From Microcaldota archaeon (GTDB lineage Archaea; Micrarchaeota; Micrarchaeia; Micrarchaeales; Micrarchaeaceae), in NCBI GenBank assembly GCA_021801905.1, contig JAKABJ010000005.1:1-35032 (forward strand): a stretch of DNA of 35,032 bases, given 5' to 3'. The notes under the pieces were generated by a model. The model had not been told where the DNA came from. It did no database searches and worked only from the letters and a program-made list of their open reading frames with translations. Shown piece after piece: positions 1-35,032 of this stretch; the stretch's first letter is position 1, and each line of letters opens with the position of its first letter. The position numbers and the translations under genes were made by a program.

Positions 1-223
1 GCCTAAGAACTTTACAATAAGTCATTAAATTCTGTTATTATAAAACCTCGCACAAATTATAAATCCCTTTTATGCTTCTGTTTTTGCAATTAACATTTTG
101 GGAGGAGAACCAATATTATTGGCGGCATTTATAACTGCTAAAAAGTTGCCAAACTTCAGATAATGCTTTTATTTAAGCTAATATTTATTCTTTTTTGTTC
201 ATTTATACAGATTAGGTGCTCAA
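1..223. other. AT-rich intergenic start of window
   Basis: No coding frame or RNA gene is recognised in this stretch. It is AT-rich and ends with the ribosome binding site GGTG at 215-218, five bases before the TTG start of the dCTP deaminase-like gene. Confidence 0.5.
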
Positions 224-784
224 TTGATTCTGTCTGATTACGATCTTTCAAATGCCCTTAGGTATAAAAGAATTGTAATAACTCCTCTTTCCAAGGAGTC
301 TATTAGGGAGAATGGAATAGATTTTAGACTATCGGGCGAAATTGCAAGGCACAGAAGATACGATAAAGACTTTGTACTAGACCCGGAAAACGAAGAGCAT
401 GTTAATCATAGCTATACTTTGGAGAAAAATTCCAGGAGGCTTATAATAAAAGCAAATGAGCAAGTTCTTCTCTCAACAATAGAGTATATAGAGCTGCCTG
501 ACGACATAATGGGTTTTGTAGAACTGAGGAGTACCTGGGCCAGGCATGGAATTTCACTTCCACCAACTATAATAGATGCGGGTTTTAAAGGAACCGTTAC
601 TCTTGAAGCTATAAACAACGCCCCTTATGCTATAGCTTTAAAGCCCAAGCAGAGGTTTGCTCATGTTATATTCATGAAGACAAGCAACAAGGTAATGAAC
701 AGCTATAGCGGCAAGTATCTCGGTCAAAACGGAATAAAGCTGCCCAAAGTGCTTAAAAAGAACGGAAAGGGCAAGGACAGGTAA
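224..784 (+). CDS. dcd: dCTP deaminase / dUTPase family protein
   Basis: A trimeric nucleotide-pool enzyme of the dCTP deaminase/dUTPase superfamily, which forms dUMP precursors and limits dUTP. Seen: RSTWAR at residues 102-107, DAGFKGTVTLE at 118-128 (the Glu is the catalytic base in dCTP deaminases) and the C-terminal YSGKYLGQNG at 161-170, which matches the nucleotide-closing tail. The length of 186 residues is normal for the family. The TTG start is supported by GGTG at 215-218 with a five-base spacer. The family contains mono-functional deaminases and bifunctional deaminase/diphosphatases as in Methanocaldococcus; the sequence alone does not decide between them. A gene for a PRC-barrel protein follows convergently. 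Confidence 0.88.
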   Translation: MILSDYDLSNALRYKRIVITPLSKESIRENGIDFRLSGEIARHRRYDKDFVLDPENEEHVNHSYTLEKNSRRLIIKANEQVLLSTIEYIELPDDIMGFVELRSTWARHGISLPPTIIDAGFKGTVTLEAINNAPYAIALKPKQRFAHVIFMKTSNKVMNSYSGKYLGQNGIKLPKVLKKNGKGKDR

Positions 785-893
785 ACCTTAAATCATATTT
801 TACAAGAAGCCATAAGTGCTGATGCAAAACCTGCGAATTTCTTCAATATGCTCTGTTAAGCAAAAATATATGTAAATATTAAGTATTAAGGTG

Positions 894-931
894 AAAAAAA
901 TGCAGGAGGCTTGCTAAAATGGCCTCCTGCA
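894..931 (-). terminator. Hairpin plus T-tract terminator of the PRC-barrel gene
   Basis: Perfect 10-bp inverted repeat, TGCAGGAGGC at 901-910 and GCCTCCTGCA at 922-931, with an 11-base loop. On the minus strand the stem is followed directly by seven T (894-900). It lies about 30 bases after the PRC-barrel stop codon. This is the layout of a bacterial intrinsic terminator; in archaea T-tracts alone usually suffice, so the strong stem is noteworthy. Confidence 0.75.
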
Positions 932-962
932 GCTTCCGATTCTTGCACTAAGTTAAAGAGTA

Positions 963-1256
963 TTATCTCATTGCAAGATCTGATATCTCTGCGCTTGCTC
1001 CACTCTCGCTTTGGGGCTTTGACTGTCCAGTACCGGAAACAAGCACTACGTCCCCAATGTTCTTAACATTCTTGAACAGGACGCTTTTCTGCTGTAATAT
1101 CTTTCTTACCTCTACCTTATCGGAATTTTTCCATTCCTGCATAAGTAGTCTGCTTATCTCCCCTCTTTCAAGGTCCACTATCGCATCCCTGACCTCTCCG
1201 AGATACTGCCCTCCATCGCTGTAGATGTCCATGCTGTATATTTCACTTACTTTCAA
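963..1256 (-). CDS. PRC-barrel domain protein
   Basis: A 97-residue protein made of one PRC-barrel domain (roughly residues 1-75: VSEIYSMDIYS, then GQYLGEVRDAIVDLERGEIS) and a polar C-terminal tail. PRC-barrels occur in photosynthetic reaction centre H, RimM and many small stand-alone archaeal proteins, where they act as protein or RNA adaptors; the partner is unknown. Start is TTG at 1256, chosen because GGTG lies five bases upstream on the minus strand. Transcribed alone and closed by a strong terminator. Confidence 0.75.
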   Translation of the reverse strand: MKVSEIYSMDIYSDGGQYLGEVRDAIVDLERGEISRLLMQEWKNSDKVEVRKILQQKSVLFKNVKNIGDVVLVSGTGQSKPQSESGASAEISDLAMR

Positions 1257-1401
1257 CTAATCACCTGAATATCTGTGTTATAATAAGCTTAAATATTTTG
1301 TGCATGGAAGGGGTAATTGGAAGTTTTAAACAGACTAGAAGTTTTTAGCGTTTTCGAAAGGGATAAAAGGACAGAAAAAACTCTACGACGAATCACATAT
1401 A

Positions 1402-1416
1402 GAAAGGTTTAAATAT
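1402..1416 (+). promoter_or_regulatory. Probable BRE/TATA promoter of tfb
   Basis: Purine-rich GAAAGG at 1402-1407 followed by TTTAAATA at 1408-1415 resembles an archaeal BRE plus TATA box. Transcription would begin near 1440, giving a leader of about 65-70 bases. A second AT-rich box (ATTTAAAAAT, about 1453-1462) lies closer to the start and could be an alternative promoter. Confidence 0.5.
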
Positions 1417-1502
1417 CTTTGTATACACAATAATAGTGCTAGTTTTTAGAAATATTTAAAAATCTTTATGCTATCCAAGCGGGTGGCAAAAATATTTGAA
1501 AA

Positions 1503-2618
1503 GTGGTTTTAATGTCTAATACCAAGAAAACAACAAAATCCAAGCAGCCTAACGAAGAAGGAGTGAAAAGAATAGTTGTCAGCGATAATAAATTGAGCAT
1601 CGAGGATTCATCTGCAAAAAGAAGGAGAGGCAGGCCTAGGGGCAGCGTAAGGGAAGCACTATACGGAACAAATGAAATGGTCAGCCAGTCTTCCGTGCAG
1701 CAGGATTTTCTTGAAAAGAGAAGGTGCCCTAGCTGCGGATCTGCAGATATAATCTCTGACAGCGAACGCGGAGAAAGGGTCTGCAACAATTGCGGTTTGG
1801 TAATTGAAGAGAATGCAACAGACTCCGGCCCAGAATGGAGGGCATTTGACTCAGATCAAAGAAATTCAAGGTCTAGAACGGGTGCACCAATAAAATACAC
1901 AAAACCCAACAGGGGTCTAGTAACAGAGATAGATCTTTACAATAAAGACATAAGAGGGGTAAGGATACCTTCAAAAAGGCAAGCGCAGCTATACAGAATG
2001 AGGAAATGGCACAAACGTGCAAGCATATCGAATTCCAGCGAAAGGAATTACCTTATAGCACTTCCTGAACTTACAAGAGTTTCAAGTTACCTTGGTCTTC
2101 CTGAGAATATCAGGGAAAATGCAGCACTGCTTTACAGGAAATGCGTGCAGAGCAACATGATAAGGGGCAGGCCTATAGAGACTGTTGTACAGGCTGTAAT
2201 ATACGCAGCATGCAGAAGCGCAGGAATGCCAAGAACACTGGATGAAATTTCAAGCATCTCTGGATTGCCAAAGAAAGAGATAGGAAGGGCATACAGGGTA
2301 ATATCGCACGAGCTCGGCCTCAAAATTCCTCTTACAGATCCAATAAGCTATGTGCCAAGATACATAAACTCATTGAAGCTTAGCGGAGAGGCACAGGAGA
2401 AGTCCATTGAGCTGCTGAAGCATGCTATGAGAAAAGGGCTTGTCTCCGGGAGAAGCCCTACGGGCGTAAGCGCAGCTGCAGTTTATATAGCTGGTGCATT
2501 ATGCGGGGAGAGGCGCACCCAGAAGGAGGTTGCCGACGTAGCAGGAGTGACAGAGGTCACAATAAGGAACAGGTATAGGGAACTCAAGGAACAGTTGAAA
2601 ATAGACGTAAACCTCTGA
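1503..2618 (+). CDS. tfb: Transcription initiation factor B (TFB) with N-terminal AT-hook extension
   Basis: Archaeal TFIIB homologue that binds TBP-TATA-BRE and recruits RNA polymerase. Seen: a zinc ribbon with CPSC (75-78) and CNNC (94-97), a B-reader/linker region (about 105-130, with GPEWRAFDSDQR), then two cyclin folds (about 165-270 and 275-365); the second ends in a helix-turn-helix (KEVADVAGVTEVTIRNRYRE). Odd: about 70 residues precede the zinc ribbon, whereas typical TFBs have only a few. The extension is Lys/Ser-rich and contains KRRRGRPRG (39-47), a canonical AT-hook. Start is GTG at 1503 or ATG at 1512; the latter only removes three residues. Product identity is certain. Confidence 0.97.
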   Translation: MVLMSNTKKTTKSKQPNEEGVKRIVVSDNKLSIEDSSAKRRRGRPRGSVREALYGTNEMVSQSSVQQDFLEKRRCPSCGSADIISDSERGERVCNNCGLVIEENATDSGPEWRAFDSDQRNSRSRTGAPIKYTKPNRGLVTEIDLYNKDIRGVRIPSKRQAQLYRMRKWHKRASISNSSERNYLIALPELTRVSSYLGLPENIRENAALLYRKCVQSNMIRGRPIETVVQAVIYAACRSAGMPRTLDEISSISGLPKKEIGRAYRVISHELGLKIPLTDPISYVPRYINSLKLSGEAQEKSIELLKHAMRKGLVSGRSPTGVSAAAVYIAGALCGERRTQKEVADVAGVTEVTIRNRYRELKEQLKIDVNL

Positions 2619-2772
2619 GCCATCGACTGCACTAATCCGAATAGAAAAAGAGGCAGCGCTTAGATAATGCCGCGAAAGTGCAGGCACTGCGCTTTTTCCA
2701 GCGTGTTAGACATCTGTCAAATTTCTTCAAACCTGCAGAGCAAGCTTAAAAAGCAATAGGTTCAATCTTTAT

Positions 2773-3072
2773 ATGAGCATGGGCGACAAGTTAACCAGGC
2801 TCAGAGAAAAAAACCGGGTTGGGAAAATGAGTGGAATAGCAGAAAGTGTAGAGGAAGGAGCTGAGTACGACATGACTGTGAAAGCGAAAGGTGCTCGCGG
2901 CGAAGGAATAGGCAGAATAGGTAGTTTTGTTGTCTTTGTCAACAACGCGAAGACAAGGATAGGCAATAACTACAAGGTGAAAGTGACAAAAGTGCACAGA
3001 ACCTTCGCATATGCAGAGGTTGCGCACCCAAGAGGTAGCTTTGTAGGAAACGGAAGTATGATTGAGTTCTGA
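2773..3072 (+). CDS. TRAM domain protein
   Basis: A 99-residue protein with a short charged N-terminus and a TRAM domain (about 32-95: YDMTVKAKGARGEGIGRIGSF, VVFVNNAKTRIGNNYKVKVTKV). TRAM is an OB-like RNA-binding domain found in MiaB/RumA enzymes; stand-alone archaeal TRAM proteins act as RNA chaperones, with cold-shock roles shown in methanogens. A TATA-like CTTAAAAAG at about 2744 is close enough for a leaderless or near-leaderless ATG at 2773. A second TRAM protein with RGG repeats is at 16690-16965. Confidence 0.85.
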   Translation: MSMGDKLTRLREKNRVGKMSGIAESVEEGAEYDMTVKAKGARGEGIGRIGSFVVFVNNAKTRIGNNYKVKVTKVHRTFAYAEVAHPRGSFVGNGSMIEF

Positions 3073-3190
3073 TCCGAACCAGCAAACCCTTTTATACTTA
3101 ATGGTGTTAATCTATCTAGGCGAATTATCAAGGCATTCGGCTTTTTAGATATGCTAAGGCTTATCATGTGCCGTGCCTGGGGTTTATTGC

Positions 3191-3826
3191 ATGGAACCAA
3201 AAATGGAAAAATATATGAAAGGCACTACTACCATAGGAATAATCTGTTCTGACGGAGTTGTGCTCGGAGTCGATTCAAGGGCTACAGCTGGCAACTACAT
3301 AGCAAGCACAGAAGCGAGAAAGGTCTTTAAAATAGATTCTAATATCGGAATGACAATTGCAGGGGGTGTTGGGGATGCGCAGGAGCTTGTAAGAATACTA
3401 AAAGCGCAGAATGAGATTTATAAGATGAACGAGGGCAGGCCTCTTACCCCAAAATCTGCATCTTCGCTGCTCTCCATAATAATGCAGCAGAACAAGATGA
3501 TGCCTTACATGGCATGGGTTATGGTTGGAGGGCTTGATGGAAACGTCCCACTGCTTTATTCTATAGATGCGCTGGGAGGCGCTATAGAAGAGAGCAGATT
3601 TACCTCTGTAGGAAGCGGATCAGAAACCGCGCTTGGGTATATAGAGGATGCATACAAAAAAGGAATGACTACAAAAGATGCTGTAAAGATAGCTGCAAAG
3701 GCGCTCTCCATAGCAATGAGGCGAGACTCAGCAACGGGAGACAACATTCTTGTTGTTACAATAACAAAATCAGGATATACGGAATATTCTGGAAAGGACT
3801 TGGAAAAGTTTATTTCATCTAAATAA
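3191..3826 (+). CDS. psmB: Proteasome beta subunit (20S core), N-terminal threonine protease
   Basis: Catalytic subunit of the archaeal 20S proteasome. The propeptide ends MKG and is cleaved before TTTIG, exposing Thr1. Counting from that Thr, D17, R19 and K33 fall exactly where the catalytic beta subunit needs them (VDSRAT, TEARKVF); GSGSE (130-134) and RRDSATGDN (166-174) complete the active site. The preferred start is ATG 3191 (11-residue propeptide, GGGG eight bases upstream); an in-frame GTG at 3173 would add six residues. No alpha subunit lies in the window, so the 20S genes are split here. Confidence 0.95.
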   Translation: MEPKMEKYMKGTTTIGIICSDGVVLGVDSRATAGNYIASTEARKVFKIDSNIGMTIAGGVGDAQELVRILKAQNEIYKMNEGRPLTPKSASSLLSIIMQQNKMMPYMAWVMVGGLDGNVPLLYSIDALGGAIEESRFTSVGSGSETALGYIEDAYKKGMTTKDAVKIAAKALSIAMRRDSATGDNILVVTITKSGYTEYSGKDLEKFISSK

Positions 3827-3881
3827 TATACCAGTATCTGTAAGGATGCAAAATTGGGAATAGCGACAGACCAACCTCTTA

Positions 3882-5846
3882 GTGATTTTTTTGGAAAATG
3901 AAAGCAATACGGCTAATGCAAAAGAGCATATGGATGAACTTTTTGGAAAGATAGAGGACATGCTGCCAAAAGAGGCGGGTTTCGTAAAAGCAGAGTTCGA
4001 AGGCCCTGATATAATCATATATGTCAAAAACATAAGGGTAGTTTATTCTGACGATACTGTGATTAGGGGCATAGCATCATCTATAAAGAAAAAACTTATT
4101 ATAAGGAGCGATGAGAGCTCTTTGATGCCTCCTGAGAAATGCAAACCCATTATTGAAGGCATAATTCCGGCAGAGGCTGTAATTGCAGGAATGAGGTTCA
4201 TGCCGCGTTTCTCAGAGGTCTATGTGGAGGCGATGAAGCCTGGCCTTGTAATAGGAAAAGGCGGAGCAACCCTAAAGAGAATTGCAATGGAAACCGGATG
4301 GACGCCAAAGGTCCTGAGGACTCCTACAATGAGCAGCGAGGTAATATCTGGAGTGCGCCAGCTTATGTTTAATGAGGAAGATTTCAGGAAAAAGTTTCTA
4401 ACAAAGGTGGGCAAGGACATCAATAGGGTTTTGGCCAAGAGCGACTGGCTAAAGACTACTGCATTGGGGGGCTACAGGGAGGTTGGAAGAAGCAGCCTTC
4501 TTATTGAAACCAGGGGGTCAAAAGTAATAATTGACTGCGGAATAAGCCCAGAACCTGCAGCAAGGGGTGCGGATGCAAACAACGGGGCCGAAAACAAGGC
4601 ATTTCCATACCTTGACAGCGCAAACATCTCAATAAATGAGCTTGATGCTGTAATAATAACGCACGCCCACATGGACCATATGGGCTTTATCCCATATCTT
4701 TTCAAATACGGGTATGAAGGTCCTGTATACTGCACACCTCCTACAAGAGATCTTGCAGCCTTGCTTCTCAAGGACTATGTCAAGCTAATCCAGCGCGGAG
4801 GCGGCACGCCGCTTTACGACGAGAAAGACGTAAGGAAGACCCTCATGCATATGATAACTAGGGATTATGGAGAGGTCACAAATATAACCGATGAGATAAA
4901 GCTTACATACCATAATGCGGGCCATATACTCGGAAGCGGGACTGTCCACCTGCACGTTGGTGAGGGGATGTACAATGTTGTACATACTGGCGACATGAAA
5001 TACGGCTTTACAAGGCTCTTGGACCCTGCAGAGGTAAAATATCCAAGGATTGATTCCCTTTTTATAGAAAGCACATACGGTGGCAGCAACGATATAAATC
5101 TAAACAGAAGGGACGCCGAAGCGCAGCTTATGAACATAATAAAAAGGACAACAAGCAACAATGGAAAAGTCCTGATACCTGTTTTCTCTGTGGGCAGAAG
5201 CCAGGAGATGCAGTTAGTGCTAGAAAGCAACATGACCTCAGAAGGGCCATATAAGAGCGACGCACCCGTATTATTGGATGGCATGATACTAGAGGCAAGC
5301 GCGATACACACCGCATATCCAGAATACCTGAAAGAGGGGATAAAGAACAGGATACTCAATAACAGGTCTCCATTTGAGAGCGAGATATTTGAGGTAATAA
5401 AAGGGGAGAGGGAAGAGACCGCAGACAAGGGTCCAGCAGTAATATTAGCTAGTGGAGGTATGATGAACGGAGGGGCAAGCGTAGAGCATTTCAGAATGCT
5501 CGCCGAAGACCCAAGAAACGCCATAGTCTTTGTTGGCTTCAACAGCGCAAATTCGCTCGGAAGAAGGCTTCAGAACGGACTCAAGGAGGTCGTCCTTCCA
5601 GATGAAGACGGAAAGCTCACCCCGATAAAAGTGCAGATGTCTGTTCATACTGTTGATGGGTTCTCGGGGCATAGCGACAGAAGGCAGCTTCTTAATTTCG
5701 TAGAGAACCTCAGGCCAAAGCCCAAGAGCATATTCACTATGCATGGAGAGGAATCAAAATGCGAAGACCTTGCAAGGTCTCTATCAAGGATAATGCATGT
5801 TGATGCAAGGGCGCCGATGAATCTTGACACGATAAGGCTTAAGTAG
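3882..5846 (+). CDS. aCPSF1/FttA: KH, metallo-beta-lactamase, beta-CASP ribonuclease
   Basis: Archaeal CPSF73 homologue. In this family the enzyme cleaves nascent RNA downstream of U-rich sequence and terminates transcription together with Spt4/5. Seen: N-terminal KH-like domains (about 1-180, with GLVIGKGGATLKRI as the GxxG loop), then a metallo-beta-lactamase core with HAHMDH at 261-266, later zinc ligands in HNAGHILGSG and HTGDMKYG, a beta-CASP insertion (PVFSVGRSQEMQ onward) and C-terminal HTVDGFSGHSD plus TMHGEE ligands. The 654 residues match the family. GTG at 3882 is the start giving the complete KH region; no clear GGTG is upstream. Termination factor partner Spt5 is encoded at 13973-14431. 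Confidence 0.95.
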   Translation: MIFLENESNTANAKEHMDELFGKIEDMLPKEAGFVKAEFEGPDIIIYVKNIRVVYSDDTVIRGIASSIKKKLIIRSDESSLMPPEKCKPIIEGIIPAEAVIAGMRFMPRFSEVYVEAMKPGLVIGKGGATLKRIAMETGWTPKVLRTPTMSSEVISGVRQLMFNEEDFRKKFLTKVGKDINRVLAKSDWLKTTALGGYREVGRSSLLIETRGSKVIIDCGISPEPAARGADANNGAENKAFPYLDSANISINELDAVIITHAHMDHMGFIPYLFKYGYEGPVYCTPPTRDLAALLLKDYVKLIQRGGGTPLYDEKDVRKTLMHMITRDYGEVTNITDEIKLTYHNAGHILGSGTVHLHVGEGMYNVVHTGDMKYGFTRLLDPAEVKYPRIDSLFIESTYGGSNDINLNRRDAEAQLMNIIKRTTSNNGKVLIPVFSVGRSQEMQLVLESNMTSEGPYKSDAPVLLDGMILEASAIHTAYPEYLKEGIKNRILNNRSPFESEIFEVIKGEREETADKGPAVILASGGMMNGGASVEHFRMLAEDPRNAIVFVGFNSANSLGRRLQNGLKEVVLPDEDGKLTPIKVQMSVHTVDGFSGHSDRRQLLNFVENLRPKPKSIFTMHGEESKCEDLARSLSRIMHVDARAPMNLDTIRLK

Positions 5847-5902
5847 CTCTGGCAAACAGTAATGCATAAATATTTTTACGTTAAATATTTTTCGGTGTTG
5901 CA

Positions 5903-6190
5903 ATGGATGTATTTTTGGACTGCACCACATTAGGAAATGTTGTAGAAGTAAAGCAGGTACCCATCCGCTGCGAGAAATGTGGAAGTGACTCAATGGAAAC
6001 TGTAGCCACAGTGAAGCTGGATGACGGAAGACGCCTCACAGAAAAAGTTGAAAATGACGCATGCAGCATCCGTGTGGGGCAGAAGGCGCGGTTGTACGAA
6101 GAGTGGAGAGGGGTTGGTGAATTAAAGATCCTTGTTCGCAGCACCTGTACGGTGTTTGCGCCGCCAGAGAGCAAGAATCCCAATAAATAA
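5903..6190 (+). CDS. Small cysteine-containing hypothetical protein
   Basis: A 95-residue protein not recognised as a known family. It has CEKC at residues 23-26 plus single cysteines at 7, 54 and 82, so a metal site is possible but no standard zinc ribbon is complete. It is predicted soluble and beta-rich. ATG 5903 is well supported: GGTG at 5894-5897 with a five-base spacer, and a TATA-like TTAAATATTT at 5881. It converges with dnaJ, leaving only 18 bases between stop codons. Confidence 0.6.
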   Translation: MDVFLDCTTLGNVVEVKQVPIRCEKCGSDSMETVATVKLDDGRRLTEKVENDACSIRVGQKARLYEEWRGVGELKILVRSTCTVFAPPESKNPNK

Positions 6191-6208
6191 GCCGCCACCG
6201 AGATGCGA

Positions 6209-7324
6209 TCAGAATACCCCAAACTTCTTCCTTCTGTTGCCATCAAGTTCCGCAAGTTTTTCCAGATGTTCCCGCTGTTCTTTTGTGAGGTGCTTTGGTA
6301 TCTCTACTATGATATTGACTATCTCATCCCCGCTTCCTGAGGAGTTAAAACGCGGCATTCCCTCCCCCTTTAGCGTTATTGTGCTTTCATTCTGCGTTCC
6401 CTCGCTTAATGTTACCTCCTTTTCTCCTGTAAGGGTGGGTATTGTCACTCTTCCTCCCAATGCAGCAACATAAAAAGGCACATGAAAATCAATGTAGATA
6501 TTTGATCCATTTCTTTTAAACGTGTTATCCTTAAGGACATTAACGTCAACATAAAGATCCCCCTGCCTGCTTTTTCCATAATCTCCCATTCCCCTGACTC
6601 TCAAGCGCGTTCCTGTATCAACGCCTTTAGGTATTGAAACTTTTATCTTATTCTCGGTCTGCATCTTTCCAGTTCCGCTGCAAGACCTGCATATGGCTGA
6701 AGGAATCTTCCCTTCCCCACCGCATTTTGGACATGTGCTTATGGATTGCATTATGCCAAATGGGCTCCTCATGGTTGTTGCAATCTGCCCTTTGCCGTTG
6801 CACTTTTCGCATGTGATTATCTTGCTTCCGGGCTTTGCTCCGCTGCCTTCGCATGCCTCGCACCTGACCACATGCCTTACGTAGATATCCTTATCGACTC
6901 CTTTAGATGCATCAAGCAGAGAGACGTCAACTTTGGCGAGTATATCGCTTCCAACATCTCCCTCGTTCCCTCTCTGATTAAAGCCGAACATGCTGTTTAG
7001 GACATCGTTCCCTCCAAAAGAGCCAAACCCAAAGTCGATTCCCATCGTCTTAAGTACATCCTCTATGTTGAAATTCCTGAATATGTCTTCCTGGGTAAAT
7101 CTCTGGTTAAAGCCTTCAGGTCCGAACGAGTCGTATTGCTTCCTTTTTTGCTCGTCTCCCAGGACTGCATATGCCTCATTTATTTTTTTGAATTTCTCTT
7201 CAGCTGCCTTGCTCTTATTCCTGTCAGGATGGAACTTTAGCGCAAGCTCCCTGTAAGCCTTCTTTATCTCATCTTGGCTTGCCCCTTTTGGAACTCCCAG
7301 CACTTCGTAATAGTCTTCCGGCAT
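6209..7324 (-). CDS. dnaJ: Chaperone DnaJ (Hsp40, type A)
   Basis: Co-chaperone that stimulates DnaK ATP hydrolysis and delivers unfolded clients. Seen: J domain (1-70) with HPD at 32-34, a short Gly/Phe region (FGFGSFGG), the zinc-finger domain with four CxxCxGxG repeats ([32 protein letters not shown]) and a C-terminal substrate-binding domain. The 371 residues are normal for type A. Last gene of the minus-strand heat-shock operon, 28 bases after dnaK. Bacterial-type HSP70 systems in archaea are generally considered horizontally acquired. Confidence 0.97.
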
Positions 7325-7352
7325 TGGTTCATCGATCTAATTTATATTCAAG

Positions 7353-9188
7353 CTACTTTTCTACCTTGTAATCTGCGTCTGTTGCACCAGGTTCGCCGTT
7401 GTCTCCTCCCTGCTGGCTGTCTCCTCCTTCATTTCCTTTTCCGAAATCCTTGTAAATGCTTGAGCCTATCTCCTGCAGCGTTTTGGAAAGCTCCTCTGAT
7501 TTTCTTTTTATTTCAGATATGTCTTCGCCTTTCAGGGCATTCTTAAGCTCCTCCTTTGAGCTGTTTATTTTTTCATAAACCTCTTTAGGAATCTTGTCCT
7601 TGTATTCCTCCAAGGTCTTCTCTGTGGTGTAGACTAGGGACTCGCCCGAATTCTTTGTCTCAACCTGCTCCTTTAAGCGCAAGTCCTGCTCCTCGAATTT
7701 CTGGGCATCCTTTATCTTGTTTTCTATATCGTCGCTGCTCATTTTATTCGGTGCGATTATGTCCATGCCCTGCGCCTTTCCGGTTGCTTTGTCCTTTGCT
7801 GTTACATGAAGTATTCCGTTTGCGTCTATGTCGAAAGTCACCTCTATCTGCGGCACTCCCCTTCTCGCAGGAGGTATACCTGTAAGGGTAAACCTTCCAA
7901 GCTGCACATTATCTTTTGCCATGGCGCGCTCTCCCTGGACTATCACAATGTCTACACTTGTCTGACTGTCTTCTGCTGTGGAGAATATCTGCGACTTCTT
8001 TATAGGTATTGTTGTATTCCTTTCTATTATCTTTGTAGCTATGCCTCCCAATGTCTCTATGCTGAGAGACAAAGGAGTGACATCAAGCAGGACTATGTCT
8101 TTTACCTCTCCAGTCATTACCCCCGCCTGAACTGCAGCTCCAAGCGCCACGGCTTCCATAGGGTCTACTCCCCTCTCTATTTTTTTGCCAATAAGCTGCT
8201 CAACGTACCTCTGCACAATCGGCATCCTTGTAGGCCCTCCTATGAGTATTATCTTGTCAAGGCCGCTCGGCTCCAATTTTGCATCCTTCATTGCCTGCAT
8301 TACGGACTTTGCCGACCTTTCAATTATCGGAACAACAAGGGATTCCAGTTTCGCCCTTGTGAAAGTGTATGTGAAATTTATTGGATTGCCTTTCTGGTCC
8401 TTTGATATGAAAGGAAGGTTTATCTCAGTGTTTAGAGTAGTTGAAAGCTCTATCTTTGCCCGCTCACCGCTTTCCCTAAGCCTTTGCATGGCCTGATGGT
8501 CTTTTGTTATGTCTATTCCATACTGCGTTTTTATTTCGTTGGTCAGCATCTCCACTATTGAATTATCCATATCTGTGCCTCCCAGTTGGGTATCTCCGCT
8601 TGTAGAGAGAACTTCAAAGACCCCTTTTCCGAATTCCATTATCGTTACGTCAAGGGTTCCGCCTCCGAGGTCGTATACCATTATCTTCATGTCTTTTCCG
8701 CTTTTGTCTACTCCATATGCTAGAGCTGCGGCAGTTGGCTCGTTCACAAGCCTGACCACTTCCAAACCTGCAATCTGCCCGGCATCTTTTGTGGCCTGCC
8801 TTTGATTGTCATTAAAATAGGCAGGAACAGTGATAACCGCCTTCGTTACCTCCTCACCAAGGAAAGCTTCTGCATCTTTCTTTATTTTCTGGAGAAGCAT
8901 TGCAGAGAGTTCCTGCGGGCTATACTCCTTGCCAAATATCTTGTATTTATAACCAGTTCCCATCTTCCTTTTAAATGCGCTTATTGTTCCATCAGGATTT
9001 GCAACCGCCTGCCTTCTTGCCGGCTCTCCGATAAGTCTCTGGCCATCCTTTGTTATGGCAACATAGCTAGGAAATGCCTTTCCATATAAGGTTGTCCCTT
9101 CGCTGCTCGGTATTATGACAGGCCTGCCTCCCTCAAGTACTGCTGCAGCAGAATTCGAAGTTCCTAAATCTATTCCTATTATTTTCAT
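7353..9188 (-). CDS. dnaK: Chaperone DnaK (Hsp70)
   Basis: ATP-dependent protein-folding chaperone. Seen: N-terminal ATPase signature [11 protein letters not shown], phosphate-2 motif [13 protein letters not shown], adenosine motif [10 protein letters not shown], linker [16 protein letters not shown], a beta-sandwich substrate domain and a helical lid ending in a Gly/Asp/Gln-rich tail with DADYKVE. The start is set at ATG 9188: GGTG at 9198-9195 lies six bases upstream, and the longer TTG start at 9200 would overlap this site. The linker and bacterial-like lid fit the bacterial DnaK type that cooperates with GrpE. Third gene of the operon. Confidence 0.97.
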
Positions 9189-9218
9189 GTTTTTCACCAA
9201 AATATAATTTAAATCAAA

Positions 9219-9719
9219 TCAAACGGCTTCCCCATCTGCCTCTTTGGCTATTATCACTGAAGCCGGCCTGATCATTATGCCATTTAATGAATATCCCTTC
9301 TTTACAACCTCTATAATTGTCCCAGGACTTTTTTTATTGTCAAACCTTGAGAGGATTATCTCATGCTTATAAGGGTCAAATGCCCCGCTGGCTTCTATCT
9401 CGCTAAGACCCGCCCTTTTAAGCGAATCCATCAGGTTAGAATAAACCATCTCTATCCCTTTTGAAACCTGTTTTGCTTCAGAGTTTCCATATGCCATTAA
9501 TGCAAGTTCAAACTCGTCCAGTACGGGCAAGATTCCTCTGAGAAGCTCTGCCTTTCCTATGTCCTTGGCTTTTTCAATGTCCGCTCTTGTCCTTTTCTTG
9601 TAATTGTCAAATTCCGCTGCAAGCCTTAACATTCTCTCCTTCATGTCAGAGTCTTGATTATGATGTGGCTCCTTAGTTTCCTCTTCTTTTTCAGCATCAG
9701 CCTTCTTTCCGGCATCCAC
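9219..9719 (-). CDS. grpE: Nucleotide exchange factor GrpE
   Basis: Exchange factor that releases ADP from DnaK. Seen: an acidic, charged N-terminus, a long dimerising helix (about 25-75, AEFDNYKKRTRADIEKAK), then the compact beta domain with GAFDPYKHEIIL and VVKKGYSLNGIMIRPASVIIA, the family C-terminal signature. The listed start is GTG 9719, the only usual start codon in frame after the preceding gene. It has no GGTG signal. The frame is open further, to an ATA codon at 9773-9771 that has GGTG exactly five bases upstream and overlaps the stop of the regulator gene, so the native protein may be 184 residues. Confidence 0.93.
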   Translation of the reverse strand: MDAGKKADAEKEEETKEPHHNQDSDMKERMLRLAAEFDNYKKRTRADIEKAKDIGKAELLRGILPVLDEFELALMAYGNSEAKQVSKGIEMVYSNLMDSLKRAGLSEIEASGAFDPYKHEIILSRFDNKKSPGTIIEVVKKGYSLNGIMIRPASVIIAKEADGEAV

Positions 9720-9769
9720 TTTTTCGTTATTATCCTTTCTCTTGCTTGCCTCCTTTTCTTCCTCTCCGC

Positions 9770-10195
9770 TTATAAAATCACCTTTTTGCCGATCTTGTTC
9801 GGTCTTGGCTGCATAAGGCTGTCAAATTCCTTTGCAACATCAAGCATACGCTGCATCTCTCTTTCAATGTCATATTCGAGTTCTTCTATTACTTTGGACA
9901 TCTCGTTTGCCCTTAGATAATATTTCCTGCCTTTCTTTATCGCAATTCCTGTTTCTATAAATCTATTCAAATGGTATATCACTGTACTTCTTGATAGTTC
10001 TATGCCAAAGTTTATTTCTGAGCTGGAGACTCCATCATTTGCCCTGGCAGAGTAAAAAAGCTCCTTGAGTATCTTCTCCTCTATTTCGCCATTATCATTT
10101 GCAGAAAGTCCAAGAGCGGTGCAGAACCATTTAAGCAAAGCCTCTGGATTATCAGTGTCCGGCCTCTCCAATGATCTGATCGCTATCTTTTGCAT
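9770..10195 (-). CDS. Winged-helix regulator, candidate heat-shock operon repressor
   Basis: First gene of the grpE-dnaK-dnaJ operon. The 141-residue protein has a winged-helix core (about 30-90: EIEEKILKELFYSARANDGVSSSEI, then LSRSTVIYHLNRFIETGIAIKKGRKYYLR, ending in the wing) and a C-terminal helix (MSKVIEELEYDIEREMQRML) suited to dimerisation. Start ATG 10195 is chosen over an upstream TTG at 10261 because a TATA-like ATTTAAAT lies 25 bases before it, giving a leaderless mRNA. The position suggests an HrcA-like role in heat-shock control, but the sequence is not HrcA; the family cannot be named with confidence. Its stop overlaps the possible ATA start of grpE. Confidence 0.8.
   Translation of the reverse strand: MQKIAIRSLERPDTDNPEALLKWFCTALGLSANDNGEIEEKILKELFYSARANDGVSSSEINFGIELSRSTVIYHLNRFIETGIAIKKGRKYYLRANEMSKVIEELEYDIEREMQRMLDVAKEFDSLMQPRPNKIGKKVIL
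9771..9782 (-). promoter_or_regulatory. GGTG ribosome binding site pointing to an ATA start for grpE
   Basis: On the minus strand GGTG (9782-9779) is followed by ATTTT and then ATA (9773-9771), in frame with grpE. The same GGTG-five-base arrangement precedes clear starts at 224, 1256, 5903 and 31779. The ATA overlaps the TAA stop of the upstream gene as ATAA, mimicking the common ATGA coupling overlap. Confidence 0.5.
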
Positions 10196-10214
10196 GAATA
10201 TATTATGTTCCAAT

Positions 10215-10224
10215 AAATTTAAAT
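10215..10224 (-). promoter_or_regulatory. TATA box of the hsp operon
   Basis: On the minus strand ATTTAAATTT (10224-10215) is centred 25 bases before ATG 10195, the spacing expected when transcription begins at the start codon. Confidence 0.6.
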
Positions 10225-10252
10225 ATTTTTCTATTTTTATCAAAATTAATTG

Positions 10253-10277
10253 ATATGTCAATTTAAAACTGACATAT
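10253..10277. promoter_or_regulatory. Inverted repeat, candidate operator of the hsp operon
   Basis: ATATGTCA (10253-10260) and TGACATAT (10270-10277) form a perfect 8-bp inverted repeat with a 9-base AT-rich spacer. It lies about 45 bases upstream of the TATA box, immediately before the winged-helix gene. Half-sites are 17 bases apart, suited to a dimeric winged-helix protein. The site's position upstream of TATA could mean activation as well as repression. Confidence 0.45.
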
Positions 10278-10355
10278 TATAAAAGCAATATAAGAAAAAA
10301 GCAATCATTATAATAGTGCCCCCTTAAACTGCCTGGATTTCCAGCTCACACTGAT

Positions 10356-10370
10356 AAAAAAAAGCTTTTT
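10356..10370 (-). terminator. T-tract terminator after the 10408-10893 gene
   Basis: Eight consecutive T on the minus strand (10363-10356), preceded by AAAAAGC, about 45 bases after the stop codon. Archaeal RNA polymerase and aCPSF1 terminate at such tracts. Confidence 0.45.
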
Positions 10371-10407
10371 ATGCTGAATTGAACTTTTAGAATATAAATG
10401 CATTGAT

Positions 10408-10893
10408 TTATTTGCGCACATTGTTGCTTAAAATCTCTATACTGTTTCTGCTTATAAATAAGCTCAGCATCTCTTTGCCTTTATTTCTTAATGCATCTGC
10501 CTCTTCAGAAGGCATCCTATTTGGCATTATAAAATTAATAGGAGATGCACCCGTCTGCACCAAGAAAGGAGTGCAATCCATGGGATAAGTCGCGCGTATT
10601 TTTGATTCCAAATCAGAGATTTCGTGCTTATCCACACCATAAACAGCGCTTTGTGTAGCAGAATGATCTAAGAAAGATCCTGTAAAAAAATTGCATATCT
10701 CTGTATTCGATTCTGAGTATATTCTTTCAAGCACGGCTCCTAGCACACGCCTTGCAATGGTTTCTTTTTCTCTGTCGGTTTTTTTGATTGCGTTGTAAAC
10801 CTCTCTCTCCAGATGGTGTGCAACAGAAATCAATTTAGACTCGCTCAAGTTATCTGCGCTAATTGGCGTCTTATTATGGAAAAAGTTCACCAT
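10408..10893 (-). CDS. Hypothetical protein (161 aa)
   Basis: I do not recognise this protein. It is soluble, with a helical N-terminal half (SKLISVAHHLEREVYNAIKKTDREKETIARRVLGAVLERI) and a mixed C-terminal half containing YPMDCTPFLVQTGASPINFIMP. No catalytic signature is apparent. ATG 10893 has a TATA-like ATATAAAAGC about 22 bases upstream on the minus strand, supporting a leaderless transcript. It sits alone between tRNA-Val and the hsp operon. Confidence 0.65.
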   Translation of the reverse strand: MVNFFHNKTPISADNLSESKLISVAHHLEREVYNAIKKTDREKETIARRVLGAVLERIYSESNTEICNFFTGSFLDHSATQSAVYGVDKHEISDLESKIRATYPMDCTPFLVQTGASPINFIMPNRMPSEEADALRNKGKEMLSLFISRNSIEILSNNVRK

Positions 10894-10972
10894 ATAATCA
10901 TATTACGATGCTTTTATATGATATTTATTAATTGCCACAGGGACGACAATGTGCGTAATCGTAGGTTATGAA

Positions 10973-11044
10973 TGGGTCTGGGGAGAATTGAACTCCCGAT
11001 CTTCACCTTGTGAAGGTGACGTCTTACCATTCGACTACAGACCC
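10973..11044 (-). tRNA. tRNA-Val (anticodon CAC)
   Basis: The minus strand folds as a full cloverleaf: acceptor GGGTCTG/CAGACCC, D arm GTC...GAC, anticodon stem TCACC/GGTGA around loop TTCACAA, T arm GGGAG/CTCCC with loop TTCAATT, and discriminator A at 10973. Loop positions 34-36 read CAC, which decodes GUG (Val). CCA is not encoded and no intron is seen. Confidence 0.95.
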
Positions 11045-11107
11045 GAAATCTGCCTGTTTGGATTTTCCCACTTACGTTTATAATATTTGCCTATTTAATA
11101 TTGCTTT

Positions 11108-11641
11108 ATGAATTTATATACGGGAAAGGGTGATCTCGGAGAAACAGATACCCTCGGGCGAGGCAGGATCTCAAAGGATTCTCCAATAGCTGGACTTCTT
11201 GGAGATATAGACGAATTGGTAAGCAGCATTGGTTTGGCAATATCCTTCATAGGGCAAGAGGATCTTACAGACTTATTATCAGAACTGCAAAATAAATTAT
11301 TTAAGGTAAGTGCGGACGTTGTTTCATCTTCAAGCAAAAAGGTAAAAAATATAGATAAGAAGGATGTGGAGTGGCTTGAGAAAGAAACTGATAAGATTTC
11401 TGAGGGTTTGCCAAAAACTAAAAAATTTGTGCTGCCGGGACGCAGCCAAGAGTCTGCGCTGCTCCACGTCTCAAGGGCCATAGCAAGACGCGCCGAGAGG
11501 TCTGCTGTAGCTGCTTCAAAATCATATGAGATATCACCGGAAGTGCTTGCATTTATGAACAGGACATCATCCTTCCTGTTTGCGTGCGCTTTGCTGGCAA
11601 ATAAAAATAAGGGGAAGGATGAAAAAAACCCTTCTTATTAA
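11108..11641 (+). CDS. Cob(I)alamin adenosyltransferase, PduO type
   Basis: ATP:cob(I)alamin adenosyltransferase, which makes adenosylcobalamin. Seen: the N-terminal ATP motif YTGKGDLGETDTLGRGRISKD (4-24), GDIDEL at 32-37, and the signature FVLPGRSQESALLHVSRAIARRAERS (107-132) of the trimeric PduO family. The 177 residues are normal. No cobalamin-dependent enzyme or transporter is in the window, so salvage of external cobinamide/cobalamin is inferred. ATG 11108 is the first start after the tRNA promoter region. The gene converges with scpB and their stop codons overlap. Confidence 0.88.
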   Translation: MNLYTGKGDLGETDTLGRGRISKDSPIAGLLGDIDELVSSIGLAISFIGQEDLTDLLSELQNKLFKVSADVVSSSSKKVKNIDKKDVEWLEKETDKISEGLPKTKKFVLPGRSQESALLHVSRAIARRAERSAVAASKSYEISPEVLAFMNRTSSFLFACALLANKNKGKDEKNPSY

Positions 11642-12144
11642 GCCGCGCCTGTTCCTGTAAGGTTAAAGTACTCCTTGAATTTCTGTGTAGTCTCAAGCCT
11701 TTTACTCCTTCCCTCCCTCTGCGCTTTTATAAAATCATTATCTGTAAGCTCTTTTACATATATGTATGTGGTGCTTCCAAAAGCTTTCACTATCATGCTT
11801 TGTGATATTGGCTCGTTTTTGCTTATGTATGCCAATATTTTCAAAGCCCCTTTGGATATGTCTGGCTGTCCTGCCAGGGCGCTCACTATCTTTCCGTACG
11901 GGTCCTTGACGCTCATTACATACTTATCCCCAATCTTCAGTATGCACAAAGAATTTCTGCTTGATTTTGAGTTTTCCACCATCTGGTCAAGTATTTTCTT
12001 TACGTATCCTATTGATGCGATTCCCACTATGCCAGCAAGTTCATCAGCAGACATCGCCCTGCCAGAAACAAATAAAGCAGCCTCCAGGATGTTCTCCTTT
12101 TCATTAGCTTCAGGATACTCGCTCTTTTCTTCCAATCTTTTCAC
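11638..12144 (-). CDS. scpB: Segregation and condensation protein B (ScpB)
   Basis: Winged-helix subunit of the SMC-ScpA-ScpB condensin. Seen: two winged-helix domains (about 15-90 and 95-160), with ENILEAALFVSGRAMSADELAGIVG at the start and GALKILAYISKNEPISQSMIVKAFGSTTYIYVKELTDNDFI as the conserved core. Start is GTG 12144 or TTG 12135; GGTG sits six bases before the TTG and overlaps the GTG, favouring TTG. It overlaps scpA by 35 bases, so translation is likely coupled. No smc gene lies in the window. Confidence 0.88.
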   Translation of the reverse strand: MKRLEEKSEYPEANEKENILEAALFVSGRAMSADELAGIVGIASIGYVKKILDQMVENSKSSRNSLCILKIGDKYVMSVKDPYGKIVSALAGQPDISKGALKILAYISKNEPISQSMIVKAFGSTTYIYVKELTDNDFIKAQREGRSKRLETTQKFKEYFNLTGTGAA

Positions 12145-12847
12145 CAGTAATCTTTATCAGTATCTCGCCGAAAAAATCTTCTTGGAAGATTCCTATCTTG
12201 TTTTCATGAGCAAGGAAGAGCACAGGCACAAATACGTTTGTCAGTATCTTTTCCAGGTCCGAAAACTCAGAGGATAAAATTGAGAATGTTGTCATTCCTT
12301 CCTTATCCGCAATGCTTGTTATGCTTTTCATTAACTTCTCTTTCTTTTCGTCTATGTCTTCTGTTTCTATAACTATATTTATCGGCGCAACCATGCGCTC
12401 ATGCTCTATTTTTCTTTCCGTTTCAACTTTAATTGCAGAGTCCAAAGCAGATAGAAGCTCCTCCAATGTCACCTTTCTTTTTGGCTGCATTCTGGATCTC
12501 GGCATCAATGCATCTACCTCTGGTCTTGCCGTATGCATTTCAGCAGAATCCGCAGACGCTTCTTCCATGTTCACTTGAGTAAATATGGATAAGGTATCGC
12601 TTTTCATCCTAAGCAATATGGATGTCGCAAGCACAATATTTGCAGGCACTTTCAACTCCAGCACTTTCATTCTTCTTACTACTGAGAGGTATTCGTCTAA
12701 AACTTTAGATATGTCTATATCCCAAGGGTCAAGCTTATTTGATGTAACTAGCTCTATAAGTAGCTCTCTCCAAGTAGAGTTCTGGACAAAGTCTTGGAGG
12801 TTCATTTCATGATGAACCACTGCCGTGGTCGCCTCGGTCGTCGCCAT
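12110..12847 (-). CDS. scpA: Segregation and condensation protein A (ScpA)
   Basis: Kleisin subunit that bridges the SMC heads. Seen: N-terminal helical domain with WRELLIELVTSNKLDPWDIDISKVLDEYL (family hallmark) and VPANIVLATSILLRMKSDTL, a polar linker (about 95-130), and a C-terminal winged helix (about 180-240). The 245 residues are normal. ATG 12847 is used; a TATA-like TTTTTTAAAG about 30 bases upstream fits near-leaderless transcription. An alternative start is the Met before NLQDFV. Operon with scpB. Confidence 0.9.
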   Translation of the reverse strand: MATTEATTAVVHHEMNLQDFVQNSTWRELLIELVTSNKLDPWDIDISKVLDEYLSVVRRMKVLELKVPANIVLATSILLRMKSDTLSIFTQVNMEEASADSAEMHTARPEVDALMPRSRMQPKRKVTLEELLSALDSAIKVETERKIEHERMVAPINIVIETEDIDEKKEKLMKSITSIADKEGMTTFSILSSEFSDLEKILTNVFVPVLFLAHENKIGIFQEDFFGEILIKITGEKIGRKERVS

Positions 12848-12901
12848 CTAACCTGATATTATTATGTAGCAAAACTTTAAAAAACAGGTTGGGATGGGGC
12901 A

Positions 12902-13936
12902 TTATCCTTTATTCAAGCGCAAATCCAGGACAACCTCTATTTCACTATGAGAATAATCCCTAACTTTCCTCCATTTGAGCAGTTTAAGCTTTCCGGAATC
13001 GCCGAGCTCCTTCCTCAGCTTTTTCATAGCTTCCCTTGCGGGGTTATCTTTTTTAACAAACATGTAGATATGAATATTTCCCTTATCTTTCGAGATCCCG
13101 GCTGCGTGTGCAATAAAACTATGGCTGTCTTTTGGTAAAGGCATTATTATTCTATCAGCGAAATTCTCATAATGTTTTGCAACTTTTCCAACATCTCCCC
13201 ATACTGGAACAACATTCTTTAGCTTGTTAATCAGTATATTCTTTTTCATCATCTCATATGCGCTCTTGTTTAGTTCTATGGCAACAACACTGGAACGTGG
13301 GTTTTTTTTAGCTAACTCCACAGCAAAAGGCCCCACTCCTGCAAACAGTACCATTACATTTTCCTTTCCTTTTGATAGTGCAGATATCCTCTGTCGTTCA
13401 AAAGAAAGCCTAACAGAGAAAAAAGTCTTCCTGACATCAAAGACAAACCTGCATCCATTCTCTATCATGTCGGCAACGTATGTTCTTTTTCCTGCAACGT
13501 AGCTGAGTTTTCTTATTCTGTATCTGCCTGATACCGGTCCCGCCTTTGCAAGGACCGTAGTTATCCTTTTTGACGAGCTCATTATTTCCTCAGAGTATCT
13601 TTTTGCTGCTCTAGATGAAGGATTATCAGTTTCTACAATGGCAATGTTACCAAGTATGTCGTATCCTTTGGCTACCTCTTTGTTCCTGTTTATTTTGCTC
13701 TTCGCATTGCCCTGCGCTCTCCCCTTTTTCTCAATAAGCATTCCCCCATTTTGTCTGATAAGCTTTTTAATGGTTGCAGTTGCAATAGTAACTGGAAATA
13801 GAACATAGCTGTCGCTATGCAGGACATCTGCATTATTTGCCAATAGGTTATTTTTGGCCAATGCGTCCCTTAGCTTCTCGGCATGTTTTTTCTGCACTTT
13901 TGCGTAATGCATATAAGCATCTACAAAAATTGACAA
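12902..13936 (-). CDS. trm5: tRNA (guanine37-N1)-methyltransferase Trm5
   Basis: Methylates G37 next to the anticodon to prevent frameshifting. Seen: an N-terminal D1-like region, the family core YDILGNIAIVE (about 92-102), KLSYVAGKRTYVADMIENGCRFVFDVRKTFFSVRLSFERQRI, the AdoMet loop VLFAGVGPFAVELA and MPLPKDSHSF, which aligns with the NLP/MPLP motif of archaeal Trm5 enzymes. The length of 344 is typical. The start is uncertain: TTG 13936 gives the full N-terminus, while ATG 13912 would remove eight residues. Divergent from spt5 with 36 bases between them, so their promoters overlap. Confidence 0.9.
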   Translation of the reverse strand: MSIFVDAYMHYAKVQKKHAEKLRDALAKNNLLANNADVLHSDSYVLFPVTIATATIKKLIRQNGGMLIEKKGRAQGNAKSKINRNKEVAKGYDILGNIAIVETDNPSSRAAKRYSEEIMSSSKRITTVLAKAGPVSGRYRIRKLSYVAGKRTYVADMIENGCRFVFDVRKTFFSVRLSFERQRISALSKGKENVMVLFAGVGPFAVELAKKNPRSSVVAIELNKSAYEMMKKNILINKLKNVVPVWGDVGKVAKHYENFADRIIMPLPKDSHSFIAHAAGISKDKGNIHIYMFVKKDNPAREAMKKLRKELGDSGKLKLLKWRKVRDYSHSEIEVVLDLRLNKG

Positions 13937-13972
13937 ACGCGATTAATTAAGATTTAACCAATGTAATATGTT

Positions 13973-14431
13973 ATGAGTGATTTTATGTTTTTCGTTGTAA
14001 AAGTAACATCTGGGCAGGAAAAGATTGCTGCTAACATGCTTCAGAACAAATCATCAAAGGAACCGCTTCCCATTTACTCGATACTTGTTGTGGAGGGAAT
14101 GCGCGGTTATATAATCGTCGAAGCGGAGGACGAATTAGCAGTAAGAAGCTTTATAACAAAGGAGAGGAATATACGCGGCGTGCTGCCTAAACCATTGAGC
14201 GATGCAGAAGTGGAAAAGCTACTCGCTACAAAAACATATGCACAAGAGATTGCAAATGGCGACATAGTTGAATTTACTGGAGGCCCGTTTAAAGGATATA
14301 AAGCAAAAGTGCTCAGAGTTGACGAAGCCAAGAGCGATATAACGGTTGAACTTATGGATGTTGTAGTTCCTATACCTATAACTACAAAGATGGCTACAGC
14401 AAGAGTGATACAAAAAAAACAGAAGAGCTGA
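13973..14431 (+). CDS. spt5: Transcription elongation factor Spt5 (archaeal NusG)
   Basis: Clamp-binding elongation factor, functional with Spt4, and partner of aCPSF1 in termination. Seen: NGN domain (about 5-90: FFVVKVTSGQEKIAANML, YIIVEAEDELAVRSFI, IRGVLPKPLS) and a KOW domain (about 95-145: NGDIVEFTGGPFKGYKAKVLRVDEAKSDITVEL). The 152 residues match archaeal Spt5. Five bases before rpl11, the conserved archaeal order; secE is not upstream here. Confidence 0.95.
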   Translation: MSDFMFFVVKVTSGQEKIAANMLQNKSSKEPLPIYSILVVEGMRGYIIVEAEDELAVRSFITKERNIRGVLPKPLSDAEVEKLLATKTYAQEIANGDIVEFTGGPFKGYKAKVLRVDEAKSDITVELMDVVVPIPITTKMATARVIQKKQKS

Positions 14432-14435
14432 GAAA

Positions 14436-14903
14436 ATGGCAGAAGTAACTATAACCGGATTGGTTGAAGGAGGAAAAGCAACAGGTGGGCCACCGCTCGG
14501 ACCGGCATTGGGGCCGCTTGGAGTTCCTATAAATGATATAATAAAGGAGATTAACGAGAAAACAAAGTCATTTGAAGGGTTAAAGATACCTGTAAAAGTA
14601 ATAGTGGACAATTCAACAAAGAAATTTAGGATTGAAGTAGGAGCCCCATCAACAAGCGCCCTGATACTGAAAGAGGTAGGTGCGCAGACCGGTGCCAAGA
14701 CAAAGGAGGAGTCCATAGGTAACATAAGCATAGAGCAGGCGAAGAAGATAGCCAAGGCAAAGGAGCAGACAATGTACGGCGGCTCAATAGCAGCCAAGGT
14801 TAAGCAGGTGCTAGGCACGTGCAAAAGCATGGGAGTCAAATGCGAGAACGAGGACCCAAAAATAATAATAAAGAAGATAGACAGCGGAGAAATAAAGGTC
14901 TGA
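14436..14903 (+). CDS. rpl11: Ribosomal protein uL11
   Basis: Large-subunit protein of the GTPase-associated centre that binds 23S rRNA helices 43/44. Seen: N-terminal PPLGPALGPLGVP, then KVIVDNSTKKFRIEVGAPSTSALILKEVG and the C-terminal rRNA-binding region with GTCKSMGVKCENEDPK. Length 155 is usual. Co-transcribed with spt5. The expected following genes uL1, uL10 and P1 are absent, since the next 292 bases are non-coding and carry an inverted repeat. Confidence 0.96.
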   Translation: MAEVTITGLVEGGKATGGPPLGPALGPLGVPINDIIKEINEKTKSFEGLKIPVKVIVDNSTKKFRIEVGAPSTSALILKEVGAQTGAKTKEESIGNISIEQAKKIAKAKEQTMYGGSIAAKVKQVLGTCKSMGVKCENEDPKIIIKKIDSGEIKV

Positions 14904-15195
14904 ATGAGAAGAGCGCTTGATTGCCAAGAAAATCCAATTGGAAATAGTGCCTTGAGATGGCTGAAGACTTCGGAAAGCCCCAAATTGAGACAATTATGTC
15001 TTTTTCAGGATTCTGTTGAAAAAGTCAAATTTTGCTTATAAAGTTAGGCCAAATCAGCAAAACCATACACAAGGGCTTTGCTAAAATAGTCAATTTATTA
15101 GCTGACTAAAGTAGTAGTTTTACTTTTTTATCAACAAGGCCATGGGTTACGCAAGGTTTTAATATTAAGTTAAACGTTAGTTATTTGTTGATTAA
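14904..15195. other. Intergenic region with repeat boundary
   Basis: No gene is recognised. The stretch holds the left copy of the long inverted repeat (15006-15060), a hairpin TAGTCA/TGACTA at about 15088-15109, and the AT-rich promoter region of the polyprenyl synthase. Confidence 0.55.
15006..15060 (+). repeat. Left copy of a ~55-base imperfect inverted repeat
   Basis: Starts CAGGATTCTGTTGAAAAA and matches the reverse complement of 18456-18510 at about 47 of 55 positions with one single-base gap; the outer 18 bases are identical. The ends resemble insertion-sequence terminal repeats, but no transposase is present between them. Confidence 0.75.
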
Positions 15196-16317
15196 ATGTC
15201 GGAGAGTAAAATACGTCAGGTTGCTGAAAGAGATAATACAGTTACCGATGTGGAGTTTAAAACCTATGTAAAAACACTTATAGTCGAAAGCATAAACCCT
15301 ACGATAAATGAATTTCTTAAACAGATAGATGCGAATGGTATCGAAAATTTAATAGGAACAAGCAAGTATCAGACAGCATCGAATGCGACAGATAACGGCA
15401 TAGCCAAACCTGCAAATTATTTAATGAATATGGGGGGAAATAGACATAGACCAGTGCTGATGCTCACATTGATTGAAGCACTCGGAGGAGACCGAGTACG
15501 ATTTTTACCATTCTCTATCATACCAGAAATGATTCATAATGCTACGTTGGTGCATGATGATATAGAAGATAATTCATCTATGAGAAGAGACAAAGAGGCA
15601 GTACATGTAAAGTTTGGATTACCTCTTGCAAACAACCTTGGCGATTTCATGTATTATTTTCCTATCGATGCAGTGCTTGAAAAAAACCGTTTGCCTCCTG
15701 AAAAAGAAATCGAAATTGTAAGAATATATCGCAAGAATATGTTAAGGGCAACGGTTGGACAATCGTTTGACCTCACTTGGGGCGAAGGCAGAGTAAAAGC
15801 ATTTGAAATAAGTGAAAGCGAATACTTAAGAATGGTTGAATTGAAGAGCGGTGCTTTGCTTAGAATGGCTGCTGAACTGGCAGGAGTTTTGAGCAATGCG
15901 GATCAGGAAACTATAGATGTGTTAGGCAGAGCGTGTATGGCAATCGGGGTTACATTCCAAATAATAGATGACATAGAGAATCTGAAACCGAGCGAAATTG
16001 CAAGCAAGAAAGGAGGAATTGGCGAAGATATAACAGGAGGGAAGATCACTGTTATGGTCATACATGCATTAAAAGTGGCAAACGATGCAGATAAAGAAAG
16101 ACTTCTTGCAATTCTTGAAGAGCATACAAAAGATAGTACAAAGATAAATGAAGCTATAGCAATAATGGAGAAATATGGTTCGTTCACTTATTCAAGAACT
16201 CTTGCTGAGCAGATAGCGGACGATGCTTGGAATGAATTGGACAAAACTCTTCCATACTCTATAGCAAAAGAGAGGATAAGAACTATGATAAGAGTACTAT
16301 TACACAGAACAAGTTAA
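15196..16317 (+). CDS. Polyprenyl synthase (isoprenyl diphosphate synthase)
   Basis: Trans-isoprenyl diphosphate synthase making GGPP or longer chains for archaeal lipids. Seen: GGNRHRP at 80-86 (usual GGKRxRP, Lys replaced by Asn), first Asp-rich motif DDIED at 121-125 followed by RR, KSGALLRMA, and second motif FQIIDDIEN near 255-262, where the last Asp of DDxxD is Asn. The length of 373 is above the usual 290-340 because of a long N-terminus. Both changes affect Mg/diphosphate binding motifs, so it may be a specialised paralogue or need a partner. ATG 15196 follows an AT-rich promoter. It lies inside the inverted-repeat-bounded block and is more AT-rich than the neighbouring housekeeping genes. 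Confidence 0.88.
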   Translation: MSESKIRQVAERDNTVTDVEFKTYVKTLIVESINPTINEFLKQIDANGIENLIGTSKYQTASNATDNGIAKPANYLMNMGGNRHRPVLMLTLIEALGGDRVRFLPFSIIPEMIHNATLVHDDIEDNSSMRRDKEAVHVKFGLPLANNLGDFMYYFPIDAVLEKNRLPPEKEIEIVRIYRKNMLRATVGQSFDLTWGEGRVKAFEISESEYLRMVELKSGALLRMAAELAGVLSNADQETIDVLGRACMAIGVTFQIIDDIENLKPSEIASKKGGIGEDITGGKITVMVIHALKVANDADKERLLAILEEHTKDSTKINEAIAIMEKYGSFTYSRTLAEQIADDAWNELDKTLPYSIAKERIRTMIRVLLHRTS

Positions 16318-16689
16318 ATCAGCATCTGACATTATACATCAAACTCCTAAAAACTTTGTGTAAGGGTTGGATTTATCCCAAACTCATACATTGCACTTAT
16401 CAAAACTGTTATGTTGCAATCTATTAATTTGCATATTAACTCAGATAGATGTTATTACATATTGAAAAAGAAGATAAGAAACAAAAAACTTGAAAATGAG
16501 GAGTAAATTAGCAACCCTCATTGTTTATTAGCAAGATATAAGTTTATTAGCAAAACCATGCACAAGCATAGCTTTTTATATTATAGGATGCTTTATATTA
16601 GCACGGAAGAAGGAAGGTCTGAAGGAATCTTTTATGGAATCTTTGACGGCTCTAATTCTTACGTAAAAAGAAAAAAACAAAGTGAATAT
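16318..16689. promoter_or_regulatory. Long upstream region of the RGG-TRAM gene with ATTAGCAA repeats
   Basis: Mostly AT-rich non-coding. ATTAGCAA occurs at 16507-16514, 16527-16534 and 16546-16553, spaced 20 and 19 bases, with a shortened copy (ATTAGCA) at 16597-16603. TATA-like boxes at about 16573-16583 and 16591-16600 lie downstream of the three repeats. Transcription from these would give a leader of about 70-90 bases before ATG 16690. An open frame runs back to ATG 16558, but its first 44 codons are not protein-like. Confidence 0.45.
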
Positions 16690-16965
16690 ATGGACCAAGA
16701 AGAAGGAAATGGCGGCTACTCTGACGAGGGCCGTGGAAGAAGAGGAAGAGGAGGATTCGGCGGTGGATTCGGTGGTGCACCAAAACCTGTCAAAACCGGA
16801 GATGAAGTTGAATTGAAGGTTGAGGCAGTAGCATCAAAAGGAGACGGAATCGCCAAAAAAGACGGATTCGTAATCTTTATAAAAGGAGCAAAAGAGGGCG
16901 AGACTGTAAAGGTTAGGATCTCTGAAGTAAAGGAAAGGTTCGCAATAGGAGAAATAATCTCTTGA
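16690..16965 (+). CDS. TRAM domain protein with RGG-rich N-terminus
   Basis: A 91-residue RNA-binding protein: acidic start, an Arg/Gly-Gly/Phe segment (GRGRRGRGGFGGGFGG, about 15-30) and a TRAM domain (about 35-88, with VEAVASKGDGIAKKDGFVIF). Stand-alone TRAM proteins serve as archaeal RNA chaperones; RGG boxes add RNA binding or promote assemblies. The start is set at ATG 16690 because the preceding in-frame region is low-quality and AGTG lies five bases upstream of the ATG. It is probably a cold-shock-type chaperone, judging from domain content and the long leader. Confidence 0.85.
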   Translation: MDQEEGNGGYSDEGRGRRGRGGFGGGFGGAPKPVKTGDEVELKVEAVASKGDGIAKKDGFVIFIKGAKEGETVKVRISEVKERFAIGEIIS

Positions 16966-16985
16966 GCAGGCCTTTCTTTATTTTT

Positions 16986-17070
16986 GCATAGATGCGCTAT
17001 GCCATACTAATCAATTAGATTAGGGCTTTTATTTTTTGGCATAGTTGCACTATGCTGATTTTTTAATCAG
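16986..17070. terminator. Cluster of four small hairpins between convergent genes
   Basis: Four 6-bp inverted repeats in 85 bases: GCATAG/CTATGC at 16986-17002, CTAATC/GATTAG at 17007-17023, GCATAG/CTATGC at 17039-17055 (loops of five bases each) and CTGATT/AATCAG at 17055-17070 around TTTT. The third stem is followed by TGATTTTTT on the plus strand. The simplest role is termination for the RGG-TRAM gene and for the gene at 17102-17773 on the other strand; the repeated identical stem is unusual. Confidence 0.55.
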
Positions 17071-17101
17071 GTTTGAATAGAAGTCAAGTTCTTTTTAAAC
17101 A

Positions 17102-17773
17102 CTATGTTAAAGTATGATTTTTATCCGCTTCTCTTAGCAATTCCTCCACTCTCCAATTGCTGAAATGGGTTTCCTTGTTGTATTTCCTGAGAAGTTTAAA
17201 CGATTTTTCAAGTTCCTTTCCTACTGGAGAGTCAGGCATTTTACTTAATATCTTCATCTGCGCCTTTTTTGTGGTATCTGTAGCGTCAAGAAGCACAGAA
17301 TAGCCTATCTTATTCCTCGGTATGCTCATCATGAAAATGTGGCATCTGAAGAGCCGCAAAAGCATCTTTTCTATTTCATCATTTCTACTTTCATCATCAG
17401 CATATCTTTCGAAAAGGGCCCAAACCATTCCAAGGTTAAACATTGATGTTAGATTGGCTTCTGCAGCTCTCATCGCTTTCTCTACAATCTCCGGATTAAT
17501 TGTATCATAATTCCTTATAATTTCCTTTCCTACACTGCGCCCGTTTAAAGAAGGATGGATTAATGCTATATCGATCATAGCATCATATATCTTGTCTGGT
17601 TTCTTCTCTTTTCTATTAAAATATACCCCGCGCCTAAAACTTGGGCTAGTGCGCAAAAGATCGCAGAAAAGCTCCACTTCATTCTTAGAAAGAGTTGGAA
17701 GCACGCGGCTCATATGTGTGCCGAGCCTTTCTTTTTCTGAGCTGTCCAGAACCATAATCTCTTTTTTGTCCAT
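17102..17773 (-). CDS. Hypothetical helical protein (223 aa)
   Basis: I do not recognise this family. The protein appears all-helical and soluble, rich in charged residues, with possible repeat-like helices (DAMIDIALIHPSLNG, NPEIVEKAMRAAEANLTSMFNLGMVWALFERYA). No catalytic motif is visible. ATG 17773 is preceded by an AAATATTTAG box about 27 bases upstream on the minus strand, which supports a leaderless mRNA. It converges with the RGG-TRAM gene across the hairpin cluster. Confidence 0.65.
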   Translation of the reverse strand: MDKKEIMVLDSSEKERLGTHMSRVLPTLSKNEVELFCDLLRTSPSFRRGVYFNRKEKKPDKIYDAMIDIALIHPSLNGRSVGKEIIRNYDTINPEIVEKAMRAAEANLTSMFNLGMVWALFERYADDESRNDEIEKMLLRLFRCHIFMMSIPRNKIGYSVLLDATDTTKKAQMKILSKMPDSPVGKELEKSFKLLRKYNKETHFSNWRVEELLREADKNHTLT

Positions 17774-17858
17774 GTATATTCCATTGCTGCTCTAAATATT
17801 TATTTATTGCGCAAAACATGCCACACCCTGCACTAAAGCAGGGTTTACTTATTGGGCA

Positions 17859-18410
17859 TCAACCAAGCACAAAAGTGATATTTGCTGTACTTGCATTACT
17901 TCCAGTGATTATAGATGCATGCTGCTCTATCAGGGCCAAACCAAGCGCGCACGCAGTTCCAGGTGGGCAATAAGGTGAGCTTACACCGTATAGGCTTACA
18001 TTATATTCAGAAAGGGGCTTTAGTCCTTGGAATATTGCAGTGTACTGGTCATAGTTGTTGTAGCCAGCCATTACACGGCTGCCATTCATGGCTGGGCTGC
18101 TGCTAAGATTACTGCCCTGAGAGATTGCATAAGGATAATAGGTTTTAATAGGAACCGTAATATTCAACCCGTTCCCCTTCAGAGATGCCTGAAGGTTTAC
18201 GGCCCTGTCCGAAGGTATTACAAATATAACCTGTATGTTTGCAGAGCCTGCAGATGCTACTGGGTTTTTTATTGATGATATTGAGAAAATGCTTCCTGAC
18301 AAGCCTCTAACGCTTAGTATTGCAACAAAGCTCATAACTATTGCCACAAGGCTTACGGCTATTGCAAACGCGATCAGGTCATCGCTTAATTTTTTATGGT
18401 TTAAAGCCAT
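17859..18410 (-). CDS. Membrane-anchored extracytoplasmic protein
   Basis: A 183-residue protein with an N-terminal membrane segment (about 11-33, LIAFAIAVSLVAIVMSFVAIL) after a short Lys-containing cytoplasmic start, followed by an outer beta-rich region of Ser/Asn/Gly-rich sequence with several N-x-S/T sites (NLSS, NVSL, NASTANIT). It has one close cysteine pair (CPPGTAC), potentially a disulfide. No known family is recognised. ATG 18410 with a TTTAATAAAT box about 27 bases upstream fits a leaderless transcript. It lies just inside the right copy of the long inverted repeat. Confidence 0.7.
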   Translation of the reverse strand: MALNHKKLSDDLIAFAIAVSLVAIVMSFVAILSVRGLSGSIFSISSIKNPVASAGSANIQVIFVIPSDRAVNLQASLKGNGLNITVPIKTYYPYAISQGSNLSSSPAMNGSRVMAGYNNYDQYTAIFQGLKPLSEYNVSLYGVSSPYCPPGTACALGLALIEQHASIITGSNASTANITFVLG

Positions 18411-18455
18411 ATTAGTCCTATCAAGTATGATTTATTAAACGTTTCTATTTTCTGG

Positions 18456-18510
18456 CTTGTTGATTTGGCTTTACTTTATCAGAAAATTTGAGTTTTTCAA
18501 CAGAATCCTG
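18456..18510 (-). repeat. Right copy of the ~55-base imperfect inverted repeat
   Basis: Reverse complement of the element at 15006-15060; outer end TTTTTCAACAGAATCCTG at 18493-18510. The two copies bound a 3.5 kb segment with four genes. No obvious target-site duplication flanks the outer ends. Confidence 0.75.
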
Positions 18511-18585
18511 TTCTATTTAGATTTTTGAATTCTAAGGGCTTTGCATTTTTAAGCCAAAGATATTCTAAGGCAAAAGCTATTAAGA

Positions 18586-19179
18586 GTGCGCAGAGATATA
18601 TGCCCGAATTTTATGTATGCCTTGATGCTTTTCAGTGCATGGATATTCACAATATATCCGAGTGTAATTCAGCCCTTGGGCTTTACTGTAACCCCGTATA
18701 ACAACAGCACTCAGGCAGGCTACCATGTTGTAAATATATCCACTTATGGGACGATAACTCTGCCAATTGGAAAACCAAACATAACATTGCAGCAGAACTA
18801 CATATCACCCAATCAATCAGGGGTTACGCTTAATGGAAGGGCTTATTACCTCACAGTTGGAATACCGCAGCGAGTATATGGGCAGAATAATATCTACGTA
18901 GAGCTTGCTAAGATCCTATACATACCGAAGCTTAACATGGTCGATTTAAATTTGTATGAAAACGCGAGCGTGGCTGAATCAACCACAACGATAACTTCAA
19001 CTATAGCCACCACAACATCAACAATTTATACCACAACCGTCCTGCCTGAAGTTGATACAAGCACTATAGGCAGCACAACTGCAACAGCATCTTATAACGA
19101 AAGCATTTCATCTTCAAATCCTATATCTAATTTTATAAACCAGATTATTAATTTTATAAAAAGTGTATTGCCGAAGTGA
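18586..19179 (+). CDS. Secreted Thr-rich surface protein
   Basis: A 197-residue protein with an N-terminal hydrophobic segment (about 9-32, FMYALMLFSAWIFTIYPSVI), a beta-rich domain, then a Thr/Ser-rich stretch (about 130-170, repeated STTTITST-like sequence) typical of glycosylated stalks, and a hydrophobic amphipathic C-terminus (FINQIINFIKSVL). Many N-x-S/T sites are present. Probably anchored at the cell surface; the function is unknown. Start is GTG 18586 or ATG 18613; both leave the hydrophobic segment. Confidence 0.65.
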   Translation: MRRDICPNFMYALMLFSAWIFTIYPSVIQPLGFTVTPYNNSTQAGYHVVNISTYGTITLPIGKPNITLQQNYISPNQSGVTLNGRAYYLTVGIPQRVYGQNNIYVELAKILYIPKLNMVDLNLYENASVAESTTTITSTIATTTSTIYTTTVLPEVDTSTIGSTTATASYNESISSSNPISNFINQIINFIKSVLPK

Positions 19180-19261
19180 GCTTGGAAACCGACTTGTTTG
19201 CAGGCTGTTTGAAAGAGTGTCTTGGATAATTTTTGGAGATCAAGCATTGCAGAGATTATAT

Positions 19262-19915
19262 TCATTTTCTAAGATAAATTTTATTTTTTTCCACATACCT
19301 CAGCATTGTCTCAATAGAGTTATTTAGCTGGATGTTTCCGTATATCCTCTCTATCGTATTCATTATCCTCAGTACCTTTCTCTCCAAAGCGATTGGAGCA
19401 TCCTCTACATACATAAATATCGCTTTGTCTTCCTCCAAGGTCCCGGTCTTTATAATCCCAAAAGCGTCAGCATATTTGGGATCATTGATAACTTTAACTG
19501 CAATTCCTCTTGCTTTAGAGAATTTTCTATTGGCGGAGTATGTGGATTCTCCAGAAGTTGGAAGCAGTATGCTACTTGCGTCAAAGCACTTTTCTGCGTC
19601 ATATTCGTGCACCACTCTCTGCGCCTGCCCCAAAACCTTCACAACGCACGCCCCCATCTCGAGCCTTAAAAGCTCCCTGCTTAATTTTACTCCATTTGGG
19701 TGGATGACAGAAACCCAATAAAATTGCCCGAGGATCTTTCTAAATCCAATCCCATTGTCATTTTTAGGCAGCTTCATCATGAAATCATCAGAGGCACCGG
19801 TCTTTTCTTCAAATAATCTAAATTCTACCCTGGAACCTTTCGGGATCTGTTCGATGCTTACAAGCTTTTCGCTCTCCTCGTTATGAGGGGTTATAAAAGA
19901 TTTTGTTGCGCGCAT
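19262..19915 (-). CDS. Hypothetical protein (217 aa), paired with HExxH protein
   Basis: Not recognised. A soluble, mixed alpha/beta protein with no membrane segment; the N-terminal half is beta-rich (GSRVEFRLFEEKTG, FYWVSVIHPNGVKLSRELLRLEMGACVVKVLG), the C-terminal end helical. It begins four bases after the stop of the HExxH gene, with AGTG five bases before ATG 19915, so the two are translated from one message. Its role is probably tied to that protein. Confidence 0.65.
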   Translation of the reverse strand: MRATKSFITPHNEESEKLVSIEQIPKGSRVEFRLFEEKTGASDDFMMKLPKNDNGIGFRKILGQFYWVSVIHPNGVKLSRELLRLEMGACVVKVLGQAQRVVHEYDAEKCFDASSILLPTSGESTYSANRKFSKARGIAVKVINDPKYADAFGIIKTGTLEEDKAIFMYVEDAPIALERKVLRIMNTIERIYGNIQLNNSIETMLRYVEKNKIYLRK

Positions 19916-19919
19916 TTTA

Positions 19920-20798
19920 TCACTCTTTTCCTAAATAGGCCCATATGTAATGCATAAAATCATCGACGCGTTCTAATCTCGCAAAAATACCCTCTCCCCT
20001 GATATGCGCCATGGACATCCCAATTCCTTCCAAAGCCTTCTCAGACCGATCAACAAGCGCCTTTACTTCTATATCGTATCCGATCTCCTTCTCAACCAAG
20101 CCACGCTCATCAGGCTCCTTTCTGAGCACGCATTGCATCCTCTTAGCTGCAAGCTTTTCCATAGAATAAGCCACTGGATCCTTTTCAGTCTCTTCCCCAA
20201 TCTCTATAGCGAGCCTAATAATGTAGTCCATGCTCTCAAGGGTGTCAACTATCGTTGGCAGCTTAACCAAAATTCCAGGCCTAATGTCTTTCCCTATTCT
20301 AACTATGCTTAATTCCACAAGTTGACTCTGTATAACCGAAAGGGCCGCATCTATTAGCGTGTTCGCTATTGATGCATTATCATCAGAAATGTTTGCAAAT
20401 GCTGCATATGCGATGCATCCTACGATCCTGGCAACTCCCTCTTCGGCATGCCTTGCCTCTCCTGGTGCGGTATTGAGCGTTGATAGGCAGGCATGTGCTG
20501 ATTCGTGGGCCACAGTCTCCATAACCTCACTAAGGCTTCTGTTTCTTCCAGAGTATATAATCATCTCAGGAACTGGCAACTTTTTATATAGGCCCTCGTA
20601 ATACATGTTCATGAATCCTTCGGCTGAAACTGGGACTGAAGAATGGGTAATCTTTGGAGGTTTCGTTCCCTCTGCATTTAGCCTCTTTGCCACCCATCTA
20701 AATGTGCCCAGGTACAAGTCTTCAGATATGAATGTCTCTCGTCCCGCCTCGAAATCAATCCTTTCCTTTGCCAAAGGCTCTTGTTTTGCTACAACCAC
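19920..20798 (-). CDS. Putative zinc metallopeptidase (HExxH)
   Basis: A 292-residue protein with HESAH at 98-102 in a helix (LSEVMETVAHESAHACL), followed 17 residues later by EE at 119-120 in a second helix (HAEEGVARIVGCIAYAAFA), the order used by gluzincin-type zinc peptidases (HExxH plus Glu). The rest is helical, with no signal peptide or membrane segment, so it would act in the cytoplasm. The exact family is not recognised. GTG 20798 has its own TATA-like TATTAAATAA at about 20840-20831. It is followed at four bases by the 217-residue partner, and the large phosphoesterase gene lies just upstream on the same strand. Confidence 0.65.
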   Translation of the reverse strand: MVVAKQEPLAKERIDFEAGRETFISEDLYLGTFRWVAKRLNAEGTKPPKITHSSVPVSAEGFMNMYYEGLYKKLPVPEMIIYSGRNRSLSEVMETVAHESAHACLSTLNTAPGEARHAEEGVARIVGCIAYAAFANISDDNASIANTLIDAALSVIQSQLVELSIVRIGKDIRPGILVKLPTIVDTLESMDYIIRLAIEIGEETEKDPVAYSMEKLAAKRMQCVLRKEPDERGLVEKEIGYDIEVKALVDRSEKALEGIGMSMAHIRGEGIFARLERVDDFMHYIWAYLGKE

Positions 20799-20894
20799 TG
20801 CCTCATCCGATTAAAACTAAAATTCATATATTATTTAATACTTTTCCATATCCACCAATTTTTTATTATCAAACTTTTGCTATAAACAACCCAA

Positions 20895-23783
20895 TCAATA
20901 GGCAACCAGCCTTCTTGGAAGCACATCTATCTTATGCTGTTCGCTCTCAAATCCAGCTATGAGTGGGTTAATTTTCAGGCAGCCCTCCTTAATCAGGAAG
21001 TCAACGCTTACGAATGTGTCTGCTGCTGACAGTATCTTGCCCCCGTTTTCATATTCAAGCACAAAGATTGAGACCCCGCGAAGCGAGTCTGTAGTTGGTA
21101 TTCCTATAACGTCAGGATGCCCTGTATTGCCCTGAAGAGCAATGCCTTCAAAGACAGCAACCAATTTATTCTGCACGCCCATTATCGTCTTCCTATGCCT
21201 GTGCCTGTCCCCTCCAATCGCAACCGTTGCTTTTGGCATAAGCCTCTCTATAGTGTTGGCTTCGGTCCTATGCCCAACGGAGATATGAAGCCCAAGCCCA
21301 ATCTCAAACTCTCCATATCCTCCGTGCCTTCCGCCATATACCCGTCTTATTTTATCTCTTATTGGGTTCGGAGCCATTCCCATTATTCTCTGCGAAAGCT
21401 CTCCGGACTCTGTAACATCCCCTCCTGGGAAGGTTCCGTTTGCATGATTGCCATCTGTGATTATTATTCCCTTTACAATTTTGCTCTGCACAAGGGGCTT
21501 TATTGCCTCTACAAATAGGTCGGCCTGAGTGTTCAAGCTTGCTATCGGGCTCTTATAGTATAGCCATTCCCTGTATTTTCCCATATTCTCTTCATACTCA
21601 TCGCTATATTTCCTGATCCCTTTTTTAACAAGATAATCTCCGAAAGCAAATTCATTGTTCAGGTCGTTCTCTTTATTTACCCGATTCTTGAAGCTTCCAA
21701 GGTTGCCTTCTATGTTGTCTCCGTCGAGAACGAGCACAGCCTTCTCCTTCACATTATCCTGTATCCATCTTACCATTCTGTCAAACACTATCCTGTTCGG
21801 ATACCCCTCTCCTGGACTTCCGAAATGTACGTCGGTTATATCAATGAATGTGATCCTGTTGAACTTCTCGCTGTTTCCGCTTAAAGAGAGTTTGCTCCCA
21901 ACCCATTTCATAAGCTTGTCTTCCGGTCCGGCCTCGTTAAATTCCTGCCTGAGTATTTTTGATGCTGCATTTAATACCTCCTTTCTATTTTTCCTATCTA
22001 CTTCAAAATCATCAAGAAGCCTGGCAAATTTGCTCTTCTCAGTTATTTCGCTAGGCAGCTTGTTTCTGAATTGCAGCATATCCCTCGCATCAAGGAGCTC
22101 CTTTGAGCTATTGTAGTTGCATGAACCGGCTACCATTTTGGCTAGCACACGCGCCTGAGCACGCTTCTCCCTGTCTGAGAATATTGCTAACTTTTCAGAA
22201 GATATGAAGAGGTTGGTGGCTCTTCCGTTGCATATATCTATCTCGTTTAGCCCTGATGCCGGACTTCCTTTGGTGAGCATTTCGGTAAACCAGGTCTTTC
22301 TGCCCCTTGCATGCTCCTCCACAAGCTTCTGGACATTTATGCATGGAGGCGCAACATCAGTAAAGAATATTCTTTCGCCGCGGTTGGATTTTGGAAGCGG
22401 TTCGTCCATGCCTCTTGGGCTGCCCGAGAGCAGGATTATGTCCGCATCCTTTTCGAGAGTGCGGAGCATCTGCCTGACCTTGTAACTACTGTCTTTTATA
22501 AAATGCTGTGAGGTATTGTCCCCCTTTGTTCCAATAACGACGTTCAATCCATTTATCTGCAAATATGAGCGGTTACCTGTTGTTATCTCTATATGCATCC
22601 TTCTTCCAAAAACGTCTTTTATGCTGCTTTCTATTATGAGCCTTGAGAGCTGGCTCTCTATCCTAGTCTGGCTTGGAGTCCCAGCTTCCAACCCTGTAAA
22701 CCTTCTCTCACGCGACAGCCTCTCTTCCGCAGCCCGTTCAGAAAGGCTCCTTTCATCAGCAATCATCATGTGCGAAAGTTTTGTAAGCTTGTTTGCAAGC
22801 TCCTTCGCGCGAGTCTCAAGCCTGGATTGCTTTTCACCGCTTTTCCCTCCCATCTTAGATATCTGCTTCTTCACACTGTTGAATTCGCTCTCTGTAATCT
22901 CCCTCAGCTCCTGGATTGTGTGGCCTTCGTTGGGCTTTATAAGATTTATAATCTCCCAATCAACATATTCCTCCCCGAAGGCTTCAAAAACCTCGTCAGA
23001 ACTACGTCCCCCTATCCACATCCCCAAAAGCTTTGTATAAAGGTCCTTTATCTGCAGATTATCTGACAGCTCATCCATCAGCTGCTCTCTTTTTTTCTCA
23101 AGATAGGATAGCTTGCCAGGCAGCTTTAAGGATAATTTAGAGACTTTATTTGCAACTCCGCCATTTCCATTTCCAAGAGAATCCTTATTTTTAGCAATAT
23201 TTTCAATCTCATTCTTTATATGCCCGATCTCTATATCTATGTTATCTATCTTACTGCCTAGGTCAGCCACTACCTGGCCATAGGTCATCCTCATCCTTGC
23301 CAGATGTTTTGGATTATGGTTAAAAGCTTCTCCAAGGGCTTCGTATTCCGCTTTCTCATTCTGGTCGTCATTATACCCCCAAACATATGCAACCTTGGTT
23401 TTTGAATTGCTCTTTTTTATGAGTTCGGTTATCCTGCTTAGATGCGGCTTCATCATAACCGTTGCCTGGTCTAGGTCTTCAACTTCATCCGCAATCAGCA
23501 GGTTTCTGGCCCTGTAGCTTTTTGTTCCGTATTTTGGTATCTCTGGCAGAACCTGTCTAAATACGATTAGGTCTGGAGCCATGTTCTGTGATATCCTGTC
23601 TTTTAGAAGAGAATATATACCGAGTAAATTATCTTCGCCAAAATAAGACATTCCCCCTCCAAGTTCTCCAATATTCCAGATTCTTGTAGAGGTTTTGGTT
23701 TCTCTGGAAGCGTAGAGTGGGTCTATTGTAACGCTGCCTGCCTCTCTTCTGAGGCTATGTGATAGTTTTTCTACCCCACCCAT
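20895..23783 (-). CDS. Large double metallophosphoesterase with coiled-coil insert (962 aa)
   Basis: The C-terminal third (about 640-900) is a calcineurin-like metallophosphoesterase: TDVHFG near 650, DGDNIEGN near 685, ITDGNHANG near 777, VGHR near 836 and GGDRHRHR near 855 supply the two-metal site. The N-terminal half looks like a second copy that has lost catalysis: FGEDNLLGIYSLLKDRI, PDLIVFRQVLPEIP, VAYVWGYNDDQNE and DIILLSGSPRG align in order with the five motifs but lack their Asp/His ligands. Charged helices (about 175-245 and 285-375) insert a predicted coiled coil into that half. No membrane segment is present. A nuclease or phosphodiesterase is likely; Mre11-like DNA work is speculation. 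ATG 23783 follows GGTTAA. Confidence 0.75.
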   Translation of the reverse strand: MGGVEKLSHSLRREAGSVTIDPLYASRETKTSTRIWNIGELGGGMSYFGEDNLLGIYSLLKDRISQNMAPDLIVFRQVLPEIPKYGTKSYRARNLLIADEVEDLDQATVMMKPHLSRITELIKKSNSKTKVAYVWGYNDDQNEKAEYEALGEAFNHNPKHLARMRMTYGQVVADLGSKIDNIDIEIGHIKNEIENIAKNKDSLGNGNGGVANKVSKLSLKLPGKLSYLEKKREQLMDELSDNLQIKDLYTKLLGMWIGGRSSDEVFEAFGEEYVDWEIINLIKPNEGHTIQELREITESEFNSVKKQISKMGGKSGEKQSRLETRAKELANKLTKLSHMMIADERSLSERAAEERLSRERRFTGLEAGTPSQTRIESQLSRLIIESSIKDVFGRRMHIEITTGNRSYLQINGLNVVIGTKGDNTSQHFIKDSSYKVRQMLRTLEKDADIILLSGSPRGMDEPLPKSNRGERIFFTDVAPPCINVQKLVEEHARGRKTWFTEMLTKGSPASGLNEIDICNGRATNLFISSEKLAIFSDREKRAQARVLAKMVAGSCNYNSSKELLDARDMLQFRNKLPSEITEKSKFARLLDDFEVDRKNRKEVLNAASKILRQEFNEAGPEDKLMKWVGSKLSLSGNSEKFNRITFIDITDVHFGSPGEGYPNRIVFDRMVRWIQDNVKEKAVLVLDGDNIEGNLGSFKNRVNKENDLNNEFAFGDYLVKKGIRKYSDEYEENMGKYREWLYYKSPIASLNTQADLFVEAIKPLVQSKIVKGIIITDGNHANGTFPGGDVTESGELSQRIMGMAPNPIRDKIRRVYGGRHGGYGEFEIGLGLHISVGHRTEANTIERLMPKATVAIGGDRHRHRKTIMGVQNKLVAVFEGIALQGNTGHPDVIGIPTTDSLRGVSIFVLEYENGGKILSAADTFVSVDFLIKEGCLKINPLIAGFESEQHKIDVLPRRLVAY

Positions 23784-24124
23784 TTAACCATGTATTAAGC
23801 ATGATGTAAACCTTTTTGACAAACCCTATATCCAACTAAATCTGCAACCCTTGGAGGATAGTTTATTAAAAAGGTATTTATTCCTTGCCTTTCTTTTCAA
23901 AAACCAGAGTAAATAAAAATAGCTAAAATCTACTGCAAATATGGTAAAATAATTCAGAGGCGAAAGCACCCTCTTCAGTAGAAAAACCCAGCATTAGTTA
24001 AATATATAAGGATGAATGAAACATAGTAAAGCAAGGAATCTGCAGAATTGTAAAAATGCCGTCTAAGCAGCAAGATTCCGTGGTTTGGTTTTGGCGTTTC
24101 AAAAAATAAAAGATGTTGGTTAAA
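23784..24124. promoter_or_regulatory. Intergenic promoter and structured leader of the 24125 gene
   Basis: No gene is recognised. TTAAATATATAAG at 23998-24010 is a strong TATA-like box on the plus strand, placing transcription near 24030 and a leader of about 95 bases. Within it GGAATC (24035-24040) pairs with GATTCC (24074-24079), and CTGC/GCAG can extend the stem inside. GAGG/CCTC at about 23957-23973 forms another small hairpin upstream. Confidence 0.4.
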
Positions 24125-24928
24125 ATGGCAGGGCATAAAGCTAGAAATATTGGGCTTGGAATATTGGCAGTAATAATAATAGCAGGAATACTTTTCTACT
24201 ATCTGTATTTATCCGGAGGGGTGGGAAGCCTTGCATACGCTGCAATTACGAATCCCTCTTCCTTGAAGTCTGCTATACTCAATAAGGTAAACTCATACCC
24301 TCAGTTCGGTGTGAGCTACTCTGGAAAGATAGGGGTAAGCGTAAATTATTCTGGAACAGATCCTACCGTTTACATACCCTTAAACCTGAGCTATCTAAAG
24401 TATCAGAATGACGAGAGAGTTTCACTCATGGTTGGCGGCCTTTCGCTGGGCGGAATCGGAGGTGCAGCTGGAATAGCTTTGCATAATCTCTCAGCAATAG
24501 GAATATCAATAAACAATGGCAGCACAGTCTATGCATGCTATGGATATAATGGGGGAAAATACAACTGCGCAAAATCAAACGGAAGCCCAACCCAGATAAT
24601 AAGCAATATATCAAACGCCTTTAATTTTTCCGGAGTTAAGGGTTATAAAGTTGGAAGCGTGCTTCCTGGATTCTATAACGGAATGCCATGCTGGCAGGCG
24701 AGCGGGAATCTTACATTATCCAGCCAATCGCAGCCGGTTAATGGAACTGCGCTGGTAGACTTTAGCTCCTGCTTCTCATCGCAATACTACTTCCCTCTAA
24801 CACTTACGGCCAACATAAGCACAAAAACAGGCAGCTATAGCATAAGCATGGCAGAGACCAATATTACACAGGCAACCAACCTTTCTGAAGTTACAGCGCT
24901 CCCAGGACCTCTGATCAATGCATCATGA
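24125..24928 (+). CDS. Membrane-anchored surface protein
   Basis: About 267 residues: N-terminal membrane helix (about 9-30, GLGILAVIIIAGILFYYLYL) after a basic start, then an outer domain rich in Ser, Gly, Asn and Tyr with many N-x-S/T sites and two or three possible disulfide pairs. No enzymatic motif is seen. ATG 24125 is preferred over ATG 24113 because GGTT lies shortly upstream of it. Followed by the SIMPL protein, which is also membrane-anchored and faces outward. Confidence 0.65.
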   Translation: MAGHKARNIGLGILAVIIIAGILFYYLYLSGGVGSLAYAAITNPSSLKSAILNKVNSYPQFGVSYSGKIGVSVNYSGTDPTVYIPLNLSYLKYQNDERVSLMVGGLSLGGIGGAAGIALHNLSAIGISINNGSTVYACYGYNGGKYNCAKSNGSPTQIISNISNAFNFSGVKGYKVGSVLPGFYNGMPCWQASGNLTLSSQSQPVNGTALVDFSSCFSSQYYFPLTLTANISTKTGSYSISMAETNITQATNLSEVTALPGPLINAS

Positions 24929-24978
24929 GGCCACAGAAAAACATATAAATCACAACATGAAATATTATCTATGATTTT

Positions 24979-25701
24979 ATGGCACAAGGAAATGAAAGCA
25001 TAATAGCATCTGTAGCCATAATAGCAATAATCGCTATGGCTGCGGTACTTCTTTTCAGCACACTCTCATACAGGATAGCATCAAGGCCGGTAAGCCCAGC
25101 ATCTGCTGGAGGGAACATAACGCTTACTGCAACTGGATCTGTTTCAGAGGCTCCTACACAGGCAACATTATACATTAACATTAACGCAACAGGCAGCACA
25201 GCATCATCAGCAACTGCCAATCTATCCGCATATGCGTCCAGCCTTAATTCAACTCTTTCAAAACTTATGATTATGAACGGCACATCCATCAAGACAACAT
25301 CATATTCATTATACAGAATTTACAACAGCACATCATATGCTGCCTCGCAGGGAATAGAGGTTATAGCGCCGCTCAACGCAACTCCTGGAATACTAACTGC
25401 AATTTCTAATGTTAAAGGAATCAGGATAAGCGACATAGCAATAGGGCTTTCAAGCCAGCAATCGGCAAGCATGAGGAGCATTGCATTGTCTATGGCCATG
25501 CAGAACGCCACAAGCCAGGCACAGTCTATCGCAGGCATATATGCGCCTGTGCGCCTTACCAACTTAGTAATAAACAGTGGAAACGGCATACCTCCAGTCA
25601 TATACTCTGCGCAATCGGCTTCCAATGCGGAGATATTTCCAGGGACATCTGCACTTACAGTAAGTGTAACTGCAACATTTTCGTATGGTCTATCAGGTTA
25701 G
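24979..25701 (+). CDS. SIMPL (DUF541) domain membrane-anchored protein
   Basis: A 240-residue protein with an N-terminal membrane helix (about 8-30) and a SIMPL/DUF541 domain: ITLTATGSVSEAPTQATLYI at the start, the helix with SLNSTLSKL, TTSYSLYRIYN, then IRISDIAIGLSS, a helix with NATSQAQSIAG and the final beta strands ending VSVTATFSYG. SIMPL proteins are periplasmic or cell-surface, of poorly defined function, some linked to oxidative or envelope stress. ATG 24979 fits a leaderless transcript. Confidence 0.85.
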   Translation: MAQGNESIIASVAIIAIIAMAAVLLFSTLSYRIASRPVSPASAGGNITLTATGSVSEAPTQATLYININATGSTASSATANLSAYASSLNSTLSKLMIMNGTSIKTTSYSLYRIYNSTSYAASQGIEVIAPLNATPGILTAISNVKGIRISDIAIGLSSQQSASMRSIALSMAMQNATSQAQSIAGIYAPVRLTNLVINSGNGIPPVIYSAQSASNAEIFPGTSALTVSVTATFSYGLSG

Positions 25702-25766
25702 GTGCTTGGCCATTGGATTCTATTGGCCAAAATATCAAAATGGATAAATATCTGTAGAATCCTATC

Positions 25767-26447
25767 ATGCTCATGAACAGTTTGCAAAAGCATTATGATA
25801 GCCCTTCGACTGCGCAGTTTTGCCTGCTTAGGAAAATGCCAGAAGCAGGGCTTTCGGAGCGCATTATGAGTGCATCCACATTTGAAGGCAAGAATATTCC
25901 TCCTATACTTTTTGGAAGCGCAGCTGCAAACCTATTTACGGAAAAAACAAGGGAAATAACAGATTTGGATTATACGCTGCCAGAAGCCTCTCAAATATCT
26001 ATTAAAAATCTGGAATCCGCAGAGATTAAAGTTCTTGCAATACACCAGGATTCCGACGAAGCCATCTCTCAGTACAACATGCTTGATTTAGCCTCTGGAA
26101 ACCATGTTTCGCTAGTGCTTTTTCCCAATCTTCTTTATAAAAAAATGCTTGCCGATTCGCTCCCCACAAATTATAACAATGAAAGTTTCTATGTAATTCA
26201 TCCTGCATTCCTAGTTGCGCTAAAATGCAGAAGGATAATGCATGCAAAAAGCCCTCATGATTTAGGCAAATCCGGAACAGATAAAAGAGACATTAGGGAG
26301 ATCATAAGGTCTCTATACGGAGATGCGAAATCCTTTAGAAACTTAGAGAGGCAAAGGCTAATCTCTTATAGAATAAGGGAGCCAGAGCAGGAGTTGATGC
26401 ATAACGTAATAGAAGATATATTTAAAGAGGTTCTTGTAGCAGAATAA
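25767..26447 (+). CDS. Nucleotidyltransferase-like protein (AbiEii-like)
   Basis: A 226-residue protein with a nucleotidyltransferase-type core: PPILFGSAAANLF (about 45-57), the GS motif, followed by REITDLDYTLP (about 62-72) with the Asp-x-Asp metal pair, and later PAFLVALKCRRIMHAKSPHDLGKSGTDKRDIREI, which resembles the C-terminal helix with KRxD seen in AbiEii/DUF1814-type proteins. The next gene (7 bases on) encodes a small winged-helix protein. In AbiE systems a winged-helix antitoxin pairs with such an enzyme, normally in the opposite order. Family placement is by motif only. ATG 25767 or 25773. Confidence 0.6.
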   Translation: MLMNSLQKHYDSPSTAQFCLLRKMPEAGLSERIMSASTFEGKNIPPILFGSAAANLFTEKTREITDLDYTLPEASQISIKNLESAEIKVLAIHQDSDEAISQYNMLDLASGNHVSLVLFPNLLYKKMLADSLPTNYNNESFYVIHPAFLVALKCRRIMHAKSPHDLGKSGTDKRDIREIIRSLYGDAKSFRNLERQRLISYRIREPEQELMHNVIEDIFKEVLVAE

Positions 26448-26454
26448 TTTATAG

Positions 26455-26784
26455 GTGCTTTGCATAGACATTTCAATAAGAAAAGAGAGCAGCAATGAAC
26501 TTGCCTTGCTGAGAATAATATATGAAATGGATGTGAAGGGAGAGCAGGCGACATTATGGAGCATATTGGCAGCGGCGGAAAAAAAGAAGTGCTTGGATCA
26601 AGGAACTGACGAGGACAAAATGAATAATTCCCTTAGAGAGATGGCTATGAAAGGGTTTATAACTACAAAACCCTTTGATCGATCAAAAGACGGCTACGAT
26701 CTGACGATATTTCCTACAATATTCGGGCTTCAGGTTCTTAATGCAGAAGAAAAAGCGCATAACAGATGCAGGACTAACTTCTGA
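26455..26784 (+). CDS. Small winged-helix protein
   Basis: 109 residues with a winged-helix pattern: ELALLRIIYEMDVKGEQATLWSILAAA (helices 1-2), DKMNNSLREMAMKGFITTKPFDRSKDGYDLTIFPTIFGLQVL (recognition helix and wing). Likely a DNA-binding regulator or antitoxin for the nucleotidyltransferase-like gene seven bases upstream. GTG 26455 overlaps its own GGTG; an in-frame ATA at 26464 lies six bases after GGTG and may be the real start. The last 44 bases overlap the first frame of the mscS ORF. Confidence 0.6.
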   Translation: MLCIDISIRKESSNELALLRIIYEMDVKGEQATLWSILAAAEKKKCLDQGTDEDKMNNSLREMAMKGFITTKPFDRSKDGYDLTIFPTIFGLQVLNAEEKAHNRCRTNF

Positions 26785-26842
26785 ATTGTTACCCGCACGC
26801 TTAAGCGAAGTATTAAATAGTAAAATTGCAAGAAATGTTTTT

Positions 26843-27754
26843 ATGCAGAAAGCCAGAGAGAACAACCCTGCTCATAGGAATGCAAAATTAGCATTAATAG
26901 CGCCGCTAATAGCGAGCATAGTCCTTGTACTAGTCCTTTACTACCTGTTATTTTATTTTCATACAGATGAAGCTTATATGAAATTGCTGGTCTCAATAGC
27001 CTCCTTGATATTTGGGATAAGCATAATTATGCTCTTTTCCAACTTGCTGAAAAAATACATAGAAACTAAGGGGATAAGACAGGAAGCCGGAACCATATCA
27101 AGGCTATTCAGCATAATTGCATACCTGATTCTGATTATAATCGTACTCTCATTGCTAAATGTGAATGTAACAGGGCTTCTGATAAGCGCCGGTTTTCTTG
27201 GCATAGTGCTCGGTCTTGCTGCTCAGCCAACTCTTGGAAATATCTTCTCTGGAATTTCAATGATAATAGCAAAGCCGTTTGAACCAGGCGACTATATAAC
27301 CATTCAGACATGGCAATACAACAAGATGCCCTCGACTTATCCGCATGATGAATTTATACCAGGATACGGAGGCACAGTCAACAAGATAGGGCTGCTATAT
27401 ACCGAGATACTTAACCAATCAGACGCGCCCCTATATGTTCCAAATGGAATTCTCAACCAAGCCATGGTGATAAACCACAGGAGGTCAGATGCGATAAATA
27501 TTGCCTTTATGGCCGAGATCCCTAAAATTGTTCCTTATCTCCCTTTGGAGAAACACATAAAGGCATTGCTAAAAAGATACAATGCAGAGAAAGGAAGCAA
27601 AGTTGAAATAAGGCATATCTCTGAGAATTCATATGGTGTATCCATATCAATAATTATGAGAAATTTAGAAAAAGCTAATTCTGGGATAAAAGCAAAGATG
27701 CTTAAGGACATTCTGGAGTACTCTACAAAAGTAGGAAATCAGGGCAAAAAATAA
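26843..27754 (+). CDS. mscS: MscS-type mechanosensitive channel
   Basis: Osmotic safety channel. Seen: two membrane helices (about 15-40 and 45-70) and the pore helix TM3 with GLLISAGFLGIVLGLAAQPTLGNIFSGISMIIAKPFEPGD (about 135-175), then the MscS beta domain (GDYITI, GGTVNKIGLLYTEI, YVPNGILNQAMVINHRRS). The C-terminus is cytoplasmic. ATG 26843 is favoured over ATG 26741 because TTAAATAG at 26813-26820 lies about 26 bases upstream, giving a leaderless mRNA and 303 residues. The longer start would add 34 residues and overlap the winged-helix gene. Confidence 0.92.
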   Translation: MQKARENNPAHRNAKLALIAPLIASIVLVLVLYYLLFYFHTDEAYMKLLVSIASLIFGISIIMLFSNLLKKYIETKGIRQEAGTISRLFSIIAYLILIIIVLSLLNVNVTGLLISAGFLGIVLGLAAQPTLGNIFSGISMIIAKPFEPGDYITIQTWQYNKMPSTYPHDEFIPGYGGTVNKIGLLYTEILNQSDAPLYVPNGILNQAMVINHRRSDAINIAFMAEIPKIVPYLPLEKHIKALLKRYNAEKGSKVEIRHISENSYGVSISIIMRNLEKANSGIKAKMLKDILEYSTKVGNQGKK

Positions 27755-27779
27755 TTAGGCGAACATACTATTTGAATGA

Positions 27780-28451
27780 CTAATTAGCTTTTTCAGGAGT
27801 TTTAATGTCGGTACTCCTCCAAAGATATAATGAGGCCACGGTTCCGTATGGCGCCCATTTTTCAGCAAGCTCTGAGAACTTGCTATTTGTGGGATAGTCA
27901 TTCAGATTATACATCTTCTTAATCGCCTTCTTTATGCCAAGGTCGTCTCTTGGCACAATATTAGTTCTCCCAAGGCTAAACATAAGAAACATCTCCGCAG
28001 TCCATCTTCCGATCCCCCTTACTTCATCAAGCTCTTCGATGATGTCTTCATCTTCCATAGCACTAAATTTGTTCATTTCAAGCCTTCCGTCTATTATCCG
28101 CGTGCATAGGTCTTTTAGATAAGAATATTTTTGTGGAGATATTCCAGCTTTTCTGACTTTTTTCTCGGGAGTTTCTATGAATTTTTTTGGCGATGGCATC
28201 TTTCCTTTATATAGGGCCTTAAATCTTTTTTCTATAGAATCGCCTGCAGATCCGGATATCTGCTGGTATATTATTGCACTTATCAGTGATTCGTACGAGT
28301 CGCCTCCCCATGTTACTTTTATCACGCCAAGGTCTTTTATAAGAAGCCTCATAACATTATCCTGCCTAGATAAATGGGACATTGCTTTAATCCACACATT
28401 CCTGTTATATATGGATGGGAATCCATTTCTCGGCATTCTTTTTATTTTCAT
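27780..28451 (-). CDS. alkA: DNA-3-methyladenine glycosylase, AlkA-like (HhH-GPD)
   Basis: Base-excision repair glycosylase removing alkylated purines. Seen: SLISAIIYQQISGSAGDSIEKRF (AlkA-type IxxQQxS, about 56-77), the helix-hairpin-helix LDEVRGIGRWTAEMFLMFSLGR (141-162) and the catalytic Asp region PRDDLGIKKAI (167-177). The 223 residues are typical of stand-alone archaeal/bacterial AlkA cores without the extra N-terminal domain. No iron-sulfur cysteines, unlike the EndoIII branch. ATG 28451; ATG 28436 is possible. Confidence 0.9.
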   Translation of the reverse strand: MKIKRMPRNGFPSIYNRNVWIKAMSHLSRQDNVMRLLIKDLGVIKVTWGGDSYESLISAIIYQQISGSAGDSIEKRFKALYKGKMPSPKKFIETPEKKVRKAGISPQKYSYLKDLCTRIIDGRLEMNKFSAMEDEDIIEELDEVRGIGRWTAEMFLMFSLGRTNIVPRDDLGIKKAIKKMYNLNDYPTNSKFSELAEKWAPYGTVASLYLWRSTDIKTPEKAN

Positions 28452-28582
28452 GATTTACAATCTGTCAAAGTTGCATTTATACCTTACTAAGAGTCCAGTT
28501 CAGCATAAACATATCATTTTGCATTGCGTATACCATTAGAAATTCATAAATATCTGGAAGGATGTTTATTATTGTTGATAAA

Positions 28583-29245
28583 ATGGTTAAAAATAACACA
28601 CAGCGAAATCCCGTATTACAAAAGCTTGTGAAAGAATTTAATTTAATGTCTTATGATTTGACTTCTCCAATTGAACGCGCTGTTTATGCTGAAGACATCG
28701 CGAATTTATATCATGAAGAAGCAGAGAAAGCTGCAAAAGCAAAAGATGGGGAAAAAGCAAAAGAACTTCTAAATAAAAGTGTAGATTACTGGATAATTGC
28801 ATCTGAGTTGAATTTAGGTTGCGGAAATGAAATTCCGATTAAAGTTAAATTTCTAGAAGCTGATCAAATAGAAAACGTTTTTATTATAGAGTGTTCTGAA
28901 GACAGGAAAAATATCCTTGACGCGCTCAGGCTCTTGAATAATGCCGCATCCTTGCTCTCATCTGAACCTACTCTTTTAAATATTTTAAGAAGTGATAAAA
29001 CGATTTCAAGTACAATGGAAAAGATTAAAGACAGCAGAGATAGACAATTATTTAACTTGCTATCTATGGCAGGTGCAAAATATAACTTAGCGGCGAAATA
29101 TGTTGAAGAGACTGACCTGGAAAAAGCAAGAATACTTCAGGAGTATGCTGATAAGCTAAGACTTGCAGCATCGCAGGGAAGATTGTCTTTTCCATGGTAT
29201 AAAATCACGATTACAGAAACAAAAATGCAAGAAGATGAAAGTTAG
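28583..29245 (+). CDS. Hypothetical helical protein (MIT/TPR-like)
   Basis: About 220 residues, predicted mostly alpha-helical and soluble. The N-terminal part (ERAVYAEDIANLYHEEAEKAAKAKDGEKAKELLNKSVDYWIIASE) resembles a three-helix MIT- or TPR-type repeat, and NLAAKYVEETDLEKARILQEYADKLRL repeats the pattern near the end. No known family is confidently recognised. A TATA-like CATAAATAT at about 28545 favours ATG 28583 over ATG 28562. AT-rich compared with the housekeeping genes and without partner genes. Confidence 0.6.
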   Translation: MVKNNTQRNPVLQKLVKEFNLMSYDLTSPIERAVYAEDIANLYHEEAEKAAKAKDGEKAKELLNKSVDYWIIASELNLGCGNEIPIKVKFLEADQIENVFIIECSEDRKNILDALRLLNNAASLLSSEPTLLNILRSDKTISSTMEKIKDSRDRQLFNLLSMAGAKYNLAAKYVEETDLEKARILQEYADKLRLAASQGRLSFPWYKITITETKMQEDES

Positions 29246-29378
29246 TTTTAAAACCTTGCTTGGATCTTACACAAACAAATTATTATTTTTTCAATGACTC
29301 TGCTAAAAGACACTTATCTCTAATTATTTTAGAAATGCGCAAAAAGTTTTAGCATAAAGTAAGGCATAAGTATCTGAA

Positions 29379-29789
29379 ATGAGTAAAAATTATGTAGAGA
29401 ATATGGCAACAAGTATGACTAAATCTTCAGAAAAAATTCCAACACTGGAAGATAAATACCCAAATTGGTACAATATATTTAATCAGGAATATCTAGGGGT
29501 TATGAGAGTTCCTACAGGAGCAATCATAGGAACAAGCAATCTCAAAGATAAATTTTTTGATGACAGGTGGGTTCCAACCCGAAAAGGTATTGATGGCAGA
29601 TTTCTAAGAGTGCTGGCTGGCGCATATGATAGAGGCAAGATGTTTTCAGTAAAAAATTCTCCGATTGAATTGATTCAGATAGGCGAAGAATATTATGTCT
29701 CGGAAGATGGGAATAGAAGAGTATGCGTGGCACGTTTATTAGGCATAGATTATGTAGAGGCAGAAATAATGAGGCTTAAAAGGAATTAA
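29379..29789 (+). CDS. ParB/sulfiredoxin-like domain protein
   Basis: 136 residues. The C-terminal part, SPIELIQIGEEYYVSEDGNRRVCVARLLGIDYVEAEIMRL (about 96-134), matches the ParB N-terminal/sulfiredoxin-like fold with the EDGNRRV motif (family G-x-x-R). Such stand-alone proteins bind nucleotides or DNA ends in various systems; the partition DNA-binding domain of ParB is missing. The N-terminal 60 residues are not recognised. The gene stands alone in AT-rich surroundings, so a role in defence or plasmid-like elements is possible but not shown. Confidence 0.65.
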   Translation: MSKNYVENMATSMTKSSEKIPTLEDKYPNWYNIFNQEYLGVMRVPTGAIIGTSNLKDKFFDDRWVPTRKGIDGRFLRVLAGAYDRGKMFSVKNSPIELIQIGEEYYVSEDGNRRVCVARLLGIDYVEAEIMRLKRN

Positions 29790-30026
29790 CAAAATCTTTA
29801 AATGAGGGCAATATTGGTAAATATTTTTGCAGGATTAATTAGAAAGCTACTGGCTAGTAAGCTATAAAAGGTTATTGCGATATGATAAATGCACAAATGC
29901 CTATAACTGGAGTAAAACAAAAACTTAGAATAAATTGTGCATGCAATTATAAAATAGAAATAATCAATACATAAAAATCTACAAAAGATTTTGAGTTTTT
30001 CTTTAAATCTTTTAGTAAAAATAAAA

Positions 30027-30368
30027 ATGAATGATATTATGAATAAAACAAGAATTAGTTTAAGGACAACAAACCCTGATGCAGTAAAATTAACTTTAAG
30101 CTGGGAGGAGGTGCTTGTGCTTGATATTGGAAGCTCTGAAAAAGTTTTTAATAGATTTAGATCGCCTTCCTCGCGTTCTATTGAAAATCTTGTAAGAGCA
30201 GGCCTGCTTCAGAATGAATCAAATGATTCCATGCGTGTTATAGCACATGAAAACGTACCAAAGATCTACAAAGCAGTCTCGGCAGCGATTTCGGCCGCTG
30301 ACAAAAGAACTCCTTTTCTAATTAAATTGATAGCTGGCGGAATAGAATATGAAATAACATATAAATAG
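30027..30368 (+). CDS. Hypothetical protein (113 aa)
   Basis: Not recognised. Small soluble protein, beta-rich N-terminus (LTLSWEEVLVLDI) and a helical middle (FRSPSSRSIENLVRAGLL, VPKIYKAVSAAISAADKRTP). The start is set at ATG 30027 since TTTAAATC at 30002-30009 lies about 22-25 bases upstream, fitting a leaderless mRNA; a longer frame from ATG/TTG at 29991 lacks support. Confidence 0.5.
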   Translation: MNDIMNKTRISLRTTNPDAVKLTLSWEEVLVLDIGSSEKVFNRFRSPSSRSIENLVRAGLLQNESNDSMRVIAHENVPKIYKAVSAAISAADKRTPFLIKLIAGGIEYEITYK

Positions 30369-30824
30369 AATAAAGAAAGCAAATAAGGGAGGCGAAAGAA
30401 ATACTCCTAAAACAAATATAATATTAGAAATACTAATTGAATTTTAGTTTAGCATTCTTTTGTTCTATAGTGCATTTTCTTCTCTATAAGGTAAATATCT
30501 AAAAAGAAAATTATCTCACCGTATAACGCAAGCTAGGGCACATTTCCCTAGACGACAACTTTATTATTACCGGAATAAAGCTTCTTTTATGAGCGCTTTC
30601 ATATATATGATAAGTGCCATACTGTATTCCATATATATGAGCTAATAAAACGCCTCATGAGGAAATCCCTTTCTTTAAACCTCTTTTGGCCAGCAATCCC
30701 GGGGGTCTGGCTATTGGCCCAACTTTGCCATAATTCTGAAATTGATGCAAAGTAAAGATTGTTTTTTTATTTCGTTATGATGGAACATTGAATTTAAGAT
30801 GTGCTATTAAACACAATTCCATTT
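30369..30824. other. AT-rich intergenic region with palindromic direct repeats
   Basis: No intact gene is recognised. It contains a perfect 6-bp hairpin CTAGGG/CCCTAG at 30533-30551, two copies of the palindromic CATATATATGA at 30600-30610 and 30630-30640 (period exactly 30), the palindrome CCTCATGAGG at 30653-30662, and GCCAG/CTGGC at 30689-30711. These may belong to a small RNA or regulatory element. Confidence 0.4.
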
Positions 30825-31363
30825 TCATGATTTTAGCGGTTGTTTATGACTATTTTTTAATCTTAGGTAAAATATTTCCATGTACATATACAGTTTCCCA
30901 TGCTTGACAAACTTTGAGCCGAAGGCCCATCTCTTGAAGCCGAATTTCTTAAGAAGCTTTTTGGACGCAGTATTTCTAGAAAAGGTTCCAGCTGTCACAT
31001 CTAGTATTTGCCCCTCGCCATCTTTAGCAGCTGCCTGACTATAGCCGTGCCTATGCTCTTGCCTTTATAATTACAGAGAAGCCCATATCAACTACGTGCG
31101 GGGCCTCTGCCCAAGCATGCCCCTGCAATGCACTAATCCCTACCATTCTGACTGCATCATTTTCTGCAACAACTACAATGGCGTTGTGCGAAGCCGCACT
31201 TATACAGTTTTAAAAACGCCCCTTTAATGTCCTTCTTTTTAATCTTCTTGCCATAAGTCCCAATATCGAAGGCTGGATTTTCAAGGAGTTCCTTGTAATA
31301 TGATACTTCATTTTCATAGTAAGCTGCAAAATCGCTTCTTTTAAGTTTCCTAATTTTATACAT
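30825..31363 (-). pseudogene. Broken GNAT acetyltransferase
   Basis: A GNAT N-acetyltransferase can be read on the minus strand, but only by changing frame at least three times. In order: MYKIRKLKRSDFAAYYENE from ATG 31363; then, in another frame, AIVVVAENDAVRMVGISAL and EAPHVVDMGFSV; then YKGKSIGTAIVRQLLKMAR, the acetyl-CoA-binding motif region (usual QxxGxG/A; here KSIGTA); then ILDVTAGTFSRNTASKKLLKK and FGFKRWAFGSKFVKHGKLY. Each segment is stopped soon after its frame changes. GGTG lies three bases before the ATG. This is a decayed gene, unless the raw sequence has errors. Confidence 0.75.
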
Positions 31364-31524
31364 AAGCACCGTATCTTCCTAACACTTTCATAGAAATTCT
31401 AATAATTTCTTTATAAAGCTCTTGTTGAACTGAGAGGGGAATCTTTGTTGGTGCTTTTGGAAAACCCACCGAATGCGACACTTCGAGGAAACAACCAAAA
31501 GTGCGACAATGCCGATAAAGAGAA

Positions 31525-31538
31525 AGTATATATATGAG
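31525..31538 (+). promoter_or_regulatory. Promoter of the TrpF-like transcript
   Basis: AAGTATATATATGAG at about 31524-31538 is a strong TATA-like box; transcription would begin near 31550-31560, just before the leader hairpins. Confidence 0.45.
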
Positions 31539-31560
31539 AAACGCGGTATAGATACATAAT

Positions 31561-31640
31561 TCTCGTTGGAAATACGAGATGTGGTTATATTTATGTACGC
31601 TGTTAAAAACTCCCCTAACTAGGGAAGCGGGGAAAAACAG
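31561..31640 (+). ncRNA. Structured leader RNA upstream of the TrpF-like gene
   Basis: Two stem-loops: TCTCGT/ACGAGA at 31561-31579 and a compound stem CTGTT/AACAG (31600-31604 with 31636-31640) enclosing TCCCC/GGGGA (31611-31615 with 31629-31633). The sequence between the TATA box and the following small ORF otherwise has no coding potential. It may be a cis-regulatory leader; no known riboswitch is recognised. Confidence 0.4.
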
Positions 31641-31652
31641 AGAAGTGAGGAA

Positions 31653-31763
31653 ATAGGAATACCTGCTGTGGGATTTGTTCCTGATAAACATCTGAAGGGG
31701 CAGTGCGCTTCGTGCGGAAAACAGGATAACGTAGTTGAGATGTTCTTTGGTAGAACTTACTAA
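31653..31763 (+). CDS. Possible mini zinc-ribbon protein (31-36 aa)
   Basis: A short frame ending LKGQCASCGKQDNVVEMFFGRTY, with a CASC knuckle and TAA at 31761-31763. Too short for usual gene finding. Starts available are GTG 31668, or ATA 31653 that lies five bases after AGTG (31644-31647). The TrpF-like gene follows 15 bases later with its own GGTG. It could instead be a leader peptide or the remnant of a longer gene, since an in-frame stop lies at 31619-31621. Confidence 0.35.
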   Translation: MGIPAVGFVPDKHLKGQCASCGKQDNVVEMFFGRTY

Positions 31764-31778
31764 TTAATTGGTGGCAGA

Positions 31779-32594
31779 ATGACTACAAAAAGCAAGCCAT
31801 ATGTTGGCGTTTGTTGTGTTGCTAGTCCAGACGAGGCTGGAAAAGTAACTGCACTTTTTCGCGATACTGGTTTTACTATGCAGACAGGCCATCAGCCAAT
31901 GGTCGGAGTTCAGCTATCGTGGAAACATCTTGATTTTGGTTTTAGCGAGGGTAATCTTAGATCTCCTAGATTTGATGCTGTACCATCAATTCTAGAATCT
32001 ATTCAAGGAGATGTTTTCGCCACAGTTCACTATTACACCACAAGGGCAGAAAGTATAGTCTCTGAGATTTCAAAGATAATGGATAATTGTGAGGTTTATG
32101 ATAGGGATATGATAGGAGGATTGCAAATAAACCACATTTTCCCAAAGCCGGATCAGGTTAGAGAGCTGAAGAACAGATATCCAAAGCTCAAAATAATACT
32201 TCAAATAAGTCCAAGTCCAGATACCATAACAGAGCTTGCAGAAAACATGGCAAGCAAATATGCAAATGTCGATTACTTAATTTTAGATCCATCTCATGGC
32301 AAAGGCGTAGACCTTAATCTCGAAGAAGTACTTGCCGCGTTCAGGATATTACGTAAATCCGGAGTGCAATCAGAAGTTGTGTTTTCCGGAGGCTTTAATG
32401 GAAGCAACGTGAGGGAACGTGTCAGTAAGATTGCAGATTCACTTGGATACATGGATTTCTCAATAGATGCAGAGGGAGGCTTGAGGGACAGGCTTGGAGA
32501 TGGTTTTGGAAATGACGTTTTGAATTTGGATAAAGTGAGATCTTATTTAAGAGGAGCTTCGGAGGCATTTCTTCAACTTAAAAATACAAAATGA
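31779..32594 (+). CDS. TrpF-like TIM-barrel protein (phosphoribosylanthranilate isomerase family)
   Basis: A 271-residue (beta/alpha)8 protein. N-terminal YVGVCCVASPDEAGKV corresponds to the KICG strand with its catalytic Cys; VDYLILDPSHGKGVDLNLEEV matches the strand with the catalytic Asp; EVVFSGGFNGSNVRE matches the SGGLxPxNV phosphate-binding loop; IDAEGGLRD stands where TrpF has DVSSGVE. It is longer than TrpF (about 200) and no other tryptophan gene is in the window, so the substrate may differ. ATG 31779 has GGTG (31770-31773) five bases upstream. It overlaps the 3' end of the methyltransferase gene by 48 bases. Confidence 0.72.
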   Translation: MTTKSKPYVGVCCVASPDEAGKVTALFRDTGFTMQTGHQPMVGVQLSWKHLDFGFSEGNLRSPRFDAVPSILESIQGDVFATVHYYTTRAESIVSEISKIMDNCEVYDRDMIGGLQINHIFPKPDQVRELKNRYPKLKIILQISPSPDTITELAENMASKYANVDYLILDPSHGKGVDLNLEEVLAAFRILRKSGVQSEVVFSGGFNGSNVRERVSKIADSLGYMDFSIDAEGGLRDRLGDGFGNDVLNLDKVRSYLRGASEAFLQLKNTK

Positions 32595-33332
32595 AGGGAG
32601 GTCATTGGCAAAACGATACCACCATTTCGCATCTTCAAAGCCCGATCCTTTATAGCCCTTTATCGGCTTTGGATCCACATAATCTGTAATTGCAAAACCG
32701 CTTCTTATGTAACTCTTAATTAATGTCTCATAAGTTCTGTGAATATCATATTCAACAGCGTGAAGTTTTGAATCTCTGGACCACCAATTGTGACTGACTA
32801 TTCTTTCGACAAAATACCTATCAAATTCTCTTACTGTCTTATTTTTTAGCGCAAATTTTATCTTTTTTGACTTTATACTGTGTGAAACGGTAGTCACAGG
32901 ATTCCTCACTGCAACTATAAAGTATCCGTTCAATTTTAGCACCCTCCAAACCTCATTCAAGGCTTTGCCCAGGTTTTTTACATAATCAAAAACGAGAACA
33001 GAAACCACAATGTCAAACTTTTCTGAATCGTATGGTAATCTTTCAGCAGAACCCAATTTAAAATCGATATTTTTTGCGTATGTTTTTGCAATCTTAAGCA
33101 TTTCAGGAGAAAGATCAATACCAGATACCTTTGCTCCTTTCTTACGGAGCTTGAGCGAGATAATCCCTGTGCCGCATCCAAGGTCGAGAACCCTCTTACC
33201 ACGCACATTACCTAATAGTTTAATCGTAGCTGGAGTGACGAGGAACTCGTTGTTTGCGGCTTTGCCTTCCAGCCTGAATGCATGGTAGTAAGTTGCAACT
33301 TTCCTATACAGCCTCTTAGTTCTCTTCTCCAT
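32547..33332 (-). CDS. Class I SAM-dependent methyltransferase (UbiE/type 11-like)
   Basis: 261 residues. Seen: AdoMet motif I RVLDLGCGTGIISLKL (48-63), acidic end of strand 2 GIDLSPEML, motif DFKLGSAERLPYDSEKFDIVVSVLVFDYVKNLGKALNEVWRVLKLNGYFIVAV. The C-terminal part (about 160-255) is specific and unrecognised, with several Trp/Tyr/Asp residues. The substrate is unknown. ATG 33332 is used; its 3' end runs 48 bases into the TrpF-like gene on the other strand. Confidence 0.85.
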   Translation of the reverse strand: MEKRTKRLYRKVATYYHAFRLEGKAANNEFLVTPATIKLLGNVRGKRVLDLGCGTGIISLKLRKKGAKVSGIDLSPEMLKIAKTYAKNIDFKLGSAERLPYDSEKFDIVVSVLVFDYVKNLGKALNEVWRVLKLNGYFIVAVRNPVTTVSHSIKSKKIKFALKNKTVREFDRYFVERIVSHNWWSRDSKLHAVEYDIHRTYETLIKSYIRSGFAITDYVDPKPIKGYKGSGFEDAKWWYRFANDLPSFCIFKLKKCLRSSS

Positions 33333-33476
33333 GCCTTAGCTTCTCACCAAAGCCTTAAAATCTTATTTACAATTACTCATCATGGATTCTTCGGACATGT
33401 GAAGTACAAGCAGGTGACCCAGAATATCACCCTACTTAGGGGCTAAGGCTTTAATTCTTTCTTGAGAAAACTGGAT

Positions 33477-34160
33477 ATGGTAAATCTTTTGCTCTCAGGA
33501 GGTGGCATAAAATCTGACATCAAACTTGTCAAGTTAGTTGTTTCGCTTATTCCAAAGAAAGGCAGATTGCTTTACATACCAGTTGCCATGCCTTCTACAT
33601 CATATAGCTTTGGCCAATGTTATGACTGGATAACTACAACATTCGAACGTCATGGTCTTTGTAGAGTTGACATGTGGACAGACTTAAGTGACAGGAAATA
33701 TGAAGATCTTGCAAAATACTCTGCGGTTTTTATCGGAGGCGGTAATACCTTTCATCTTTTGAACCTAATCAGAAAAACCAGCTTTGATCGCTTGCTTATA
33801 AAATACATAAAAAATAACAAACCAGTTTATGGAGGCAGCGCTGGTGCTATTATCTTGGGCAGAAATATAGGTACAGCGTACTTTGGCGGAGACGCTGATA
33901 AAAATGAGGTTGGAATAAAGAATCTGAAAGGACTAAACCTCGTAAATGGTTACTCGATAGCCTGCCATCATAATAAAAAAAGTTATGATAAAGATGTCAT
34001 AATGTACTCAAAAAGAACCGAAATACTCACTATAGCGCTTCCGGATGGAACCGGATTGCATGTTAAGGATAAAAAGATAATTGTAGTTGGCCCAAAATCT
34101 GCTACTGTTTTCAAAGGAAAAGCGAGGAAAGTATTCAAAGCAGGTTCTCTAATAATTTAA
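33477..34160 (+). CDS. Peptidase S51 (dipeptidase E / cyanophycinase family)
   Basis: About 227 residues. The nucleophile elbow VYGGSAGAIILG (Ser about 121) and the preceding AVFIGGGNTFHLL are the S51 hallmarks; ACHHNK (about 163-168) carries the expected His and DGTGLHV is the conserved later strand. E. coli PepE cleaves Asp-Xaa dipeptides. The start is set at ATG 33477 rather than TTG 33462 because CTTTAATTC lies about 27 bases upstream and VNLLLSGGG is the usual first strand. No partner genes. Confidence 0.85.
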   Translation: MVNLLLSGGGIKSDIKLVKLVVSLIPKKGRLLYIPVAMPSTSYSFGQCYDWITTTFERHGLCRVDMWTDLSDRKYEDLAKYSAVFIGGGNTFHLLNLIRKTSFDRLLIKYIKNNKPVYGGSAGAIILGRNIGTAYFGGDADKNEVGIKNLKGLNLVNGYSIACHHNKKSYDKDVIMYSKRTEILTIALPDGTGLHVKDKKIIVVGPKSATVFKGKARKVFKAGSLII

Positions 34161-34235
34161 CTTTGCCCATTTCCCTAAACCCTAAAACCCCGCTTCTCAA
34201 CCCAGAACATTAATTCCAATACCTAAAACACTTAG

Positions 34236-34940
34236 TTATAATTTTATAAGTTCTTTTGAATGAGTCATAAATGCTTTATTCCAATCAATCTTTAAATTTT
34301 TTAATTGATTTTTAGTAAGTACATAAGAAACAGCATATCCAGACCAATGAGGGAATACTTTATCGTGATTGCTAAGAAATATTCTGCAATATGTTTTGTA
34401 CGATCTATCGTTTAGATAGGGTTTCATCTTATTTGCCACTTTTTCTATTTTGTTTTTAGGCAGAGCCTTACTCTATGGTTGTAATTTATCACTGATTAAA
34501 GCTTCAAAGTTCTGAGCCAAACCTTCAGATGCAAGGCTTTCTCTCAAAGTAGCATATTTGAATTTCTTTAAGCGTACAGTATGGCTAAATTCATGCGCGG
34601 CGGTGCTGATTAAGCCTTCTCTCCATTTACCTCCAGTATGGACTTCTAAAACTACCAAGTTTTCATCTCGGGTAAACCCAGCAACCCCCTTCATTTTATT
34701 TTTTACAAAGTACGAAGAAGTAGGTACAATTACAAAAGTAATATTTGTCTTTGGCTTAAGCACATCTGTGCTTCTCTTCAAAGCACTTTTAACTATTGGA
34801 ATAGTATTTCGTAGCTTGCCATCATACAGCAAAGAAAATTTCTTCCTCACCAAAAATACAGAGTCTTCTCTAAGTTTAAGCGGATCGATTTTAGGCCTCC
34901 TAAGCCTTTTTATCGCTTTAAACATTTGCTTACTAACCAT
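34236..34940 (-). pseudogene. DUF2268-like zinc protease with an in-frame TAG
   Basis: The minus frame from ATG 34940 has HEFSH (116-120) in a helix, followed by RESLASEGLAQNFEAL with the downstream Glu (139), the layout of COG5504/DUF2268-type predicted zinc proteases. It stops at a TAG (34475-34473). The same frame continues open for 78 codons to 34236; the second part, SKALPKNKIEKVANKMKPYL then FPHWSGYAVSYVLTKNQLK, is the C-terminal half expected of the family (W-x-GY motif). TAG serves as a normal stop for other genes here (for example dnaK and aCPSF1), so a nonsense mutation is the simplest reading. Confidence 0.65.
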
Positions 34941-35032
34941 GATAACCTATTGCACCGAAGAACTTTTAACTACACTCTTCCTTTGTCCGTCCCCTCCACC
35001 CTTGCCCATTAAGCTATTATCCCAGCCTCTAA
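34941..35032. other. Intergenic end of window
   Basis: No feature is recognised; it contains the upstream region of the DUF2268-like gene (minus strand). Confidence 0.4.

Follow-up and report, generated by a model that had tools for sequence, protein, structure and literature searches.

A predicted dead-plus-live double metallophosphoesterase from Micrarchaeota

The locus analysed here raises the question of whether a single archaeal chain of 962 residues holds two metallophosphoesterase (MPE) domains, the first without and the second with its metal ligands, and of what such a protein may do. The gene lies in the window, i.e., the whole stretch of 35,032 nucleotides that was analysed, which belongs to a genome of 643 kb in 30 contigs, with a completeness of 91.5%.

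The gene and its C-terminal half

The open reading frame at 20895-23783 (-) begins with ATG and runs for 962 codons with no internal stops, and its GC and GC3 are similar to those of the housekeeping genes of the window. In comparison with the orthologue of another genome of the genus (G008), which is 80% identical, the whole gene has a dN/dS of 0.096, and purifying selection is seen on both halves (0.05-0.09). Taken alone, the 962-residue sequence has no match in NCBIfam, PHROG, PADLOC or the PDB sequences, nor in Pfam, where only sub-threshold coiled-coil noise appears. Profile searches of the order (164 genomes) and of the phylum Micrarchaeota (301 genomes) recovered 48 full-length homologues of 840-1095 residues; the alignment of the family has 46 rows, out of which all of the conservation counts below are given. 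A profile search of the PDB finds only coiled coils and weak MPE matches.

AlphaFold2, run with the same alignment, gave a model of the whole protein with a pTM of 0.85 and a pLDDT of 86.5, and of residues 26-556 (the N-terminal half) alone with a pTM of 0.81. Foldseek searches of the full model against the PDB returned MPEs, including SbcD, Mre11, Vps29 and chains of the polymerase zeta/delta B-subunits; the 5'-nucleotidase 2z1a (E 2.8e-4), Rv0805, purple acid phosphatases and LpxH are among the best matches. The best viral structures matched (BFVD) include MPEs of the "DNA polymerase II small subunit" type (E 1e-6).

The gene and the features of its C-terminal half are as follows:

20895-23783 (-): putative tandem pseudo-MPE/MPE gene, 962 aa (open reading frame, homologues, dN/dS)
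20979-21869 (-): predicted catalytic MPE, C-terminal, residues 639-935 (motifs, invariant residues, Pfam Metallophos, DP1 profile)
21816-21839 (-): motif I, ITDVHFGS, with D651 and H653 (DVH 651-653), by conservation
21702-21728 (-): motif II, LDGDNIEGN, with D689 (GDN 688-690), by conservation
21432-21458 (-): motif III, TDGNHANGT, with N779 and H780 (GNH 778-780), by conservation
21264-21281 (-): motif IV, SVGHRT, with H838, by conservation
21195-21218 (-): motif V, IGGDRHRH, with D859 replacing the usual H, and H861 (GDRH 858-861), by conservation

A preliminary description of this DNA had read five calcineurin-like motifs in the C-terminal part, and all five are real: DxH, GDxx, GNH, H and GHxH are present in this order, almost all of the 46 relatives retain the ligands, and the sole departure from the classical GHxH is D859. 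Residues D651, Q753, G778, H780, E792, H838 and H861 are invariant, and H653 (45/46), D689 (45/46) and N779 (43/46) are nearly so. By motif order, the conserved positions match the ligands seen in the crystal structure of DP1, which are D363, H365, D407, N453, H500, H563 and H565 (PMC4996933). The position equivalent to H563 is 859, occupied by H in 34 of the 46 members and by D in 12, these being the window protein and 11 relatives. Given that Asp is able to bind metal, D859 need not abolish the putative enzyme. This substitution, and the presence of Vps29 and polymerase zeta/delta B-subunit chains among the structural matches, would suit a non-catalytic scaffold similar to these proteins, in which both halves serve protein-protein contacts, but conservation of seven ligand positions and of the GNH histidine extends over two deep clades, unlike in the N-terminal half, and such a scaffold is considered very improbable.

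In the C-terminal half, Pfam Metallophos matches 28 of the 46 members (best E 2e-11), with the window protein itself below detection; among PHROG families, "DNA repair exonuclease" gives the best match (19/46, best 3e-11), and weaker matches are found to the phosphodiesterase YaeI (17/46) and to LpxG (9/46). The profile of this half aligns with the DP1 proteins of the same genomes over the whole MPE domain (E 2.7e-6, probability 88) and with their Mre11 proteins at E 3.5e-4 (probability 37), in both cases against thin comparison profiles of 7 and 4 sequences, respectively. On the evidence of these profiles, the presumed live half is nearer to DP1, which is the exonuclease subunit of PolD, than to Mre11.

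The N-terminal half, its helical insert and the linker

The features that precede the catalytic domain in the chain are the following:

23358-23696 (-): putative pseudo-MPE, N-terminal, first part, residues 30-142, b1-a1-b2-a-a-b3 (AlphaFold2, conservation, dN/dS)
22128-22676 (-): putative pseudo-MPE, N-terminal, second part, residues 370-552, with the order of its AlphaFold2 elements matching b4-b11 of the C-terminal half
23649-23672 (-): degenerate motif I, IGELGGGM, residues 38-45, E40 equivalent to D651 and G42 to H653
23541-23567 (-): degenerate motif II, IVFRQVLPE, residues 73-81, where NGGxLPxIP, the consensus of the family, is equivalent to GDxxEG
23358-23387 (-): degenerate motif III, YVWGYNDDQN, residues 133-142, family GxxDxxN equivalent to GNH
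22521-22544 (-): degenerate motif IV, NVVIGTKG, residues 414-421, with a histidine in 9/46 at position 419
22410-22436 (-): degenerate motif V, ILLSGSPRG, residues 450-458, with a histidine in 21/46 at position 454
22677-23357 (-): helical insert, residues 143-369 (DSSP of the AlphaFold2 model)
21870-22127 (-): inter-domain linker, residues 553-638, with a near-invariant KLPSEI (P577, S578, E579)

Once the insert of 227 residues is removed, the secondary structure elements of the two halves follow the same order one to one in the AlphaFold2 models. The pairs (N-/C-terminal residues) are b1 32-40/642-650, a1 50-65/663-677, b2 72-76/682-686 and b3 130-134/770-776 before the insert, followed by b4 398-401/812-815, b5 406-410/821-828, b6 413-417/832-837 and a helix at 433-441/842-848, and finally by b7 449-452/854-857, b8 458-464/864-870, b9 472-477/873-879, b10 511-518/903-911 and b11 521-528/917-926. 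The alignment of these elements scores 171, while shuffled elements have a mean of 89 (sd 21) and a maximum of 133, with none of the 300 shuffles as high.

Comparisons between profiles of the two halves point in the same direction, with a strength that depends on the members included. With all 46 members the match is weak (probability 7-43), one of 120 shuffles being as good, and motifs I and II fall in register, as do all five motifs if the alignment is forced to full length. With the 21 members that have H454, the match covers 239 columns at E 2.2e-5 (probability 76), and its score of 40.9 exceeds the block-shuffle maximum of 31.2 (0/200 as high), although this subset was selected on a single alignment column and the comparison of all members stayed weak.

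An unrelated alpha/beta domain that resembles an MPE by chance might account for the behaviour of the N-terminal half in direct searches, given that Pfam Metallophos matches only 3 of the 46 N-terminal halves (best E 0.027) and that Foldseek against the PDB, with this half alone, gives zero matches at E <= 0.001, the non-significant ones being a mixture of MPEs (YydB, SMPDL3B, Mre11), helical bundles and BAR domains. Against a chance likeness stand the shared order of the elements, the full-length collinear profile match to the C-terminal half with its motifs in register, and the vestigial histidines that divergent members retain in motifs I, IV and V, so that this reading is hardly probable. 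A degenerate MPE domain at the N-terminus, and with it a dead-plus-live double MPE, is well supported by the profiles and the predicted models. The N-terminal MPE without metal ligands that the preliminary description had proposed is upheld by the order of the elements, by the homology to the C-terminal half and by the loss of most ligand equivalents; the structural search that it had suggested finds MPEs with the full model and gives no significant match with the N-terminal half alone.

The equivalents of the ligands in the window protein are E40, G42, Q77, Y137/N138, T419 and G454, among which hardly any residue other than E40 could act as a ligand. Across the family, position 40 is D or E in 36 of the 46 members, 42 is H in 5, 77 is G in 28, and 137/138 have no N or H pattern, which means that the D/E of motif I is the only ligand generally kept. 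Several relatives retain H42, H419 or H454. The loss of the ligands looks gradual, since the pair of homologues found in other families of the class each have histidines at positions 419 and 454, to which one of the two adds E-x-H at motif I. This would be a clear pseudo-enzyme fused to a live sister, and the half-lost ligands of the relatives would make the path from live to dead readable from the sequence.

The first part of the N-terminal half carries a signature of its own (NGGxLPxIP, KPHxxR and YVxGxxDxxN); its residues P70, P80, P83, R117, Y133, D139 and N142 are near-invariant, R117 being invariant, and its dN/dS of 0.051 is the lowest of all regions of the protein. Judged by these patterns, the N-terminal half is dead as a metal site, yet is not decaying.

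The insert lies between motif III and b4, and has a family median of 195 residues (range 122-250). The long charged helices that had been noticed from the sequence are recovered in the AlphaFold2 model at 137-156, 158-202, 208-257, 290-310 and 316-363, each of about 20 to 50 residues, and four of them pair into two hairpins (158-202/208-257 and 290-310/316-363). A hydrophobic period of 3.5 residues runs through the first hairpin, and most of the other parts are without it. The coiled coil proposed earlier is retained in part: in the model, the insert is a bundle of helices that partly resembles a coiled coil and falls far short of the length of a Rad50 arm. The linker, apart from its KLPSEI stretch, is the least constrained region of the protein (dN/dS 0.27 against the G008 orthologue).

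Distribution and history of the family

The family is present in 45 of the 164 genomes of the order, with two copies in one of them, and in two genomes from other families of the class. Micrarchaeota genomes are very small, yet about a quarter of the order keeps this protein of 900-1000 residues. Two additional weak matches in the order are DP1 genes, identified by NCBIfam in the case of L098 and by alignment with L098 in that of L099. Both halves occur together in all 48 full-length members, a point that the preliminary description had proposed to check, and neither half was found standing alone in the searched Micrarchaeota genomes, barring a truncated gene in G076. This fragment (L143, 3803-4204 (-), contig G076:C24) has 159 residues and covers only the first part of the N-terminal half (approximately the first 150 codons), with a stop inside the helical insert. 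Since almost 4 kb of the sequence beyond it do not contain the remainder of the gene, the fragment is taken as a decayed or misassembled gene. The two copies in a single genome (G044) are divergent; they lie on different contigs (L060 and L061) and branch apart in the tree.

The presence of the family is patchy, for example in only 2 of the 9 genomes of the genus of the window, and in the tree of the catalytic half each of the two deep clades contains a mixture of families f1 and f2. This patchiness and the mixed tree would fit either transfer or an old paralogy with loss. No named family in Pfam or NCBIfam covers the 962-residue protein, and searches of the open-access literature found no paper describing such a tandem, with only one passing mention, which agrees with the earlier statement that the architecture had not been described. 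The family appears to be an MPE family not previously named, with a retained pseudo-enzyme half.

A viral origin was rejected, as no relative was found in viral contigs and phage genomes have no close sequence match (best E 0.2). Membership of a defence system was also discarded, the PADLOC matches being inconsistent and the scattered ones resembling coiled-coil noise.

Possible functions and related systems

The reading that is somewhat favoured is a tandem derived from two MPE domains, in which the live half would be a DP1/Mre11-type phosphodiesterase acting on nucleic acid and the dead half its internal partner. The two domains would have been joined by duplication or fusion, with the C-terminal one retaining a two-metal site, in which the metals would activate a water molecule while the histidine of GNH donates a proton to the leaving oxygen, leading to 3'-5' exonuclease or endonuclease action on what is presumably a nucleic acid. 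The N-terminal domain would have lost its ligands and kept its fold, gaining conserved residues of its own and the bundle between motifs III and IV, and would probably position the substrate or dock another protein, by analogy with the dead B-subunits of eukaryotic polymerases. If the dead half does steer the live one, the protein would be a single-chain parallel to these inactive subunits. The dead and the live half have similarly low dN/dS.

A nucleic-acid substrate is a first guess, made because of the matches to the DP1 profile, to the PHROG "DNA repair exonuclease" and to phage MPEs annotated as DP1. The fold by itself leaves the substrate unfixed, as the matches to YaeI/LpxG, 5'-nucleotidase, Rv0805 and purple acid phosphatase show. 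These same matches (2z1a, Rv0805, purple acid phosphatases and LpxH among the structures, YaeI and LpxG among the weak sequence matches) would accommodate an identical architecture in which the live half acts on a nucleotide, a cyclic nucleotide, a lipid head group or a phosphoprotein and the dead half is regulatory or serves for docking. However, matches across the superfamily are expected of any MPE, and the best at the level of sequence are to nuclease-type MPEs (DP1 and the PHROG exonuclease); this alternative is possible, though rather unlikely.

As for the DP1/Mre11-type reading, the closest comparison is with DP1, which shares with the C-terminal half the two-metal motifs SDxH, GDxxDG, GNH and GHxH, the two-metal site here being predicted. 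On the other hand, the tandem protein has a helical insert, combines a dead and a live MPE in one chain, and is without an OB domain, as none was found before the C-terminal MPE, where AlphaFold2 places the N-terminal MPE, the helical bundle and the linker helices. One family member matches the NCBIfam DP1 model, at E 2e-4 only, and a separate DP1 of 502 residues, above the NCBIfam cut-off, is encoded in the same genome. Eukaryotic polymerase B-subunits are inactive relatives of DP1, and the tandem protein recalls them in that a dead MPE is paired with catalysis located elsewhere.

With Mre11/SbcD, the C-terminal half shares the MPE nuclease fold. In the Mre11 dimer two MPE units face each other, an arrangement that the tandem protein could mimic internally, but the profile match of its C-terminal half is weaker, and it has neither a Rad50-type ATPase nor a zinc hook. 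The likeness to Mre11 plus a coiled coil drawn in the preliminary description is loose, in that the bundle is short, the live half is nearer to DP1, and the genome encodes Mre11, Rad50 and DP1 separately. The self-contained nuclease with a clamp proposed there might take the form of one ATPase-free chain that grips and cuts nucleic acid, with the dead MPE and the bundle standing in for the clamp and the second protomer of an Mre11-like dimer; this is a doubtful proposal, and to our knowledge no such single-chain, ATPase-free device is known from any organism. A replacement of Mre11-Rad50 is rejected, given that a Rad50 zinc-hook gene, which in this genome lies on a different contig (C8), is present in 144 of the 164 genomes of the order, this one included, and that this genome has its own Mre11, Rad50 and DP1 apart from the tandem gene. 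The Mre11 of this genome (L126, 1501-2709 of G000:C9) has GTH instead of GNH at motif III, as does that of the other three genomes inspected (L127, L131 and L132).

In PHROG and among viral structures, the live half is best matched by phage proteins annotated as "DNA repair exonuclease" or calcineurin-like (PHROG 7339 and 1649, and those of BFVD), which are much shorter, at about 260-510 residues among the best matches. A common plan of two modules of the same fold, one of them dead and yet retained, is found in DNA polymerase epsilon, in which one chain carries two polymerase-exonuclease modules, of which one is active and the other inactivated (PMC2669801). The fold is unrelated, and the live module, which is C-terminal in the tandem protein, is N-terminal in the polymerase (PMC7308368).

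Among the loci examined, no conserved neighbour ties the family to DNA or RNA processing and no conserved operon partner was found, as the neighbours are housekeeping or unnamed genes and neighbourhoods are common only to close relatives. In the window and in G008, the MPE gene is followed on the same strand by two unnamed genes of 292 and 217 residues. The first (19920-20798 (-), with the G008 counterpart L021 at 11170-12045) adjoins the MPE gene downstream and encodes an HExxH motif (AHESAHA...EEGVAR) of zincin-like appearance, without a Pfam family; the second lies next to it at 19262-19915. Homologues of the 292-residue gene are found in 2 of the 9 genomes of the genus, exactly those with the MPE gene, a co-occurrence that, with two genomes, is a hint and not a link.

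In two genera (g14 and g34), an unnamed protein of 190-225 residues with a possible PD-(D/E)xK-like stretch (FRPDFI...LEPHG) follows the MPE gene, directly downstream and on the same strand at L069, L070, L072, L064 and L091, and 2.3 kb downstream at L086. Elsewhere in the window, approximately 1 kb (30369-31355) is without an open reading frame of at least 80 residues and without an Rfam match. The other genes of the window include an FttA-type transcription termination factor (3882-5846 (+)) with KH, beta-CASP and RMMBL domains, an HSP70 (7353-9200), a tRNA-Val (10973-11044), a TRM5/TYW2-type methyltransferase (12902-13936) and a polyprenyl synthetase (15196-16317).
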